Positions 1 to 64,000 of a DNA stretch of 64,000 nt are shown here, one piece after another. Under the pieces are notes generated by a model that worked only from the letters and a program-made list of their open reading frames with translations, searched no databases and was not told the DNA's origin. The stretch lies in contig NZ_JANIOA010000008.1 of the NCBI RefSeq assembly GCF_025175675.1, positions 1 to 64,000 of the forward strand, given 5' to 3'. Positions within the stretch are counted from its first letter, which is position 1. Each line of letters begins with the position of its first letter. Both the position numbers and the translations under genes were made by a program. The stretch is from Sedimenticola hydrogenitrophicus (GTDB lineage: Bacteria; Pseudomonadota; Gammaproteobacteria; Chromatiales; Chromatiaceae).

Positions 1-1
1 G

Positions 2-175
2 ACACCGAATCCGCTCGGCTTCGGGGTCAACATCGTCGGCTCGGGCTCGGACGAAATGCGTGGAGTTCCTGTGAACGTCCCCGAACCTAACGCGCTCGCC
101 TTGGTCTGTCTTGGCGTTTTCGGGATTGGCATGATGCGCCGGCGGATCAAGTATCCGAACCCGAGCCGAGCATGA
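2..175 (+). CDS. C-terminus of a PEP-CTERM exported protein (5' end outside window)
   Basis: The frame is open from the window edge to a TGA at 173-175. The tail reads VPEPNALALVCLGVFGIGMM followed by RRRIK: a PEP motif, about 17 hydrophobic residues and a basic end. That is the PEP-CTERM sorting signal recognised by exosortase in Gram-negative bacteria that make exopolysaccharide. Only about 57 residues are visible, so the function of the mature protein cannot be read. The sorting-signal call is strong because motif, membrane segment and arginine cluster occur in the right order at the extreme C-terminus. Confidence 0.85.
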   Translation, partial: TPNPLGFGVNIVGSGSDEMRGVPVNVPEPNALALVCLGVFGIGMMRRRIKYPNPSRA

Positions 176-480
176 ACCGACGTAGTTCGAGACGGTCCCT
201 ACCCAGCGTGAAAGCACCGGTCCGCCGACCCGTCTTGATAGGGCGGGAGTTCTGGGGACACGATACTTAATAGCAGGAGTTAAGTATTGTGTCCCCGAAC
301 TTTGGTGTCCCCCGAACTTTTGTTTCCGTCCCTTTCGTCTGGTGTCCCCTTTTCCCCCTTTCCCCCTCCCTTTTCCCCTTGCCCTTTTCCCAGACGGGGG
401 AGGTAGGCCCGCTCCTGCCAGTCGTTTATGTGTGGACAATTTCCGTACATTAGCTAGAATATGTGCAGGAGGATAGCGCT
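176..480. other. Intergenic region with one palindrome and a pyrimidine-rich tract
   Basis: No gene is seen. It holds the palindrome at 254-296, then a T/C-rich stretch (about 300-390) repeating short GTGTCCCC and TTTTCCCC words, and the ribosome-binding site AGGAGG at 467-472 for the antitoxin gene. Confidence 0.6.
254..296. repeat. REP-like palindrome
   Basis: The left arm GGGGACACGATACTTAA (254-270) pairs with the right arm TTAAGTATTGTGTCCCC (280-296) with one G-T mismatch, leaving a 9-base loop. GGGGACAC-type palindromes are familiar companions of REP-associated tyrosine transposases in gammaproteobacteria, but no transposase gene is adjacent here. Confidence 0.65.
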
Positions 481-756
481 ATGGCAAAGCAAGATCGCAT
501 CGACTTCCGGGTGGAAGAGGCCATTAAGACCCAATTTACCGAGGCGGCGGAGGTATTCGGCATGAACCTCTCGACCTTTATGATTGCCGCCGCCAAGGAG
601 CAGGTGGCACGGGCGCAGCGCCGCAAGCAGGCAGTGATGCTTACCGACCGCGACCGTGACCTGTTCCTTGCCGCACTAGACCGACCGGCCCGCCCCATGC
701 CTGAATCCATTCGCAAGGCCAAGGCCCGTCATGCTGCACTGGTGGTAGGTGACTGA
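481..756 (+). CDS. DUF1778 (TacA-type) antitoxin
   Basis: A 91-residue protein beginning MAKQDRIDFRVEEAIKTQF, with an N-terminal ribbon-helix-helix-like segment and a charged C-terminal tail typical of DUF1778 antitoxins. Such proteins bind their own promoter and neutralise a GNAT acetyltransferase toxin through the tail. The ATG at 481 is preferred over the in-frame ATG at 463 because AGGAGG lies at 467-472, eight bases upstream. The next gene starts at 749, inside this gene, so the two are translationally coupled, the standard arrangement for a TacA/TacT pair. Confidence 0.85.
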   Translation: MAKQDRIDFRVEEAIKTQFTEAAEVFGMNLSTFMIAAAKEQVARAQRRKQAVMLTDRDRDLFLAALDRPARPMPESIRKAKARHAALVVGD

Positions 757-1279
757 GGCCACTCCGATCACCTATCGCATCGAAGCAGTCAGGGCAGTGC
801 ATAATCGCGCTACCTTTGACTGCGGGCATCCATTCCTTAATACCTACCTCACCCAGTTTGCCCGTCAAAACGACCAGAACGGTGTCGCCAGAGCGTATGT
901 CGCGGTCCCCGCCGAGGCCGGTAATCCGGTTGTTGGCTATTACACCCTCTCGGCCGGCGCCGTGGCCTTCGATAACCTTCCCCCTGCAATTTGCAGAGGT
1001 CTGCCCAAATATCCCGTGCCAGTGGTTCGGATCGGGGAACTGGCGGTGGACAATGCCCTCCAGGGGCAAGGCTTGGGTTCTGCGCTGCTTCTCGATGCGC
1101 TTGGGCGCATTGCGAACGCCGCGGAGGAGGTGGCCGTTTGGGCCATTGTGGTAGACCCCATCGATCAGCAAGCCTCTTCCTTTTACCTTCATCACGGCTT
1201 TGAGGCTCTTCCAGACTGCGAAACGCTATTCCTGACCATGAAGGATGCTACGACTTGGCTGTCGGAGCACGAGGGTTAA
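749..1279 (+). CDS. GNAT-family acetyltransferase toxin (TacT-like)
   Basis: A GTG-started protein of 176 residues overlapping the antitoxin by 8 bases. It has the GNAT fold signatures: IGELAVDNALQGQGLGSALL contains the acetyl-CoA pyrophosphate loop (QGQGLG), followed by a conserved helix and the FYLHHGFEAL C-terminal motif. TacT enzymes acetylate the amino group of charged tRNAs and block translation. Length and operon position fit that family. The tRNA substrate cannot be read from sequence. Confidence 0.85.
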   Translation: MTEATPITYRIEAVRAVHNRATFDCGHPFLNTYLTQFARQNDQNGVARAYVAVPAEAGNPVVGYYTLSAGAVAFDNLPPAICRGLPKYPVPVVRIGELAVDNALQGQGLGSALLLDALGRIANAAEEVAVWAIVVDPIDQQASSFYLHHGFEALPDCETLFLTMKDATTWLSEHEG

Positions 1280-1422
1280 GAGACTCTCCCGCATAGGACG
1301 TCAGGTTTAGCTCCCGGCACTTCCGGACATACATAACCAGCCGCTCGATATTCCTCACGGCCGTCGGCCGAGTGACCCGGTAAGCCTGTTGCCCTTCACA
1401 AAAGGTGGTCTTCGTGGGTCGG

Positions 1423-3300
1423 TCAGTTCGACGCCCGCTGGATATCCACGGGCCGTGGATCCAGCAGCCGCGCCAGCTGCTGCAGCATCGCCCCACCCAG
1501 CTCTTCCGGCTCCCGCAGCATCAGCGCCTGGCGGTAGTAGCGGGTCACGTCATGGCCGATACCGATAGCCATCAGCTGCACCGGGGTGCGCCGCTCCAGC
1601 CACTGGATCACTTCCCGCAGGTGGGCATCCAGGTAGGAGGCGGGGTTGGCGGTCAGGGTGGCATCATCCACCGGCGCCCCGTCCGAGATCACCAGCAGGA
1701 TTTTGCGCGCCTCGGGACGCCGGATCAGGCGCCGATAGGCCCAGATCAGGGCCTCGCCATCGATGTTCTCCTTGAGCAGCCCCGGCTTCAGCATCAGGCC
1801 GATACGGTTCCGGGCCCGCCGCCACGGCTGGTCGGCCGCCTTGTAGACGATGTGGCGCAGCTCATTGAGGCGGCCGGGGTCGGCAGGCTCGCCCGCGTTT
1901 TGCCATTTTTCCCAGGCCCGCCCCCCCTTCCAGGCACCGGTGGTAAAACCGAGCACCTCCACCTTGACGCCGCAGCGCTCCAGGGTGCGGGCCAGGATGT
2001 CGGCGCTCAACGCCGCCACGGTGATCGGCCGGCCGCGCATGGAACCGGAGTTGTCGATCAACAGGGTGACCACGGTATCGCGAAAAGGCGCTTGCTTCTC
2101 CCGCTTATAGGAGAGCGCATGGGTGGGGTTGGCCACAACCCGGGCGATGCGCGCGCCATCCAATAGCCCCTCTTCCTGGTCGAACTCCCAGGCCCGCTGT
2201 TGTTGCACCAGCAGGCGTCGCTGCAGCCGGTTGGCGATGCGCGCCACCAGTCCCTGCAGCGGGGCGAGCTGGCCGTCGAGCTGGCGGCGCAGCTCGGCCA
2301 ACTCCTCGCTGCCGGCCAGTTCATCGGCCTCCACCGCCTGGTCGAATTCGCGGGTATAGGCCCGGTATTCGGAGCGGATGGCCTGGCGCGGATCGAGCCA
2401 GTTGATACGCAGCGCCTGTTCGGACAGCGTCCCTTCGCCCGCGCCTTCGGCCTCTTCCGCGAGACCCGTCCCCGGCGCGGCCGATTGGAGCGGGCCGGCC
2501 TGGCCGGCATCCTCGGCGGGCGCCGCCTCGCCCGGCTGGTCGGCGGGCTCGGCCTCTCCGTCCGGGGCCAGCGCCTCCGGGTCGGCGCCCGCCGCTTCGG
2601 GCGGGGACGGGAGCAACACCCCCGACGCCTCCAGCGGGCGGCTGTCCAGGCCGAGGAGCTCCAGAAGGCCGCAGACCCGCCGTGCGTACTCCCCCTGATC
2701 TGCCAGCGCCGTACGCAGCTCGCCGAGTGCGCCGGCACCCTCTTCAGCGGTAACTTGGGTAGTCACTTGGGAGGTCAGTTGGGCGGTCACCCAGGGCCGC
2801 CAGAGAGCGGCGGCCCGGGCGGCGGCGGCCGGTAGCGCCACTCCGTTCAACTGTTCCCGCGCCAGCAGGGCGACCCCCTCGACCAGGGGGACATCGGCCC
2901 GCCGCTCGGCCCGTCCCCAGCCGCACTCCCGGCCTCTCGACTCCAGCAGGGTGGCGAGGTTCCGCGCCACCCCACTCAAGCGGCGTCCGCCCAGCGCCTC
3001 GACCCGGGCCTGTTCCAGCAGCTCAAACAGGGCGCCTGCCTCCGGGTCCCGCGGCAGGCGGGCGCGGTGCAAGGGGGCATCATGGAAGCGCAGGCGCAGG
3101 GAGCTGGCGTCGGCCAGGCCGCGCAGGCGGGCAATGTCGTCCGCCGACAGGCGCCCCTGCCCGGGCAGGGCCAGCCGCACCGCGCCCGCGTCGACGCTCC
3201 CGGACGTGGCAAAACTGACCCGGGTATCGGGGGCGGCGGCCAGGGCGCGCAGGGTGGCGCCGGTAACCCGCTCGAACAGCTCTCTTGCGCTTTCCGGCAC
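1423..3300 (-). CDS. cobT: Cobaltochelatase subunit CobT (VWA domain)
   Basis: A 625-residue protein from a GTG start 9 bases after cobS. It has the CobT layout: a helical N-terminal half, an acidic alanine/proline-rich middle (about residues 215-290, rich in E, P, D and A), then a von Willebrand A domain with the metal-binding motif DNSGSMRG near residue 420. CobS and CobT form the AAA+ chaperone part of the aerobic cobalt chelatase (CobNST) that inserts cobalt into hydrogenobyrinate diamide. No CobN is in the window. The C-terminal sequences [10 protein letters not shown] and [14 protein letters not shown] are typical of the family. Confidence 0.9.
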
Positions 3301-3309
3301 CCGCCCGCC

Positions 3310-4317
3310 TCAGCTCAGGGCCACGCGGGCGGCACTCAGCGGCAGCTCCTCGGCGAAGCAGCGCTGATAAAACTCGGCCACCACCGGGCGTTCCAGCTCA
3401 TCACACTTGTTCAGGAAGGTGACCCGGAAGGCGTAGGCGCAATCCTGGAAGATGCGGCTGTTCTCCGCCCAGGTGATGACGGTGCGCGGTGACATGACGG
3501 TGGAGAGATCGCCGTTGATAAAACTCTGGCGGGTCAGGTCCGCCAATTCCACCATGGCGCTGACCGTCTCCCGCCCCGCCGGGTTGTCCAGCGCCGGCAG
3601 TTTGGACAGCACGATCTCCACCTCGACGTCATGCGGCAGGTAGTTCAGGGTCTGCACCAGCGACCAGCGATCCATCTGCCCCTGGTTGATCTGCTGGGTG
3701 CCGTGGTAGAGGCCGGTGGTATCGCCCAGGCCGATGGTATTGGCGGTGGCGAACAGGCGGAAATAGGGGTGCGGCCGGATCACCCGGTTCTGATCCAGCA
3801 GGGTCAGTTTGCCCTCCACCTCCAACACCCGCTGGATGGCGAACATCACATCCGGGCGACCGGCGTCGTATTCGTCGAACACCAGCGCGCAGGGGTGCTG
3901 CAAGGCCCAGGGCAGGATGCCTTCGCGAAACTCGGTGACCTGCTGCCCGTCCTTCAACACGATGGCATCCCGGCCGATCAGGTCAATGCGGCTGACATGG
4001 CTGTCGAGATTGACCCGGATACAGGGCCAGCGCAGGCGCGCCGCCACCTGTTCGATATGGGATGATTTGCCGGTACCGTGGTAACCCTGCACCATGACCC
4101 GCCGGTTGTGGGCGAAGCCGGCCAGGATCGCCAGGGTGGTCTCGGGATCAAACCGATAGGTGGGATCCGAATCCGGCACATATTCGTTGCCCCGGGAGAA
4201 GGCCGGCACCTCCATATCGCTGTCGATACCGAACAGTTCACGCACCGGGATCCGTTGATCCGGTGCGGACAGGGAAAAACCAGAGGTGCCACTGTGGGCG
4301 GTTACTAAATCACTCAT
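3310..4317 (-). CDS. cobS: Cobaltochelatase subunit CobS (AAA+ ATPase)
   Basis: A 335-residue AAA+ ATPase starting [10 protein letters not shown] at 4317. An upstream in-frame start at 4425 would add 36 residues with no family match. The Walker A motif is [10 protein letters not shown], Walker B is [10 protein letters not shown], and sensor 1 is [11 protein letters not shown]. The N-terminal segment around [10 protein letters not shown] and the full length match CobS. It sits immediately upstream of cobT, as expected for partners that hydrolyse ATP for cobalt insertion in B12 biosynthesis. No cobalamin riboswitch is apparent in the 123 bases upstream. Confidence 0.93.
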
Positions 4318-4440
4318 TCTGCCGGGTTCCGATACTGACGATGGCTGACAAGGGGGCCCCCAGTGTATCGGCCCACCGGTGGGTTTTGAATTGTTCTTAG
4401 GTATCACGCGGAAAAATGCCGGCACCCGCAGGGTGACTGC

Positions 4441-6201
4441 TCAGCTCACCCGATCACGCAGCAGATGGCTCAGCAGGGCGCGCAGCTTGGCCGGTTTTAC
4501 CGGTTTGTTCAGCATCGGCAACTGCAGTTCCTGAAACAGCTGGACACTCTCATCGCTGTAGTCGGCGGTAATGATCGCCGCGGGGATAGCGCTCCCGGCG
4601 CACTTGCGCATGGCCAGCACCGCATCGGTCCCGGTCTGCCCCCGGTCCAGATGGTAGTCGGCCAGGATCACATCCGGCCGCAATGAGCGGGCCTTGCACA
4701 GGTCGATCGCCTCGTGCCGGTCACGGGCCAGATAGACCACGCAGTTCCATTGCCGGAGCAGCGCCTCCATGCTGATCAGGATATTGTCATCGTTGTCCAG
4801 CACCAGGATGCAGGCACCCTCCAGATTGTTGCCGGTAATCGCCGGCCTGCACTCGGCTGGCAGCGGCGCCGGCGCCTCCGCCAACGGCACCTCCACCGAA
4901 AACATCGATCCCCGGGGCGGCCAGGAGAGGACCTCGATTGGGTGTTCCAGCATGCGCGCCAGGCGGTCCACGATGGCCAATCCCAGACCGACCCCCTTGC
5001 GCGCCCCCCGCTGGTGAGTGTTCAGCTGGTAAAACTCATGGAATATCTCCTGCAGACGCTCTTCCGGCACCCCCTCACCGGTATCCCATACCTGAATACT
5101 GAGCTGACCGCCCTTGCGGCGGCAACCTACCAGCACCCGCCCCTGGGGGGTGTAGCGTAGCGCATTACTAATGAAATTGCGCAGAATCCGCCCCAGCAGT
5201 CGGGTATCGGAGCGGACGCTCAGGCACGAGGGGAGCACCCGCAGTTGCAGACCGGAACAGGAGGCCAGTGGCTGGAACTCACCCTCCAGCGAGGCCAGCA
5301 GCTGCTGGATCGAGAACACCTCGAACTTCGGCTGCACCGCATCCTGATCGAGCTTGGAGATATACAGCAGATCGTTGAGCAGCTCCTCTGCACCCTCCAG
5401 CGCCAGATGCACCCGCTCCACCAGGTAACCGTCCTGTTCGGCCAGCGCCCGTTCGCGCAGGGTCGAGACCAGCAGCCGGGCCGCATTCATCGGCTGCAGG
5501 AGATCATGGCTGGCGGCGGCAAGGTACTTGTCCTTGCTCAGATTCGCCTGTTCCGCGGCCTCCTTGGCCAGGCGCAACTCCTCCTGCATCTGTTCCCGTT
5601 CGCCGATCTCGCGGAGCAACTTCCTGTTCAGTTGGGTGAGCTCCCGGGTGCGCCGCTCGACCCGCGCCTCAAGCTCCTCATTCAGGCGGGTCAGCTCTTC
5701 CTGGGCGCGCCGGTAGGCGCTGATGTCCTGCACGAAGGCCTCGAACAGGTCACCGCCCTCCCCGCTCCGCAGCAGCACATTCATGGAGACATGGATACGC
5801 ACCCCGTCACGGCGCCTCAGGGTGGTCAGGAAACGGTACGCCTTGCCCAGGCACAGCAGCTCCTGCTTCAGCCGCTCATAGTCGCCGGGGTCATCGAACA
5901 GCGCCTCCAGCGGCCGCGGCTGGGCAATGATCAGGCGGCTGTCGTGAAAACCGCACATCGCGGCGAAGGCCGGGTTGGCGGCACGTACCGCACCGTTGAA
6001 ATCGGCCTGGAATATGCCGTGCAGGGCATTTTCAAACAGCCATTTGTAGCGATTGCGCTCCGCCTCCAGCTCCGCCAGCTTCTCTTCCAGGATGGAGTAG
6101 TGGCTCTTGCGGGCCGAATGCGAACCCAGGCCGATCAGATCCTGAAACGATAAACCCTGCTCTTCCGATTCCAGGTCAGGCGGCTCAGAGCGCCTCTTCA
6201 T
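4441..6201 (-). CDS. Hybrid sensor histidine kinase, ErcS'-like (PAS, HisKA, HATPase, receiver)
   Basis: About 586 residues. It contains a PAS domain (GIFQADFNGAVRAANPAF), a coiled-coil linker, an H-box ASHDLLQPMNAARL, HATPase boxes (N box ISNALRY, G1 DTGEGVPEE, G2 GVGLGLAIV) and a C-terminal receiver (phospho-acceptor in ILADYHLDRG, final lysine in LNKPVKP). There is no membrane segment, so it is cytoplasmic. ATG 6201 with GAGGTGG just upstream is favoured over ATG 6219; it overlaps the ercA stop. The LLQPMNAARL H-box and the adjacent ercA match the ErcS'/ErcA pair of Pseudomonas ethanol-oxidation regulation. The actual signal here is inferred. Confidence 0.85.
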   Translation of the reverse strand: MKRRSEPPDLESEEQGLSFQDLIGLGSHSARKSHYSILEEKLAELEAERNRYKWLFENALHGIFQADFNGAVRAANPAFAAMCGFHDSRLIIAQPRPLEALFDDPGDYERLKQELLCLGKAYRFLTTLRRRDGVRIHVSMNVLLRSGEGGDLFEAFVQDISAYRRAQEELTRLNEELEARVERRTRELTQLNRKLLREIGEREQMQEELRLAKEAAEQANLSKDKYLAAASHDLLQPMNAARLLVSTLRERALAEQDGYLVERVHLALEGAEELLNDLLYISKLDQDAVQPKFEVFSIQQLLASLEGEFQPLASCSGLQLRVLPSCLSVRSDTRLLGRILRNFISNALRYTPQGRVLVGCRRKGGQLSIQVWDTGEGVPEERLQEIFHEFYQLNTHQRGARKGVGLGLAIVDRLARMLEHPIEVLSWPPRGSMFSVEVPLAEAPAPLPAECRPAITGNNLEGACILVLDNDDNILISMEALLRQWNCVVYLARDRHEAIDLCKARSLRPDVILADYHLDRGQTGTDAVLAMRKCAGSAIPAAIITADYSDESVQLFQELQLPMLNKPVKPAKLRALLSHLLRDRVS

Positions 6202-7348
6202 AGACCACCTCGACATCACGCCGGTTGGATTTACGCGGATTGGTCAGCAGGCAGGGGTCTTTAATGGCCTTGGCGGAGAGGGTCGGGATATCCGCCGTGC
6301 GGACACCGATTTCGGCCAGTTTCTGATACAGCCCGATGTTCTGCTTCAGCTCCACCACCCGGGCCAGCAGGCGCGCCTTCACCTCGGTGGCGTTGAGGCC
6401 ACGGGTATCCAGCCCCATGGTCTCGGCAATGATCTTGAAGCGGTCCGTGGCGGCGCTGTAGTTGTAGCTGATCACATGCTCCAGCAGGATCGAATTGCAC
6501 AATCCGTGGGGCAGATCGAGAAACCCGCCCAGGCTGTGGGACATGGCATGCACGGCGCCGAGAATGGCGTTGGAGAAGGCCAGCCCCGCCTTCATCGAGC
6601 CCAGCATGATCTGCTCCCGCAACTTCGGGTCCGCGGGATTGGCTGCCAACTGCTCCAGGTTACCGTTGATCAGGCGGATGGCATCCAGGGCGAACATGTC
6701 GGTCATTGGGCCGGAGGCGGTGGAGACGAAGGCCTCGATCGCATGCACCAGGGCATCCAGGCCGGTGCAGGCGCGCAGGAACGGGTCCATGGTCTGGGTG
6801 GTATCGGGATCCACCAGCGCCACGTCCGGCACCACCGCCTTGCTGACGATGGAGATTTTCACCCGTTCCGCCTCGTCATTGATAATGGCGAATTGCGAGA
6901 CATCGGCGGAAGTTCCGGCCGTGGTGGGAATAAAAATCAACGGAGGTATGGGGGCGCGAATCTGATCAACCCCCTCGTAGTCGAGGATATGCCGGCCATT
7001 GGCGCTGACGATGCCGATGCCCTTGGCGCAATCCATCGGGCTGCCGCCGCCCACGGCGACAATGATATTGCAGCCGTGCTCCCGGTAAAAATCGACCCCG
7101 GCCATCACTTCATGGGATCGCGGATTCGGTGACACCTGGGTAAAGGTGACGTGATCGATCCCCTCCTCTCGCAGGGTGCTGGAGACGTCTTCGACCCAGC
7201 CAGCCGCCTCGACCCCCGGATCCGAAACCAGCAGCACCTTGCGGGCACCAAAGGTCTTTGCATAGTTGGCGACGCTTTTGCGTGCCCCCGCGCCAAAAAT
7301 CATCTCCGGGGCGACAAACTTCCGCAGATTGGAAATATCGTGACTCAT
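6185..7348 (-). CDS. ercA: Iron-containing alcohol dehydrogenase ErcA
   Basis: 387 residues of the type III iron-dependent alcohol dehydrogenase family. The NAD-binding loop GGGSPMDCAKG and the iron ligands (Asp and His of GLDALVHAIEAF, His of AMSHSLGG, His of LPHGLCN) are all present. In Pseudomonas, ErcA lies beside a hybrid kinase and is thought to generate or tune the signal controlling quinoprotein ethanol oxidation. The same pairing, with overlapping genes, is seen here. It could also act as an ordinary alcohol/aldehyde oxidoreductase. No quinoprotein alcohol dehydrogenase lies in the window. Confidence 0.88.
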   Translation of the reverse strand: MSHDISNLRKFVAPEMIFGAGARKSVANYAKTFGARKVLLVSDPGVEAAGWVEDVSSTLREEGIDHVTFTQVSPNPRSHEVMAGVDFYREHGCNIIVAVGGGSPMDCAKGIGIVSANGRHILDYEGVDQIRAPIPPLIFIPTTAGTSADVSQFAIINDEAERVKISIVSKAVVPDVALVDPDTTQTMDPFLRACTGLDALVHAIEAFVSTASGPMTDMFALDAIRLINGNLEQLAANPADPKLREQIMLGSMKAGLAFSNAILGAVHAMSHSLGGFLDLPHGLCNSILLEHVISYNYSAATDRFKIIAETMGLDTRGLNATEVKARLLARVVELKQNIGLYQKLAEIGVRTADIPTLSAKAIKDPCLLTNPRKSNRRDVEVVYEEAL

Positions 7349-7747
7349 TTGATCGGTTCCAACGTGCCTCTGGATTGCTCAATCGCCAGGAAAAACCTGG
7401 CACTTGGTGTCCGCTTCCCTGGGACTGTGTGTCCGACTCGAGGTGTGAAAGGTTCGGACCGGTGGCGGATAAGAAGCGCGACACCCGCACCGCCCCAATG
7501 GTTCGACATTACCTTTAAATCGGCGGACGGTGGGCTGGACGCAGGTTCCCTATGATAGCGAAGACCCCACTGGCCAGAGTATATTTCTTCAGAAAGGTCA
7601 TACTCGGCTTGTTGAGTATAACGTATCAAATATAATTATTATTTGCGGCTTCCCTGTCCATCCGTCGGACGTCCGCGATTGCACAGTCTACGCCGGACGC
7701 TGACTGATTGACAACAGGGGCATGTCAAGCCCGGCAGCCTCCCAGGC
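7349..7747. other. Intergenic region upstream of ercA
   Basis: About 400 bases without a convincing gene. Base composition drops to AT-rich around 7610-7650, which would fit promoter DNA for the leftward ercA operon. A short hairpin GCCAGGAAAAACCTGGC lies about 40 bases upstream of the ercA start. No known regulator site was recognised. Confidence 0.4.
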
Positions 7748-8017
7748 TCATAACCCCAGCTTGCCCGGGTCCGTACCCTCCTCCCGGGCCTCCTGGATCT
7801 TGGCCTCCTCCACCAGGCGAACCAGTTTCATATGCTCGTCCACCGGCAGGCCAAAACGCAGGAACAGTTCCAGGTGATCCAGCACCCGCTCAAGCATCTC
7901 ATCCCGGCGATGCAGGTAGAGTAGCACCTTGGCCAGATTATCCGGATCTTCTCCCCGCTCACGCATGCCCTCCGCCGTTTGCAGGGCGTTGGCCAACTCG
8001 TCGTCTGTCGGTTTCAT
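7748..8017 (-). CDS. Small conserved-looking helical protein, function unknown
   Basis: An 89-residue soluble protein, MKPTDDELANALQTAEGMRE at the start, predicted mostly helical, rich in charged residues and without cysteine or signal peptide. A purine-rich stretch AGGAAGG just upstream supports the ATG at 8017. It stands alone, convergent to nothing and divergent from the TetR gene. I do not recognise the family. Coding is supported by normal codon composition and the ribosome-binding site only. Confidence 0.6.
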   Translation of the reverse strand: MKPTDDELANALQTAEGMRERGEDPDNLAKVLLYLHRRDEMLERVLDHLELFLRFGLPVDEHMKLVRLVEEAKIQEAREEGTDPGKLGL

Positions 8018-8283
8018 ATTTTTCCTTCCTGCGGGTCTTGTATGGATGATCTTACCTTAGGGCCACGGAAAAAATAACTCATCCCATCTCGCTTCGCCCT
8101 CGGCCCGCTCACGGCGTTGTGCAACGGGTTACATAGGTCCGTCCCTTGCCAAAAAGCGTAACGCCGCCAGAGGGGTACAGTTGCGACCGAATACCGATAC
8201 TTATTCTTGCGCGAGCCCTTAGATGGCGGACCCTTGGAGAATAGCGGGCCTTTATTGCACCACCCCAGACCAAGACAGGCCAC

Positions 8284-8311
8284 TTGACTTAAGGACTGAT
8301 CGGTACATAAT
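8284..8311 (+). promoter_or_regulatory. Sigma-70-type promoter of the TetR gene
   Basis: TTGACT (8284-8289) and CATAAT (8306-8311) are separated by 16 bases. Transcription would begin at about the A of the ATG at 8318, so the message would be leaderless or nearly so. The candidate operator 8295-8307 lies within the spacer, ideal for repression. Confidence 0.55.
8295..8307. promoter_or_regulatory. Candidate TetR operator (autoregulation)
   Basis: ACTGATCGGTACA is the reverse complement of TGTACCGATCAGT and matches the left half of the site at 8929-8944 (TGTACCGAT). It overlaps the tetR -10 and spacer. Shared sequence before both genes of the pair suggests the TetR protein binds both. Confidence 0.5.
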
Positions 8312-8317
8312 TACCCC

Positions 8318-8905
8318 ATGAATCAGGGCCGCCCTCTCGAATTTGATCCCCACCTCGCGCTGCAGAAAGCCATGGAGGTATTTTGGCGTCGCGGATACGA
8401 AGCCGCCTCGCTGCAGAACCTGCTGTCGGCAATGGCTATCTCCAAGAGCAGTTTCTACCAGACCTTCGGTAGCAAACATGAGCTTTTCCAGCGCTGTCTG
8501 CAGCTGTTTCGCGAGCGCCAGGTCAGGCTGATGACGGCAGCCCTTGAGCAGGCACCCTCCGGCAAGGAGTTCCTCCGAACCATGCTCAGGTCGGCGGCCA
8601 GCGAAGTGGTTGCGGACGAGCCTCCCAAAGGCTGCCTGATCATGAATACGGCGACCGAGTTCTCTGGACGGGACGCCATAGTCGCCGACCTGGTCGGCAA
8701 AGGTGCCAGCCAGTTTACCGAGGTGTTTCGCTGTGCCATCGAACGTGCCCAGTCGGTCGGCGAGATCGACTCCGGCAAGGACGCCGAGGTGCTGGCCCGC
8801 TACGTCGTCACCACCATCAGCGGACTCAAAACCATGGCCAAAGCGGGCATGCAGGCCACGGCCATCGAAGACGTGGCCGAGCTGGCGCTGTCTGCCCTGA
8901 GCTGA
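8318..8905 (+). CDS. TetR/AcrR family transcriptional regulator
   Basis: 195 residues. The N-terminal helix-turn-helix reads ALQKAMEVFWRRGYEAASLQ and continues to SSFYQTFGSKHELF, the standard TetR DNA-binding signature. The ligand domain contains GCLIMNTATEF, typical of the subgroup that controls small oxidoreductase or quinone/electrophile-response genes. It precedes, in the same direction, the AhpD-like gene at 8966, and both upstream regions share a candidate operator. It is therefore probably a self-regulating repressor of that gene. The ligand is unknown. Confidence 0.88.
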   Translation: MNQGRPLEFDPHLALQKAMEVFWRRGYEAASLQNLLSAMAISKSSFYQTFGSKHELFQRCLQLFRERQVRLMTAALEQAPSGKEFLRTMLRSAASEVVADEPPKGCLIMNTATEFSGRDAIVADLVGKGASQFTEVFRCAIERAQSVGEIDSGKDAEVLARYVVTTISGLKTMAKAGMQATAIEDVAELALSALS

Positions 8906-8928
8906 AGGGCGCGTTTTTTTACCATTTT

Positions 8929-8944
8929 TGTACCGATTGGTGCA
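8929..8944. promoter_or_regulatory. Candidate TetR operator before the AhpD-like gene
   Basis: TGTACCGATTGGTGCA is an imperfect palindrome (TGTACC/GGTGCA halves) 22 bases upstream of the ATG at 8966. It shares TGTACCGAT with the site upstream of the tetR gene. Confidence 0.5.
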
Positions 8945-8965
8945 TATTTATCCAAGGAGATACAG

Positions 8966-9541
8966 ATGCTTGCCGAATACCAGATCACCCTTCCCGCACA
9001 AACCATTGAAACGGCCGAGCCGAAAGGAAAAACCCTGCTCGAAACCGCGCAGGCCAATCTTGGCTTCATTCCCAATATGTATAGCAATATGGTCAATTCG
9101 CCGGGCCTGCTGGAGACCTACCTGACCGGTTACGCGGCGTTCCGCGCGGATTCCGGTTTCTCGGCACCGGAGCAGGAAGTGGTCTTCCTTACCATCAGTC
9201 GCGAAAACGGTTGCGAATACTGCGTCTCCGCGCACTCCTTCCTGGCCGACATGAAGTCCAAGCTGGCCCCGGAAGTGACCGATGCCATCCGCAACGGCAC
9301 CGCCATCACCGATACCCGGCTGGCGGCGCTGTCTGAGTTCACCCGGGTTGTGGCGAACACGCGCGGCCTGCCGTCAAAGGCCGCCACCGCGGCATTCCTG
9401 GCGGCCGGCTATAGCGAACGGCAGATCCTCGAGATCGTCCTCGCCCTGGCGGTGAAGACCCTCAGCAACTATGCCAACCACCTGTTCCATACACCGCTTG
9501 ACCCGGTATTCGAGGAACGGCGCTGGAGCGACCCGGCCTGA
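8966..9541 (+). CDS. Carboxymuconolactone decarboxylase / AhpD-like protein
   Basis: 191 residues with the AhpD core motif ENGCEYCVSAHSF: two cysteines spaced CxxC followed by the conserved histidine. These are the redox residues of alkylhydroperoxidase D-like enzymes. The motif is preceded by a helical segment with a conserved acidic residue (SAPEQEVVFL). AAGGAG precedes the ATG. Proteins of this size under TetR control typically protect against peroxides or electrophiles. The substrate is not predictable. The gene follows the TetR gene and ends before a GC-rich hairpin (about 9549-9577). Confidence 0.88.
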   Translation: MLAEYQITLPAQTIETAEPKGKTLLETAQANLGFIPNMYSNMVNSPGLLETYLTGYAAFRADSGFSAPEQEVVFLTISRENGCEYCVSAHSFLADMKSKLAPEVTDAIRNGTAITDTRLAALSEFTRVVANTRGLPSKAATAAFLAAGYSERQILEIVLALAVKTLSNYANHLFHTPLDPVFEERRWSDPA

Positions 9542-9609
9542 CCGGGTGCCGGGGGGGCCTTAAAGGGCTCCCCGGGCTCAACCTTGCCCAAAGCCGCTCC
9601 CGGCCATTG

Positions 9610-9650
9610 CATCCTCGGCTCCGAAAACGGTACATCCCTGTACCACTCCT
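9610..9650. repeat. Dispersed stem-loop repeat, copy 1
   Basis: About 41 bases containing the hairpin GGTACA-TCCC-TGTACC, flanked by ATCCTC on the left and ACTCCT on the right. Related copies lie at 11546-11586 and, inverted, at 42696-42737. It occupies the gap 9542-9819, where no gene is seen. Confidence 0.6.
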
Positions 9651-9819
9651 CCTGGACAAAAATGCCGCCGGCAAGTCTGGAGGAGTCCAGACGACAGTTG
9701 CACAAGCGACCACGCGGTGCCGCGCCGGCCCGCGAAATATTCCATCCCCCGTCCCGGTCTTGTTTTGAAACAGGCGCCAGACTATCTCGTCACGGCCATA
9801 GAGTGAGGGCTCATGCGGC

Positions 9820-10392
9820 ATGAAAATCGACCCACTGTTACCCGACCAGAGCCACGGCGAACGCTACTTGCGTCAACTGTTCAATCGCCCCTGGCTGGTG
9901 GCCCTGTTGGTTGGCAGCGCCATCCATGGGCTGATCACCCTGGATCTGTGGTGGTTCGGATCCGCGGAGTATCTCCCCATCCACTGGCAACTGCTGATCG
10001 ACAACCCGCTCTGCGCCGTCATCCAGTTGCTGATCCCCTACTTTGTACCCTGGGTAATCACCAGCATGGCCAACCGGCTCAACTGCAAATCCCGCGACTG
10101 CCTGATGGCGGCATTTCCCGAGGCCAATCCTGATCTGGTAATCAAACTCGATTCCGGCGGAGCACCGCGATACATCAATCGGGCGGTGATACAGCGGCTG
10201 TATGAGGCGGGGCTTTCATTGGAACATCCGGAGGAAATCCTGCCGCCCGACTACAGGCAACAGCTGTTTGGCAACTCGGAAACCACGCTGCGTCTTTGGC
10301 ATGAGATCCAGGGTCAACACATCGAGTACCTGGCGCGGCGCGAGCCCGGTAGCGGTGGCGTTTTCATCAGCGGACGCATACAAACCGCATAA
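9820..10392 (+). CDS. Membrane protein with PAS-like C-terminal domain, unknown function
   Basis: 190 residues. Two hydrophobic segments (about 24-50 and 62-85) are followed by a cytosolic region that resembles the start of a PAS domain (FPEANPDLVIKLDSGGAPRY). The protein stops there, so it looks like a sensor that has a membrane anchor and PAS-like domain but no kinase or cyclase output. It may act with the small downstream protein at 10484, 91 bases away. I do not recognise a named family. Truncation of a longer sensor is possible but no downstream remnant was found. Confidence 0.6.
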   Translation: MKIDPLLPDQSHGERYLRQLFNRPWLVALLVGSAIHGLITLDLWWFGSAEYLPIHWQLLIDNPLCAVIQLLIPYFVPWVITSMANRLNCKSRDCLMAAFPEANPDLVIKLDSGGAPRYINRAVIQRLYEAGLSLEHPEEILPPDYRQQLFGNSETTLRLWHEIQGQHIEYLARREPGSGGVFISGRIQTA

Positions 10393-10483
10393 ACAATTGG
10401 CGATGCATCCGTGTGAGGTTGCCACCTGGCACTGGGTGACGGTATTGAAGAGAGCGCTGGCCATTCACCTAAAAGGGGACACC

Positions 10484-10855
10484 GTGAACACACAGATTAC
10501 CATCAAGGGAAAACGGCTGGGCATTCAACTGAGTCGCCGCGCCGAACAGGCACTGTCGCAACGCCAGACTCCGCTGATAACGGAGATGGAGCTTTACTTC
10601 AGTTGCCTGGTACGCAAGCAGGTGCGGTTCCATGACGGCGCGGACAACCTCCCGGGTGAGTCGGTAGCGGTCAACGACAGACTCCGGGTTCGCTTCCGTC
10701 CGGTGATGACCCAGTCCTGCCAGGTCGATGAAATCGCGGGTAAAGCGCCGCCGCTAACCGATTTCCCGGTCGTCAATGCGGCGGCGTTTGTACCCCACTG
10801 GTTGCGTATCGACTATAAGAATGGCCAGTGGGAGGGGGCGTTTGGCTACTGCTGA
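10484..10855 (+). CDS. Small conserved-looking protein, unknown function
   Basis: A GTG start at 10484 with AAAAGGGG upstream gives 123 residues beginning MNTQITIKGKRLGIQLSRRA. The frame extends further upstream, but without a ribosome site. It contains two cysteines (FSCLVRKQ and MTQSCQVD), has no signal peptide, and is probably cytosolic. The beta-rich end HWLRIDYKNGQWEGAFGYC is distinctive. I cannot assign a family or activity. It lies 257 bases before the first NPCAAK gene. Confidence 0.6.
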   Translation: MNTQITIKGKRLGIQLSRRAEQALSQRQTPLITEMELYFSCLVRKQVRFHDGADNLPGESVAVNDRLRVRFRPVMTQSCQVDEIAGKAPPLTDFPVVNAAAFVPHWLRIDYKNGQWEGAFGYC

Positions 10856-11032
10856 GCATTCGGTCAGACTTCCTGGAAAATCAACGATTCGCCGGGAGCC
10901 TGGCGGACTGAACCGGCCAATTATGGGCCAAACCCTGAAAAGAAAGCGCGCATTTCCCGGTCCTGTAGGTATATGGCCTGCTTGGTATAAATGTCTTGAG
11001 GATGTTTCTGCGCCGGCGGTCATGGGCCACGC

Positions 11033-11060
11033 TGTAAGTAACGTGAAGCCCCAGCGACTT
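11033..11060 (+). promoter_or_regulatory. Candidate ECF sigma promoter of the first NPCAAK gene
   Basis: TGTAAGTAA (11033-11041), a 13-base spacer, then CGACTT (11055-11060), about 50 bases before the ATG at 11113. It is one of five sites in the window with this layout, including the one upstream of the ECF sigma gene. Confidence 0.6.
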
Positions 11061-11112
11061 CACCAAGTTCCACCTAAAAAAATCCAGAATTTTTCACCAA
11101 AGGAGACGCAAC

Positions 11113-11400
11113 ATGAAAAACCCTTGTTCCAGGAAGAAACTGACGGCCATCATCAGCGGATGCCTCGCCGTGGTCGCCCTCGGCGGTAGCCCCCTCTACG
11201 CCGCCAATCCCTGTGCGGCCAAACCGGCAAATCCCTGTGCGAAACCGATGAATCCATGTGCGGCCAATCCCTGTGCGGCCAAGAACCCCTGCGCGGCGAA
11301 GCCGATGAATCCGTGTGCGGCCAATCCTTGCGCGGCCAATCCCTGTGCGGCCAAGAACCCCTGCGCGGCCAAGCCGATGAACCCCTGCTCCGCGAAATAA
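11113..11400 (+). CDS. Secreted NPCAAK-repeat protein (small)
   Basis: 95 residues: an N-terminal signal peptide (SRKKLTAIISGCLAVVALGG, cleavage near YAA-NPC) followed only by tandem units NPCAAK, NPCAA and NPCAKPM, ten NPC triplets in all. Every unit supplies one cysteine, one proline and usually a lysine, so the mature 65-residue protein is about 15 percent cysteine and strongly basic. The signal peptide is closely related to that of the cytochrome at 12568, so the two are paralogues. AAAGGAGACGC precedes the ATG. I know no characterised family. A periplasmic thiol or metal-binding role is plausible inference. Real translation is supported by signal peptide, ribosome site, promoter and paralogue. 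Confidence 0.75.
   Translation: MKNPCSRKKLTAIISGCLAVVALGGSPLYAANPCAAKPANPCAKPMNPCAANPCAAKNPCAAKPMNPCAANPCAANPCAAKNPCAAKPMNPCSAK
11200..11397 (+). repeat. Tandem 15-24 bp coding repeats (NPC units)
   Basis: Imperfect in-frame repeats encoding NPCAAK and NPCAAKPM units. Synonymous changes between units (tgt/tgc, gcg/gcc) show that the amino-acid pattern, rather than only the DNA, has been kept. Confidence 0.7.
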
Positions 11401-11545
11401 CTGTGGTCGGCGGCGGGGGTAGGGGGTACTGACCCGCCGCCGTCATTGCGCGGCTCAGCCTCACTATCTTCCGGTAAGGATTGGTTTTTTAGCTGCGAAT
11501 GAACGAAAATAGTAAATGGAGGGTGGATAAGCCGTAGGCGCATGC

Positions 11546-11586
11546 CATCCTCAGGTCCGTGAACGGTACATCCTTGTACCACTCCT
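11546..11586. repeat. Dispersed stem-loop repeat, copy 2
   Basis: It carries the hairpin GGTACA-TCCT-TGTACC with the same flanks as copy 1 (CATCCTC left, ACTCCT right). It sits about 40 bases before the gene at 11626. Confidence 0.6.
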
Positions 11587-11625
11587 CACCAATGCAGCTG
11601 AATTGCCGTCATACGGGAGAGTGAT

Positions 11626-12444
11626 ATGCTCAGGGTATTGGAATGGGTGGGCGAACGACTTGGGCGCTGGCTGAACCAACCCGCACATATTCATGATACG
11701 TCGCGGCCGACACCTGGGCATCTTCTCGTCTCCACGCTCCAACCGGGGGATGTGCTGCTGGTCGAAGGGAACAGTCGAGTGAGTGTGGCGATCAAGTATC
11801 TGACCCAGTCCACTTGGTCGCATGCCGCGCTCTACGTCGGACCTCAGGGCGACCGGCGTCCCGGGGTGGCCGGTGATCGGGAGCCCCCCTGCTTTGTAGA
11901 GGCCGATATCACGGAGGGTATCCGCCTGGTGGGCATTTCCGAGTTTAATGGCCTGCATAGCAGAATCTGCCGTCCAATCGGTCTGCGGGCCGCCGAACTG
12001 GAACAGCTGATCGCCTACGCGCTGTCCCGGGTCGGGCAACACTACGATCTCAGGAATGTGATCGATCTGGCGCGCTATCTGCTCCCGCCCCCCCCCGTGC
12101 CGGTACAGTGGCGCCGGCGCATGCTCGCGTTCGGTAGTGGCGATCCGACACGGGCGATCTGCTCGACCTTGATCGCCCAATGTTTTCAGTCTATTCGCTA
12201 CCCGATCCTGCCGATCGCCAGCGTGGCATCCGCGTCCACGCCCGGCTGTCGCGAGTGCACCAAAGAGAGCCTCAGGGTTCGGCATCACAGTCTGTTTGTG
12301 CCACGGGACTTCGATGTGTCACCTTATTTTCGGGTGATCAAACCCACCGTCGAAATGGGTTTCGATTTTCGCAAGTTGCATTGGGAGGATGAAAATCGGA
12401 ACGAACCGCAAATCACAACGGGTGAGGATTCAGTCTACTCTTAG
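11626..12444 (+). CDS. YiiX/YebB-like permuted papain-fold (NlpC/P60 superfamily) protein
   Basis: 272 residues. LQPGDVLLVEGNSRVSVAIK leads to QSTWSHAALYVG, whose His matches the catalytic histidine of the permuted NlpC/P60 group. The expected nucleophile cysteine is later, in AICSTLIAQCFQ. This family includes YiiX/YebB-type and lipid-modifying hydrolases; no substrate can be assigned. There is no clear signal peptide, although an N-terminal amphipathic helix (LRVLEWVGERLGRWL) may attach it to membranes. It lies between the two NPCAAK genes in the same direction. A weak ECF-like sequence (GGTAAGGAT near 11473) lies upstream. Confidence 0.7.
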   Translation: MLRVLEWVGERLGRWLNQPAHIHDTSRPTPGHLLVSTLQPGDVLLVEGNSRVSVAIKYLTQSTWSHAALYVGPQGDRRPGVAGDREPPCFVEADITEGIRLVGISEFNGLHSRICRPIGLRAAELEQLIAYALSRVGQHYDLRNVIDLARYLLPPPPVPVQWRRRMLAFGSGDPTRAICSTLIAQCFQSIRYPILPIASVASASTPGCRECTKESLRVRHHSLFVPRDFDVSPYFRVIKPTVEMGFDFRKLHWEDENRNEPQITTGEDSVYS

Positions 12445-12478
12445 CCATTGGCACATGAACGCCCATGAATACAACCAT

Positions 12479-12506
12479 TGTAAGGAATATAAAATCCCCG
12501 CGACTA
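12479..12506 (+). promoter_or_regulatory. Candidate ECF sigma promoter of the NPCAAK-cytochrome gene
   Basis: TGTAAGGAA (12479-12487), 13-base spacer, CGACTA (12501-12506), about 60 bases before the ATG at 12568. It has the same layout as the sites at 11033, 16749, 26382 and 34770. Confidence 0.65.
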
Positions 12507-12567
12507 ACCGCTGGAAATTCCCGCCTGAGGAAATATCAGGATTTTACCCATCAGAAGGAGAATAAAC

Positions 12568-13308
12568 ATGACCACAACTTTTTCCAGGAAGAAACTGACC
12601 GCCATTGTCGGCGGATGCCTCGCGGTTGTCGCCCTCGGCAGCGGCCCGCTGCAGGCCGCCAATCCCTGCGCCGCGAAACCGATGAACCCCTGCGCCGCGA
12701 AGCCGATGAACCCCTGCGCGGCGAAGCCGATGAACCCTTGCGCCGCAAAGCCCATGAACCCCTGCGCGGCCAAAAACATGTCCGCGGGCGTGACACGCCC
12801 CGCAGACTACAAGCCCTATAAGGGCGATCACGCGGCCCTGGTTGCCGAGGGCGCGAAGCTGTTCAAGGATACCAGCCTGAGCACCAACGGGATGTCCTGC
12901 AACACGTGTCACAACAACAACGGCATGTTCCAGGCCAGTTTCGCGCAACCGTATCCCCACTATGTGCAGATGGCCAATGACCAGTTCAAGCTGAAGGCGG
13001 TCCACGCCGATGAGATGGTCCAGCTCTGCATGGTCGCACCCATGGCCGCCAAACCGTTGCCCTGGGACTCCCGGGAACTGGCGGCCCTCGCCGCCTATGT
13101 CACCGAACAGCAGAAGGGCTTTGCCAAGCAGCACAAGACGGGGGCAATGAATCCCTGTGCGGCCAAGAATCCTTGCGCGGCCAAGCCAATGAACCCCTGC
13201 GCCGCGAAGCCGATGAACCCTTGCGCCGCGAAACCGATGAATCCGTGTGCGGCCAAGCCGATGAACCCCTGCTCCGCGAAGCCAATGAACCCCTGCTCCG
13301 CGAAATAG
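12568..13308 (+). CDS. Secreted cytochrome c flanked by NPCAAK repeats
   Basis: 246 residues: signal peptide (SRKKLTAIVGGCLAVVALGS, cleavage near LQA-ANP); five NPCAAKPM units (residues 32-69); a monoheme cytochrome c domain (about 80-185) with CNTCH at 111-115 and a probable methionine axial ligand in LCMVAPMAAKPL (155-159); then seven more NPC units to the end (194-246). The haem domain is therefore placed between two cysteine-repeat arms, an arrangement I do not recognise from any described protein. AGAAGGAG precedes the ATG. It is likely periplasmic. A haem carrier whose arms bind metal or sulfur is inference. Confidence 0.78.
   Translation: MTTTFSRKKLTAIVGGCLAVVALGSGPLQAANPCAAKPMNPCAAKPMNPCAAKPMNPCAAKPMNPCAAKNMSAGVTRPADYKPYKGDHAALVAEGAKLFKDTSLSTNGMSCNTCHNNNGMFQASFAQPYPHYVQMANDQFKLKAVHADEMVQLCMVAPMAAKPLPWDSRELAALAAYVTEQQKGFAKQHKTGAMNPCAAKNPCAAKPMNPCAAKPMNPCAAKPMNPCAAKPMNPCSAKPMNPCSAK
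12655..12778 (+). repeat. Tandem 24 bp coding repeats, N-terminal array
   Basis: Five near-identical 24-base units encoding NPCAAKPM. They would allow copy-number change by slippage without shifting frame. Confidence 0.75.
13147..13305 (+). repeat. Tandem 24 bp coding repeats, C-terminal array
   Basis: Seven NPC(A/S)AK units, mostly separated by PM, the last two with serine in place of the first alanine (NPCSAK). The final NPCSAK also ends the small paralogue at 11400. Confidence 0.75.
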
Positions 13309-13396
13309 TCGATCGGCGGCGGGCTTGAGCCCGCCGCCGATCCAGGCGGCAGTGGCCTGAATTTGGTTTCCATCAAGTAATGGTCAATCCCTATTG

Positions 13397-14617
13397 ATGA
13401 ATGAATCTTTGAACAGACTATCGGATGTGGAGAAGGTGTCACCCACCGCTCCGGCATCCCGTAACGGCTCCCGGAGAGCCATTCAGTGGGGCGTATTTTC
13501 GATAGCGTCACTCGTTATCCTGGTGCTTGTTGCGTTTCTCGCCACGCCACGCCTGGCGCTGCTGCTGCTGTTGGGCGTTGCCCTGGGCATCACCCTGCAG
13601 CATGGCGCCTTTGGTTTTACCAGTGCCTACCGGCGCTTCCTGCTAAAGCGCGAAACTCCAGCGCTGCAGGCCCAGTTGCTCATGCTCGCCGTCGCCACGC
13701 TGCTGTTCGCGCCCTTTCTCAGCGAGGGCCAGTTTCTCGGCCGCGGCCTGATCGGCGCCTGGGCGCCGGCCGGCCTGCAGGTCGCCGCCGGGGCTTTCCT
13801 GTTCGGCATCGGTATGCAACTGGGTGACGGCTGCGGCTCCGGCACCCTCTACAAGGCCGGCGGCGGCGCACCGCGCATGGTCATCACGCTGCTCGCATTT
13901 TGTGCCGGCTCCTTCTGGGCCAGCCTGCACATGGTCCAGTGGCAGACATTGCCGGCGTTACAGACCCAGTCGCTTGCCGAACCCCTGGGTTATCCGTTGG
14001 CGGTCACCCTGCAGCTTGGATTCATCGGCCTGCTCGCCCTGCTGCTGCGTCGCTGGGGCGTGCGGCGCGATGCAGCACCGCGTATACGGCAGGGATTCTG
14101 GAAACGTCTGTCGACCGGCCCCTGGAGCCTGCCCGCCGCCGCCCTGGCACTTGCCCTGCTCGGACTGGCGACGTTGCTCACCGCCGGTCATCCCTGGACC
14201 ATCACCTGGGCCTTTACCCTGTGGGGCGCCAAGGCCGCGCTGCTTTTAGGCTGGGATCCCGCCACATCAGCCTTCTGGACCGGAGGCTTTCAGCAGGCGG
14301 CGCTCCAGGGCAGTGTATTACAGGATGTGACCTCGGTGATGGATATCGGCATCCTCCTCGGGGCGCTGGCCGCGACCGGGCTGGGTGGCCGCTTTGCGCC
14401 GTCATTCCGCATCCCGATGCGTTCCCTGGCGGCGGCCATTATCGGCGGTGTGCTGATGGGTTACGGCGCCCGCATCGCCTACGGCTGCAATATCGGCGCC
14501 TTCTTTTCCGGGGTCGCTTCGCTCAGCCTGCACGGCTGGCTGTGGATCATCTGCGCCCTCGCCGGCAGCGTGCTGGGCGTGTGCTGGCGGCCCCATTTCG
14601 GACTTTCGAATCGATGA
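13397..14617 (+). CDS. YeeE/YedE (TsuA-like) sulfur transporter
   Basis: About 406 residues with roughly ten membrane segments. It has the two family cysteine motifs, GDGCGSGTLYKAGGG in the first half and YGCNIGAFFSG in the second. TsuA-type members of this family take up thiosulfate, relaying it along conserved cysteines. The ATG at 13397 is chosen over a TTG three bases upstream. It follows the NPCAAK-cytochrome gene by 88 bases and overlaps the next gene by ATGA, so it heads a likely operon through 16598. Context points to movement of reduced sulfur across the inner membrane. Confidence 0.85.
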   Translation: MNESLNRLSDVEKVSPTAPASRNGSRRAIQWGVFSIASLVILVLVAFLATPRLALLLLLGVALGITLQHGAFGFTSAYRRFLLKRETPALQAQLLMLAVATLLFAPFLSEGQFLGRGLIGAWAPAGLQVAAGAFLFGIGMQLGDGCGSGTLYKAGGGAPRMVITLLAFCAGSFWASLHMVQWQTLPALQTQSLAEPLGYPLAVTLQLGFIGLLALLLRRWGVRRDAAPRIRQGFWKRLSTGPWSLPAAALALALLGLATLLTAGHPWTITWAFTLWGAKAALLLGWDPATSAFWTGGFQQAALQGSVLQDVTSVMDIGILLGALAATGLGGRFAPSFRIPMRSLAAAIIGGVLMGYGARIAYGCNIGAFFSGVASLSLHGWLWIICALAGSVLGVCWRPHFGLSNR

Positions 14618-15366
14618 ATAGTACAGATAGTGCAGCAATATCCCGTACACCCGCCATCCTGACACCTCCCGATCCGGCCCGGCTGCCCGCCGGGGTAATC
14701 GAGCAGATGCTTATTGCGGGCGACGAGGTCAATACCTGTATCCGGGCGCTGGAACGGGTCGGGCTCAACCTGGTGGGCGAGGTGCTCAAGGGCCAGGGCG
14801 AATTCATCGAGCTGGAGCATTATCCGAAGGATGATGTGTTCGACGACGAGACCCATGGCCAGTACTACTACCACGCCCACCGCGCCGATCACGGCGAACA
14901 CGGCCACTTCCACACCTTTCTGCGCGCCGGCGGCATGCCCGGGGATGCACGTCCCCTGGATTACCCCCTGGCCAGCGCCCCCTGGCCCCGGGGGGACGAG
15001 GCCATCGCCCATCTGGCGGGCATCTCCATGGATGCCTGGGGCCGGCCCATCGGGCTGTTCGCCGCCAACCGCTGGGTCACCGGCGAGACCTGGTACCCGG
15101 CAGACAACGTCATCGAGATGCTGCCACGCTTCGCCATCGGCCACGCTTGGCCCTCCTGGCCGCTGAACCGCTGGATCAGCGCCATGCTGCGGCTGTTCCG
15201 GCCCCACGTCGAGGCCCTGATCCTGCACCGCGATGTGGTGATCAATGCCTGGCAACAGGCCCATCCGCAGCGGGATGTGTTCGAGGACCGCGAGTTGGAA
15301 TTGACCGGTTATCTGCCCGTTTCGGTGGATGACTGGATGGCGGAATTGAGGCAGGTGGCTTCATGA
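14614..15366 (+). CDS. Histidine-rich conserved protein, unknown function (possibly DUF6969)
   Basis: 250 residues, start overlapping the transporter stop (ATGA) and stop overlapping the next start. A striking central segment, GQYYYHAHRADHGEHGHFHT, has five histidines in a short stretch and looks like a metal site. The protein has no signal peptide or membrane segment. It resembles proteins I loosely recall as DUF6969, but that name is uncertain. Translational coupling on both sides ties it to the YedE transporter and the pentaheme cytochrome, so a role in handling their substrate or cofactor is inferred. Confidence 0.65.
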   Translation: MNSTDSAAISRTPAILTPPDPARLPAGVIEQMLIAGDEVNTCIRALERVGLNLVGEVLKGQGEFIELEHYPKDDVFDDETHGQYYYHAHRADHGEHGHFHTFLRAGGMPGDARPLDYPLASAPWPRGDEAIAHLAGISMDAWGRPIGLFAANRWVTGETWYPADNVIEMLPRFAIGHAWPSWPLNRWISAMLRLFRPHVEALILHRDVVINAWQQAHPQRDVFEDRELELTGYLPVSVDDWMAELRQVAS

Positions 15367-16598
15367 CCCGGCTCCGTTTCCGAATCGCGTTTATCTGCTG
15401 GGCGCTGCTGATGTCCGGCGCAACGGTGTCACTGGCGGACAGCGATGCCGACCCTTCCATCGACAGCTTCCTCGACCGCCACTGGCAGCGCCCGCTGCCA
15501 CTCCAGGGGGAAGCGCCGGCGGGTTTTTCACCGCTGGAGAGCTCCCTGGATCCACGCGCCTGCGGCGCCTGTCATCCCCACCAGTTCCAGGATTGGAAGG
15601 ACAGCCTGCACGCCCATGCCATGGGTCCCGGCCTGCTGGGACAGCTCATCGAGATGGACCCGGCCAACCGCGAGGAACACCAGGCCTGCCTGCGCTGCCA
15701 CGCCCCCCTGGCGGAGCAGGCCGGGGAAGTGGCGACCTGGATCGCCGAGGGCCACAGCGGCCTGGCCCCGGCCACGCCTACCGGGGTGCCCACCGGCCCA
15801 CTCTTCAACCAGGGGCTGATCTGCACCGCCTGCCACCTGCGCGCCTGGGAGATTCACGGCCCGCCCGCCCGCAACGGGGATGAAAGCGGGAAAACCGCCG
15901 GACCACATGGCGGTTTCAATCCCGACGTAGCCTTCGAGTCTTCACGCTTCTGCGCCGCCTGCCACCAGTTCGAGTCGGACGGCTTCGCCCTCAACGGCAA
16001 ACTGCTGGAAAACACCTTCACGGAGTGGCGCGCCAGTCCCCAGGCGGCGGCCGGGCAGAGCTGCCAGTCCTGCCACATGCCGGACCGCCGCCACCAGTGG
16101 CGCGGCATCCACGACAAGGATACCGTGCTGTCGGGGGTGGAGATCGGGCTTGACGGTGTCACGGCCACCGGCCCGACGCTCTCCGCCAGGCTCAGCCTGA
16201 CCAACAGCGGTGTCGGCCACCACTTCCCCACCTACGTGACGCCCCGGGTGGTGATGGAGGCGGTACAGTTGGACGCGGACGGTACGTTGCTGCCGCAGAC
16301 CCGGGAGGAGCGGATCATCGCCCGGCAGGTGAGCATGGACCTGAGCGAGGAGTTGTCCGACACCCGACTGGCGCCGGGCGGGAGCATCACTCTCGACTAC
16401 CGGCAGCCGCGCGATCCGCAAGCCGGTTCCCTGCGCCTGCGCATCCGCGTCGAGCCGGACCGCTTTTACCGGGACTTCTACCAGGCAATGCTTGATAACG
16501 GCTGGGCCGGTAAAGGCAGCGGGTTGCTGCGGCGTGCGCTCGATGCTGCCGATGCGTCGGTCTTTACCCTGTTTGAGCGGGAGATTCCATTGCTATGA
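15363..16598 (+). CDS. Periplasmic pentaheme cytochrome c (cytochrome c554-like)
   Basis: 411 residues with a signal peptide (about 1-25) and five haem c motifs: CGACH (67-71), CLRCH (109-113), CTACH (154-158), CAACH (197-201) and CQSCH (234-238). A beta-rich C-terminal domain of about 160 residues (LSARLSLTNSGVGHHFPTY onward) lacks haem sites. The spacing and the GVGHHFPTYVTPR sequence recur in multihaem cytochromes related to c554. It is the last gene of the transporter/DUF operon and would carry electrons in the periplasm, possibly to or from the NPCAAK-cytochrome. No partner oxidase or reductase is adjacent. Confidence 0.85.
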   Translation: MTRLRFRIAFICWALLMSGATVSLADSDADPSIDSFLDRHWQRPLPLQGEAPAGFSPLESSLDPRACGACHPHQFQDWKDSLHAHAMGPGLLGQLIEMDPANREEHQACLRCHAPLAEQAGEVATWIAEGHSGLAPATPTGVPTGPLFNQGLICTACHLRAWEIHGPPARNGDESGKTAGPHGGFNPDVAFESSRFCAACHQFESDGFALNGKLLENTFTEWRASPQAAAGQSCQSCHMPDRRHQWRGIHDKDTVLSGVEIGLDGVTATGPTLSARLSLTNSGVGHHFPTYVTPRVVMEAVQLDADGTLLPQTREERIIARQVSMDLSEELSDTRLAPGGSITLDYRQPRDPQAGSLRLRIRVEPDRFYRDFYQAMLDNGWAGKGSGLLRRALDAADASVFTLFEREIPLL

Positions 16599-16748
16599 TA
16601 ACGAGTGCCGTTTGCGCCCCCGGAGGTTCTTGCAGTCTCGCAAGAGAATCCCTTATCCGAGCATTTCAAACCCTGGGTATCTCGCTGCCTTCTTGTCAAA
16701 CGTCGCTGCAGTGTCTGGAACTGAACACCGAAACTTGAGGTTAGGATC

Positions 16749-16776
16749 TGTAAGGAATCGCCCTGTTCGCCGACCA
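16749..16776 (+). promoter_or_regulatory. Candidate ECF sigma promoter of the c553-like gene
   Basis: TGTAAGGAA (16749-16757), 13-base spacer, CGACCA (16771-16776), about 57 bases before the ATG at 16834. It has the same layout as the other four sites. Confidence 0.65.
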
Positions 16777-16833
16777 ATTTTCTCGATAGGTGCCATCGGC
16801 ACAGAGAGAAACGACGACCCTACAGGAGCAACC

Positions 16834-17166
16834 ATGAAGTACCTTTCCAGACACAAGTCCGCAATCCTGGCCCTTATCGGCGTATTGGCCCTGGGAGCCT
16901 CTGGATAGAGCCTGGCCACCGGCGACGCCAGCGCCGGCAAGGAGAAGGCCCGGAGCCTGGGCTGTGTCTCCTGTCACGGACAGGAAGGGATCAGCGCCAA
17001 TCCCATGTACCCCAACCTGGCCGGACAGAAGGGGCTCTACCTGCTGAAGCAATTGAAGGCGTTCAAGCACAAGGAACGCACCAACCCGATCATGCTGAGC
17101 CAGGCCAAGGGACTGTCGGATCAGGATATGAAAGATCTCGCCAGCTATTTCAACAGCCTGCGCTGA
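16834..17166 (+). pseudogene. Cytochrome c553-like gene with an in-frame amber stop in the signal peptide
   Basis: ATG at 16834 with AGGAG six bases upstream starts a normal signal peptide (MKYLSRHKSAILALIGVLAL), but codon 25 (16906-16908) is TAG. The same frame then continues uninterrupted as SLATGDASAGKEKARSLGCV, SCHGQEGISA and on to FNSLR, a complete small class I cytochrome c with CVSCH and a distal methionine candidate (NPIMLSQAKGL). Promoter, ribosome site and the rest of the gene look intact, so the stop is recent, a sequencing error, or is read through. Translation from a later start would lose the signal peptide and thus haem attachment. Confidence 0.8.
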
Positions 17167-17211
17167 GGCCCAGTGAATCAGCACAAGTGAATCAGAACCA
17201 GTGAATTCAGA

Positions 17212-18177
17212 ATGAACGAAACACTTCCGCTACTGCTGAATACCGATTTTCCGCTTCTGCGGCGCCGACGAATCGAGACCGTGCAGGCCAACCTCGGTTA
17301 CCGCTGCAACCAATCCTGCCTGCATTGCCATGTGGCGGCAGGCCCGAAACGCGTGGAAGCGATGAGCCGGACGACCATGGCCCTGCTGTTACTCTTCGCG
17401 CGCCGGCAGGGCATCACCACCCTGGATCTCACCGGTGGCGCCCCGGAACTCAACCCGGATTTCCGCCACCTGGTGATCGCCGCGCGTGAACAGGGGCTGC
17501 ATGTCATCGACCGCTGTAATCTCACCATACTCAACGAACCCGGCCAGGAGGATCTGGCGCGGTTTCTCGCCGATAACGACGTCGAAATCATCGCCTCGCT
17601 ACCCTGCTACCTGGAGGAGAATGTGGACCGGCAACGGGGCTCGGGGGTGTTCGACGGCAGTCTCGCCGGCCTGCACCGGCTCAACGCACTGGGTTACGGA
17701 GAAGCGGACAGCAGCAGACGGCTGAATCTGGTCTACAACCCTGCCGGACCGAGCCTGCCGCCCGATCAGCGGCAACTGGAGGCCGACTACCGGACGCAGT
17801 TGCGGTCCCGCTTCGGCATTGTCTTCAACCAGCTGTACGCCCTGGCCAACATGCCGATCCGCCGCTTCGGCAGCCAACTCATCTCCCACAACGAATTCTT
17901 TGACTACATGAATCTGCTCAAGGGTGCGCACCAGGAAGGCAACCTGGCCTCGGTGATGTGCCGTACAATGCTATCGGTGGACTGGCAGGGCCGGGTGTAT
18001 GATTGTGACTTCAACCAGATGCTGGGGCTGCCACCGGGTGGTAGCAGCGAACCCGTCCACCTGTCCATACTGCTTGATCACGACTTTGCCGGCCGCCCGA
18101 TCCGGGTGGCCGACCATTGCTACGGCTGTACCGCCGGCCAGGGCAGCAGTTGCGGCGGTGCCCTGAATGATCATTGA
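17212..18177 (+). CDS. arsS: Radical SAM arsenosugar biosynthesis-type protein ArsS
   Basis: 321 residues. The radical SAM cluster motif is CNQSCLHCH (CxxxCxxC), in the N-terminal context VQANLGYRCN typical of the family. The C-terminal half carries a cysteine-rich region (MCRTMLSVDWQGRVYDCDFN and CYGCTAGQGSSCGG) matching the DUF3641 domain of ArsS. ArsS is thought to add the deoxyadenosyl group in arsenosugar biosynthesis. In many bacteria the family occurs without known arsenic chemistry, so the substrate is uncertain. It is 45 bases after the c553-like gene and precedes an arsenate-reductase-like gene. Confidence 0.85.
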   Translation: MNETLPLLLNTDFPLLRRRRIETVQANLGYRCNQSCLHCHVAAGPKRVEAMSRTTMALLLLFARRQGITTLDLTGGAPELNPDFRHLVIAAREQGLHVIDRCNLTILNEPGQEDLARFLADNDVEIIASLPCYLEENVDRQRGSGVFDGSLAGLHRLNALGYGEADSSRRLNLVYNPAGPSLPPDQRQLEADYRTQLRSRFGIVFNQLYALANMPIRRFGSQLISHNEFFDYMNLLKGAHQEGNLASVMCRTMLSVDWQGRVYDCDFNQMLGLPPGGSSEPVHLSILLDHDFAGRPIRVADHCYGCTAGQGSSCGGALNDH

Positions 18178-18187
18178 AAACATGGAT

Positions 18188-18328
18188 GAATGGCACTAAG
18201 TTAAGCCCAGAGCCCCGTCATCCCGGCGAATGCCGGGATCCAGAACCCGCATCCGCGGTGAATTCATGGATTCCGGCCTGCGCCGGAATGACGAAAAAAT
18301 GGATTCCTGCCTTAACTTAGTGCCATTC
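18188..18328. mobile_element. MITE-like element with 18-bp perfect terminal inverted repeats
   Basis: GAATGGCACTAAGTTAAG at 18188-18205 is exactly inverted at 18311-18328. Inside are two further nested dyads built on GTCATCCCGGC and GCCGGAATGAC. The element is 141 bases, carries no gene, and lies 18 bases before the ATG of the downstream gene, so it has displaced that gene's original upstream sequence. A diverged right end (CTTAAGTAAGTACCATTC) occurs near 42810. Confidence 0.7.
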
Positions 18329-18346
18329 AAAACACGGATAACGCAC

Positions 18347-18913
18347 ATGCAACCAAGCCAGGATAAACAACACCCCACGGGAAAACCCATTCAGCCACCC
18401 TGCCGCATTCTGGTGCTGTGCACCGGCAACTCGGCACGCAGCGTGATGGCCGAGGCCATTTTCAATCACTTCGGAGGAGGCCATTTCCAGGCCTTCAGCG
18501 CCGGCAGCCGCCCCACGGGAAAGGTCAATCCACTGGCCCTGGAGCGCATCAGGGAACAGGGGATGTCCGCCTCGGACTACCGCAGCAAGAGCTGGCTGGA
18601 GTTCACGACCGAAGACTCGCCGCCCCTGGATATCCTGCTGACCGTTTGCGATAGCGCGGCGGCCGAGGTCTGCCCCGCCTTTCCCGGAGATAGTGTTCAC
18701 ATCCATTGGGGTCTGCCCGATCCGGCGGCGGTCACCGGCGATCCCGGGCACGCCCGGGCGGCCTTCAAGTCCTGCTTCGAAACGCTCCGCTCCCGGGTGG
18801 AGACCCTGGTGAGCCTGCCACTGAAGAAATATGGCAAGCAGGAGGTCGCCCACGCAATGACGCGGATTGCGGCCAGGGATTCATCGCCTGCCGATACCGA
18901 TGGACCGTCTTGA
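18347..18913 (+). CDS. Arsenate reductase-like low-molecular-weight phosphatase (ArsC family)
   Basis: 188 residues. The P-loop CTGNSARSVMAEAI is the LMW phosphatase/thioredoxin-type ArsC signature (C-x5-R-S), and WGLPDPAAVTGD supplies the general-acid aspartate in the usual place. The C-terminal region includes TVCDSAAAEVCPAF, whose cysteines correspond to the resolving cysteines of ArsC. The ATG at 18347 is the first one downstream of the MITE; upstream in-frame codons are element sequence. Reduction of arsenate to arsenite is the expected activity. Its position after arsS suggests an arsenic-linked pair. Confidence 0.8.
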   Translation: MQPSQDKQHPTGKPIQPPCRILVLCTGNSARSVMAEAIFNHFGGGHFQAFSAGSRPTGKVNPLALERIREQGMSASDYRSKSWLEFTTEDSPPLDILLTVCDSAAAEVCPAFPGDSVHIHWGLPDPAAVTGDPGHARAAFKSCFETLRSRVETLVSLPLKKYGKQEVAHAMTRIAARDSSPADTDGPS

Positions 18914-19078
18914 TATGAAGCGCATCGGTCTCGACAGGTTACCGGTCACGTCCCCGGTCTACCGGCATCAGACCGAGACGATCAAGCAGACTGCCCATGC
19001 CCGGGAAGGGACGCACCCCTCCGAGCGGGTGTTATGGTGGGGTGCATGTTTTTACGACTGGCGTCATGGAATGAGTCG

Positions 19079-21571
19079 ATGAAAATACCCCGCGTTCTGC
19101 TTGCCCTCTTGTGGGCCGGCTCCCTGGCCCCAGCGCTCGCAACGGAAACACCGGTTATCTCCATGGATGGACGGTATGCCGGTGTGCCAGGGGGCAGCAC
19201 GCCGGTCACACACTCCCCGCGTCCCGCGGCCCTCAACGCGCGCATCGACACAGCCCTGAAGGCCAAGGGCGCAGACTACCGGCCCCGCAGCGAACACCTG
19301 CGGCCCGACGGCAGCCCGCGCTACACCAACCGGCTGATCCTGGAGGACTCCCCCTACCTGACCCAGCACGCCCACAATCCGGTGGACTGGTATGCCTGGG
19401 GAGCCGAGGCGTTCGAGAAGGCGAAGCGGGAGAACAAGCCGATCTTCCTCTCTATCGGCTACGCCACCTGCCACTGGTGCCACGTCATGGAGCGCGAGAG
19501 CTTCGAAAACCCGGCCATCGCCGACCTGCTCAACCGCCACTTCGTCGCCATCAAGGTGGACCGGGAGCGCCGTCCCGAGGTGGATCAGACCTACATGACC
19601 GCGGTGCAGCTGATCGCCGGCCGCGGTGGCTGGCCGCTCAACGCCTTCCTCACCCCGGACGGCAGACCCTTTCATGGCGGCACCTACTCCCCACCCGGCC
19701 CGTTCCGCGGCCTGGTGACTCGGGTCGCCGCGCTTTGGGACGGCAAGCGGCAGGAGGTATTGGACCAGGCCGGACGCGTTGCCCAGGTACTCGCCGCGGT
19801 GCAGGCGCGCCAGGCCATGGCGGGCGCGGTGGGCCGCGAGGCGATTCAGGCGGCGGTGACGGAGGCGTTGGAGACACACGATGAACTGCAGGGGGGCTTC
19901 GGCCCGGCGCCCAAATTCCCCCGCGAACCGCTGCTCATGCTGCTGCTGAACGCGGCCGAACGCAGCCCCGAACCGGCACTGCTGGAGGCGATCGGAACCA
20001 CCCTCGATGCGATTTCCCGGGGCGGCATCCACGATCAGGTAGGCGGCGGCTTCCACCGCTACGCCACCGACAACGACTGGCTGGTGCCCCACTTCGAGAA
20101 GATGCTCTACAACCAGGCCCAGCTCGCCCGGGTCTATCTCCTGGCCTGGCGGTTGACCGGCAATCCACTCTACCGCCGCGTCGCCACCCAGGCCCTGGAT
20201 TACGTACTGCGTGACATGCGCTCGGCGGAAGGCGCCTTCTACTCCGCCAGCGATGCCGACAGCGAGGGCCGTGAGGGCACCTTCTTCCTCTGGACGCCGG
20301 AACAGCTACGCGGCGTGCTGCCCGGGGAGGACGCGGCACTGGCCATTAACCTGTTCGGCGTCACCGACGGCGGCAACTTCGAGGGCGGCAACATCCTGCA
20401 TCTGCCGCGCCCCCTGGCCGAGTTTGCCGGGGAGAACGGGATGTCGCAGGCGCAGCTTCTGGATCGCCTCGACCGCATCCGCGAACGCCTCTACCAGGCG
20501 CGGGAGGCGCGTCCCCATCCCCTGCGCGACGACAAGATCCTCACCGCCTGGAACGGCATGATGATCACCACCCTGGCCCAGGCGGGCGATCTGCTCGGCG
20601 AGCCGCGCTATACCGGGGCGGCGGCACGGGCCGCCCGCTTCCTGTGGGAACAAAACCACCGCGCGGCAGGCGAGCTGTGGCGGGTGCATCTCGATGGCAG
20701 CTCATCCATTCCGGCCCTCCAGGAGGACTACGCCTATTTTGCCGAGGGGCTGCTGCAGCTGTACGACAGCACCGGCGACAGCCTCTGGCTGGAGCGGGCG
20801 CGCGAACTGGCCGACGCCATGCTGGAGCGCTTCTGGGATGATGAGAAGGGCGGATTTTTCATGGCCCGTCAGGATAACCAGATCACCGCCCTGGGCCGTG
20901 CCCGGGAGATGAGCGGCGACACCTCCATGCCCTCCGGCAACTCGGTGGCCCTGCGGGTGCTGCAGATGCTCTCGGTGCGCACCGACCGGTTCGATTACGG
21001 CGAGCGGGCCAGGGCCACGCTGGCGGCCTTCGCCGAACCCGTCGCGCGCCATCCCCCGGGTTTCGGTTACCTGCTGCATGGCGAGTGGGGCCGGCGCCGC
21101 TACGCCGCCCTCGGCGGCATACGCATCCACGCCGCGCAGGCCGGGGCCCGGCGCGTCACCGTGGAACTGGAGATCCCGCCGGGCTGGCATGTCAATGCCC
21201 ACCAGCCCTTGCAGGAGAATCTGATCCCCACCACCCTCGCCCTCGTACCCGGCACCGATGGATGGCGCCTGGGACAAATCGACTACCCGGTGGGCGAGCG
21301 CCAACAGCTGGGCTTCCAGCGCGAACCCCTCTCGCTCTACCAGGGCAAGGTGCAGATCGAGGCCACGATCGAACCCGTTGCACCGGCATCGCGGATCGTG
21401 CCGTTAAGATTGGGATTGCAGGCCTGCAATGACCAGGTCTGCCTGGCGCCGGAGACGGTAGTCCTGCATCTGCCGATGACCGACGGGAAGACACCGCCAC
21501 CCGTGGATGCAGCAGGCAACCCGCATGAAGCACGCGATGCTGCCACAGCCACTTTTCGGGTAGCGAAGTGA
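19079..21571 (+). CDS. Thioredoxin-domain protein of the YyaL/DUF255 family with a DsbD-like C-terminal domain
   Basis: 830 residues. A signal peptide (about 1-22) is followed by a DUF255 thioredoxin-like domain ([20 protein letters not shown]; redox motif [14 protein letters not shown]), an alpha/alpha barrel like six-hairpin glycosidases (residues 230-640), and a C-terminal beta domain (from about 690: [17 protein letters not shown] and [15 protein letters not shown]) resembling the N-terminal domain of DsbD. Standard YyaL/SSP411 proteins are cytosolic and lack the last part, so export plus the DsbD-like fusion suggests a periplasmic thiol redox role, perhaps for cytochrome or NPCAAK cysteines. 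The latter link is inference. Confidence 0.8.
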
Positions 21572-21841
21572 ACTGAACGAAATATCCACATTTAATAAAT
21601 GGTAATTAGATGTTTCGTTCCATTTCTCCGAACCCGGTGCCCCCCTATCGGGAAAAAAACCTGGTAACCGGTTGATTTCCATCCGGTGCGACCGATCCTC
21701 ATCGGATGGAATATATCTTGCACACATTTCGAGGGATGGCCGGGACGGCAAGCGCCGTGGATCGGCTCCGGGCGGACACTCTGTCCGCGAACAAGAATCG
21801 GCGCGCTTCCAGTGGCGACCGGATCGATCAGGGGAACTTCT

Positions 21842-23084
21842 ATGGCTATTGTTCATCGCATCCAGCATCGGCTGGCGCTCGCCTTCGTGGCGGTCGCGCT
21901 GATCCCGGCGCTGGTCATCGGCACCTATTCCGAAAGGGTCTCCAGCCGGTCACTGCTGGATCGTGAACTCGATGCCCAACGGCAGGGCGTGGACAATGCG
22001 AGGCGGGTCATAGAGGGATTCCTGGATTCGGCGCGGGGGGACGTGCTCTACCTCAGCCAATCCCGTCCCATGCAGGCGCTCGTTCGCGCGCGCGAACAGG
22101 GGGAGACCGGAGATCAGATACATATTGATAACCAGACTCGTGGCGCTCGTTCGCGCGCGCGAACAGGGGGAGACCGCCGGATCGTCTGTGCGATCCGCCC
22201 GCGGTGAGCTGGAACAGGAGTTCCGATCCTTTGCCCAGCAACGCGGCATCTACTACCAGGTGCGCTATCTGGACGAAAGGGGGCGGGAGGTCGTGCGGGT
22301 GGATTTCGACGGCGAACAGGCCTCCATCCGATCCCGGAATCGCCTGCAGGACAAGTCGGGACACTATTATTTCGAGGAGTCGGTCGGACTTCTTCCCGGT
22401 AGGGTGTTCGTCTCGCCGCTCGATCTCAACCGCGAGCAAGGCAAGATCGAGGTCCCGCACAGGCCGGTCATCCGTTACGCGACGCCGGTGAGATTCTCCG
22501 ATGGCAGAAAGGCCGGGGTCGTGCTGACCAATGTAGATGCAACGCAATTCCTGTCCGCCATCGGCGAGGCCTGGCTGGTCGATGAGAAAGGCTACTACTT
22601 TGCCCACCCGGACCCGGAAAAGGTTTGGGGCAGTGAGCGGGATCTCGGTACGGGAGAGGGCCTGCGCAAGGACAACCCTGAGGATATTTCCCAGCTGCTG
22701 GGACGCCAAGGCGGACAGTTGGAGACCGCAAGCCGGCTCATCACCTATCAGTCTCTTCAGGTCCCCGCGTCGGACAGGTATTGGACCGTCCTGTCGGTTC
22801 GTCAATCGGACGAACTGCTGACGAGCGTCACCGAGTTTCGGATCAACTTCGGGGCCATCCTCGCGGGGGCGTTGCTGGTAGCATTGCTACTCGCCTGGTT
22901 TCTTGACCGCAGGATCTCGCGGCCCATTGAATACCTCACCGAGCAGGCAGACAAGGTCAGCATGGGGAATCTGCTCAACCCCATCGATCTGCGCGATGCC
23001 ACCGAGATCGGGCGACTGGGCGAGGCGTTCGAGCGTATGCGCGTGAGCATGGTGCGGGCCATAGAACACCGGCGCCGGGCCTGA
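21842..23084 (+). pseudogene. Membrane sensor (dCache plus HAMP) split by a 67-bp partial duplication
   Basis: The first part (from ATG 21842) gives MAIVHRIQHRLALAFVAVAL, a transmembrane anchor and the start of an extracellular sensor domain. The frame is then lost, and the rest of the domain (EQEFRSFAQQRGIYYQVRYL to RRISRPIEYLTEQADK) lies one frame over, with a second membrane segment and a HAMP domain to 23084. The break coincides with a 35-bp direct repeat offset by 67 bases. Removing 67 bases restores one 391-residue protein. It has the same dCache style as the kinase at 52702 but no output domain. It is either a broken gene or a phase-variable one. Confidence 0.8.
22075..22176 (+). repeat. 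35-bp direct repeat causing a frameshift
   Basis: Copies at 22075-22109 and 22142-22176 are identical, starting GGCGCTCGTTCGCGCGCGCG. Each contains the perfect palindrome GTTCGCGCGCGCGAAC. The offset is 67 bases, so loss of one copy plus the 32 bases between them would restore the reading frame of the sensor gene. Confidence 0.9.
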
Positions 23085-23117
23085 CGTGCCCGGCGATGCG
23101 ACGGGGAAGACCTGCCC

Positions 23118-23663
23118 ATGAACAGTAATCAACGTACGATCGTCGGCTTCGATAAAATCCTGGAGGAGCTGAAACGGCTCTCCGGGGAGAAGCGATCGGG
23201 GACACTCTTCATCACCACGGACGATAACCATGCCGCCCGTTTCGTCCTGGAAGGGGGGGAGGTGACCTCCCTCGGCTACCGGCATTATCACGGCTACGAT
23301 GCCCTGCCCAGGATTCAGAAGATCAGGAGCGGCTACTACCGCTTCGTGGATCAGGGGTTCATGTCCATGGAGGAGGTCCCTATGCCGGAGACCAGCGAGC
23401 TGCTGGGTCTCCTCCAGATGGACAGGGGAGACGAGGACAACCTCGGCCCGGCCGCCGCGGACCCATCGGACGAGACACTCGCCACCCTGCGGCGGGAATT
23501 GACCGTCCATATCGGGCCCATTGCGGCCATCCTGTGCGAGGAGTATCTCCAGGATCACGGAAAGCCGGCCGATCCGGCGGCGCTTGCGCGGATGATCCAC
23601 CACCTTGCCGCCGAGATCGGCGAGCCTCGGAAGCGCGATCTCTTCATATCGCGGGTCAAGTAA
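23118..23663 (+). CDS. DUF4388-like signalling protein, unknown function
   Basis: 181 residues. The N-terminal half (GTLFITTDDNHAARFVLEGG, then VTSLGYRHYHGYDAL) resembles DUF4388/PATAN-like domains found in two-component and gliding systems. The C-terminal half (LRRELTVHIGPIAAIL to GEPRKRDLFISRVK) resembles a helical module found fused to Ser/Thr kinases. There is no signal peptide. It lies 33 bases after the interrupted sensor gene and is probably its cytosolic partner. Domain names are by recall and not certain. Confidence 0.6.
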   Translation: MNSNQRTIVGFDKILEELKRLSGEKRSGTLFITTDDNHAARFVLEGGEVTSLGYRHYHGYDALPRIQKIRSGYYRFVDQGFMSMEEVPMPETSELLGLLQMDRGDEDNLGPAAADPSDETLATLRRELTVHIGPIAAILCEEYLQDHGKPADPAALARMIHHLAAEIGEPRKRDLFISRVK

Positions 23664-23807
23664 TGATGTAGCTTTTTGCGCATTCTGGCAAACTCCTAAT
23701 CCATGCGCCAATCGTGAAAGAAGCACTCCGGGAGCCTGCCGACGTAAGGGTCGGCGCGTCTGCACGACAACCCAGGGATGTACGGGAAATCGAGGTAGGA
23801 GAATCCG

Positions 23808-24815
23808 ATGTCCAGCATGCAATACCCGTTCTCGCTGCTGTGGGCGGCGCCCCTGGTGGCCTTCCTCGGCTATGCCGCGCACCGCGCCAGCCTCTGTACG
23901 GTCCGGGCGGTGGCGGATGTCCTGGAATCGCGTCGTTTTGAACGCTTCGGCGGATTCCTGCGGGCCGTGCTGTGGGCAATGCTGCTGACCCTGCCGGCGC
24001 TCCTGCTGATGCCGAACCTGTACGCCGCACCCGCTCCAACGGCCCCGCTGTGGGTGGGACTGGGCGGCGGATTCCTGTTCGGCCTCGGAGCGGCCCTGAA
24101 TGGTGGCTGCTCCTTTTCGACCCTGCAACGGCTTGCCGACGCCGACTGGCGGATGCTGGCCACGCTGGCGGGCTTCATCAGCGGCGTCGCCGCCTGGCAG
24201 CTCGCGCCGCCACTGTTCACCCTGAACACCCCACCGGGCCTTCCGTCCCCGGCCTGGCTGATGGCGGCGCTGGCACTGCTGGTCATCTGGGGAGGCGCCG
24301 AGATCCGGGCGCTTTGGCCACACAGGCATGGACTGCGGGAACGGCTGGGGGCCGACGCTTACAGCCCCCGGACCACCGCCGTCCTGCTCGGCCTGGGGGC
24401 CGGCGCACTCTACCTGGGATTCGGACCCTGGACCTACACCTATACCCTGCGCGGTTCGGTCAGCGCGCTGGCGGGCGGCCCGGTAGCACCGCCCGCCACC
24501 CAGCTTCTGCTGGTACCCGTGCTGCTGCTCGGGATGATGATCTCGGCCTGGCGGCGGGGTGCCTGGCACAAGGCGAGACCGGCCACAGGCTGGACCCTGA
24601 ATCTCGGTGGCGGCCTATTGATGGGGCTCGGCGGCGCCCTGATCCCCGGCGGCAACGACACCCTGCTACTGCGATTGATCCCCACACTCACCCCGCACAG
24701 CCTGTGGATCTACCTCATGCTGGTCGGCGGGGTGGCCGGCGGCCTGCTGCTGAAAAGAGCCGTCCTGACCCCGGCACCGGCGGCACACCGACCGGATGAC
24801 GACCGGTGTTGCTGA
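23808..24815 (+). CDS. YeeE/YedE family transporter, second copy
   Basis: 335 residues with about nine membrane segments. The family cysteine motifs are GAALNGGCSFSTLQRL and the N-terminal HRASLCTVRAV. The matching second-half motif reads ALIPGGNDTLLL, with no cysteine where the first copy (13397) has YGCNIG. This resembles a YedE subgroup that works with a TusA-like partner. A TusA-like gene is indeed encoded 1.6 kb downstream (26448). The C-terminus ends DDDRCC. Transported substrate is probably a reduced sulfur or selenium species; not determinable here. Confidence 0.8.
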   Translation: MSSMQYPFSLLWAAPLVAFLGYAAHRASLCTVRAVADVLESRRFERFGGFLRAVLWAMLLTLPALLLMPNLYAAPAPTAPLWVGLGGGFLFGLGAALNGGCSFSTLQRLADADWRMLATLAGFISGVAAWQLAPPLFTLNTPPGLPSPAWLMAALALLVIWGGAEIRALWPHRHGLRERLGADAYSPRTTAVLLGLGAGALYLGFGPWTYTYTLRGSVSALAGGPVAPPATQLLLVPVLLLGMMISAWRRGAWHKARPATGWTLNLGGGLLMGLGGALIPGGNDTLLLRLIPTLTPHSLWIYLMLVGGVAGGLLLKRAVLTPAPAAHRPDDDRCC

Positions 24816-24921
24816 AGGGAGGAAATAATCCTCGACAATTCACGGTCTCTTTTCATGAGCTTCATCTAAAATGGCTATGGCGACGCTCAACTGGATTAGA
24901 TCTTCATCAAAAGGAACCAAG

Positions 24922-25410
24922 ATGACCACTCAATCAACGAATATACGACTACACGGCCTCCTGTTGGCACTCGGCATGCTGTTCATTTCCGCTACCCGGG
25001 CCGACATCGACACGCCACTTCCCGGAACCGTCACCCTGCAGACGTCATATCCGTTCGACGTGCTTGCCACCCGGGTCGAACAGGCGGTCAGTAATCACAA
25101 GATGGGATTGGTGGCACAGGCCAGCGCCAGCCGCGGTGCCGCGTCACGCGGGGTCAGCATCCCCGGCAATCTGGTACTCATGGTGTTCCGTAACGATTAT
25201 GCCGTGCGCATGCTCAACGCCAGCGTCGCGGCCGGCTTCGAGGCGCCGTTGCGCCTCTACCTCACGGAGAACGGCGACGGCACCTCGAACCTGACCTATC
25301 GCCTGCCGAGCGCGATCTTCGCGCCCTATGGCAACCGGGATCTGGATGCGATGGCAACGGAGCTCGACGAGATATTCAATGCCATTGTCGGAGACGCCAC
25401 TCGCCGATAA
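24922..25410 (+). CDS. Exported DUF302 domain protein
   Basis: 162 residues from the ATG at 24922, preceded by AAGGAACC; an in-frame ATG at 24871 lacks this. The signal peptide (RLHGLLLALGMLFISATRAD) is followed by a DUF302 domain: TSYPFDVLATRVEQAVSNHK at the start and GDGTSNLTYRLPSAIF plus LDAMATELDEIF at the end. DUF302 proteins are small periplasmic proteins often near sulfur-oxidation and heavy-metal genes, without known activity. It follows the YedE gene in the same direction. Confidence 0.85.
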   Translation: MTTQSTNIRLHGLLLALGMLFISATRADIDTPLPGTVTLQTSYPFDVLATRVEQAVSNHKMGLVAQASASRGAASRGVSIPGNLVLMVFRNDYAVRMLNASVAAGFEAPLRLYLTENGDGTSNLTYRLPSAIFAPYGNRDLDAMATELDEIFNAIVGDATRR

Positions 25411-25442
25411 TCCAGTGGGGGTAACAACTGAGGGCCATCAGG

Positions 25443-26336
25443 ATGGAATACACACAACCACTGCTGCGCACCCTGTTCGTCATGGCCTCGGCGGTCGAGG
25501 CGCGAGACCCCTACACAGGCGGCCACCTCTGGCGGGTCTCGCAATTTGCCCGTCTGCTTGCCAGGGATGCCGGATTCCCGCCCATCGAGCAGGCGCGTAT
25601 CGCACTGGGTGGTTTCCTCCATGATCTGGGCAAGATCGGTGTGCCGGACGCCATTCTCAACAAACCGGGCAAGCTGACCGATGAAGAGTACCGGGTGATC
25701 CAGACCCATCCCGATGTGGGCCAACGGTTGCTGCAAAACCATCCCCTCGCCGCACTGGTCATCGACGTCGTTCACGCTCACCATGAACGCCCCGATGGCC
25801 ATGGTTACCCGCGCCGGCTTACCCTTGAATATATTCCGCCCGATGCGCGCATCGTGGGGATCTGCGACGCCTTCGATGCCATGACCAGCACACGGCCCTA
25901 CCGCAAGGGCATGCCGATTGAAACCGCGCTGAACATTATCCGTGACAACCTCGGCACTCAGTTCGACCCGGCGCTTGGGGTACGCTTTACCAATCTGGGC
26001 GAGGCGGGTCATCTGTCGCCCATCGTCGGCCACAGCGAACCGGGAATCCCGTTGCAGGTCTGTCCCAATTGCGGTCCGTCGCTGGTGATAACGCGCCACA
26101 ACGCGCCCGGCGATCACCTTTATTGCCGCTCCTGCGGCGGTGAATCGGAACTGCTATGGCAAGCTGGAGAGTGGCGGACCCGGCCGACCGGCAAACGCGG
26201 CACGCCCGCGCAGCTGATGCCGCGCCTGGATGACGACATGATCGATGATCTCCTGGCAGGGGCCGACACCTTGCTCCACGAGAGCAAACCGAACCTGCTG
26301 TCTCGATTGCGCAGTCAACTGACAGGTCATGCCTAG
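25443..26336 (+). CDS. HD-GYP phosphodiesterase with C-terminal zinc ribbon
   Basis: 297 residues. The HD-GYP domain (1-190) has all hallmarks: HDLGKIGVPD, HHERPDGHGYP and GICDAFDAMTSTRPYRK. It is expected to hydrolyse cyclic di-GMP. There is no receiver or sensor domain. Instead a short C-terminal zinc ribbon (VCPNCGPSL and YCRSCGGES, four cysteines, about 225-255) is attached, which is uncommon for this family. It begins 32 bases after the DUF302 gene. Confidence 0.9.
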   Translation: MEYTQPLLRTLFVMASAVEARDPYTGGHLWRVSQFARLLARDAGFPPIEQARIALGGFLHDLGKIGVPDAILNKPGKLTDEEYRVIQTHPDVGQRLLQNHPLAALVIDVVHAHHERPDGHGYPRRLTLEYIPPDARIVGICDAFDAMTSTRPYRKGMPIETALNIIRDNLGTQFDPALGVRFTNLGEAGHLSPIVGHSEPGIPLQVCPNCGPSLVITRHNAPGDHLYCRSCGGESELLWQAGEWRTRPTGKRGTPAQLMPRLDDDMIDDLLAGADTLLHESKPNLLSRLRSQLTGHA

Positions 26337-26381
26337 CCCCGGGTGGAAATTTCCTTGATTCGTGTGGCCTGGCGTATCTCC

Positions 26382-26410
26382 TGTAAGGAATTGGCACCTC
26401 GTGCCGACAA
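26382..26410 (+). promoter_or_regulatory. Candidate ECF sigma promoter of the TusA-like gene
   Basis: TGTAAGGAA (26382-26390), 14-base spacer, CGACAA (26405-26410), about 38 bases before the ATG at 26448. The spacer is one base longer than in the other four sites. Confidence 0.55.
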
Positions 26411-26447
26411 ACTTCTTATCAAGCGGCAAATCCACCGGAGGCGCACA

Positions 26448-26828
26448 ATGTGCAGCACACCAGGCAGACGTACCGTCATCAGACGTCCAACCGCCAAACC
26501 GTTGTCCGCCGATCCGGCATTTACCGATATGGTGAGGCGCTCCAATATCGCCTATGAAAAGCGCCAGGTGGAGAAGCGGCAACGTATGCTCGATTCAGAA
26601 CACCCCCATGTCAAAGTGGTGAACATCGCGCGTGTCGCCTGCCCCACCCATATCCTCAAGCTCAAGGAATGTCTCGGGGATATCGCGCCGTTCGAAACCC
26701 TCAGAATCATCCCCGGCACAGCCGCCGTGCTCACCGATCTGACAGCCGCCTGCCGCGCCCTCGGTCATGCCGTGGAGCAGGTTGATGACGCGAATGGAGG
26801 CGAGCTTTATGTGACACGCTTGTACTGA
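26448..26828 (+). CDS. TusA/SirA-like sulfur carrier protein with N-terminal extension
   Basis: 126 residues from the ATG at 26448, with GGAGG six bases upstream. Residues from about 55 form a TusA-like domain: VVNIARVACPTHILKLKECL contains the conserved Cys-Pro of the sulfur-accepting motif, followed by FETLRIIPGTAAVLTDLTAA and an LYVTRLY end, as in TusA. The N-terminal 50 residues are basic and have no match. TusA proteins carry persulfide sulfur to transporters or dsr/tRNA thiolation systems. Two YedE transporters in the window fit. The gene has an ECF-type promoter shared with the NPCAAK genes. Confidence 0.75.
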   Translation: MCSTPGRRTVIRRPTAKPLSADPAFTDMVRRSNIAYEKRQVEKRQRMLDSEHPHVKVVNIARVACPTHILKLKECLGDIAPFETLRIIPGTAAVLTDLTAACRALGHAVEQVDDANGGELYVTRLY

Positions 26829-27165
26829 ACGAATAAAAATAATGCCAGGTCATGTTTCCGGGTCGATTTTTTCCAGAGCGGATTTTTCCGCTCTCGCCAA
26901 TAACGCCAAGAAAAACTGACTTTTTCGCTTAAATTCCGATACATGCAGTCTTGGCGTTCCTGGCGAGAGAAAATGCCTTCTCTTCGTACCCATAAATTTT
27001 GCGGACGAGCCAAAAAAATCTCTGCTGCACAAATGGAAATATCAAATTTAACCACATAAAAAAACCACAAAGGCTAGACTGGTGCTGGGGCTGACTTATT
27101 CAAAGCCGATCCGGAAAGTCACGGAACTACCGTGCTGAAATTACAAATAAGGGGAGAGGAAAGCG
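26829..27165. other. Intergenic region with stem-loops
   Basis: 337 AT-richer bases without a gene. It holds a hairpin at 26875-26894 (AGAGCGGA / TCCGCTCT), the long inverted repeat 26891-26969, a 25-base segment (26964-26988) repeated in inverse orientation near 49946, and the leader of the operon beginning at 27166 (AAGGGGAGAGG before its ATG). Confidence 0.5.
26891..26969. repeat. Imperfect 21-bp inverted repeat
   Basis: The left arm CTCTCGCCAATAACGCCAAG (from 26891) pairs with CTTGGCGTTCCTGGCGAGAG (to 26969) with two mismatches. CGCCAAGA-type arms recur at other intergenic places in the window (near 39530 and 49970). Confidence 0.6.
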
Positions 27166-28872
27166 ATGCACCGCAATTTTTTTCTGTTTACCGTCGGATC
27201 GCTGACTATCGTCGCACTACTTTACGGGTTATGGCCGCCGGTCATCTGGGCGCTCCTGGTACTGATTCCGCTGATTCTGCTGGGCCTGTATGACATGTCC
27301 CAGCCACATCATTCGCTACGCCGGAATTATCCCCTGTTCGGGCGTGGGCGCTGGTTCATGGAGTGGTTGCGCCCCTTCATCCGCCAGTACCTGATCGAGT
27401 CGGACACCGACGGCGCGCCGATCAATCGCATGTTCCGCAACATTGTCTACCAGCGCGCCAAGGGCGCCCTGGAGAGCGTACCCTTCGGCACCCAGATAGA
27501 CACCTACCGTGACGGCTACGAATGGATCGGCCACTCCATCTCCGCCATCGATGTAACCGAGGTGGAGCATGACCTGCGGGTCAGCGTCGGTGGCCCCGAT
27601 TGCCGGCAGCCCTACCTGGCCAGCATCTTCAATATCTCCGCGATGAGCTTCGGCGCCCTGAGCCGCAATGCCATTCTCGCCCTCAACAGTGGGGCCAAGG
27701 CTGGCGGGTTCTACCACAACACCGGTGAGGGCGGCGTCAGTTCCCACCACCTGGAGTCGGGTGGAGATCTGGTTTGGCAGATCGGCACCGGATATTTCGG
27801 TTGCCGCGACCACGCTGGCCGATTTTGCCCCGATACCTTCCGTGACAAGGCGCTGCTGCCAAATATCAGGATGATCGAGATCAAACTCTCCCAGGGGGCC
27901 AAGCCGGGGCATGGCGGCATCCTCCCGGCCGACAAGAACACCCCCGAGATTGCCGCGATACGGGATGTGCCGGTCGCCACCCAGGTAAACTCGCCACCCG
28001 CCCACGCCGCCTTCTCCACGCCGTTGCAGCTACTCGACTTCGTCAAGCAGCTGCGCGAGCTCTCCGACGGCAAGCCGGTGGGGTTCAAGCTGTCGATCGG
28101 GCGCAAGAGCGAATTCATCGCCATCTGCAAGGCGATGGTGGCCAGCGGCATCACACCCGATTTCATCACCGTGGACGGCGGCGAGGGGGGCACGGGCGCG
28201 GCGCCGCTGGAGTATACCAACTCCGTCGGCATGCCGTTGCGCGAGGCGCTGGCCTTTGTCGATGACTGCCTGACCGGTTTTGGTCTGCGCCAACAGATCC
28301 GTATCATCGCCTCGGGCAAGGTGTTCACCGCTTTCCATCTGGTCAAGAACCTGGCACTGGGGGCGGATATCTGCAACAGCGCGCGCGGCATGATGCTGGC
28401 GCTGGGCTGTGTCCAGTCGCTCACCTGCAACAGCAACCACTGCCCCTCGGGCGTGGCGACCCAGGATCCCCGCCTCTACCGCGGCCTGGTGGTTACCGAC
28501 AAGGCGCGGCGGGTGGCCCAGTTCCATGCCAAGACCGTGCATGCCACCGCCGAAATCATCGCCTCGGCGGGCCTGTGCCACACTAGTGAACTGACCCGCA
28601 CCCATATCTACCGGCGCGTCAACCAGGAGACGGTGCGGCGTTATGACCAGGTATTCCCCTACCTCAAGCGTGACTGCCTGCTCTCGGGCAGTCCGCCCGA
28701 GGCCTGGCGGCTCTATCTGGACGAGGCCGACCCCGGCAGCTTCATGCCGAAAATGTGCCTGACCCATATCGACCGGGAGTGTTGCGAAGTCGATGGCGCC
28801 GGGCAAGCGTCGCTTCCCGGCACCAAACAGGTCGGTGAAGATAAACATCAAACCATGGAGGACGTTTCATGA
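27166..28872 (+). CDS. FMN-binding glutamate synthase family protein
   Basis: 568 residues. Two N-terminal membrane segments (about 5-45) precede a glutamate-synthase-type FMN barrel (ISAMSFGALSRNAILALNSG; substrate loop VDGGEGGTGAAPLEY). The iron-sulfur site is CVQSLTCNSNHCPSGVATQD, matching the C-x5-C-x4-C pattern of GltB. Glutaminase and GXGXG domains are absent, as in the GltB2/archaeal-type stand-alone domain, so it is not a complete glutamate synthase. Its stop overlaps the start of the next gene. With the TPP enzyme and aldehyde dehydrogenase it forms a three-gene operon of unknown pathway. Confidence 0.85.
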   Translation: MHRNFFLFTVGSLTIVALLYGLWPPVIWALLVLIPLILLGLYDMSQPHHSLRRNYPLFGRGRWFMEWLRPFIRQYLIESDTDGAPINRMFRNIVYQRAKGALESVPFGTQIDTYRDGYEWIGHSISAIDVTEVEHDLRVSVGGPDCRQPYLASIFNISAMSFGALSRNAILALNSGAKAGGFYHNTGEGGVSSHHLESGGDLVWQIGTGYFGCRDHAGRFCPDTFRDKALLPNIRMIEIKLSQGAKPGHGGILPADKNTPEIAAIRDVPVATQVNSPPAHAAFSTPLQLLDFVKQLRELSDGKPVGFKLSIGRKSEFIAICKAMVASGITPDFITVDGGEGGTGAAPLEYTNSVGMPLREALAFVDDCLTGFGLRQQIRIIASGKVFTAFHLVKNLALGADICNSARGMMLALGCVQSLTCNSNHCPSGVATQDPRLYRGLVVTDKARRVAQFHAKTVHATAEIIASAGLCHTSELTRTHIYRRVNQETVRRYDQVFPYLKRDCLLSGSPPEAWRLYLDEADPGSFMPKMCLTHIDRECCEVDGAGQASLPGTKQVGEDKHQTMEDVS

Positions 28873-30572
28873 AGGCATCGGACCTGTTTATCCAGGCGTT
28901 GGAGGCGGAAGGGGTGGAGTACATCTTCGGCATTCCCGGGGAAGAGAATCTTGACCTGCTCAACTCACTCAGGGAGTCGTCGATCCGCTTGATTCTCACC
29001 CGCCATGAGCAGGCGGCGGGATTCATGGCCGCCACCTATGGCCGCCTGACCGGCAAGACCGGTGTCTGCATGGCCACCCTGGGGCCGGGCGCCACCAACC
29101 TGGTCACCGCCGCCGCCTACGCCCAGCTCGGCGCCATGCCAATGCTGATGATTACCGGCCAGAAACCGATCAAGGCGAGCAAGCAGGGCGAGTTCCAGAT
29201 TGTCGACGTGGTCGACATGATGCAGCCGCTGACCAAGTACACGCGGCAAATCGGCAGCGCCCACAACATCCCGGCGCGTGTACGCGAGGCATTCCGGCGC
29301 GCGGAGGATGAGCGGCCTGGCGCAGTGCATCTGGAACTCCCGGAGGACATCGCCCACGACCAGACCGATGCCCAGGTAATTCAGCGCAGCCGCTTCGAGC
29401 AGCCACGCGCCAGCGAGCACTCCCTCGCCGCGGCAAAGAACATGATCGAGCAGGCCGGGCATCCGCTGTTGCTGGTCGGCGCCGGGGCCAATCGCCGCCA
29501 CACCTGCGGTGTGTTGCGCGCCTTTGTCGACAAGACCGGTATCCCCTTCTTCAGTACCCAGATGGGCAAGGGGGTGATCGACGAACGCCATCCCCTGTTT
29601 ATCGGCAACGCGGCCCTGTCCGGCGAGGATTACCTGCATCGGGCCATCGAGGCGGCGGACCTGATCATCAACGTGGGCCACGATGTGGTGGAAAAACCGC
29701 CCTTTATCATGGGCAACGTAGCTCGACAGGAGATGGCCGGCGGCCACCTGAAAGACGCATGGGAAGGCGCGGGGGACGCCAGCGGGGCCAAGGTGATTCA
29801 TATCAACTACATCACCGCCGCCATTGACGCGGTCTACTACCCTCAGCAGGGGGTGATCGGCGATATCACCGACACCATGGAACGGCTCACCCGGACGATC
29901 GAGCCGCCGGACCATTGGGATTTCAACCGCTTCATGGCGGTGAAGCAGGCGCTCGACGCGCAACTGCTTGAAGGCAGCGACGACGGACGCTTCCCGCTCT
30001 ACCCGCAGCGGCTGGTGGCGGATGTGCGTCGGGTGATGCCGGATGACGGCATCATCGCGCTGGATAACGGCGTCTACAAGATCTGGTTTGCCCGCAACTA
30101 CCGGGCCTATCTGTCCAACACCGTGCTGCTTGACAACGCACTGGCCACCATGGGAGCGGGACTGCCCTCGGCCATGGCGGCGAAGATGGTCCGCCCGCAG
30201 AGCAAGGTGATGGCCATCTGCGGTGACGGCGGGTTCATGATGAATTCCCAGGAGCTGGAGACCGCCGTGCGTCTGGGCCTGGATCTGGTGATACTGATCC
30301 TGCGCGATGACGCCTATGGCATGATCAAATGGAAGCAGGCCAACATGGGTTTCGATGACTTTGGCCTCGATTACGCAAATCCCGACTTTGTGCAGTATGC
30401 CAGGAGCTATGGCGCACAGGGCCATCGCGTGGAGTCGGCGGATCATCTGCTGCCGTTGCTGCAGCAGTGTCTGGACAGCCCCGGGGTGCATCTGGTGGAT
30501 GCCCAAATCGATTACCGTGATAATGACCGTATCCTTAACCACGAGATCAAGGAAAAGAGCCGTACCATTTAA
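28869..30572 (+). CDS. Acetolactate-synthase-like TPP enzyme
   Basis: 567 residues with the full thiamine-diphosphate enzyme layout: the activating glutamate in LTRHEQAAGFMAATYGR, a central FAD/nucleotide-type domain, and the TPP-Mg motif GDGGFMMNSQELETAVR ending near DDAYGMI. Catabolic acetolactate synthases and related decarboxylases look like this. No small regulatory subunit follows, arguing against a biosynthetic IlvB. The ATG overlaps the previous stop (ATGA). Possible product is acetolactate or an aldehyde passed to the dehydrogenase encoded next; that coupling is inference. Confidence 0.85.
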   Translation: MKASDLFIQALEAEGVEYIFGIPGEENLDLLNSLRESSIRLILTRHEQAAGFMAATYGRLTGKTGVCMATLGPGATNLVTAAAYAQLGAMPMLMITGQKPIKASKQGEFQIVDVVDMMQPLTKYTRQIGSAHNIPARVREAFRRAEDERPGAVHLELPEDIAHDQTDAQVIQRSRFEQPRASEHSLAAAKNMIEQAGHPLLLVGAGANRRHTCGVLRAFVDKTGIPFFSTQMGKGVIDERHPLFIGNAALSGEDYLHRAIEAADLIINVGHDVVEKPPFIMGNVARQEMAGGHLKDAWEGAGDASGAKVIHINYITAAIDAVYYPQQGVIGDITDTMERLTRTIEPPDHWDFNRFMAVKQALDAQLLEGSDDGRFPLYPQRLVADVRRVMPDDGIIALDNGVYKIWFARNYRAYLSNTVLLDNALATMGAGLPSAMAAKMVRPQSKVMAICGDGGFMMNSQELETAVRLGLDLVILILRDDAYGMIKWKQANMGFDDFGLDYANPDFVQYARSYGAQGHRVESADHLLPLLQQCLDSPGVHLVDAQIDYRDNDRILNHEIKEKSRTI

Positions 30573-30588
30573 CCCAAGGGAGCACACC

Positions 30589-32037
30589 ATGCCTGAACAC
30601 TTTCCGCTGATGATCGCCGGGGCCATCGAGCCCACCGGTTCGCTGGAGGTCGTGGCGCCATTCGATCAATCGCCCATCGCCAGGATCGATACCTGCGGAT
30701 CCGATGGTATCGAACAGGCACTGCAAACCGCCTACACGCTATTCCGCGACCGTGATGCCTGGCTGCCTGTGCATCGGCGCATTGCCATCCTGGAACAGTG
30801 TGCCGAACTGATGCGCGCGCGCGCCGATTTTCTGGCCATTGAGGCGGCGCGTGAAGGGGGCAAGCCGCTGATCGATTCACGCGTCGAGGTGGTGCGTGCC
30901 ATTGACAGTATCCGCCTCTGCGCCGACTCCCTGCGCGACGCAAGGGGTGAGGTGATTGCCATGGGCATCAACCCCGCCTCGGCAGGGAAACAGGCGCACA
31001 CCGTCTGCGAGCCGATTGGCGTGGTGGTGGCACTCAGCGCCTTCAACCACCCACTCAACCTTATTGCCCACCAGATAGGCCCCGCCATTGCCGCTGGCTG
31101 CCCGGTGATTGTCAAACCGGCCCAGGACACGCCGCTCTCCTGCTACCGTCTGGTCGCCCTGCTGCGCGAAGCGGGACTGCCGGACGCCTGGTGCCAGGCA
31201 CTGGTGACCGAAAGCAATGCGGTGACCGGCCGGCTGGTGGCGGACCGGCGGGTCGCTTTCCTGAGCTTTATCGGCAGTGCACGGGTGGGCTGGATGCTAC
31301 GTTCACAACTCGCGCCCGGTGCCCGCTGTGCGCTGGAGCACGGCGGTGCCGCCCCGGTAATTGTGGACCAGGATGCCGACATCAAGGCGGTGGTACCGAA
31401 GCTGCTCAAGGGCGGCTTCTACCATGCCGGCCAGGTCTGCGTCTCGGTTCAACGGGTATTCGTCCACGAAACCCTGGCGAGAGAACTGGCCAGCCGACTC
31501 GCCGAGGGCGCGGCCAGTTTGCGTATTGGTGATCCCACCCTGGAACAGACCGAAGTGGGTCCATTGATCCGCCCCGCCGAGGTCGAGCGTATCGGACAAT
31601 GGGTCAGGGAGGCGATGGAAGACGGCGCGGAGCTGCTCTGTGGCGGCAGGCCACTCTCAGACACCACCTATGCCTGCACCGTGCTGTATGATCCACCGGA
31701 CAGTTCCCGGGTCAGCAACGAAGAGATCTTCGGCCCCGTGGTCTGCGTTTATCCCTATACCGACCTCGATGAGGCCATCGCCCGCGCCAACAGCCTGCCC
31801 TGGGCGTTTCAAGCGGCGGTGTTTACCGACAGCATGGCAACAGCGAATCGTGCGGCCGGTCGACTCGACGCCTCGGCGGTGATGATCAACGACCACACCG
31901 CCTTCCGCGTGGACTGGATGCCCTTTGCCGGACTCCGCCAATCGGGGCTCGGCGTGGGTGGCATCCCCTACACCCTGCACGACATGCAGGTGCGTAAAAT
32001 GATAGTCATGGAGGCGGCGACAACCGGCACCTCATGA
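30589..32037 (+). CDS. NAD(P)-dependent aldehyde dehydrogenase
   Basis: 482 residues from the ATG at 30589 (AAGGGAG upstream). The ALDH fold signatures are present: VVALSAFNHPLNLIAHQIGP, PVIVKPAQDTPLSC, the catalytic glutamate in CALEHGGAAPVIV, the nucleophile cysteine in GGFYHAGQVCVSVQRV, and NEEIFGPVVCVYPY near the end. It is 16 bases after the TPP enzyme, completing the operon. It resembles succinate-semialdehyde/lactaldehyde-type members, but the aldehyde is not predictable. Confidence 0.88.
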   Translation: MPEHFPLMIAGAIEPTGSLEVVAPFDQSPIARIDTCGSDGIEQALQTAYTLFRDRDAWLPVHRRIAILEQCAELMRARADFLAIEAAREGGKPLIDSRVEVVRAIDSIRLCADSLRDARGEVIAMGINPASAGKQAHTVCEPIGVVVALSAFNHPLNLIAHQIGPAIAAGCPVIVKPAQDTPLSCYRLVALLREAGLPDAWCQALVTESNAVTGRLVADRRVAFLSFIGSARVGWMLRSQLAPGARCALEHGGAAPVIVDQDADIKAVVPKLLKGGFYHAGQVCVSVQRVFVHETLARELASRLAEGAASLRIGDPTLEQTEVGPLIRPAEVERIGQWVREAMEDGAELLCGGRPLSDTTYACTVLYDPPDSSRVSNEEIFGPVVCVYPYTDLDEAIARANSLPWAFQAAVFTDSMATANRAAGRLDASAVMINDHTAFRVDWMPFAGLRQSGLGVGGIPYTLHDMQVRKMIVMEAATTGTS

Positions 32038-32089
32038 AGAGACAAAGGTGGATGCACCTACCGGCTTATCCACTACAAAACTACAACCC

Positions 32090-32170
32090 GTAGGATGCGG
32101 TGAGTAAAACGAACCGCATCGGTCCGGCGGCGAGCAAATGATGCGGTTCGCAAGCTCACCAGCATCCTAC
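32090..32170. repeat. 81-bp nested palindromic repeat, copy 1
   Basis: Outer arms GTAGGATGCGGTGAG and CTCACC-AGCATCCTAC, inner arms GAACCGCATC and GATGCGGTTC. Near-identical copies lie at 34018-34098 and 55210-55290; the flank CAAAACTACAACCCG upstream is also shared with the 55-kb copy. It lies 53 bases after the aldehyde dehydrogenase gene. Confidence 0.85.
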
Positions 32171-32183
32171 CCCGAAAACCGGT

Positions 32184-32230
32184 CAAAGGGCGCCCCGAGG
32201 GCGCCGTCGGCGGGCACGGCCCGCCCTATG
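32184..32230. repeat. GGGCG/CGCCC palindrome, copy 1
   Basis: Begins AAAGGGCGCC and ends GGCCCGCCCTATG, directly following the 81-bp palindrome. The same succession is seen at 34112-34158. Related copies lie at 47823-47892 and 50173-50239. Confidence 0.65.
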
Positions 32231-32618
32231 TTCTCGTACACCGTCGGCGCGGGACGATGAGTCTTGGTGGGTGGGGTAGCGGCGCACAGGCACGACACGT
32301 TCATTCCGCGACAACGCCCGGGCACCACGTAACCCATCGACTCCTCGGCCGCTAAAGGGTGGGTTACGGCGAGCACGGTGCAATGCAAACTACCACCCCC
32401 GATGCAGACCGCACCTAACCCATCCAAACTGCCCTCCCTTTCGTCCTTTCTCAACAACTCTAAGCGGGGGATATGCTCGCAACAACGCACTTATTCAGAA
32501 TCTCCAGTCCGGTGAAATTTCTGAATCACCTTCCCGGTCTCCTAACAAGGGATGGGGTCGCCAAGTGATGTAAATGTCGCCATTCCGACCAACCCTTTCA
32601 TTATACGGAGATACCAAT
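32231..32618. other. Intergenic region before the porin gene
   Basis: No gene recognised in these 388 bases. Short words CGTAACCCATC and GATGGGTTACG-like halves are scattered, as in the large repeat at 40782. The right end is the AT-richer porin leader. Confidence 0.4.
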
Positions 32619-33809
32619 ATGCACATGAAAAAAACGCTCATCTGCACCGCGGTGGGGCTGTTTATTGCGAATTCAGCACCACTTTTTGCAGGCGAGGTTG
32701 ATGACCTGAAGGCTCAGGTCCAAAAACTGATGACCCGGGTAGAGCAGTTGGAAAACCAGAAAACCGCCGCCGACAGCAAGCCGACCGTCACCTCCGGCGA
32801 GAAGCAGGTGCGACTATCCATCTCAGGGCAAGTCAACCGGGGCCTGCTGATAACCGATGACGGGGAAGAGACGGACTACCACAATGTCGACAATGATGCC
32901 TCGTCCACGCGTATCCGCTTCATTGGCGAAGCAGACCCCACCGATGAACTGACGGTAGGTACGGCAATCGAGGTGCAGTTCGAATCGAACTCCACCGCCG
33001 ATGTGAGTCAGTTGACCAGGGAAACAGGTGGACCCACACCTGGCACCGACAATTTCACCCAACGCCGGCTTGAGGTCTATTTCGATCATAAGCGCTTTGG
33101 TAAATTGTGGCTGGGCCAAGGCTGGACGGCCAGTGAAGGAACCTCGGAAGCGGACCTGTCGGGTACCGCCTTGGCCGGCTATTCGGATACCGATATCCTG
33201 GCGGGTGGCACCTTCTTCCGTGGCAGCAACGGCGTGCTGAGTGCCATCACGGTCAAGAGTGTGCTGACCAACCTGGATGGTCTCGGGCGTGATGATCGTA
33301 TTCGCTACGACACACCCAGCTTCGGCGGATTGAAGCTGGCGACCAGCCTGGTGGATGGCGACGCCTGGGATGTGGCAGCCCTCTATTCATCTGCCTTCCC
33401 CGGCTTCAAGCTGGTTGGCGCACTCGCCTACGCCCAGACATCCAGTTCGGATCAGGTCAATGGATCCGCCTCGATCCTGCTCGACAACGGGTTGAATTTC
33501 ACCCTTGGGGCCGGTGATCAGGACAAGGATGGGACCTCCGCGGACCCGAACTTCTATTATGCCAAGCTAGGCTATCGGGCATCCTGGTTCAGTGTCGGCA
33601 AGACATCCCTCTCCGTGGACTATCATCAGACGGATGATGCCGGCGTGCTGGGTGATGACGCCAGCAGTTACGGTCTTCAGCTGGTTCAGGAGATCAAACC
33701 GTGGGCAACCGAAGCCTATGCTGGTCTGAGGAATTATTCACTGGATCGACCAGGTAGTAATTTCGAGGATGTCTCGGCGTTGCTGGCAGGCGTCAGGGTG
33801 AAATTCTGA
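32619..33809 (+). CDS. Outer-membrane porin (trimeric, Gram-negative type)
   Basis: 396 residues from ATG 32619 (ATG 32625 also possible). A signal peptide ends near LFAGEVDD. A short coiled coil (DDLKAQVQKLMTRVEQLENQ) follows, then a beta-barrel: VRLSISGQVNRGLLITDDG, alternating polar/aromatic strands such as RRLEVYFDHKRFGKLWLGQG, and the terminal phenylalanine of LLAGVRVKF required for outer-membrane insertion. The N-terminal coiled coil followed by a barrel is typical of porins in chemolithotrophic and marine gammaproteobacteria. A lipoprotein gene follows without a gap. Confidence 0.88.
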   Translation: MHMKKTLICTAVGLFIANSAPLFAGEVDDLKAQVQKLMTRVEQLENQKTAADSKPTVTSGEKQVRLSISGQVNRGLLITDDGEETDYHNVDNDASSTRIRFIGEADPTDELTVGTAIEVQFESNSTADVSQLTRETGGPTPGTDNFTQRRLEVYFDHKRFGKLWLGQGWTASEGTSEADLSGTALAGYSDTDILAGGTFFRGSNGVLSAITVKSVLTNLDGLGRDDRIRYDTPSFGGLKLATSLVDGDAWDVAALYSSAFPGFKLVGALAYAQTSSSDQVNGSASILLDNGLNFTLGAGDQDKDGTSADPNFYYAKLGYRASWFSVGKTSLSVDYHQTDDAGVLGDDASSYGLQLVQEIKPWATEAYAGLRNYSLDRPGSNFEDVSALLAGVRVKF

Positions 33810-33810
33810 T

Positions 33811-34005
33811 ATGAATATTCGTTCATCAAGCGGGAGCCAATGGGTACTGGTTCTGCTCAGCCTGCTCTGGCTGACCGGCTGCGGCGCCGCACGCAGCTAC
33901 CAGTACGTCGATCAAACGGAGATTCCACCGGGCCCGGGATTGCTGACGGGTGAACAAGGAGGGTTTGTTTTCAGCGCGCCTCTGCCCGGCAGTCAGTCCA
34001 AGTAA
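33811..34005 (+). CDS. Small lipoprotein
   Basis: 64 residues starting one base after the porin stop. The signal sequence ends in the lipobox LTGC (LLSLLWLTGCGAARS), so the mature protein is a 41-residue lipoprotein. Alanine and arginine rather than aspartate follow the cysteine, predicting outer-membrane sorting. The remainder is proline/glycine-rich with no known domain. It is probably co-transcribed with the porin. Confidence 0.75.
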   Translation: MNIRSSSGSQWVLVLLSLLWLTGCGAARSYQYVDQTEIPPGPGLLTGEQGGFVFSAPLPGSQSK

Positions 34006-34017
34006 GCAGTTCAATCC

Positions 34018-34098
34018 GTAGGATGCGGTGAGTAAAACGAACCGCATCGGTCCAGCGGTCAGCGAATGATGCGGTTCGCAAGCTCACCAGCATCCTAC
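34018..34098. repeat. 81-bp nested palindromic repeat, copy 2
   Basis: Same arms as 32090-32170, with a few loop substitutions (TCCAGCGGTCAGCG in place of TCCGGCGGCGAGCA). It follows the lipoprotein gene by 12 bases. Confidence 0.85.
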
Positions 34099-34111
34099 CC
34101 AGAAAACCGGT

Positions 34112-34158
34112 CATAGGGCGCCCCGTGGGGGCCATCGGCGGGCACGGCCCGCCCTATG
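34112..34158. repeat. GGGCG/CGCCC palindrome, copy 2
   Basis: CATAGGGCGCC at the left and GGCCCGCCCTATG at the right; spacing from the 81-bp palindrome is the same as in copy 1. Confidence 0.65.
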
Positions 34159-34211
34159 TTCTCGAACATCGCCGGCGCTGAACGGCGGGAATCCCGCCGC
34201 CCCTTATTCGC

Positions 34212-34670
34212 TCAACCGCCACTGACAATCAGTTTGTAGTCGGGCGTCGGATTGAGGGGGCAGGAGTAGACATACTCACCCGGTTTCAGGTCGACCGGGT
34301 AGTCCTGGGTCTTGCCGGTGGTCAGTCCGCCACCCGAGACGCTGGGCAACCGGGCACGGTTGACCAGACCATCTCCGCGCAGCCAGAAACCCAGTTCATA
34401 GGGTACATTTTTGTTGCTGACCCTGAATACATAGCGCCCGGGCGTGAGCGTGATCACCTCGGCCTCGGCCAGTCGCTCGTCGCCCGTCCGCTGGTTGATC
34501 GCCTGGCAATCGCCGATATTCCGGGATGAAAAGCCCCGGTCGATACCCCGCTCGCTCTCCAGGAACTGACACGGCACCTGGGTCAACTCGATGACTTGCG
34601 TCTCCGCCAACGCAGGGGCACTCGGAACAGGGGCCAACATAACCAGGCCGGCCATCAGTAATTGACGCAT
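34212..34670 (-). CDS. Exported cupredoxin-like protein, unknown function
   Basis: 152 residues. The signal peptide (MAGLVMLAPVPSAPALAE) is followed by a beta-rich domain with PGRYVFRVSNKNVPYELGFW and a C-terminal GEYVYSCPLNPTPDYKLIV. The latter resembles the last strands of cupredoxins, where a cysteine ligand sits between two strands, but the usual histidine pair is not clear. AGGAG precedes the ATG. It is divergent from the ECF sigma gene, with 206 bases between them, so it could be part of the same regulatory unit; no ECF-type promoter was found on its side. Confidence 0.6.
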   Translation of the reverse strand: MRQLLMAGLVMLAPVPSAPALAETQVIELTQVPCQFLESERGIDRGFSSRNIGDCQAINQRTGDERLAEAEVITLTPGRYVFRVSNKNVPYELGFWLRGDGLVNRARLPSVSGGGLTTGKTQDYPVDLKPGEYVYSCPLNPTPDYKLIVSGG

Positions 34671-34769
34671 GTCGATCTCCTCATTTTCTACCTTCGCTCA
34701 ACCCATGAGACCGGTTCCCGGCGGTGAAATCTTTCATTCATCCGGTCGAACCCGGGTACCGCTCCCGCC

Positions 34770-34797
34770 TGTAAGGATAGTCGACCTGCAGCGTCTA
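34770..34797 (+). promoter_or_regulatory. Candidate ECF promoter (autoregulation of the sigma gene)
   Basis: TGTAAGGAT (34770-34778), 13-base spacer, CGTCTA (34792-34797), 79 bases before the sigma-factor ATG at 34877. CGTC is the commonest -10 word of ECF promoters. This site links the sigma factor to the four similar sites elsewhere. Confidence 0.65.
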
Positions 34798-34876
34798 TAC
34801 CTACAGACGCATATCGATACCTTTTGTGCATCCTGGTGTTTACAATAGTCGCTGTTTCATCGGCCGCGGGCAGATC

Positions 34877-35482
34877 ATGAACAGTGAAATGGACGGTAAC
34901 ACCAGCACAGCGACGGAGCTTTGGCTGCAAGAGTCGGAGATCGCCACTCTGCGCCAGGAGATGCTGCGATTCGCGAAACTGCAGTTGCGTGATGTCGCCA
35001 CGGCGGAAGACGCGGTACAGGAGGCACTATCGGCGGCCTATGCGACACGGGAGCGTTTTGCCGGTCGGGCACAGGTAAAGACCTGGATATTTTCCATCCT
35101 GCGCAACAAGATCATCGACCAGATACGCAGTCATACACGCCATCCAACCCACAGCCTTACCCGGGACGATGGCAGCGATACAGAGGTCGGCGCACTTTTT
35201 GACGAGGGTGGGTACTGGCACAAAGCGGCGCGCCCTGCCGATTGGGGCGATCCGGAAGCGGCCCTGGGAAGCGAGCAGTTTTGGATGATTTTTGAGATCT
35301 GTCTAAACGCCATGCCGGAGAATACAGCACGCATCTTCACCATGCGCGAATTTCTCGGCCTGGAAACGGCGATGATCTGTACGGAACTCGGCATTAGCGA
35401 GAGCAACTGCTGGGTAACCCTGCATCGGGCGAGATCACGCCTGCGCCTGTGCCTGGAAGAGAACTGGATCAACCGCGGGTAA
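34877..35482 (+). CDS. ECF-type RNA polymerase sigma factor (TIGR02943-like)
   Basis: 201 residues. Sigma region 2 (DVATAEDAVQEALSAAYATR, then KTWIFSILRNKIIDQIR) and region 4 (ARIFTMREFLGLETAMICTE, then ISESNCWVTLHRARSRLR) are clear. A linker of about 45 residues (FDEGGYWHKAARPADWGDPE) is characteristic of the sigma subfamily I recall as TIGR02943. The next gene, six bases downstream, encodes a small zinc-finger protein likely to be the anti-sigma factor. The promoter at 34770 suggests self-activation, and identical promoter patterns precede the NPCAAK genes. Confidence 0.9.
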   Translation: MNSEMDGNTSTATELWLQESEIATLRQEMLRFAKLQLRDVATAEDAVQEALSAAYATRERFAGRAQVKTWIFSILRNKIIDQIRSHTRHPTHSLTRDDGSDTEVGALFDEGGYWHKAARPADWGDPEAALGSEQFWMIFEICLNAMPENTARIFTMREFLGLETAMICTELGISESNCWVTLHRARSRLRLCLEENWINRG

Positions 35483-35487
35483 ATGAC

Positions 35488-35670
35488 ATGCTGAACTGCA
35501 AACAGACCACGAAACTGCTATCGGAAAAACAGGATCGGCCCCTGTCATACAGGGAGCGTCTCGCATTGCGTCTCCACCTGATAATGTGTTCGGGATGCAC
35601 GAACTACGACCGACAAATGGAATTCATACGCAAGGCGTGCCGGCGCATTGGAGGCGGTGACGCGAAGTAA
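35488..35670 (+). CDS. Small zinc-finger anti-sigma factor candidate
   Basis: 60 residues beginning MLNCKQTTKLLSEKQDRPLS. The pattern C4...H28..C32xxC35 (LRLHLIMCSGCTNYDRQM) is the zinc anti-sigma (zf-HC2/ZAS) signature H-x3-C-x2-C. There is no membrane segment, so this is a soluble, probably redox- or metal-responsive anti-sigma factor. The start is just after the sigma stop, consistent with co-translation. Confidence 0.8.
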   Translation: MLNCKQTTKLLSEKQDRPLSYRERLALRLHLIMCSGCTNYDRQMEFIRKACRRIGGGDAK

Positions 35671-35881
35671 ACATCTAAAAAGATATGGCAGCTACGAATT
35701 GCACCGGGCTATTGTTTGTCCCAAACGCGCATCGTCACGCTACGCAAGCTTTGCTGTAACGCCGCAGGCGGACGAAGATCCGCTTTTTGCCGGGCAGAAG
35801 CCCCCACGGGAACGCGACAGACACACCACTGAATGTGCGCTCATTCACCGCGACCACGACAGTCGGTCACACTGCCCGTGA

Positions 35882-36733
35882 TCATGTCAGCCACAGGTCT
35901 GGAGGGTTAAGGGGATTCCCCTGCTGGGCCTTTTCACGCCGTGGTAGAACATCCAGACTCGGCCAGAGTCCGGTTGACAGTGCCCTGGCATAGCCTGTAT
36001 CGATGCCGGCGTCCCGCATGGCGCGGCCGGCTTTTCGGTAATCGTAGGCAAGGCGATGCCAGCTGGCACATACGCGTTTGCCCTTCCACTCAAGCAGAAG
36101 ATACCATCCATCGGGCGTGCCGTCGTTGGCCGGCAGCCCGATAACACCCGTATTGAGCCAATACTGCCGGCCGATCCGCTGGCCGAATGGAATGCCGCAA
36201 TGCCCGCCAATAACTGAACCACCAGCCACCAGTGCAAGCTCCCGTTGTTTCTCCTCATCGGGGGTGGAGGGGAAAATGAATTTGTTAATCAAGCTGGGGG
36301 CGCCGTGCACCACATGGAACGAGTGAGCACCGAAGGTAAAACGTAGCGAACGCGGAAGTGTGCGCATCCAGTCGCGCTGCGCCGGCGTGATCCGGCTATT
36401 GGTATACCCAAACCACGACTCGGAGAGTTGGGCGCAGACAGACCCCTGATCGAATCCGCAACCGCAATCAATGGCTTTGTCTGCCAGCGCCTCCTCGCAG
36501 TTGCCCATGACGACATGGATACCCCAGTCACGGGTCATTTCAACCGATTCAAAGGGTGACGCACAATAGGCCGTCAGATCGCCTGTGCAAATGATCCGTT
36601 GCGCCGGTATATGCCGACGCTCCGCCTCGTTTCGGATGGCGGTTAACGCCTCCAGGTTGCCGTAGGGCCCACCAAACAGCAGCAGCGGCCCATCCGTAGA
36701 GCCCAGATGATGTAATGCATTATTGGTTGCCAT
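35882..36733 (-). CDS. Metallophosphoesterase family protein
   Basis: 283 residues. Calcineurin-like motifs are ICTGDLTAY (GD), VVMGNCEEAL (GNxE), HVVHGAP (GH-like) and GGHCGIPF with NTGVIGLP. The first block, normally GDxHGN, reads FGGPYGNLEAL, as in a subfamily of putative phosphoesterases encoded beside Na+/solute symporters. The start overlaps the symporter stop (ATGA), so they form one operon. Substrate unknown; the altered first metal-binding block makes activity uncertain. Confidence 0.8.
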   Translation of the reverse strand: MATNNALHHLGSTDGPLLLFGGPYGNLEALTAIRNEAERRHIPAQRIICTGDLTAYCASPFESVEMTRDWGIHVVMGNCEEALADKAIDCGCGFDQGSVCAQLSESWFGYTNSRITPAQRDWMRTLPRSLRFTFGAHSFHVVHGAPSLINKFIFPSTPDEEKQRELALVAGGSVIGGHCGIPFGQRIGRQYWLNTGVIGLPANDGTPDGWYLLLEWKGKRVCASWHRLAYDYRKAGRAMRDAGIDTGYARALSTGLWPSLDVLPRREKAQQGNPLNPPDLWLT

Positions 36734-38124
36734 CAGGGTTGGACCGTGGACGCGACCGGACTGCGGCGCCGGTTTGTCAGCAGATCGCCAACCCAGAACA
36801 GCAGGCAGCCGATCCCCAGTACGCTGATCGAGATGTAGAGCAGTTTCGTGTACTTATGCATATCCCCCAGCCACTGGGTGTGATTGGCGGATTCGGTAAA
36901 ATAGAGTGCCGCGCCCGTAATGGCCAGGACGAAGGTGGCCAGGTAACTCCAGAGCGGGATGTTTTCACGCCCTCCCCACAGTGAGAAAAAGACCACCGGT
37001 GCAAGATACATCGAAGCGGTACCGCTGACCGCCACGGCACTGAACAGATCCTTGTTTCCGGCGAACACCAGCAATAACCCCAGCAGCATGAACAGGGCCA
37101 TGGTGATTCGGCCATTTCTAACCGTAGGCTCAATGACACGCATATTCACCACCGCCAGCCTGGATGCGCTTGAAAGGGTACTGTCCAGGGTCGACATGGC
37201 CGATATCACCAGTGCCGCGCCGAACAACAGCATGGGAATCTCCCCCAGGACGCGGGACAACACCTGGTTCATGGTGTCACCCGCCAGGGCGTTGGCTCCC
37301 GCCATTACGCCCAGGCTGCCAAACAGTATGATGCAGAGCATGCTGATCCAGGCGGCGTGAAGAAAACTGCGGCGAGTGGTTTCACGATCGGACAAAAAGC
37401 CACGGTCCATCATCACCGGATCATGCATCGGATAGCTCCAGATCTGCAGCAGTGCCACGGCCATGAGGACGGGACCGGGTTGGTCGATCTCGAAGGGTTT
37501 GAAGGTCAAGGCATCCAGCGTGAGGTGACCACTGACAAGTGCGGATAGCATCAGTACAAGCAATATGCCGATGAACAGCAGCATCTGCAACAGATCGGTG
37601 CGCAGGGAGGCATGCAAGCCACCTATCATGGAGTAGAACAGGGTGACCAGGGCCAGACCGATAACCGACAAGGCATAGGATTGCGAGCCGGTCACGCCAA
37701 ACAGGATGCCAATAACCAGCAGATTGGCGAATACCTCGCTGAGCAGACGCAGACCCACTACCACGTTATAGCAGCCGGCCCCCCAAGCCCCAAAGCGCAC
37801 CTGGAGAAACGCCTGGATGCTATCGTAACCCTGCTTGAAGCGCAGGCTGTCGATAATCATTCCGCCGGTGAGGAATGACAGATAATAGGCGGCATAGGCC
37901 AGGGTGCCCCAGATGCCATAGTAGTAACCCAGGATGGCGGCATTCATCAGGGAGCGGGCGAAGATCCAGGTGGTCACCTGGGACAGCGTAAGCATCCACA
38001 GGCCCGGCGGATTACCATTGGCAGACAGCCCGTTGAAAAAAGTGTGGTTACTATTGGCCCGGGAAGAGAGCATCATGGAAAATAACGCAACAGTGACGAC
38101 AATACCCGGCAGGGCATAATCCAT
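36733..38124 (-). CDS. Sodium:solute symporter family protein
   Basis: 463 residues with about 13 membrane segments. It has SSS-family features: LSQVTTWIFARSLMNAAILG near the N-terminus, AALVISAMSTLDSTLSSASR (sodium-binding serine/threonine helix) and TDLLQMLLFIGILLVLML. No substrate can be inferred, and the family includes acetate, proline, sugar and urea carriers. It is the first gene of a two-gene leftward operon with the phosphoesterase. Confidence 0.88.
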   Translation of the reverse strand: MDYALPGIVVTVALFSMMLSSRANSNHTFFNGLSANGNPPGLWMLTLSQVTTWIFARSLMNAAILGYYYGIWGTLAYAAYYLSFLTGGMIIDSLRFKQGYDSIQAFLQVRFGAWGAGCYNVVVGLRLLSEVFANLLVIGILFGVTGSQSYALSVIGLALVTLFYSMIGGLHASLRTDLLQMLLFIGILLVLMLSALVSGHLTLDALTFKPFEIDQPGPVLMAVALLQIWSYPMHDPVMMDRGFLSDRETTRRSFLHAAWISMLCIILFGSLGVMAGANALAGDTMNQVLSRVLGEIPMLLFGAALVISAMSTLDSTLSSASRLAVVNMRVIEPTVRNGRITMALFMLLGLLLVFAGNKDLFSAVAVSGTASMYLAPVVFFSLWGGRENIPLWSYLATFVLAITGAALYFTESANHTQWLGDMHKYTKLLYISISVLGIGCLLFWVGDLLTNRRRSPVASTVQP

Positions 38125-38249
38125 AGTATTTCCTCCGTAATTTGGTTTCTCGCGGTACTGTCGTCAGATGGACTGCCGGCCTTACAGTCTTGCAGAGAAA
38201 AATCGGTGTTTTCCCTAGTGTCGCAATTGCTTGTTTATAACTCCGGTAA

Positions 38250-38873
38250 TCATTTACTTTCCCCTGTTTCCTGATTTTTGGACAATGCTGCAATAATACT
38301 GATGATAGAATCACTGTCCCACTCTCTGATACCGGTTGCCTTGTAGACTATACGGCCTGATGCATCCAGAATATATGTCACCGGAATACCGACGACGCGC
38401 CATTCGCCAGCGACCTTGCCATCGTGATCCAGAAGCACAGGGAATGATACCGGCGATTGATCCAGAAAATTGTTAACAGATGACAACTCATCCTGCATGG
38501 CGATGGCCAATAAAACAATACCCGATGGCTCAAGTCTTTTCCATGCTCTTTCGAGTGCTGGCATCTCTATTCTGCAGGGTATGCACCAGGTTGACCAGAA
38601 GTTGACCACCACTATACGTCCCTGGTAGTCCGCCAGGCGATGACGGTTGCCGTTGCGGTCAGGGAGTTCAAAATCAGAGGCAAAACGATTGTCGGTAACT
38701 GCATCAAGATCGGTTCGATAGGATTGCTGTCTATTTGAGGTATTTTCCTTTGCCATAAGAGATGACGAGGCAAAGGTTAATATGAATACCATGATGGTAC
38801 AGAAGAGCCGGCTGTGAACAGATAGCGGCCGGTAATTTATTTGTTGCAAGCTGAGTAATCGAATGATGTTCAT
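38250..38873 (-). CDS. Exported TlpA/ResA-like thioredoxin
   Basis: 207 residues. An N-terminal signal/anchor (RLFCTIMVFILTFASSSLMA) is followed by a thioredoxin-fold domain: DFELPDRNGNRHRLADYQGR, the redox motif FWSTWCIPCRIEMPAL, and the cis-proline region GIPVTYILDASG. TlpA/ResA-type proteins reduce periplasmic disulfides, often for cytochrome c haem attachment or copper centres. The start at 38873 is the first ATG in a reasonable context; the protein's N-terminal 20 residues are atypical, and a later start at MVFILT is possible. It is lower in GC than its neighbours. Confidence 0.8.
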   Translation of the reverse strand: MNIIRLLSLQQINYRPLSVHSRLFCTIMVFILTFASSSLMAKENTSNRQQSYRTDLDAVTDNRFASDFELPDRNGNRHRLADYQGRIVVVNFWSTWCIPCRIEMPALERAWKRLEPSGIVLLAIAMQDELSSVNNFLDQSPVSFPVLLDHDGKVAGEWRVVGIPVTYILDASGRIVYKATGIREWDSDSIISIIAALSKNQETGESK

Positions 38874-38983
38874 GATTTGAATTTTTTCACCCGAAAAAGA
38901 GGGCGTGGACGACACTTATTGACATCCACGCCCTGTTTGCCTGGCAAATTATCCTGTTAGGTTAATGGTCTGATTATTCGTTA

Positions 38984-39424
38984 TCAACTACGATCTATGC
39001 CTTTATCAGGGCCGGTTCCGCGCATGCGCCTCTCTTCTTGCTCCTGCAGTTCAATGCTCCAGATAAGACGGTAGCCGTTACCTTTGTCTACCCAAAATTC
39101 GTTGGCATTTATCGCATTGAATTTTGGGCTCAATTTACCTTCTACACGAACCTTCTCAAGTGCATGGCGTGCTTTTATTGCCCGGTCAATATTGGTGACA
39201 AAGTAATACTGGCCGTCATCGGTCTGTACTACGAAGTCACGTTCCGTGGCAATATGCGGATCAAGCTTGTCAACAGGGCACTCCTCCCCACGTGAAGCAC
39301 ATTCCAGGCCATTGAGCTTACCTTCAATGGTCGCTGCCGGTACCGAGGTTGCATAAAGCGCCATTGAACCAAATAGGGCCGCGGCAATACTGAGTGATCT
39401 TACAATCGATGTTGATTTCTTCAT
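38984..39424 (-). CDS. Exported protein, unknown function
   Basis: 146 residues. AAAAGGAAAA precedes the ATG at 39424. The signal peptide SIVRSLSIAAALFGSMALYA is cleaved near VPAA. The mature part (TIEGKLNGLECASRGEECPV, then HIATERDFVVQTDDGQYYFV) has two cysteines and looks like a small OB-type beta domain (VEGKLSPKFNAINANEFWV). I do not know the family. Upstream lies a TTTCGTT palindrome shared with the STDIxYG genes. GC content is lower than in the rest of the window. Confidence 0.6.
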   Translation of the reverse strand: MKKSTSIVRSLSIAAALFGSMALYATSVPAATIEGKLNGLECASRGEECPVDKLDPHIATERDFVVQTDDGQYYFVTNIDRAIKARHALEKVRVEGKLSPKFNAINANEFWVDKGNGYRLIWSIELQEQEERRMRGTGPDKGIDRS

Positions 39425-39923
39425 GGCGATTTTCCTTTTAGTTTGCGTTATTTGTTTTACACAATGAAAAACGTTTCGTTGTGTAATGTAATAGACCAGT
39501 AATTGCTGCCTATTCTTTCGTATCACAAGTAACGCCAAGGAAAACCAACTGTTTTATCTTGCCTTGCATAAGGCAGTATTTTCTAAGTTCATATGCAATA
39601 ACCATATAATTGCGTATGCCGATTGACCCTTGCAATTCGGTATCAGAAAATGCCCCTGCAACAGGCATCATGACACAGTCAAACACGATGTATAATTGAT
39701 TCAACGAGTTTTTTAGCAGTTAAAGCAACGTCCACAAAACGACAGTAATTAAACATGCCGGATTGAAAAGACACAAATCCGGGGTCTATCAAACAATACA
39801 AGATCAATTGCAGAATTCACTGATCCGTGAAATATTCCAGCCGCTCTCCAGGTCTTTTACAGCAAGGACCACTTCTCAGGTCCATGAATATCAAACTCAA
39901 ATATCAACAACTGGAGAATTGTC
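39425..39923. other. AT-rich divergent intergenic region
   Basis: 499 bases between two divergent small exported genes. It holds the AACGTTTCGTT motif (39470-39480) and a CCGGATT...AAATCCGG inverted repeat (about 39758-39782). No gene is recognised. Confidence 0.5.
39470..39480. promoter_or_regulatory. AACGTTTCGTT motif, site 1
   Basis: It sits within a larger dyad (CACAA ... TTGTG), about 50 bases upstream of the leftward gene at 39424. The same core occurs upstream of both STDIxYG paralogues at 43936 and 49284. Confidence 0.4.
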
Positions 39924-40157
39924 ATGAAACGCATACTCATCACCACTACCCTGGTTTCACTTTTCGCTGCCGGCATTGCCAGCGCCGACATCAATACCGA
40001 TCTGAATACTGATCTGGTCTACGGTCCCAGCGTAAATAGCGAGGTAAATTTTAGCCGCATGCCAGCTACCGGTGCGGGCCGCTCCACCACAATCAAAACG
40101 GCGCAGAACTATGGTGGCATGCAAGACCACCCCAGCGAGCGGGCTTCAGGAATCTGA
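39924..40157 (+). CDS. Small exported protein with STD-x-x-YG motif, member 1
   Basis: 77 residues. GGAG lies eight bases before the ATG. The signal peptide (MKRILITTTLVSLFAAGIAS) is followed by DINTDLNTDLVYGPSVNSEV. The NTDLVYG motif matches the repeated STDxxYG motif of the proteins at 44124 and 49472. The rest is short and polar. Function unknown. A strong terminator follows at 40189. It is divergent from the exported protein at 38984. Confidence 0.65.
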   Translation: MKRILITTTLVSLFAAGIASADINTDLNTDLVYGPSVNSEVNFSRMPATGAGRSTTIKTAQNYGGMQDHPSERASGI

Positions 40158-40188
40158 ATATTTTCTCACTACCCACTCTGAAGGACGA

Positions 40189-40216
40189 AAAGCCCTCGCC
40201 AAATGGCGAGGGCTTT
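40189..40216. terminator. Rho-independent bidirectional terminator
   Basis: AAAGCCCTCGCC-AAAT-GGCGAGGGCTTT, a perfect 12-bp stem with A and T ends on both strands. It lies between the convergent genes at 39924 (+) and 40253 (-). Confidence 0.9.
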
Positions 40217-40252
40217 ATCTATCAGGTGATTTAAATCTTACATTTTCTCTGG

Positions 40253-40666
40253 TCAGGCAGGATTATCCAGATCCTCGATGATCGGACATCCGTCCCGGGT
40301 GCCATGACAGAGATTAACCAGTAGCGTCAATTCCCTGCGCAGGGTTTCAAGCGCCTTCATCTGATTTTCAACTTCCGCCAGCTTCTGGTGGGTCAATTCG
40401 CGCACTTCATCGCGGGCGTGCTGCGGGTCCTCGCGCATCTCCAGCAGCCGGGCGATCTCTTCCAACGAGAACTTCATCGCCTTGGCCCGTTGGACGAAGC
40501 GCAGCCGTGACAGGTCGTGGTGGTCGTAAAGGCGCACCCCGGAGAGCGAACGGCCGACCGGCCGCAACAGCTTTATCTTCTCGTAGTAGCGTAGCGTATC
40601 GACACTGAGGCCGGTGAGGTGGGCCACCTCGCCGATACGGAATCGGGACTGATGATGATCACTCAT
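40253..40666 (-). CDS. MerR family metal-responsive regulator
   Basis: 137 residues. The winged-helix N-terminus reads FRIGEVAHLTGLSVDTLRYY, followed by a long dimerisation helix and the metal loop NLCHGTRDGCPIIEDL (C120, C127). The N-terminal metal cysteine near residue 79-82, found in ZntR and MerR, is not present, so the metal (zinc, cadmium, copper or lead) cannot be named. It is not the mercury regulator; that gene is at 61990. The neighbouring leftward metal-handling genes (40975-43753) are plausible targets. Confidence 0.8.
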   Translation of the reverse strand: MSDHHQSRFRIGEVAHLTGLSVDTLRYYEKIKLLRPVGRSLSGVRLYDHHDLSRLRFVQRAKAMKFSLEEIARLLEMREDPQHARDEVRELTHQKLAEVENQMKALETLRRELTLLVNLCHGTRDGCPIIEDLDNPA

Positions 40667-40781
40667 GTTATGTCCGCCTTCGGTGTGAATTTGGTGGCTA
40701 AAGTTTCGGAGTTCACAAGGCGTCCTTCAGGACGGGCTGCCTCTACCCTTTATGCATAAGTGGCTCGGACTGCATCCAGGC

Positions 40782-40938
40782 GTAGGATGGGTGGAGCGCC
40801 TCCATGAACTCTCCGCCAGCTCCCTCTCCGGCGCGCAACCCATCGCGCACCTGCATCCGCATCCGAAGATGGGTTACGGCGCGACCTATCGCCGTGAATA
40901 GCCCTTAACAATGGTGCCGCGCCTCCACCCATCCTACA
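40782..40938. repeat. 157-bp palindromic repeat, copy 1
   Basis: Terminal inverted repeats GTAGGATGGGTGGAG and CTCCACCCATCCTAC. A 156-bp copy in opposite orientation lies at 61465-61620; the flank CCTACCC/GGGTAAAGGGCAGGGCTA is shared as well. It fills most of the gap 40667-40974, where no gene is seen. Confidence 0.85.
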
Positions 40939-40974
40939 CGCTTGTTCATCGGCATTTGTGGGTAAAGGGCAGGG

Positions 40975-41247
40975 CTACCCCCCTTTCGCGGCGAGTCGCC
41001 GGGTGAACTCGGCACGCAGTTCGCGGATCGACGGCAGGCCGGTAAACCGGAGCTGTCCGTCGATGGCAATGGCGGGGGTGGCGAGCACGCCAAGCGCCAC
41101 GGCATGATCCAGCTCTTCAAGCACATCGACCACCCGCCATTCGATACGGCTTTCACCGAACTCCCCGACCAGGTTGCGCAACGTCTCCCGGGCCTGGCCA
41201 CAACTGCGGCAGCCGGGAGAGGAGAACAGCTCGACGTTGATACTCAT
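40975..41247 (-). CDS. Small thioredoxin-like (glutaredoxin/TRX) protein
   Basis: 90 residues from the ATG at 41247 (AAGGAGG upstream). MSINVELFSSPGCRSCGQAR contains the redox motif CRSC; ATPAIAIDGQLRFTG holds the cis-proline. It has no signal peptide and is cytosolic. Proteins like this (thioredoxin family, about 80-90 residues) often accompany arsenic or mercury genes. It is the last gene of a leftward run with the NHL and HMA genes. Confidence 0.8.
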   Translation of the reverse strand: MSINVELFSSPGCRSCGQARETLRNLVGEFGESRIEWRVVDVLEELDHAVALGVLATPAIAIDGQLRFTGLPSIRELRAEFTRRLAAKGG

Positions 41248-41278
41248 CCGTTGCCTCCTTACCTTTTCAGCATCATCT

Positions 41279-42256
41279 TCAGCGCTTTCCCGGCCGCCAT
41301 TTCTCGATACGATGGGCATCAAAATTGGCCACGTAGACCGTTCCGTCGGCATCGACATCCACGGCAATGGCGGTATGGGCCGGACCCGTCGCCGGGGTAC
41401 CGAAGGCGGTGAGGAAGGTGCCATCGGGGCGGAACTTCTGCACCCGATCGTGATAGAAGTCGGCCACGAAGACATTGCCTTCCGGCCCCAGGGCGATGGA
41501 GGTGACAGTGGCGAACCAACCATTGAAGGGACCGTGAACATTGAGTGCGAATGGACCGCCCCACTTGCGCAGGAAGCGCCCATCGGCGGCGAATACCTGG
41601 ATGCGGTCGTTGTAGCCGTCGGCCACGTAGAGGGTACCATCACCCGCCAGGGCGACATCCGTCGGGTAGTTGAACTCGCCCGCCCAGATGCCGATCCTGC
41701 CGCTCTCCCCCCGTTGCGAGACGAAACGCCCGTCCGGCTTCAGCTGCTGCACCCGTTGGTTATAAAAATCCACCACGTGGAGATCGCCGTTGGCTGCCAC
41801 CGCCACTCCGCCCGGAGCGCTGAACTCGCCGGGAGCGCTACCGGCGCGGCCGATGCGGCGACGCGGCGTGCCGTCCAGGGCAAACACCTCGACGCGGTCG
41901 TTCCAGTAGTCGGCCACGTAGAGTTCATCCTGGTGGATGGCCAGATTCATCGGCCGTCCGAGTTTGCCGGGACCGTCGCCCTTGCCGCCAAACTGGCGTC
42001 TGAAGCGCCCGTCAACGTCGAACACCTGAATGCGCGCGTTGCGTGCGTCGCTGACGAACACCTCGCCCTCGTGCACCACGATCCCGGTGGGTTCATTGAG
42101 CTGTCCGGCTCCCGAACCGAGCCCACCCCAACTGATGGTCAACACGTAGGCCGGCTCTTTCGGCGACGGCACCCAGACCAGCCAGACGACGGCCAGAAGA
42201 ACCAGCAGACCCGCTGCTGTAGTGGCGCCGATTTTCAGTACTGAACTTTGCTTCAC
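41279..42256 (-). CDS. Membrane-anchored NHL-repeat protein
   Basis: 325 residues. An N-terminal membrane anchor (TTAAGLLVLLAVVWLVW) is followed by six NHL repeats of about 45 residues, each with the core LNEPTGIVVHEGEVFVSDAR or similar (KLGRPMNLAI...YVADYWNDRVEVF). This is a periplasmic beta-propeller, generally a binding or scaffold module. The start overlaps the stop of the HMA gene (ATGA), so the two are co-translated. Ligand unknown. Confidence 0.8.
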   Translation of the reverse strand: MKQSSVLKIGATTAAGLLVLLAVVWLVWVPSPKEPAYVLTISWGGLGSGAGQLNEPTGIVVHEGEVFVSDARNARIQVFDVDGRFRRQFGGKGDGPGKLGRPMNLAIHQDELYVADYWNDRVEVFALDGTPRRRIGRAGSAPGEFSAPGGVAVAANGDLHVVDFYNQRVQQLKPDGRFVSQRGESGRIGIWAGEFNYPTDVALAGDGTLYVADGYNDRIQVFAADGRFLRKWGGPFALNVHGPFNGWFATVTSIALGPEGNVFVADFYHDRVQKFRPDGTFLTAFGTPATGPAHTAIAVDVDADGTVYVANFDAHRIEKWRPGKR

Positions 42257-42543
42257 AGCCGCTGCCGCGTCATGCTGCGATAGCTAAAACCCGCGTCCTT
42301 GAACAGCTGCAGCATCCGCGCTTCGGTGATCTCCACCCCCTCGCGCACATCCACCGTGACCAGGCCATTTTCCAGGTCGATATCGATCCGCTCGACACCC
42401 TCGATCTGGTTCAGTTTCTTCTCGATGCCATAGGCGCAATAGGGACAGGCCAGCCCATCCACCCGCATGGCGTATTGCGTGCCGGCAGCCAAGGCCGTCA
42501 GGCTCCAGAGCAACAACAGCGGCAACATAATATAGCGTTTCAT
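42253..42543 (-). CDS. Exported heavy-metal-associated (MerP-like) domain protein
   Basis: 96 residues from the ATG at 42543 (AGAGGTGA upstream). The signal peptide ends near LAAGTQ. The HMA motif is VDGLACPYCAYGIEKKLNQI, with the metal-binding CPYC, followed by the family's VERIDIDLENGLVTVDV strand pair. The variant CPYC (rather than MxCxxC) is typical of a group near cation-transport and mercury genes. Predicted periplasmic metal binder. Confidence 0.82.
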   Translation of the reverse strand: MKRYIMLPLLLLWSLTALAAGTQYAMRVDGLACPYCAYGIEKKLNQIEGVERIDIDLENGLVTVDVREGVEITEARMLQLFKDAGFSYRSMTRQRL

Positions 42544-42580
42544 CTCATCACCTCTTTCACTTTTAAAGTGATATGTCCAT

Positions 42581-42662
42581 GTAGGTTGGGGTGAGCCTGC
42601 GAACCCCAACAAACACCCATTCAATGCCATGATGTTGGGGTTCGTTCCTCACCCCAACCTAC
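42581..42662. repeat. GTAGGTTGGGG palindromic repeat
   Basis: Arms GTAGGTTGGGGTGAG and CTCACCCCAACCTAC surround an inner palindrome (GAACCCCAAC / GTTGGGGTTC). A half copy (GGTGAGCCTGCGAACCCCAA) lies at about 44638. Confidence 0.8.
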
Positions 42663-42695
42663 GGCCTACAGAAATCGTCATTCCGGCGCAGCCGA

Positions 42696-42737
42696 AGGAG
42701 TGGTGCAGGGATGCACCGTTTACGGACCTGAGGATGG
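42696..42737. repeat. Dispersed stem-loop repeat, copy 3 (inverted)
   Basis: Reading on the minus strand: CATCCTC, then GGTGCA-TCCC-TGCACC, then ACTCCT. The stem has A-T replaced by G-C at one pair compared with copies 1 and 2, preserving pairing. It lies with MITE-like and GTAGGTTGGGG sequence in the gap 42544-42919. Confidence 0.6.
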
Positions 42738-42919
42738 AATCCAGGAATATCGCCACATTAAGCAATCTGGATCCCGGCCTGCGCCGGGATGACGGTGGTT
42801 CTTGGCTTAAGTAAGTACCATTCGGGTCGGAGTCAAACCGTGCTCCAGCGACTGGTAAATACCACCCGCCCCGGCGGTTTGACTCCGACCCCTTGCTCAT
42901 TCCATCACTATCCGACAAC

Positions 42920-43753
42920 CTACAGATGCCATTCGAGCACCAGTTTGGCACGGTAGTCGGTCTGCTCCTGATTGCCGTTCAGATCGCTGGCGATCGGAAT
43001 CTGCACCCCGGCCTTGACCGCGAAGTTGCGTTTGGTCCAGAAAATGCCCGGCGACAGGAACCACTCGGTGCCGCCGCTGTCGGGCAGTTCCGCACCATTC
43101 AGCTCGGCGCGTCTGCCATATTCGCCGTTCAGCTCCAGCAGCCACACCGTATCCGGCAGGTAGTAACTGGGGAGCCTGGGCCGCCAGCCGGCGGCCAGAT
43201 CCAGTAGCACCTTGTCGCCCCGCCGCAGGCCGGCATCGTTCTCTCCGTTATGCCGGTAACGCAGGCTGGCCCAGCGGTACCACTTGAGGCTCTCGTAACC
43301 GTAGGTCAGACCCAGGATGGCATCGGTGGTACCGCTCCCCAGGGCGGGCGTGGCGCCCTCGTCACCGGTATCGGTCCTGATCTTCAGCAGCGCGGCCGCG
43401 CTCTCCTGGGCACCCAGCGTGTCGTGGCGCCAGAACCGGTACTTGGTGAACAGGCTCAGGTCGCCTGGGCCGCTGGAATCATCCGCGCCCTCCTCCTTCC
43501 AGGCGTAGGGCAGTTCGATACCCGCGGCCCAATCCCCGGTGATGCCGTACACCATCTCCAGATCCAGTTCCAACTCCCGTTCCTCGCCCGCCTCGCCCAG
43601 ATGCACCTCCGTGGCCACCTCGACACCACCCTTGTACAGCACGTGGGGACCGATACCGAACACCGGGTCATGCGCCCAGGCAGGGCTGTTGATCAATAGC
43701 GCCAACAGGGCGACTGCCCAGACTGCCCCTCCTCCATTGTAATGCCTACTCAT
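42920..43753 (-). CDS. Outer-membrane transporter-like protein
   Basis: 277 residues from the ATG at 43753. The signal peptide (VWAVALLALLINSPAWAH) is followed by a repetitive beta-strand pattern (TEVHLGEAGEERELELDLEM; DLSLFTKYRFWRHDTLGAQE), ending EWHL. It resembles outer-membrane proteins of the phenol/MetA-pathway superfamily and copper-resistance-type barrels. It leads the leftward run to the HMA, NHL and thioredoxin genes, though 376 bases of repeats separate them. Specific substrate not known. Confidence 0.65.
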   Translation of the reverse strand: MSRHYNGGGAVWAVALLALLINSPAWAHDPVFGIGPHVLYKGGVEVATEVHLGEAGEERELELDLEMVYGITGDWAAGIELPYAWKEEGADDSSGPGDLSLFTKYRFWRHDTLGAQESAAALLKIRTDTGDEGATPALGSGTTDAILGLTYGYESLKWYRWASLRYRHNGENDAGLRRGDKVLLDLAAGWRPRLPSYYLPDTVWLLELNGEYGRRAELNGAELPDSGGTEWFLSPGIFWTKRNFAVKAGVQIPIASDLNGNQEQTDYRAKLVLEWHL

Positions 43754-43935
43754 ACAGACTCCCACGTTCAGATTGCCGCGAAAAAATATCCAAGTTTTAA
43801 AAAGCATAGACCCTGGAGCTGACTCCAGGTCAAGCCCTGTTTTTTATTCACCGCCGCGGCGAAAATCATCCGGAATACGCGGCGCAAACCAACCCCGCAC
43901 TAACGCCGCGAAACACCACGGGGCATTACGCCACA

Positions 43936-43954
43936 TAACGTTTCGTTACATCGA
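43936..43954. promoter_or_regulatory. TAACGTTTCGTTACATCGA motif, site 2
   Basis: A TAACG-TTT-CGTTA dyad about 170 bases upstream of the small-protein gene at 44124, conserved in the paralogue at 49284 and in part at 39470. Confidence 0.45.
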
Positions 43955-44123
43955 TACATTAATATCCATCGCCTCAACCCCCCTCACCCACCCCCGCCAC
44001 CAAACCATAACATGCTGTATTTATTACATAAAAATAGTTAAGCACAAAACTGGCACGGCATCTGCAATATCCAGATTACAAAGCAAAACATTACGCAGTA
44101 AACAACCCTTTAAGGAGCACGAC

Positions 44124-44405
44124 ATGAACAAACTGATCACTCTTGCAGTACTCGCCTTCGCCTCGACCGGTGCCCTGGCCGCCAACGTAACGCCCGACCT
44201 CAGCAGCGATATCCTGTACGGCGGCGCTTCTGTCAGCGTCAGCCCGGGCAGCGCCTTTGTGCAGAACGGCCCCGTGAACACGGACCTCTCCACCGACCTG
44301 GTTTACGGTTCCGACAGCCGCGGCCACAGTCATAAGGCCCAGCCGGTCGAGCAGTTCGCCAACCAACGTCCGGACATCTCGACCGACATCATCTACGGCG
44401 GCTGA
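44124..44405 (+). CDS. Small exported protein with STD-x-x-YG repeats, member 2
   Basis: 93 residues. TAAGGAG precedes the ATG. The signal peptide (KLITLAVLAFASTGALA) is followed by three copies of a motif: LSSDILYGG, LSTDLVYGS and ISTDIIYGG, separated by polar linkers of about 20 residues. No cysteine. The paralogue at 49472 shares about 80 percent of residues and the whole flanking DNA. I know no family name. A small repetitive periplasmic or surface peptide is the only safe description. Confidence 0.75.
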   Translation: MNKLITLAVLAFASTGALAANVTPDLSSDILYGGASVSVSPGSAFVQNGPVNTDLSTDLVYGSDSRGHSHKAQPVEQFANQRPDISTDIIYGG

Positions 44406-44427
44406 TCACAGCTGAATGATGAATGAT

Positions 44428-44467
44428 AAAGCCACCCCCGACGGCACCGCCGCCGGGGGCTTTTGTT
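44428..44467 (+). terminator. Rho-independent terminator
   Basis: CCCCCGACGGC and GCCGCCGGGGG pair around ACC and are followed by TTTTGTTTG. Duplicated with the gene at 49794. Confidence 0.85.
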
Positions 44468-44727
44468 TGCGAGCTACGGGTCCACACCCCGGCGTGGCAA
44501 ATCTGCCACCTACAGGAGTGGCCGCTCCCGGCATCCTGCCTCCCGCGGCATTAGCACTTCCTTGTGCGTCGCTTTGCCGCGAAAACCTTCGCGCCGGAGG
44601 CGCTCCTACGGACCTCTTTTCCACCCCGACTCGTTGCGGTGAGCCTGCGAACCCCAACTGGATTCCGGCAGCAATTCTAAGTACGGCTTTCAATAGCCGT
44701 TTAGTTATCCCAGCCCCGGCTAGTAAG

Positions 44728-44807
44728 GAACCACGGATGGACACGGATTCACACAGATAGGAGATCAGAATTCTGAATCCGTGTTTATCTGTGTGAATCC
44801 GTGGTTC
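44728..44807. repeat. Inverted repeat around CACGGATTCACACAGATA
   Basis: GAACCACGGAT with CACACAGATA at the left pairs with TATCTGTGTG and ATCCGTGGTTC at the right. The pattern is common in gammaproteobacterial intergenic DNA. Confidence 0.6.
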
Positions 44808-45000
44808 TCCTGGGTCCCGCCCATTATGAATTTGCCCGTTATGCCTCACCTCTCTGGCGCCCACCAAACCATCGGAGGGGGTTATAGTAAATTTATTCTT
44901 ATTCATTAGCGTTCATTCGCGGCTAAAAATGAATCCTTGCCAAGAGATGCTGAGGCTAAACCTCGCCAATTTTAGAATTGCTGGGATTCCGGTCAGCGAC

Positions 45001-45031
45001 TTGACTCCGTACCTGGGTACGGCGTTTATCC
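45001..45031 (+). promoter_or_regulatory. Mercury operator-promoter (MerR-type)
   Basis: TTGACT (45001-45006) is followed by the dyad CCGTAC-CTGG-GTACGG (45007-45022) and TTATCC (45026-45031). The spacer is 19 bases, the long spacing that MerR untwists on binding Hg(II). The dyad and -35 match the Tn501/Tn21 mer promoter as I recall it (TTGACTCCGTAC...GTACGG). Confidence 0.88.
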
Positions 45032-45052
45032 TTATTTCAGGGATTGGAACCA

Positions 45053-45427
45053 ATGAATGAGGAGTGCTTCGTGGCGGAATACACCGTAACCAAGAACCGT
45101 TCACTGATCACAGCGGCGCTGTTGGCGGTCGGTGCCTCGCTCTGTTGTGTCGGCCCGTTTGTATTGCTGATGCTGGGGGTGAGTGGTGCCTGGATCGGCA
45201 ACCTCACGGCCCTGGAACCCTATCGTCCCATCTTCATCGGCCTGACCCTGCTGTTCCTGGGGCTGGCATTTCGAAAACTCTACCTCGTGCCCCAGGTTTG
45301 CGAGCCGGGCACACCTTGCGCCAATCCTTCCGTGCGCCGAAACCAGCGCCTGATCTTCTGGTTCGTGACCGCGATCCTCGGTTTGCTGATCGCCTTCCCC
45401 TGGTACGCCCCCATCCTGCTCGGTTAA
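45053..45427 (+). CDS. merT: Mercuric transport protein MerT
   Basis: About 124 residues from ATG 45053; a GTG at 45071 preceded by GAGGAG is also possible. Three membrane segments. The first has the vicinal cysteines ASLCCVGPFVLLML that accept Hg(II) from MerP. A second pair lies on the cytoplasmic loop (QVCEPGTPCANP). It is the first gene after the mer operator-promoter and is followed by merP and merA. Confidence 0.92.
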   Translation: MNEECFVAEYTVTKNRSLITAALLAVGASLCCVGPFVLLMLGVSGAWIGNLTALEPYRPIFIGLTLLFLGLAFRKLYLVPQVCEPGTPCANPSVRRNQRLIFWFVTAILGLLIAFPWYAPILLG

Positions 45428-45457
45428 CCGGTGAGCTTTGACAAGGAGAACAACCCG

Positions 45458-47448
<1,991 letters not shown>

Positions 47449-47455
47449 TGTGGAA

Positions 47456-47827
47456 ATGCTGAAACAGATCATCAGCCCGACGGGTTCCGCCATCAGCGGC
47501 GCCTGCTGCCTCGGGTTCACGCCCTTTCTTGCCGGGCTTTCATCCATCGGCGCGGGATTTCTTATCAATGACCTGGTGCTGATCCCCCTGTTCGTGCTGT
47601 TTCTCGGCATCACGCTATGGGGGTTGCGCAAATCGCGCCGGCACCATGGCCGGAACGGGCCTTTTGTGCTGGGCCTGGTGGCGAGCCTGGTCGCCTTCGC
47701 GGCGTTGTGGTTCCTGGTGCCGCTCGCCTATGCCGGACTGGCTGCCCTGGTCGCGGCCTCCGCGTGGGATATCGTGCTGTTGCGTCGTTACGAGCGCGGG
47801 ATTCCCTGCCCCGAAAAACAGTCATAG
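47456..47827 (+). CDS. Membrane mercury transporter (MerC/MerF-like)
   Basis: 123 residues from ATG 47456, eight bases after merA. About four membrane segments, the first with the vicinal cysteine pair SGACCLGFTPFLAGL typical of Mer transporters. No further cysteine pair of the classic MerC type is visible; the last cysteine is in GIPCPEKQS, so assignment between MerC, MerF and MerH-type is open. A 3' fragment of the same gene is duplicated at 50062-50177. Confidence 0.75.
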   Translation: MLKQIISPTGSAISGACCLGFTPFLAGLSSIGAGFLINDLVLIPLFVLFLGITLWGLRKSRRHHGRNGPFVLGLVASLVAFAALWFLVPLAYAGLAALVAASAWDIVLLRRYERGIPCPEKQS

Positions 47828-47892
47828 GGCGCCCATGGGCGCCATGGATGTTCATGCCGGTGTTGCGGCGGGCACGCACGGCCCGCCCTATG
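47823..47892. repeat. GGGCG/CGCCC palindrome, copy 3
   Basis: CATAGGGCGCCC at the left and GCCCGCCCTATG at the right. It begins within the stop codon of the transporter gene and is the link copied with the 3' fragment at 50173. Confidence 0.7.
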
Positions 47893-47962
47893 GTTCTCGC
47901 GGACGTAGGTTGGCGGCAAATCTGCTCCTGCGGGCAAGGCACGCTTTGCGCGCAGCGGGGGG

Positions 47963-48997
47963 TCAGCCGAACATCGCGTCGGTATCGACCGTATCGCGTT
48001 CGCCCAAATCACCTCGGTGACTGGCGAGAAAACGGTCGGCGGCGGTGCGGCCCGCCTCCTTCAGCCGGTGCAGGATCACCGGGTGAGCCACCATCTTGGT
48101 AGCCACGGAAAGCTGGTTCATCAGCACATCATCGGCGATCATGTGGATCAATGCGCGCTGGATGCCGCCGGGGTCGAGCGTATGGCCGTCCACCAGATTG
48201 CGCACCGTCCAGATCGCCCGCAGCTCGCGCAGGAGCGAGGAATTGAAGCTAATCTCATTGATCCGATTCTGGATGTCGCGCGCGGTGCGTGGCACCTCCT
48301 CGCGGAACAGCGGGTTGATGTTCACCACCACGATATCGCGCGGCAGATCGGCCCGGAACAGCGGGAAGAGCGCGGGGTTGCCGATATAGCCGCCGTCCCA
48401 GAACGCCTCGCGCCGGCCGGTGCTCGGATCGTCCCATTCCACCGCGCGGAAGAGTGTGGGCAGGCAGGCTGACGCAAGCATGGTATCGGTGCAGATCTCG
48501 GTACCCGTGAAAACGCGGATGCGCCCGGTGCGCACATTGGTGGCGCAGATGTTGAGCACGGGCGGGCGGGTGTCGCAGACCAGATCCCATTCGAAACGCT
48601 CAACGATGCAGCGCAGCGGGTTGTCGCCGGGCATTCCGTAGGGGCTGATGATGCGGCTCATCATATCGGCCCAGTTGAACACCGGCGAGGCGTCGATCAT
48701 CGCCGAGATCGTACTCGGCTCGGGGCTCAGCGCCGCCAGCCAGGCGGTCACCGCGTCGGAGGGCAGCGCGCCTACCTGCTCCCAGAGCCAGTCGAGGCTT
48801 TCCCTTGCCCCGGCGCGGCCGCCGCGCTGCAACCCCGCCTTCAGCGCCGCGCCGTTGAGCGCCCCCGCCGAGGTCGCGGAAATCGCCGTTATCTCAATGC
48901 CGTCATCCGCCAGCAACCGGTCGAGCACTCCCCAGGTGAAGGCGCCATGCGCGCCGCCGCCCTGGAGCGCAAGATTGATGCGCTTGGGTGCGCTCAC
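47963..48997 (-). CDS. Patatin-like phospholipase
   Basis: 344 residues. The oxyanion loop INLALQGGGAHGAF and the catalytic-aspartate motif FWDGGYIGNPAL are conserved. The nucleophile elbow reads ITAISATSAGALNG, that is A-T-S-A-G where GxSxG is usual; I recall this ATSAG form from patatins encoded beside 3-hydroxybutyrate dehydrogenase. Consistently, a 3-hydroxybutyrate-dehydrogenase remnant lies just upstream (48994-49089). Probable lipid or polyhydroxybutyrate-linked hydrolase. Confidence 0.85.
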   Translation of the reverse strand: MSAPKRINLALQGGGAHGAFTWGVLDRLLADDGIEITAISATSAGALNGAALKAGLQRGGRAGARESLDWLWEQVGALPSDAVTAWLAALSPEPSTISAMIDASPVFNWADMMSRIISPYGMPGDNPLRCIVERFEWDLVCDTRPPVLNICATNVRTGRIRVFTGTEICTDTMLASACLPTLFRAVEWDDPSTGRREAFWDGGYIGNPALFPLFRADLPRDIVVVNINPLFREEVPRTARDIQNRINEISFNSSLLRELRAIWTVRNLVDGHTLDPGGIQRALIHMIADDVLMNQLSVATKMVAHPVILHRLKEAGRTAADRFLASHRGDLGERDTVDTDAMFG

Positions 48998-49089
48998 AGT
49001 ATCGTCCAGCCGCCGTGTTCCGCGGCAATGTCGAGTCCTATGTCCGGGGTCGATCCGGTGATGACGGCGGTCTTGTCCTTCAGTGACAT
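48994..49089 (-). pseudogene. Remnant of a short-chain dehydrogenase (3-hydroxybutyrate dehydrogenase type)
   Basis: ATG 49089, preceded by GGAGGTACC, begins MSLKDKTAVITGSTPDIGLD: the Rossmann start of a short-chain dehydrogenase, with P-D replacing the usual S-G or R-G before IG. After 25 residues it runs into AEHGGWTIL and stops at 48994, where the patatin gene begins. About 225 residues of the enzyme are missing. The intact pair (bdhA and patatin) is common, so this is a deletion remnant. Confidence 0.8.
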
Positions 49090-49283
49090 GGGTACCTCCT
49101 TAATGGTGGCGGGCGCATAAATCCGTTCTCGCAAGTACAGGAAGAGTAAATGCCCCTCTTGTCCCGGTCCAGCCATAAGTTGCGCCATTCCGATTTCACC
49201 ACAGACGTAATTGTTTAGGAGGATCTGCCTGATCAAACCAACCTGCGCCCATACCGCGAAATACCACGGGGCATTACGCTATC

Positions 49284-49300
49284 TAACGTTTCGTTACATC
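49284..49300. promoter_or_regulatory. TAACGTTTCGTTACATC motif, site 3
   Basis: Same dyad and position relative to the small-protein gene as at 43936 (about 185 bases upstream of the ATG). Confidence 0.45.
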
Positions 49301-49471
49301 GAAACATTATGTCCCATCGCCTCAACCGCCACCGACAAACCCTGCAAGAAACATATAAGTATCTGTATTAATTATATAAATATAGAAATATACAAAACTG
49401 GCACGGCATCTGCAACATCCAAGTCACAGAGCAAAACATTACGCAGTAAACAACCCTTTAAGGAGAACAAC

Positions 49472-49741
49472 ATGAACAAACTGATCACTCTCGCAGTACT
49501 GGCTTTCGCCTCCACCGGTGCCCTCGCTGACGATCTCAGCACCGATATCCTGTACGGTGGCGCCCCGGTCAGCGTCAGCCCGAGCAGCCCCTTCGTACAG
49601 AACGGCCCCGTGAACTCGGAGCTGGTCACCGATCTGGTTTACGGTTCCGACAGCCGCGGCCAGAGTGACAAGGCCCAGCCGTTCGAGCGGGTCGCCAACG
49701 AACGTCAGGACATCTCGACCGACATCATTCATGGTGGCTGA
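49472..49741 (+). CDS. Small exported protein with STD-x-x-YG repeats, member 3
   Basis: 89 residues, paralogue of 44124. Signal peptide identical to LAVLAFASTGALA. Motifs: LSTDILYGG, LVTDLVYGS, ISTDIIHGG; the middle region VSVSPSSPFVQNGPVN is shared. Changes are mostly conservative, and the spacing is kept, so both copies seem to be under selection. Function unknown. Confidence 0.75.
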   Translation: MNKLITLAVLAFASTGALADDLSTDILYGGAPVSVSPSSPFVQNGPVNSELVTDLVYGSDSRGQSDKAQPFERVANERQDISTDIIHGG

Positions 49742-49793
49742 TCGCAGTTGAGAGCCGCTCCCGCACTTCGCGGCATAAGGCTATCCCTGAAAA

Positions 49794-49830
49794 AACGCCC
49801 CCGACGGCATCGCCGCCGGGGGCGTTTGTT
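49794..49830 (+). terminator. Rho-independent terminator (duplicated)
   Basis: ACGCCCCCGACGGC and GCCGCCGGGGGCGT around a short loop, followed by TTGTTTG; same as 44428. Confidence 0.8.
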
Positions 49831-50021
49831 TGCGCGCTACAGGCCTACACACCGACGGGGCGAACCTGCCACCTGCGGGAGTGGATTTGACGGGAACACC
49901 TTCGCGCCCGAGAGCAAATAGAGATCGTTCGCAAGACTTGTAGGTACGGAGAGAAGGCATTTTCTCTCGTGAAGAACGCCAAAAGCGCAAAGATTGCAGA
50001 ATTCGGAATTTAAGCGAGGAA

Positions 50022-50048
50022 GTAACTACTCACGGGGTGAGTAGTTAC
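50022..50048. repeat. GTAACTACTCAC palindrome
   Basis: GTAACTACTCAC and GTGAGTAGTTAC flank GGG. The same arm recurs at about 51328-51346 (where it supplies the stop codon of the NtrC-type gene), at 55129 and 55353, and at 61394. Confidence 0.75.
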
Positions 50049-50061
50049 GAAAAAGCATAGA

Positions 50062-50177
50062 TCCTGGTGCCGCTCGCCTATGCCGGACTGGCTACCCCGG
50101 TCGCTGCAGCCGCATGGGATAGCGTGCTGCTGCGTCGCTGCGAGCACGGGCTTCCCTCCCCCGAAAACCCGTCATAG
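50062..50177 (+). pseudogene. 3' fragment of the mercury transporter gene (duplicate)
   Basis: Translates as LVPLAYAGLATPVAAAAWDS and ends HGLPSPENPS plus TAG, matching the last 38 residues of the transporter at 47456 and continuing into the same palindrome (50173). The 5' two-thirds is absent. A remnant of duplication, not a functional gene. Confidence 0.85.
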
Positions 50178-50239
50178 GGCGCCCCATGGGCGCCATGGAT
50201 GTTCGTGCCGGTGTTGCGGCGGGCACGGCCCGCCCTATG
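50173..50239. repeat. GGGCG/CGCCC palindrome, copy 4
   Basis: Almost identical to 47823-47892, copied together with the transporter fragment. Confidence 0.7.
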
Positions 50240-50281
50240 GTTCAAGCGGACTCAGGTTGGCGGCAAATCCGCGCATGCGGC

Positions 50282-51064
50282 TTACGCGAGTCGCGCCTGC
50301 TCCAACGGGCGGTCATAACTCCGCTTCGCCGGTAACCGGCACGCCCCGGCCGAATGCCTGTCAATACCGGACAGCCTGAGCAGGGTGAGCGGACGGCATA
50401 TCCTGATCCACTTTCGATCGACAGTGATCAGTTGTTTGTCACTGAGGCGCAGCAGCGCACGACTCAGCGTCTCCGGTGCGATCATCAAGTGGTGAGCGAT
50501 ATCGCGCCGCCTCATGTTGAGTTTTAACCGCCGCCCTTCAGGCACCCGCATCCGCACGGCCAGGTCAAGAAGAAACTCGGCCAGCCGGGCATCCGCCGAC
50601 TTTTCCGTTCGCGCAATCAGCGCATGCGCGCGGCTGGCGTCATGCGCCAGCATCTTGAACAAGGTGGCGAAACGACCCGGAGCGGCATCCGCGATTCGGC
50701 GCACATTGGTATAGGGAATCTTGCACAACCGGGTATCCACGGTTGCCCAGGCGATTTCCCGTTCCGGCGAGCCGTAGTAGACCCCTTGCAATCCAAGGGA
50801 TTCGCCGGGTACACGGAAATCAACCCAGGTCGCATCCGGGGTTTCCGGTTTGACCTTGAGGCACCCCTCCTTGACCACATACAGGGCCGGTTCATCTCGA
50901 ATGATCGGCCTGCCCGCCCGCACTTCGACCGAAACGGCCTGTGCCCCGGGCCAGAGTCCGAACTGGCATATGCCCGCTAGACAGCAACTGTCCCGGCACA
51001 CGGCATCGTCCCGGCATGCGAAATCATCCACGGGTTGTATCTGTGTTGCATAAGCCAGATTCAT
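50282..51064 (-). CDS. FNR-like transcriptional regulator (Crp/Fnr family)
   Basis: 260 residues. The N-terminus carries a cysteine cluster (C17, C23, C27, C28, C33: ACRDDAVCRDSCCLAGIC) and a later cysteine in DTRLCKIPY that aligns with FNR C122, so an oxygen-labile iron-sulfur cluster is likely. The helix-turn-helix includes IAPETLSRALLRLSDKQ, with the E..SR residues that read TTGAT half-sites in FNR. Spacing of the N-terminal cysteines differs from E. coli FNR (C-x2-C-x5-C). It probably activates genes at low oxygen, such as the Idr-like operon. About 280 bases upstream hold its leader; no other gene. Confidence 0.85.
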   Translation of the reverse strand: MNLAYATQIQPVDDFACRDDAVCRDSCCLAGICQFGLWPGAQAVSVEVRAGRPIIRDEPALYVVKEGCLKVKPETPDATWVDFRVPGESLGLQGVYYGSPEREIAWATVDTRLCKIPYTNVRRIADAAPGRFATLFKMLAHDASRAHALIARTEKSADARLAEFLLDLAVRMRVPEGRRLKLNMRRRDIAHHLMIAPETLSRALLRLSDKQLITVDRKWIRICRPLTLLRLSGIDRHSAGACRLPAKRSYDRPLEQARLA

Positions 51065-51341
51065 GCTTGGGCTCCCGGCGAGTCTGTTAGGTTTCGTGGC
51101 GCCACCTTAATTATTAAGGCAGGCATCTACAGCCTCGGAGCACAACCCGTGCCAATGCTTTAACACATTGTATTCATGGTAAATATATTATTATTCCGGC
51201 TATCCAGCGGATAAATATCGCCCGGCTTGTGGTGGCGACCGGTCAATAATCGACCGGTGATTATGACGATCTCTCTCACTAACTACTTACCCGGTCTGTA
51301 AGTGATTGGCCTGCCTTGTTGGCCAATCACCCCGTGAGTAG

Positions 51342-52709
51342 TTACGATCTCTCATCGTCTTCGTTGCCGCGCTGATCGCCCAGCTTGTTGCGCAGGGTGG
51401 CGCGAGTGATACCCAGCAACTCCGCGGCTCGGGTCTTGTTGCCCTCGCACGCGGCCAGCACCCGTTGAATGTGAAACCGCTCCGCGTCCGCCAGGAGCAG
51501 GGGGGACTCGGCGGCTTGGGCCATGCCCGGCTGGCCGGCACCCGACATCTCCCTGGGCAGGTGTTCGGGGCGGATCGCGCCGTCCCGTGACAGGATCGCG
51601 GCCCGTTCCATCACGTTGCGCAGCTCACGGATGTTGCCCGGCCAGGGGTAAGCGGTCAGAAACGAGGCCACTTCCGGAGTCAGGGTGAGTGGGGCCACAC
51701 CCAGTGTCGGCGCCATTTGCCGCAGAAAATAGCGGGCCAGGGGCAGCACGTCGTCGCGGCGCTCGCGTAGCGACGGCACGTCGATGGCGCCGACGTTGAG
51801 CCGGTAATAGAGGTCCTCGCGGAACTGGCCGGCGGCCACCATCGCCGGCAGGTCGCGGTGCGTGGCGGCGACGATGCGGACATCCACCTGCAGTTCGCGG
51901 CTGCCGCCAAGGCGCCGAAAGGTCTGGGTCTCCAGCGCCCGCAACAGCTTCGGCTGCAGGGCGAGGGCGAGGTCGCCGATCTCGTCGAGAAAAAGGGTTC
52001 CGCCGTCGGCCAGCTCCAACAGCCCGCGCTTGGCCTGCCGGGCGTCGGTGAAGGCGCCCTTCTCGTAGCCGAACATCTCCGCCTCAAGCAGCGTTTCGGG
52101 GAGGGCGGCGCAGTTGATCGCAATCCACGGACCCTCCGCCCGTGTGGAACGGGCGTGCACGGTGTGGGCCACCCGCTCCTTGCCGGTGCCGGATTCACCG
52201 TGAATGAGCACCGGCACCCGCCCGGCGGCGGCGATGCGACTCACCACGTCAACCATCTCCCGGAAGGCGGCGCTGTCGCCGATCCACTCCGCGTCATCCT
52301 GCGCCGAGGACTGGGCGCGGCGCCATTCCAGCTCGTGGCGCATGTGCTGAGCATCGACGGCGCGACCGATCAGTTCCAGCAGGTCATCCAGATCGAACGG
52401 CTTATTGATGTAGTCGTAGGCACCGGCCTTGAGGGCAGCGATGGCGGTGCGCACCTCGGGGTAGGCGGTCATGATCACCACCAGGCAACCATCGTCCAGC
52501 TGACGCAGCCGGCCGATCAGCTCCAGGCCGTCGCTATCAGGCAGCCGCAGATCGAGCAGGACCAGTTGGAATCGCCCCCGCCGCACAGCCGCCAGCGCGG
52601 CGGCCGCATCGGCGGCCAGTTCCACCTCGAAGCCTCTGCGGGTAAGGAACTGGCCCAGGGTCAGACGCAGCGTCTGGTCGTCTTCAACAATGAGAATGTG
52701 GTCAGACAT
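51342..52709 (-). CDS. NtrC-type sigma-54-dependent response regulator
   Basis: 455 residues from ATG 52709: receiver domain (ILIVEDDQTLRLTLGQFL; phospho-site LVLLDLRLPDSDG), AAA+ domain with the sigma-54 contact loop (FGYEKGAFTDARQAKRG) and Walker A GESGTGKERVAH, and a C-terminal Fis-type helix (RAAELLGITRATLRNKL). It activates sigma-54 promoters. It overlaps the sensor kinase gene by 8 bases. Its 3' end lies in the GTAACTACTCAC repeat, which supplies the TAA stop. Confidence 0.93.
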   Translation of the reverse strand: MSDHILIVEDDQTLRLTLGQFLTRRGFEVELAADAAAALAAVRRGRFQLVLLDLRLPDSDGLELIGRLRQLDDGCLVVIMTAYPEVRTAIAALKAGAYDYINKPFDLDDLLELIGRAVDAQHMRHELEWRRAQSSAQDDAEWIGDSAAFREMVDVVSRIAAAGRVPVLIHGESGTGKERVAHTVHARSTRAEGPWIAINCAALPETLLEAEMFGYEKGAFTDARQAKRGLLELADGGTLFLDEIGDLALALQPKLLRALETQTFRRLGGSRELQVDVRIVAATHRDLPAMVAAGQFREDLYYRLNVGAIDVPSLRERRDDVLPLARYFLRQMAPTLGVAPLTLTPEVASFLTAYPWPGNIRELRNVMERAAILSRDGAIRPEHLPREMSGAGQPGMAQAAESPLLLADAERFHIQRVLAACEGNKTRAAELLGITRATLRNKLGDQRGNEDDERS

Positions 52710-54987
52710 GCGCACCTCCGGCGGCCGGCCAATACAAGGTAAAGCGGGTTCCCTGGCCAGGCTCGCTTTTCGCCTCGACCCGGGCGTGGTGGTCCTGGGC
52801 GATTTTACGCACGATGGCCAGCCCCAGTCCGGTGCCCTCGCCGCGGGTGGTGTAGAAGGGCTCGAAGATCCGCGGCAACACCTCGGCGGGTATGCCCGCA
52901 CCCGAATCCTCCACCTCGATCACCACCTCGGCCCCCCGCAAGCGGGCACCGATACGCAGTAGCCCACCCTCGGGCATGGCATGCATCGCATTGATGACCA
53001 GATTGAGCAGCAGCTGCTTCATCTGGCGCGGATCGGCGCGCAACGGCACCACCCCGTCGATCTCGGTGAGGAGATCGATCCCCTTGCCGTGTGCCTCCTT
53101 GCGGGTCCAGAACAGGACATCGTCCATCACCCCGGCCAGATCACAGTCAACGGGAGCGCCGGCGGGCGGCGCCGCGAAGCTGTTGAAGGTGTGCAGAAAA
53201 CCGCTCAGCCGGTCGATCTCGCCCTCCATCCGGCCCAGCGCCTCCAATAAGTGGCTCGGCGTGTCGGACTCGTAACGCAGCGACTGGGTAACCGCCTTCA
53301 GCCCGGCCAGTGGGTTGCCGATCTCGTGGGCAAGGCCCATGGCCAATTCGCCGAGGGTGGTCATCTTCTCCATCTGGAACATCTGCCGATCCAACTCCCG
53401 CCGTTCATCGAGCAGACGCCGTTCCTCGCTGACATCCCGGACCACGACGATGAAGGCCTCGCCACCGCCGTCGCTGGTATGGGTTACCGACAGCGCCAGG
53501 GTCCGTCCCGCCAGGCTGATGTCCCCGCGATACGCCCCGGCGGCGGCCGCCGCGGCAGCCAACCCGGGCCACTGTGGCAGCCACGACACCAGCGGCCGGT
53601 GCCGTTCGAGTCCATCGATCAGCTGCCTTGCCGCATCATTGGCCAGGGTGCAGCGCCCCTGTTCATCAACGGCCAGGATGCCATCCCCGGTATGCTGGAT
53701 CACCGCCGCCAGGTAAGCGCGCTCGCGATCCAGTTCGTCGGTTCGCGCCCGCACCTCGTCGGTCAGCCGGGAACGATGCGCGTTGAGCTTTCCAACCAGC
53801 TCCTGAAGCCTTTCCGCCATGATGTTGAAGCGCTCGCCAAGCCCGGCTATCTCGTCATCGCCTTCGATACGCACGCGGCGGGTGAAATCGCCGGCGGCGA
53901 CCGCTTCCGCCTCCCGCGACAGGTCGTCAAGGGGTCCCAGGAGCCGCCGTGAAACCAGATAACCGCCAAGGGCGGTGGCCGCCAGGCTCGCCAGCAGCAC
54001 GATATAGAGCGTGGACAGATTGAAGATGGAGAGAAACAGCCGATTTCTCGGAAAGGCCAGCGCAAGCACCCAACCCTTGGTCCTGGTTTGGGCGTGTTGG
54101 CTATCCAAGGGCGTCACCGGAGCGAAGGAGAAGATCTGCCCCGCGACCAGCGTGGTGCCGCTGCCACCCGACACCACTTCGTCGAGCACCGTCTCGCCGA
54201 ACTCGGAGCGCAAGCGCTCGATGGGCTGCATCACAAAGGTATCGGGCTTGCCACCGGCACTGCGGGAGAGGAAGTGGCCGGCGCGATCGAACAGGTAGGC
54301 GATGCCGCCCCGCGCGTCCGCCAACTGCTGGATCTGGTCCAGCAGGATATCGGCGTTGAGATTGACGATGAGCAGGCCGGCATCCGCCGCGTTCAACGGT
54401 TTCACCGGCGTGGCAAAACGGATAACCGGGCGCTCCGGCCGCTCCACCCGTCCGTATTCGATGTTGAGATCGAGCGGGGATACATAAACATCCCCAGGCG
54501 CCAGGCCTTTCGCCTCCACCACATAGTAGCGATCGGACTTATCCTGAAGGCGCCCGGCGGCCACCGTCTCGATCGTTTCGCCCCGCCGATCCACCCGCAC
54601 CAGCTCCCGCCCATCCGGACCCAAATAGCGGATCTGGTAGATGTGGGGATAGTACGCCGCGAAGCGGGAGAAGTCCTGCTCCAGCCGCTCTCGCGACGCC
54701 GCCACGCTGGATTCGCCAGTCCCCCGAGCCGCCACCTCATGCAACTGGTGCAAGGCGTCGGATTGGGAGAGAAAACGCAGTTCCGACGACAATTGGGCAA
54801 AGAAACGGGCAATGTTCGCGGTGCGGATAAGAATCTCCTGCTCGACGCTCGTCAGGGTCTCCTGTTTCAGGGCATTCAACGAATAGACAATGCCGATCGC
54901 GCCGGAAATGGCTGTCGGCACCGCGGCGGCCAGCAGAAAAGAGAGATAGATTCGCCTGGAGAGGCCCGCAAAACGTAATAAAGCCAT
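52702..54987 (-). CDS. Membrane sensor histidine kinase (dCache, HAMP, PAS, HisKA, HATPase)
   Basis: 761 residues. Two membrane segments (about 10-35 and 325-345) bracket a periplasmic dCache-like sensor (QIRYLGPDGRELVRVDRRGE; KGLAPGDVYVSPLDLNIEYG). HAMP follows (VSRRLLGPLDDLSREAEAVA), then PAS (IQHTGDGILAVDEQG), HisKA with ELAMGLAHEIGNPLAGLKAV, and HATPase (NLVINAMHAMPEGG; DSGAGIP; GEGTGLGLAIV). Partner of the NtrC-type regulator encoded directly after it. The sensor domain is similar to that of the split gene at 21842. Ligand unknown. Confidence 0.92.
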   Translation of the reverse strand: MALLRFAGLSRRIYLSFLLAAAVPTAISGAIGIVYSLNALKQETLTSVEQEILIRTANIARFFAQLSSELRFLSQSDALHQLHEVAARGTGESSVAASRERLEQDFSRFAAYYPHIYQIRYLGPDGRELVRVDRRGETIETVAAGRLQDKSDRYYVVEAKGLAPGDVYVSPLDLNIEYGRVERPERPVIRFATPVKPLNAADAGLLIVNLNADILLDQIQQLADARGGIAYLFDRAGHFLSRSAGGKPDTFVMQPIERLRSEFGETVLDEVVSGGSGTTLVAGQIFSFAPVTPLDSQHAQTRTKGWVLALAFPRNRLFLSIFNLSTLYIVLLASLAATALGGYLVSRRLLGPLDDLSREAEAVAAGDFTRRVRIEGDDEIAGLGERFNIMAERLQELVGKLNAHRSRLTDEVRARTDELDRERAYLAAVIQHTGDGILAVDEQGRCTLANDAARQLIDGLERHRPLVSWLPQWPGLAAAAAAAGAYRGDISLAGRTLALSVTHTSDGGGEAFIVVVRDVSEERRLLDERRELDRQMFQMEKMTTLGELAMGLAHEIGNPLAGLKAVTQSLRYESDTPSHLLEALGRMEGEIDRLSGFLHTFNSFAAPPAGAPVDCDLAGVMDDVLFWTRKEAHGKGIDLLTEIDGVVPLRADPRQMKQLLLNLVINAMHAMPEGGLLRIGARLRGAEVVIEVEDSGAGIPAEVLPRIFEPFYTTRGEGTGLGLAIVRKIAQDHHARVEAKSEPGQGTRFTLYWPAAGGAHV

Positions 54988-55128
54988 GCTTTCCTGAAGG
55001 ATTACCGCAAAAACTTCATGTATTTGAATAAGGTGGGTGACATGATAACGCGGAACAGGCTCCCACTGTCGATTAAACCTGAATTCTCCGATTCAACCGC
55101 GAAGAGCTCAAAGTACACAAAGAGATAC

Positions 55129-55364
55129 GTAACTACTCACCCCCGTCATGCCCGTGCAGGCGGGCATCCAGTGCGGTTTTGCGGAGCTCCGCCCGCAAAA
55201 CTACAACCCGTAGGATGCGGTGAGTAAAACGAACCGCATCGGTCCGGCGACGAGCAAATGATGCGGTTCGCAAGCTCACCAGCATCCTACCCCGAAAACA
55301 GGTCATGGGGCTCCCCGTGGGCGCCGTCGGCAGGCATGCGGGATGACGGGGGGTGAGTAGTTAC
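55129..55364. repeat. Composite palindrome: one repeat inserted in another
   Basis: Outer arms GTAACTACTCACCCCCGTCAT (from 55129) and ATGACGGGGGGTGAGTAGTTAC (to 55364) enclose the 81-bp palindrome 55210-55290 and a truncated GGGCG palindrome. The nesting indicates successive insertions. Confidence 0.75.
55210..55290. repeat. 81-bp nested palindromic repeat, copy 3
   Basis: Identical arms to 32090-32170, differing in one loop base (GGCGACGAGCA). It lies inside the composite palindrome. Confidence 0.85.
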
Positions 55365-55469
55365 CGAGAAAAAACGTAAGCACCAAGATAACCACCTCCG
55401 TGGTTACTTACGATACAACCGGGAGTATTACACGATTGTTCTGAATTCGTGTAATGCTCCAAATCAGGA

Positions 55470-55497
55470 TCAGGGGCGACCCGAAGGCCGCCCCTGT
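55470..55497 (-). terminator. Stem-loop terminator of the Idr-like operon
   Basis: On the minus strand GGGGCGGCC-TTCG-GGTCGCCCC, a strong stem with a UUCG tetraloop about 26 bases after the stop of the molybdenum subunit gene. The following T-run is weak (GATCCTGATTTG). Confidence 0.65.
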
Positions 55498-55522
55498 CTC
55501 TTCAGTACAACAAAAAGATGAA

Positions 55523-58216
55523 TCAGACGATATTACGCGGTGCGAAGGACATGGAGCGGAACTCGCTCTTGTACTTCGACTCGCCGATCTTCTTCACCTT
55601 GGCCACGCCCATCTTGTAATTGTAGTTGCCGCTGATCTGGTCAGGCACGCGACCCTGCAACGCATTACTGGGCTGATTGGTGTTGAGATAGTAGGAGTAC
55701 AGGGTCCCCTTCTTTACATGGGGCGTCACGATGGCGACGGCGGTCACTGCCGCCTTGTTCAGCTCGATCCAGCCATTCTTCAGCCGCGAGGCAAAACTGA
55801 AATCCGCATCATCCTGTGCCTTGATGCTCTGCCTCAGGTTGGGCACCCGCTCGGAGAACAGCATCAACTGATCGCCCGACTCGATACCGCGCGCGGCGGC
55901 GTCGTCCGGGTGGATCTCGGTCCAGTTTTCCGGCCAGCGCTGGGCGATGTAGGCGCGCCGGTCGACGTCGTCAAATCCGGACTGCCAGATCTCGTTGACC
56001 CGGCCGTTGGTGTGCCACAACTCGTCATCCTTTGGCTTCATCCACTCCCAGTAGTCGGAGAACAGGCTCCAGGGGTGTTTCTGGATGTTCACCTTGCCGG
56101 ACTGGGTGTTGAAGTGGGTACCCTTCTTGTTCACCATGTTGGTGGCCATGCTGCGACCCTCTGCCTCCATCTGTTCCGGGGTAAGGGTGGTGTCGTGCAG
56201 CCGCTTGCTGCCCAGCAGTTCGCCCGTCTTGTAGTTGTAGAAGGTCGGCCCCTGGATACCGGAGGTACCCAATTCACGCAATTTTTCGTGCAGGGTCTTG
56301 CCCTCGGCATGCGCCGCCACCTTGATCATGTGGTAGGCCTTGGGTCCGGTACGGCTGAAGCGCGAGGACTCCTCGCATACCTGGTTGGCATCCTTCCAGT
56401 CGAAACCGTCGAAGCCCATGCGCTTGCCCAGTTCCGCCATGATCCACCAGTCCGGCTTGGCGTCCCCCGGGGCGTCGTAGAACTTGGAGTAGAGCCGCAG
56501 GCGCCGCTCGCCGTTGGCGCGGATGAAGTCCGACTCGCCCCAGGTGGCCGCCGGCAGCACGATGTCCGCAAAGCGCGAGCCGATCGGATCGCGCAGGTAG
56601 ATCTCCTGATTGAGCACCACGGTACCGCCGGAGTCGGCGCGCGCCTTCAGGGTGTCGATGATCTCCTGCTTGTCGAAGGAGCGCACCTGGTGCGGATTAT
56701 TGGTCACCTGCTCCTCGAACTTGGCATTGAGGCCGGCGGAGCCGCACATCGCCTGAATCCAGGTGGTACCGATGACATGGGCAAAGCGGGTGTGCCCGGC
56801 GTAGAAATAGCGGTCACAATCCATCGACTGACGCCGCCGTCCCGCGTGTTTCTGGGGAGATTTATTACGGGGATAAGCGCCGCCGCTCTGGTAACCACGC
56901 TGATGGCCTCCCAGACGGCCCACCATCTGGCCCGGCCGGCCACCCGCCCCGCAGACCGTAGCCAGCGTGGCAACGGCATTGGTGTTGCCGGTATTGTTGG
57001 ACCAGTAGAAGCCCTTCTCGATGGCGAAGGAGGCCTTCACCCGGCGGCCGTCCGCCTTCGGCTTGGCCAACCACTCGGCCGCCTTGTAGATGTCGGCGGG
57101 GTCGATATTGGCGATTTTTGCGGCTTCCTTGGGGTCATACTCCTTCTGCGCCAGGTTCCACTGCTTGTAGTCCTCGAAGCCCTTGGTCTGGAACTGGCCC
57201 CAGGTGGTGCGCCACTGCCACGGGGTGTTGCGGGTGCCTTGGCCAAAGCCGGAGTCGGACGCCCACTGGTTGTTGACCCACTTCTCGATCCACTCCTTGT
57301 CTTCCCAGCCGTTCTCCAGGATGACCCGCAGGATGGCGCCCAGCACCGGTGTATCGGTTCCGGGGTCGATCTGCAGGAACAGGGCGTTGCCGCGGCTCTT
57401 GGCATAGGCGATACCCGCCGTTTCGCGCACGTTGAGCCAGACCGTCTTCTGACCGGCATCGATCGCCGGCTTGATAAATTGGTTAAACAGGATGGTCTTG
57501 GTTTCGTAGGGATCGGTACCGGCGATCAATAGCGTCTCGGCAGCGGCCCAGTCCTGGTAGGAGGGGGCAAAGTTTTCAAACCCGGCATCACGGAACCCTG
57601 GCGTCGAGGTGACATCGGAAGGTGTGTCATGGAAGGCAAAGTTGGCAGTATTCATATGCCGCAGCGCAAACTTGCTGATCGCGTAGGTGTTCTCGATGTA
57701 CTGATAGAGATAGGTCTTCATGCCGTAGGCATTGGCGCCGTGCTTCTCCACCACGTGCTTCATCACCTCGGTGGCCACATCCAGGGCCATGTCCCAGGAG
57801 ACCGGTTGCAGGGTGCCGTTGATGCGGATCATCGGCGACATCAGCCGATCCCGGGTCGGTTTGTTGGGGTTGTAGACCTTCTGGGCGATGCAACCGCCGC
57901 GAATGGAAGAGTCGCCCGTGAGGTTGACCGCCTGGGCCTCCTTGTCCGGTATGATCACCACATTGTGCGGACGACCGTCATGCATCACCACGTTGTGCTG
58001 GGTGGGGGCCACCCAGGCCTGCATCGGTCCGGTCGGGAACGAGACTTTGAAGGCGTTCTCATGGGCCTGGGGTCCGCCATCCGGGGCACCCACCGGCCAG
58101 CGGTAGACCTTGTAGCCGCAGGCCACGATGCAGTAATCGCAGCAGGTGGTCAGCACCTCCGCGTTCACGGGAGGCAGCGGCGCCTTGTCCTCGGGAAGAT
58201 AGTACTTGGTTGACAT
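55523..58216 (-). CDS. idrA: Iodate reductase-like molybdopterin catalytic subunit (IdrA; AioA relative)
   Basis: 897 residues of the DMSO reductase family, AioA/IdrA branch. Near the N-terminus C26-x2-C29-x3-C33 (CCDYCIVACGY), with serine (S103/S104 in TGDSSIRGGC) at the fourth position, predicts a [3Fe-4S] cluster as in AioA. Arg434 and His438 (GRLGGHQRGY) match the AioA substrate-site pair, but the arsenite-binding His195/Glu203 region is replaced here (SDVTSTPGFRDAGF). No signal peptide; export should be with the TAT-carrying Rieske subunit. Being in one operon with two diheme peroxidases is the hallmark of iodate reductase rather than arsenite oxidase. Confidence 0.78.
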   Translation of the reverse strand: MSTKYYLPEDKAPLPPVNAEVLTTCCDYCIVACGYKVYRWPVGAPDGGPQAHENAFKVSFPTGPMQAWVAPTQHNVVMHDGRPHNVVIIPDKEAQAVNLTGDSSIRGGCIAQKVYNPNKPTRDRLMSPMIRINGTLQPVSWDMALDVATEVMKHVVEKHGANAYGMKTYLYQYIENTYAISKFALRHMNTANFAFHDTPSDVTSTPGFRDAGFENFAPSYQDWAAAETLLIAGTDPYETKTILFNQFIKPAIDAGQKTVWLNVRETAGIAYAKSRGNALFLQIDPGTDTPVLGAILRVILENGWEDKEWIEKWVNNQWASDSGFGQGTRNTPWQWRTTWGQFQTKGFEDYKQWNLAQKEYDPKEAAKIANIDPADIYKAAEWLAKPKADGRRVKASFAIEKGFYWSNNTGNTNAVATLATVCGAGGRPGQMVGRLGGHQRGYQSGGAYPRNKSPQKHAGRRRQSMDCDRYFYAGHTRFAHVIGTTWIQAMCGSAGLNAKFEEQVTNNPHQVRSFDKQEIIDTLKARADSGGTVVLNQEIYLRDPIGSRFADIVLPAATWGESDFIRANGERRLRLYSKFYDAPGDAKPDWWIMAELGKRMGFDGFDWKDANQVCEESSRFSRTGPKAYHMIKVAAHAEGKTLHEKLRELGTSGIQGPTFYNYKTGELLGSKRLHDTTLTPEQMEAEGRSMATNMVNKKGTHFNTQSGKVNIQKHPWSLFSDYWEWMKPKDDELWHTNGRVNEIWQSGFDDVDRRAYIAQRWPENWTEIHPDDAAARGIESGDQLMLFSERVPNLRQSIKAQDDADFSFASRLKNGWIELNKAAVTAVAIVTPHVKKGTLYSYYLNTNQPSNALQGRVPDQISGNYNYKMGVAKVKKIGESKYKSEFRSMSFAPRNIV

Positions 58217-58218
58217 GA

Positions 58219-58803
58219 TTATGACTCCTGGGATTCCATCAGGTTTTGATTACGGCCAAACAGCAGACCCATGACGCCGACGGCGTAGATGTCATCGCCA
58301 TCCAGCTCCAGCAGTACCTGGGGAATGCTCTGGTAGGCCTGGCCCGAGACGATAATGCCGTGACGGGTCAGGTCATAGGTGGAGAGGTGCAGCGGGCACT
58401 GGCCCAGCACCCGGTGCTCGCCCACCGCCTGATACTTGCCGTTCATGAAACCTCCCTGATGGGTGCAGAGGTAGCTGAACGCCACCACATCGCGCTGCGG
58501 ACCGATGCCGCCGCCGGCCTTGGCCCCATCCATCTTGACCACGAAGCACTGGGAGTTCTGGTTCTTGTCGGGATAGTTGAAATCCAGCGGGGTGTTCTCC
58601 TTCAGCTGGCTCAGTTTGCCGATGTGCTGACGGGGATAACCCACCACCCGGGCCTTGGCCTGGGCCTCGCCCGGAAACAGGTTGAGTGAGATGGTACTGA
58701 CAGCGACCGCCGTGGTACCGGAGTACATCAGAAACTGACGGCGGTTGAGCATGCACTGGGCGTGCCCGGCGGCTGACTCGTCTTTTTTGATTAATTCAGA
58801 CAT
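58219..58803 (-). CDS. idrB: Rieske subunit with TAT signal (IdrB-like)
   Basis: 194 residues. Twin-arginine signal LNRRQFLMYSGTTAVAVS, so the folded complex would be exported together. Rieske [2Fe-2S] ligands are C113-T-H115 (LCTHQGG) and C136-P-L-H139 (QCPLHLS). The extra disulfide cysteines of bc1-type Rieske proteins are missing, as in AioB. The start overlaps the previous stop (TAATG), and the stop is 2 bases before idrA, so translation is coupled. It passes electrons between a c-type cytochrome and the molybdenum subunit. Confidence 0.85.
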   Translation of the reverse strand: MSELIKKDESAAGHAQCMLNRRQFLMYSGTTAVAVSTISLNLFPGEAQAKARVVGYPRQHIGKLSQLKENTPLDFNYPDKNQNSQCFVVKMDGAKAGGGIGPQRDVVAFSYLCTHQGGFMNGKYQAVGEHRVLGQCPLHLSTYDLTRHGIIVSGQAYQSIPQVLLELDGDDIYAVGVMGLLFGRNQNLMESQES

Positions 58804-60008
58804 TACTTTGCCTCCTGTGCGGCTTCGAGCTCGGCACGCGTAAACAGTGGCGCGTATTCGGGCAGCACGGGCTTCTCGGTGGTGATCGGATCACCCGAGA
58901 AGGACTCCAGGAATGCCACCAGATCCGCTTTCTCTTCATCGGTCAGGCCCAGGGGCTTGATCAGCTTGGACTTGTTCTCGGCGAACTGGGTGGTGCGACC
59001 CTCTTCATCGAAGCCGCCCCGGTCATAGAACTCGACCACATCCTCCAGCGTGTAGAGGATGCCGTTGTGCATGTAGGGCGCGGTATGGGCGGTATAACGT
59101 AGCGACGGGGTACGGAACTTGCCCTTGTCCCACTTGTTCTTGCTGCGGTAGTAGAAGCCCCAGTCCGACTTGGCGGTGCGGTACCCCTCCTCGGTCTGGC
59201 CCTTGGCGTACTGCTCGAAGCGGAAGGTGATCTGCGCCAGCCCGTCCTCTTCCCAACGTTTGTTGGCCGGCACGCCGATGTTGTGGTAGTCCTGATCCGA
59301 GGCAAGGGCGCCGTTGTGGCACTGGATACAACCCGCCTTGCCCTCGAACAGCGCCTTGCCGCGCACCTGCTCTTCACTCAGTGCCGCCTGGTCACCCTGC
59401 AGGTATTTGTCCAGCGGGGTGTCGCGCTGCACCAGGGTGCGTTCGTAGGCTGCCATGGCGCGCCAGACGTCCTGGATCAGCGGCCACTGGGTACCGAATA
59501 CCTCTTTGAAGCGTTTGCGGTACTCGGGAATCAACGCCAGGCGCGCCTCCATGATGTCGTCCTCGCCGTTGCCCGCGACACCGCCCTTGGCGGCGGCCGG
59601 TGCCTGCTTCTCCAGCGACGGCACGGAGCCGGCCCAGAAGCCACGGCCGTAGTAAGCGCTGTTGACGATGGTCTGGCTATTGCGCCAGTGCACGGTGCCG
59701 GGATAACCGCGGGAGAGGTCCTCGGACCAGGCCCAGCCCTGCTCCGGCTCATGGCAACTGGAACAGGCGGTTGAGGCGTCGCCGCCGATCCGGGGATCAA
59801 AGAACAGGATCTTTCCCAGTTCGGCCTTGGCGTCCGACTGCAGGTTATCCGGCGGAATCGGTGGCGGGCCGAGCGGTGCCAATGGCGCGGGTCCCGCCTG
59901 TTCACTTTTTGTGGCGTCCTGCTTGCCGGCCAGGGCAGTATTACCGACCAGCAGCACGGTCGATACAGCGGCGGCCACCAAGGTAGGAGCAAATTTCATC
60001 TTTCTCAT
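58803..60008 (-). CDS. Diheme cytochrome c peroxidase (IdrP-type)
   Basis: 401 residues with a signal peptide (FAPTLVAAAVSTVLLVGNTA). Two haem c sites: CSSCH (82-86, low-potential haem) and CIQCH (227-231). Proline/alanine-rich linker after the signal (about 38-55). The C-terminal region FRTPSLRYTAHTAPYMHNG is the usual calcium-dimer motif of CcpA/MauG-type peroxidases. In known idr clusters two such genes (idrP1, idrP2) are present and are proposed to remove peroxide or oxidised iodine species. Which of the two this is cannot be said. Confidence 0.85.
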   Translation of the reverse strand: MRKMKFAPTLVAAAVSTVLLVGNTALAGKQDATKSEQAGPAPLAPLGPPPIPPDNLQSDAKAELGKILFFDPRIGGDASTACSSCHEPEQGWAWSEDLSRGYPGTVHWRNSQTIVNSAYYGRGFWAGSVPSLEKQAPAAAKGGVAGNGEDDIMEARLALIPEYRKRFKEVFGTQWPLIQDVWRAMAAYERTLVQRDTPLDKYLQGDQAALSEEQVRGKALFEGKAGCIQCHNGALASDQDYHNIGVPANKRWEEDGLAQITFRFEQYAKGQTEEGYRTAKSDWGFYYRSKNKWDKGKFRTPSLRYTAHTAPYMHNGILYTLEDVVEFYDRGGFDEEGRTTQFAENKSKLIKPLGLTDEEKADLVAFLESFSGDPITTEKPVLPEYAPLFTRAELEAAQEAK

Positions 60009-60023
60009 GACTCTCTCCTCAAC

Positions 60024-61130
60024 TCAGTTACGGACCTGGGTCCAGTTGTCGATGGCCGGATACTCAGCCGGATACTCACCCTTCCAGACATACTGGTCGC
60101 TGGTGAGCTGATCGCCGGAGAGCGCCTCCAGGAAGGCCACCAGGTCCTTCTTTTCCGCCTTGCTCAGCTGCAACGGTTTCAGCAGCGGGCTCTTGTTGCT
60201 GTCCTTACCGCCGCCCTGGTTGTAAAACTCCACCACCTCGGCCAGCATCTTGATGGTGCCGTTGTGCATGTAGGGCGCGGTGTACTTCAGTTCACGCAGG
60301 CTGGGGGTGATGAACTTGCCCATGTCCTTCGGATCCAGGGTGATGTTGAGGTAGCCCGGATCGCGCTTCAGGTTCATGTAGTTGGGGATACCCTGGAACA
60401 TGGCGAAGGCGATAAAGGCCTGGTGGTTCATCGGGTCCAGGAACACGTCGAAGTTCTCCGGCACGCCGGTGTTGTGCGGTTTCTGGTCGCTGAGCAGCGG
60501 GCCATTGTGGCACTGGATGCAGCCCGCCTTGCCCTTGAACAGGGCCATGCCACTCTTCGCGGAAGCGGACATCTTGCCGCTGTCGAAGGGCGCATTCCGC
60601 GAGGTCAGACTCTTCAGGTACTCGGGGATGATGCTGCGGGCACCGCCGTTGCTCGGCTCGTTCTTGCCGGCCGCCTTGAACATCTCCACATAGACCGGAT
60701 CCTGCTTCAACCGCTCCTGCATGATGCGCATGTCCATGTTCATGATGTAATCCTCGGTGATCATCTCACGGGTCACATCATTCAGGTCGGTGCCGATGCG
60801 GCCGTCATGCAGCCACACCTTCTTGTAGGCCGTGTTGATCACGCTCTGCGCGTTACGGAAGTTGCCGTTACCGGGATAGCCTGGCGACAGCGCCTCCTTG
60901 CTGCCAAAGCCGTTTTCCGGCACGTGGCAGGTGGAACAGGCGATACCGGCATCGCCGGAAAGCCGCTTATCGAAGAACAGCCGCTTACCCAGTTCGGCCT
61001 TGGCCGCATCCACTTTCAATGCAGGCAGGGGACCGATATCCGGATACTCGCCCGCTTGCGCGCTCACTGCCACACCCAGCCCCATCACCGCGGCCAGGAG
61101 AGCACGCCCGTTCGTGACTCGTACACCCAT
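60024..61130 (-). CDS. Diheme cytochrome c peroxidase (IdrP-type), first gene of the operon
   Basis: 368 residues, signal peptide (RALLAAVMGLGVAVSAQA), haem sites CSTCH (65-69) and CIQCH (204-208), and FITPSLRELKYTAPYMHNG near the end, as in the next peroxidase. GGAGGAATTCC precedes the ATG. It is the leading gene of the leftward operon with a candidate FNR box 173 bases upstream. In the published clusters I recall, the peroxidase genes follow idrAB, so placing both first is a different order. The short spacings (15, -1 and 2 bases) still argue for one transcript. Confidence 0.85.
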   Translation of the reverse strand: MGVRVTNGRALLAAVMGLGVAVSAQAGEYPDIGPLPALKVDAAKAELGKRLFFDKRLSGDAGIACSTCHVPENGFGSKEALSPGYPGNGNFRNAQSVINTAYKKVWLHDGRIGTDLNDVTREMITEDYIMNMDMRIMQERLKQDPVYVEMFKAAGKNEPSNGGARSIIPEYLKSLTSRNAPFDSGKMSASAKSGMALFKGKAGCIQCHNGPLLSDQKPHNTGVPENFDVFLDPMNHQAFIAFAMFQGIPNYMNLKRDPGYLNITLDPKDMGKFITPSLRELKYTAPYMHNGTIKMLAEVVEFYNQGGGKDSNKSPLLKPLQLSKAEKKDLVAFLEALSGDQLTSDQYVWKGEYPAEYPAIDNWTQVRN

Positions 61131-61302
61131 TGGAATTCCTCCAGGTCAATTATTGCTTTGCCGGTTATTTCAGCTGCGAAACATCGCGGTTGAACTTTTT
61201 ACTAACCGACGGTCTGAATTCGGGAGGGCGCGCAGGCAGTTTCCATGCCAGCTTTAATAATCGTATTGATAGCGGGGTTGGTTTGTTGAGCAAATTTCCA
61301 TA

Positions 61303-61316
61303 CGTGATCTCGATCA
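61303..61316. promoter_or_regulatory. FNR-type box upstream of the Idr-like operon
   Basis: GTGAT-CTCG-ATCAA matches TTGATNNNNATCAA at 9 of 10 positions. It lies 173 bases before the ATG at 61130. A TACGAT word about 50 bases downstream on the minus strand would suit a class I arrangement. No second copy was found. Confidence 0.55.
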
Positions 61317-61464
61317 AGCTTTTTAAAACACCGATCTGAATGAACTGTTCCATGCTCCGGGAAGCAAAAAGCAGGAGTGTATGTTTTGTTCAAACGTAAC
61401 TACTCACGGAGTGATTGGCCTGCCTTGCCCTACCCTTTACCCACACATACCGGTGACCACGCAT

Positions 61465-61620
61465 GTAGGATGGGTGGAGGCGCGGCACCCTTGTTGACGG
61501 CTGTTCGCGGTGGTCGGGCGCGCCGTAACCCATCTTCGGATGCGGATGCGGGTGTGCGATGGGTTGCGCGCCGGAGAAGGAGCCGGCGGAGAGTTCATGG
61601 AGGCGCTCCACCCATCCTAC
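61465..61620. repeat. 156-bp palindromic repeat, copy 2 (inverted)
   Basis: Reverse-complement counterpart of 40782-40938: terminal GTAGGATGGGTGGAG and CTCCACCCATCCTAC, inner CGTAACCCATCTTCGGATGC. It is flanked by GTAACTACTCAC and CCTACCCTTTACCC. Confidence 0.85.
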
Positions 61621-61828
61621 GTCCTAATCCGAGCTGCGATCTGATGGCTGAGCTGGGCGGGTATCAGGTAAACCTGAATTCCTCGATTCAACCGCGAATA
61701 ACGCAAAGAGATACAATGACTTACCTGCAGGTCCTGGCCACTCGACAGGTGAAGGGCCGGGAGAATACACGTTGGTGCTTTCCTTCGTGTTCTTTGCGTT
61801 CTTGGCGGTTGAAATAAGGTTTATAGTT

Positions 61829-61905
61829 GTAGGTAGCGTTAGCCCAAGGCGTAACCCGACAGATCGGGCTTGATCGTCGGATTACGCTGCGCTAATCCGA
61901 CCTAC
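61829..61905. repeat. GTAGGTxGCGTTAGC palindrome
   Basis: GTAGGTAGCGTTAGCCCAAG at the left and GCTGCGCTAATCCGACCTAC at the right, about 77 bases. With copies of other families it fills 61131-61989, where no gene is seen. Confidence 0.65.
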
Positions 61906-61989
61906 GATCTAACGGTATCCGACCATAGCTGAGTAGGATGGATAATCAGGTTATATGGTGACAGGCCCTAACCCGAAGGAGATGACACT

Positions 61990-62436
61990 TTGAACACGAA
62001 CAGCACAACCGGCCGGACCGATCCGGGTCTGACCATCGGTCATCTGGCAAAGGCCGCCGGCGTCAACGTCGAAACCGTCCGTTACTACCAACGTATCGGC
62101 CTGATCAGGGAGCCGCTTAAACCCGCCCAAGGCTACCGGCGTTACCCGGCTTCCCTGGCGGAGACCATTCGCTTCGTCAAACGGGCCCAGGAACTCGGCT
62201 TCAGCCTCAACGAAATCACCGACCTGTTGTCCCTGAACGCCAGGAATTGCGACGAGGCGCGCGCAATTGCGGAACACAAACACGCGGTCATACAACAACG
62301 CATCGACGATCTGAACGCCATCCAGCGTGAACTGTCCAGACTGATCAACGCCTGCAGGAAAAACGGCTCCGGTCAGGAACAGTGCGCGATCATCGCCACG
62401 CTGAGCAAGACCACGGAATTTAACCCTGAAAGCTGA
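61990..62436 (+). CDS. merR: Mercury-type MerR regulator
   Basis: 148 residues from a TTG start with AAGGAGATG upstream. LTIGHLAKAAGVNVETVRYY is the DNA-binding start. The three mercury-binding cysteines of MerR are present: C87 (LNARNCDEAR), C122 and C132 (NACRKNGSGQEQC); C87 to C122 is 35 residues, exactly as C82 to C117 in Tn501 MerR. It stands alone, 17 kb from the mer operon and its operator at 45001, without a visible divergent operator of its own. It may regulate the operon in trans. Confidence 0.88.
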   Translation: MNTNSTTGRTDPGLTIGHLAKAAGVNVETVRYYQRIGLIREPLKPAQGYRRYPASLAETIRFVKRAQELGFSLNEITDLLSLNARNCDEARAIAEHKHAVIQQRIDDLNAIQRELSRLINACRKNGSGQEQCAIIATLSKTTEFNPES

Positions 62437-62939
62437 TTTGTACAGACCTGCAGTCTCTCGCTGGATGGTCGCCCCCACAGTCCGTCGTCAGTTCACGTAC
62501 AGTACCTTTCCTTGCTACCAGCCAATCATGGGTGATCGCATGCTGGAGACAAAGACGATCCCTACTCCGACTCGATGGCAAACAAGCCTGAAAAGGCTTG
62601 TAATTTCGGTGGCTTGTATTTCGCGTCGATACCCCTGAAAGATACCCTGCCCAGAAATACAAAAAAGGCTATATCCCTCCGATATCCGACGATCATCCCC
62701 TGTTCGAATGGACGGCCGTCAATTGCCTTTATTACCAGCCTGACCTATATTCAAGACGTCCACAGGTTCAGCAAGCGGCAAAAGGTAGAGGTGCGCATCG
62801 GACAGGTCCAGGGGCAGGTTGTGGTAGCGTATGGTAAGTCTGGCGGAACCCATTCCTTACGACACGCAGCGCGAACTTCCCGTGGTCGCTCCTACGATGC
62901 CGGGCCATTCAGGCCGGTGGGACTTCAGCCCGAACATCC
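62437..62939. other. Intergenic region, no gene recognised
   Basis: About 500 bases between merR and the broken thioredoxin. Reading frames across it have no recognisable protein pattern and no ribosome site. It may be decayed sequence left by the rearrangement that truncated the thioredoxin gene. Confidence 0.5.
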
Positions 62940-63176
62940 CGACCAGCTCCTGGTACTTGTCCACCTCGACCCTGCCCATGCGGAACGCGCCGCTATACCC
63001 GGTCGCCAATTTTTAAGCAGCGGACCCAGTGTCTTGCACGATCCGCACCAGCTGGCCGAGAAGTCGAGCAGTACCGGCGTGCTCAGCGAAGCTTGCAGCA
63101 CCCCGGTGTCGAAGGTGGCCGGGTCGGCCTCGAATACATGCGCTTGGCTGGTGACGGCGTTCACGCGTTTCTCCAT
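62940..63176 (-). pseudogene. Broken thioredoxin gene
   Basis: From ATG 63176 the frame gives a thioredoxin with a short N-terminal extension: VLLDFSASWCGSCKTLGPLL contains the redox motif WCGSC. At an A5 run (about 63013-63017) the frame changes; one base over, the sequence resumes as LATGYSGAFRMGRVEVDKYQ, then ELVGMFGLKS, after which homology ends at about 62940. So there is one frameshift plus loss of the 3' half (cis-proline and C-terminal helix missing). The protein would be non-functional as a thioredoxin. Confidence 0.8.
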
Positions 63177-63299
63177 GGGGCTGGAATCCAGATTTGGAAC
63201 ACCGCCGAGCCTATCAAGGGCGGGCATCAAGACCATGCAAACAACGTGTGATCGGAACAATTTCCAGCGCGAGGGTCCCGGACTTGCGAGAATCCACCG

Positions 63300-63962
63300 A
63301 TGAGTACGTCGGCCCGATGCAAGCCTGCCCCGCCTGGGCCTGGGCCTGCGCCTGGAGCGCAGGGGATCGGTATCTGCGAGTACTGCGATACGGTCTACCG
63401 GCAGCGGGAGCCGCGGCTCAACCAGGTAATCCGCTGCCCGTGTTGCGACGCGGTGCAGGCGCGACACCACGCTGTGGACATCGACGGCATGCTGGCGCTG
63501 GCGGTCGCCGCGCTGATCCTCTTTCTGATCGCCAACGTGTGGCCGATCGTCACCTTGGGGCTCGGCGCCGAGCAGAACAGCGCAACGCTATGGGGCATGA
63601 TTATCGCGATGTGGCAGCACGGCGCCCAGCTAGTGGCGATGGTGGTAGCCGCCACGCTGTTCTTCTTTCCACTGAACAAGATGCTGATGCTTGGCTGGCT
63701 GCTGGCGTTCGCGCGCAGGGGTCGCCGAGCGCCCGGCTTTGGCCGGATGATGGTGGCATTACATTATCTGCAACCCTGGACCATGAGCGAGGTGTTCGTG
63801 CTGGGCGCATTGGTGGCGATCGTCAAGGCGCGCACCTATTTCGACGTGATGCCGGAGCCGGGCATCTATGCCTATGGCGCGCTCACCCTGCTGATCACCG
63901 CGTTCTCCGGCATCGACCTGCGGCGGCTGTGGGACGACACCGCGGAAGGGAGTGCGCAATGA
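63300..63962 (+). CDS. pqiA: Paraquat-inducible protein A-like membrane protein
   Basis: 220 residues. A cytoplasmic zinc-ribbon-like start (GICEYCDTVY and CPCCDAVQ, two CxxC pairs) is followed by four membrane segments (ALAVAALILFLIANVWPI; LVAMVVAATLFFFP and others) and the motif QPWTMSEVFVLGALVAIVKA typical of PqiA. E. coli PqiA has two such modules; here the module ends at 63962 and a second PqiA-like gene begins at 63959, so the protein is split in two. PqiABC exports lipids or maintains the outer membrane. Confidence 0.85.
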   Translation: MSTSARCKPAPPGPGPAPGAQGIGICEYCDTVYRQREPRLNQVIRCPCCDAVQARHHAVDIDGMLALAVAALILFLIANVWPIVTLGLGAEQNSATLWGMIIAMWQHGAQLVAMVVAATLFFFPLNKMLMLGWLLAFARRGRRAPGFGRMMVALHYLQPWTMSEVFVLGALVAIVKARTYFDVMPEPGIYAYGALTLLITAFSGIDLRRLWDDTAEGSAQ

Positions 63963-64000
63963 GTGCTTTGCCGCGCGCGCATGAGCTGGGCCTGATCGCC
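63959..64000 (+). CDS. Start of a second PqiA-like gene (cut by window end)
   Basis: ATG at 63959 overlaps the previous stop (ATGA). The visible 14 residues (MSALPRAHELGLIA) match the usual start of a PqiA module (ELGLIxC). Only context supports the call. Confidence 0.55.
   Translation, partial: MSALPRAHELGLIA

Follow-up and report, generated by a model that had tools for sequence, protein, structure and literature searches.

Exported NPC-repeat proteins in Sedimenticola hydrogenitrophicus, one of them carrying a SoxA-like haem, are candidate multi-thiol carriers of a recurring bacterial gene set

Introduction

The cysteine with which SoxY holds sulfur sits on a flexible arm. Several described systems offer points of comparison for exported proteins that are rich in cysteine and encoded close to sulfur genes. 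In the SoxYZ carrier reaction sulfur is held on the SoxY cysteine (PMC4423706), and in SoxA and TsdA an arginine four residues before the haem-ligand cysteine binds the substrate (PMC4423706, PMC6879331). Sulfur import into the cytoplasm, for which the TsuA/YeeE and SoxT transporters are known, is called poorly understood in the abstract of PMC11582611, a paper that also describes two cysteines of TsuA as indispensable. The captophorins or bufferins, made by MNIO and PME1, are Cys-rich, partly repeat-built precursors modified by an adjacent enzyme (PMC13097082).

Here, we analyze a stretch of 64,000 nucleotides from Sedimenticola hydrogenitrophicus (contig NZ_JANIOA010000008.1, positions 1 to 64,000; the window), which encodes two exported proteins built from NPC repeats, both belonging to a widespread bacterial gene system that seems not to have been described. 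Compared with SoxA and TsdA (PF21342), the cytochrome of the window has in common the predicted fold, a CxxCH motif and, some 40 residues further on, a cysteine, but it contains one haem motif, lacks the substrate-binding arginine and carries two thiol-repeat arms. Like SoxYZ, the NPC proteins would use flexible arms whose cysteines hold sulfur, with many equivalent cysteines in place of one, and no window protein matched SoxY in our profile scans. As in the captophorin systems (PMC13097082), a Cys-rich, partly repeat-built precursor lies next to a putative enzyme, but the repeat is NPCAAK or xPC rather than EGKCG, and the enzyme DUF6969 rather than an MNIO; no MNIO was found among the window proteins scanned. 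The transporter of the window shares PF04143 and both essential cysteines with TsuA, but its neighbors are an exported thiol protein and DUF6969, whereas TsuA is accompanied by TsuB (PMC11582611). Metallothionein-like proteins have a similarly high cysteine content; in contrast, the cysteines of the window proteins are single, evenly spaced, each placed after NP in a probably disordered chain, with no CC or CxC clusters.

Results

The locus contains the following features (coordinates in the window, strand in brackets):

11113 to 11400 (+): stand-alone exported NPC-repeat protein, 95 aa, a signal peptide and then 10 NPC units
11626 to 12444 (+): YiiX/YaeF-like permuted amidase (YiiX/C92-like, PF05708), between both NPC genes
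12568 to 13308 (+): exported cytochrome, 246 aa, with an NPC arm at each end
12661 to 12774 (+): its N-terminal arm, 5 NPC units, low-confidence in the model and probably disordered
12778 to 13137 (+): its monohaem core, residues 71-190, SoxA/TsdA-like, PF21342
12898 to 12912 (+): haem motif CNTCH, residues 111-115
13027 to 13029 (+): Cys154 (in DEMVQLCM), the predicted axial ligand of the haem; armed and armless relatives alike retain it
13147 to 13305 (+): its C-terminal arm, 7 NPC units, low-confidence in the model and probably disordered
13397 to 14617 (+): YeeE/YedE-family sulfur transporter, PF04143, with C146 and C364 aligned to TsuA cysteines
14614 to 15366 (+): DUF6969, PF22308, His-rich; start overlaps the YeeE stop
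15363 to 16598 (+): exported pentahaem cytochrome c (five CxxCH motifs), its start overlapping the stop of DUF6969
34212 to 34670 (-): cupredoxin-like protein, recognized by eye, far from the cytochrome and a loose member
34826 to 35482 (+): ECF sigma factor, TIGR02943 family, far from the cytochrome and a loose member

The initial annotation of this locus had described two paralogous signal peptides followed by ten and twelve NPC units, one protein standing alone and one built around a cytochrome domain, and the open reading frames bear this out, with 82% identity between the short and long proteins over query residues 4-54. The short protein contains an eleventh NPC in the n-region of its signal peptide, its mature part consisting of 10 units, one of which is the five-residue NPCAK. 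The long protein contains 12 units, of which 5 lie on the N-terminal and 7 on the C-terminal side of the haem domain. Outside NPC, its cysteines are C17 (signal peptide), the haem pair C111 and C114, and C154. Both genes are separated by the amidase gene and are thus not adjacent. Counts for cytochrome loci given below refer to the best 80 of 145 relatives, found with search patterns that partly fixed the DExxQxC motif; a YiiX-like amidase occurs in 11 of these 80, in 3 of them within 3 kb, and is probably a neighbor rather than a core member.

The initial annotation had read the variation between units as selection at protein level; of the pairwise codon differences, 662 are synonymous and 198 replacement (23 units, that of the signal peptide included). 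The full units of the two window proteins are encoded by distinct 18-mers in 5 of 5 and 11 of 12 cases. A codon comparison limited to the NPC codons is circular, since the units were chosen by NPC. The synonymous excess and, more strongly, the recurrence of the architecture in other genera and classes show that it is not due to chance. At least 2 NPC units are present on both sides of the haem domain in 73 of the 80 relatives; 874 of 908 arm cysteines lie inside NPC, with a spacing of mainly C-x5-C, although spacings of 2 to 19 also occur. Profile scans placed no Pfam or NCBIfam family above its cut-off on the repeats, a low-complexity match to Cornifin being below its own. In the literature searched, outside which most subscription journals lie, there was no paper on the NPCAAK repeat string, on an NPC-repeat periplasmic cytochrome, on a SoxA-like protein with Cys repeats and mercury, on a matching Gallionella/Sideroxydans cytochrome, or on DUF6969. 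The suggestion of a possibly undescribed secreted, thiol-rich family therefore stands within the databases and literature covered. The polymer that it was suggested to form found no support.

The core of the cytochrome was modeled with a mean pLDDT of 90-98 per block of ten residues, using an alignment of the window protein with 54 sequences hand-picked for spread from 88 references, two sequences with masked letters and several partial ones being excluded. It matches PF21342 at 41.2 bits (cut-off 27) and just passes the CCP_MauG profile (26.6 against 25.6 bits), but falls below the cut-off of the NCBIfam SoxA equivalog (36.2 against 110 bits). Among solved structures, SoxA comes closest in fold (Z 8.8, 2.6 A over 87), together with TsdA (Z 7.2-7.7), and a Foldseek search gave no match at E <0.001. 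Taken together, the modeled structure lends moderate support to a SoxA fold.

Cys154 aligns with a SoxA cysteine. All 18 distant relatives compared retain the haem cysteine, although 17 have no NPC at all; two of the 18 (L036 and L037, the latter with one NPC) are close to the armed group, and the remaining 16 have an xM(I/V)NWC motif and no NPC. Cys154 is thus likely to be the axial ligand of a His/Cys haem, a prediction made from conservation. At the place of the substrate-binding arginine, all 101 entries counted (80 of 80 and 21 of 21) have Met, Phe, Ala or Val. The two sets have some species in common, and the first, unlike the second, was found partly by a pattern fixing M or F there. 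The host genome has two separate SoxA-like genes, both with this arginine.

The NPC cytochrome gene precedes those for YeeE, DUF6969 and the pentahaem cytochrome, the last three overlapping in codons. The YeeE protein scores 217.7 bits against PF04143 (cut-off 27), with C146 and C364 as alignment equivalents of TsuA Cys91 and Cys293; among YeeE sequences, one of these places is cysteine in 33 of 33 and the other in 32 of 33, with one gap. It is below the cut-offs of the NCBIfam TsuA equivalog (79.1 against 400 bits) and of NCBIfam YedE/FdhT. The DUF6969 protein scores 274.9 bits against PF22308 (cut-off 27) and would be cytoplasmic, since no signal peptide is apparent by eye. Seven histidines, at positions 69, 87, 89, 96, 98, 100 and 133, are invariant in 27 aligned sequences. 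Its confident model (pLDDT 91) had no convincing fold match (Foldseek best E 0.27; VIA best Z 3.2), which is not proof of a new fold, and no PDB entry matched its sequence at E up to 5. The initial annotation had covered neither the SoxA-like haem, for which a cysteine ligand is likely, nor the operon, nor DUF6969 as a partner.

Our survey of the 80 cytochrome loci demonstrated that DUF6969 is present in 43, in 39 of them within 3 kb, with a density of 0.086 per kb within 3 kb of the cytochrome and 0.005 farther out. YeeE occurs in 29 (24 within 3 kb), thioredoxin in 11 and CcdA relatives in 10, the latter two within 3 kb wherever present. A rhodanese was found in a single one of the 80 loci, 3.4 kb from the cytochrome, and the three rhodanese matches in the genome of the window are all on other contigs. 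Across 210 genomes of the order, 15 contain a two-armed cytochrome and 11 contain DUF6969, all 11 together with the cytochrome; the other 4 of the 15 lack DUF6969, so the arms can do without it. Within the genus, 4 of 9 genomes contain both and 5 neither, three of these five being 65-90% complete. We place no weight on a hypergeometric value, which disregards relatedness, with three genera concerned. SoxY is present in 190 of the 210 genomes, and the ordinary Sox carrier is therefore already there in most of the order. Spread of the cytochrome by plasmids was considered and dropped, a search of 72,556 plasmid records having given a single, partial match.

Many DUF6969 loci elsewhere, mostly without the cytochrome, adjoin a gene for an exported Cys-repeat protein. 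By hand count this is so in 35 of 42 loci. The count admits four non-xPC Cys-repeat proteins (L176, L177, L199, L214), two proteins with just two xPC units (L182, L184) and, at L165, L168 and L196, an NPC cytochrome as the repeat protein. No such protein was seen at the other seven loci (L172, L173, L192, L194, L197, L198 and L201), of which L173 and L197 are at contig edges. A strict scan found an exported Cys-repeat protein by DUF6969 in 23 of 40 loci, compared with 1 of 226 control strand-windows; the 40 include the window's own locus and three from plasmids that exceed the 3.55-kb control windows in length. The repeats are of many types (NPCAAK, RGGNPCAPSA, DNPCSLDE, SPCGL, KCAPKC and GCCGCC), and cysteine alone is common to all. 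In S. meliloti the stop of the peptide gene, which has no listed annotation in three records examined, overlaps the DUF6969 start. Matches of the B. glumae peptide to a Cys-repeat Pfam model and a Cys-rich RiPP model stay below threshold, and we do not use them as evidence.

YeeE was found in 15 of 41 DUF6969 loci (one weak, at 31 bits) and was not seen in 26, many of which offer only about 1.5 kb of flank; none is annotated beside the peptide-DUF6969 pair of S. meliloti R14. A rhodanese of one cluster is present in 8 of 32 extended DUF6969 loci, in 7 directly after DUF6969 and with a signal-like N-terminal stretch, as judged by eye. It matches PF00581 at 90.5 bits, and a late cysteine at the catalytic place, which aligns with the matching cysteine of 1uar, is predicted to be catalytic. 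YeeE, peptide, DUF6969 and rhodanese are consecutive in six loci and not seven, since L235 has no clear YeeE. By comparison of these gene neighborhoods, we show a recurring set consisting of YeeE, an exported xPC-rich flexible peptide or arm, DUF6969 and sometimes a rhodanese.

Discussion

The sulfur transporter, DUF6969 and sometimes a sulfur-transferring enzyme adjoin the thiol chain. Its probable task is therefore the handling of reactive sulfur beyond the inner membrane. We put at about even the chances that the NPC proteins are exported multi-thiol carriers of an undescribed sulfur-handling system, acting as a periplasmic sulfane-sulfur carrier or relay. Periplasmic thiols would accept sulfane sulfur that a rhodanese delivers or that forms at the haem, carrying it as a persulfide or thiosulfonate. 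The many equivalent arms would then pass it on, either to YeeE, which would import it, or to a further oxidation step. The His/Cys haem may couple the redox state of the thiols to the pentahaem cytochrome and the respiratory chain, and cytoplasmic DUF6969 could act on the repeat before export or on imported sulfur. Among these steps, the role in sulfur is the most likely and that of DUF6969 the least certain. Against the sulfur model stand the rarity of rhodanese by the cytochrome, the many DUF6969 loci where YeeE was not seen, the missing arginine, the metal- and arsenic-linked neighbor genes and the wide presence of SoxY in the order. The question addressed is how periplasmic sulfur is held and moved ahead of YeeE-type import, and the set of multi-thiol peptide, YeeE, rhodanese and His-rich DUF6969 makes it directly testable, S. 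meliloti included.

The broader proposal, which we advance tentatively, is that DUF6969 is the first of a class of metalloenzymes that modify peptides (or load them with sulfur), with xPC-repeat proteins as its exported substrates. In this system of alpha-, beta- and gamma-proteobacteria, a multi-thiol peptide would cooperate with a secreted rhodanese and a YeeE importer, the peptide having been fused to a Cys-ligated cytochrome in Sedimenticola, tubeworm symbionts and iron oxidizers. If true, this fusion wires sulfur capture directly to electron transport. DUF6969 gains its first functional context, and a new use of Cys-ligated haem is suggested.

The same enzyme-substrate pairing could serve another end, with DUF6969 as a putative cytoplasmic, His-rich metalloenzyme modifying cysteines of a self-exporting, RiPP-like precursor to yield a metallophore or protected thiol, much as in the MNIO-made captophorins (PMC13097082) but by a different enzyme. 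This is conceivable, at rather less than an even chance: the genes adjoin despite varied repeats in which cysteine alone is constant, the S. meliloti genes overlap, and DUF6969 combines seven invariant histidines and a confident model with no convincing fold match. However, a weak structural search does not prove a new fold, seven of 42 loci, two at contig edges, have no Cys-repeat protein, and 4 of the 15 armed genomes lack DUF6969. A captophorin system proper was rejected, an MNIO-type cluster, with one member confirmed as PF05114, occurring in 4 of the 80 cytochrome loci at a median of about 3.8 kb. We consider it unlikely that the arms serve to buffer thiophilic metals or metalloids (Cu(I), Hg(II), As(III)) in the periplasm. 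The 80 cytochrome loci include 24 with MerA-like genes (the window copy and L100 being the only ones confirmed as MerA by protein scan), 10 with ArsS, 23 with ECF sigma genes (16 within 3 kb), 9 with zf-HC2 and 16 with a similar cupredoxin-like protein (14 within 3 kb); AioB, ArsS and MerA are above cut-off in the window, and the B. glumae plasmid copy adjoins arsenosugar genes. Yet MerA-like genes are as dense within 3 kb of the cytochrome as farther out (0.020 and 0.018 per kb), the varying cysteine spacing follows no fixed metal motif, and the partners YeeE and rhodanese are sulfur proteins. Across the order, 19 of 210 genomes have MerA above cut-off, but just 3 of these 19 also have the cytochrome, and we have lowered mercury resistance accordingly. 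Of the original alternative, that the repeat binds metal or carries sulfur, the sulfur half is thus favored because of the next genes and the rhodaneses in some relatives, and mercury is weak.

It is also improbable, to a greater degree than the metal buffer, that the cytochrome is a SoxA/TsdA-type enzyme that couples thiosulfate oxidatively to its own arm cysteines, with the arms in the place of SoxY. The nearest solved folds, the PF21342 score and the alignment of Cys154 point in this direction, but the protein has a single CxxCH, and its best structural match covers SoxA residues 54-141, the catalytic domain being residues 177-282 (PMC4423706). We lower such a self-contained enzyme because the substrate-binding arginine is missing. 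Least probable of all, and very much so, is a structural disulfide mesh, in which the repeats merely cross-link or anchor the cytochrome with no carrier role; the long, low-complexity arms modeled at low confidence and the thioredoxin and CcdA genes near some loci are in keeping with it, but it leaves the linkage of YeeE, rhodanese and DUF6969 to free-standing peptides unexplained.

Two exported NPC-repeat proteins and the operon of the longer one

The initial annotation described two paralogous signal peptides followed by ten and twelve NPC(A/S)A(K/N) units, and we find both open reading frames at the coordinates it gave, with unit-to-unit differences that are chiefly silent codon changes, in line with the synonymous variation it had reported. 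The longer protein, in which NPC units form arms on either side of a haem domain, is encoded at the head of an operon, listed here after the separate gene of the short protein:

11113-11400 (+), short NPC protein: signal peptide and ten NPC units
12568-13308 (+), NPC cytochrome: paralogous signal peptide, five NPC units, c-type haem domain, seven NPC units
13397-14617 (+), YeeE/YedE transporter (PF04143, 217.7 bits)
14614-15366 (+), DUF6969 protein (274.9 bits)
15363-16598 (+), cytochrome with five CxxCH motifs

Start and stop codons overlap between the last three genes. Every cysteine of the mature long protein is assigned: twelve to NPC units, two to CNTCH and one to Cys154.

Distribution and conservation of the arms

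Using the long protein as query, we obtained matches at 1e-8 in 17 of 210 genomes of the order, comprising 15 genomes with arms and two armless distant relatives, and in 23 of 369 genomes of the class sample (7 armed, 2 closer relatives with at most one NPC unit, and 14 distant relatives that lack arms). Scanning named genomes gave 145 relatives, of which the best 80 loci were kept; these include Sedimenticola, tubeworm endosymbionts, Rhodocyclales, Gallionella, Sideroxydans, Denitromonas, Motiliproteus and Rhodospirillaceae, among others. In 73 of these best 80 cytochromes, at least two NPC units are present on both sides of the haem domain (82 core-like reading frames were found, but the pattern had also picked up two multihaem proteins, and the denominator is therefore 80). 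Of the arm cysteines, 874 of 908 lie within NPC, and C-x5-C is their commonest spacing, so that the units are kept while the spacers vary. Stand-alone proteins with four or more NPC units are encoded at 14 of the 80 loci. A separate group of 16 armless relatives (loci L021, L022 and L038-L051) carries xM(I/V)NWC in place of DEMVQLC, with the ligand-place cysteine kept in all 16.

The haem domain

The structure model of the long protein is confident over residues 71-190, with the arms mostly below 50. Among solved structures, the haem domain comes nearest to SoxA of Rhodovulum (Z 8.8, rmsd 2.6 over 87) and to TsdA, for which the best match has Z 7.7 (rmsd 3.3 over 100); the comparison tool cautions that Z below 8 may reflect a common arrangement; Foldseek with the same model returned nothing below E 0.001. 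In the profile alignment Cys154 matches a SoxA cysteine, and all 18 distant relatives found with the protein query have an equivalent, 17 of them lacking any NPC unit. His/Cys haem ligation is predicted from sequence, and ligation is probably SoxA-like; for hemes of the His/Cys type in SoxAX, potentials of -400 mV or lower are reported (PMC6879331, in part). In TsdA, an arginine four residues ahead of the cysteine is implicated in substrate binding (PMC4423706 and PMC6879331, both in part). This arginine occurs in none of the 101 entries counted, which come from two sets that share some species, and is present in both SoxA-like proteins encoded by the window's own genome. With the fold likeness and the kept cysteine, and the arginine absent, the modelled domain is SoxA-like in fold, and any thiosulfate-coupling role would be hypothetical.

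Genes neighboring the NPC cytochrome

Neighbors at the 80 loci (loci with the gene; number within 3 kb of the cytochrome)
DUF6969: 43; 39
YeeE: 29; 24
Multihaem cytochrome: 24; 21
MerA-like: 24; 9 (spread evenly)
ECF sigma: 23; 16
DUF302: 18; 15
Cupredoxin-like: 16; 14
HD-GYP: 16; 12
Thioredoxin: 11; 11
CcdA: 10; 10
ArsS: 10; 0

DUF6969 is present in 11 of 210 genomes of the order, every one of which also has an armed cytochrome, an agreement inflated by kinship since the 11 represent three genera. Among the nine genomes of the window's genus, four have both and five have neither, three of the latter being 65-90% complete.

DUF6969 and Cys-repeat peptides in other bacteria

Seven histidines are invariant across 27 DUF6969 sequences, among them those of HxH and HxHxH motifs on strands predicted to be neighbors. 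With a mean pLDDT of 91 the structure model is confident, and comparison with solved structures by fold and by sequence gave no convincing relative; NCBIfam at E up to 0.1 gave no family, and no signal peptide is evident by eye.

DUF6969 matches were found in 30 of 369 genomes of the class sample, 8 of 204 of the phylum sample and 166 plasmid records. At most loci without the cytochrome a small exported Cys-repeat protein adjoins DUF6969, with repeats of the types NPCAAK, RGGNPCAPSA, DNPCSLDE, SPCGL, APCAA, KCAPKC and GCCGCC. By hand count, an exported Cys-repeat protein is present at 35 of 42 loci (class 27/30, further phylum 4/7, plasmid 4/5), and a strict script finds one at 23 of 40 loci versus 1 of 226 control strand-windows. 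A Pfam scan of eight of these peptides gave none above any family's cut-off. YeeE is present at 15 of 41 loci, and at 13 of these it is followed by the peptide and then DUF6969. Rhodanese is present at 8 of 32 extended loci, in seven directly after DUF6969 with a cysteine at the catalytic place; in six of these seven, YeeE, peptide, DUF6969 and rhodanese are consecutive.

For example, S. meliloti RCAM1115 has, in order, an annotated sulfurtransferase, YeeE/YedE, a 124-aa reading frame with four PC units and no listed annotation, and DUF6969 (annotated hypothetical). This PC-repeat reading frame (L236 4625-4996, L237 and L202) overlaps the DUF6969 start at its 3′ end, and the pair offers a tractable model of the system; on pSymA of strain R14 there is no YeeE annotation beside it. 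In one genome (L175/L221), DUF6969 is flanked by two large Cys-rich repeat proteins, which have GAC and CC clusters in addition to NPC, and an armed cytochrome is also present.

Putative function

The thiol chain is best read, from gene context, as a sulfane-sulfur acceptor or relay, because it adjoins a YeeE that keeps both cysteines essential in the YeeE-type sulfur importer TsuA (PMC11582611, in part), and rhodanese in some loci. What the comparisons show directly is gene content and order, conservation and the likeness in fold; that sulfur is the cargo, which way it would pass, how the haem is ligated and whether DUF6969 acts at all are inferred. In the window, the arms are fused to a likely low-potential haem with the pentahaem cytochrome next, which may couple the thiols to electron transport.

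Two serious alternatives are weighed against this. DUF6969 may act by modifying the repeat cysteines, by analogy with captophorins (PMC13097082, in part). Alternatively, the thiol repeats may buffer metal or arsenic, in keeping with the presence at some loci of MerA-like, ArsS, AioB or arsenosugar genes. Single parts of the system have likenesses to SoxA (the haem-domain fold), to SoxY (the idea of a carrier arm), to the YeeE importers and to the repeats of captophorins. No tested family covers the whole system, and in the paper library searched we found no paper on the NPC repeat, DUF6969 or their linkage; the "possibly undescribed family" of the initial annotation is upheld, with a putative function.

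Other genes of note

The B. glumae plasmid p81s4p (L214 1026-9100) shows an arsenic link on one plasmid, in the order thioredoxin, CcdA, ECF sigma, zf-HC2, MFS transporter, Cys-repeat peptide, DUF6969, methylthioadenosine phosphorylase and arsenosugar genes. The window itself contains:

17212-18177 (+), ArsS arsenosugar radical SAM protein (442 bits), shortly downstream of the operon
34212-34670 (-), exported cupredoxin-like protein resembling the recurrent neighbor of the NPC cytochrome; no family matched in an NCBIfam scan
45811-47448 (+), mercury(II) reductase (TIGR02053, 577.6 bits), distant from the NPC genes
55523-58216 (-), probable large subunit AioA, adjoining AioB and recognized by eye only
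58219-58803 (-), arsenite oxidase small subunit AioB (TIGR02694, 114.3 bits)
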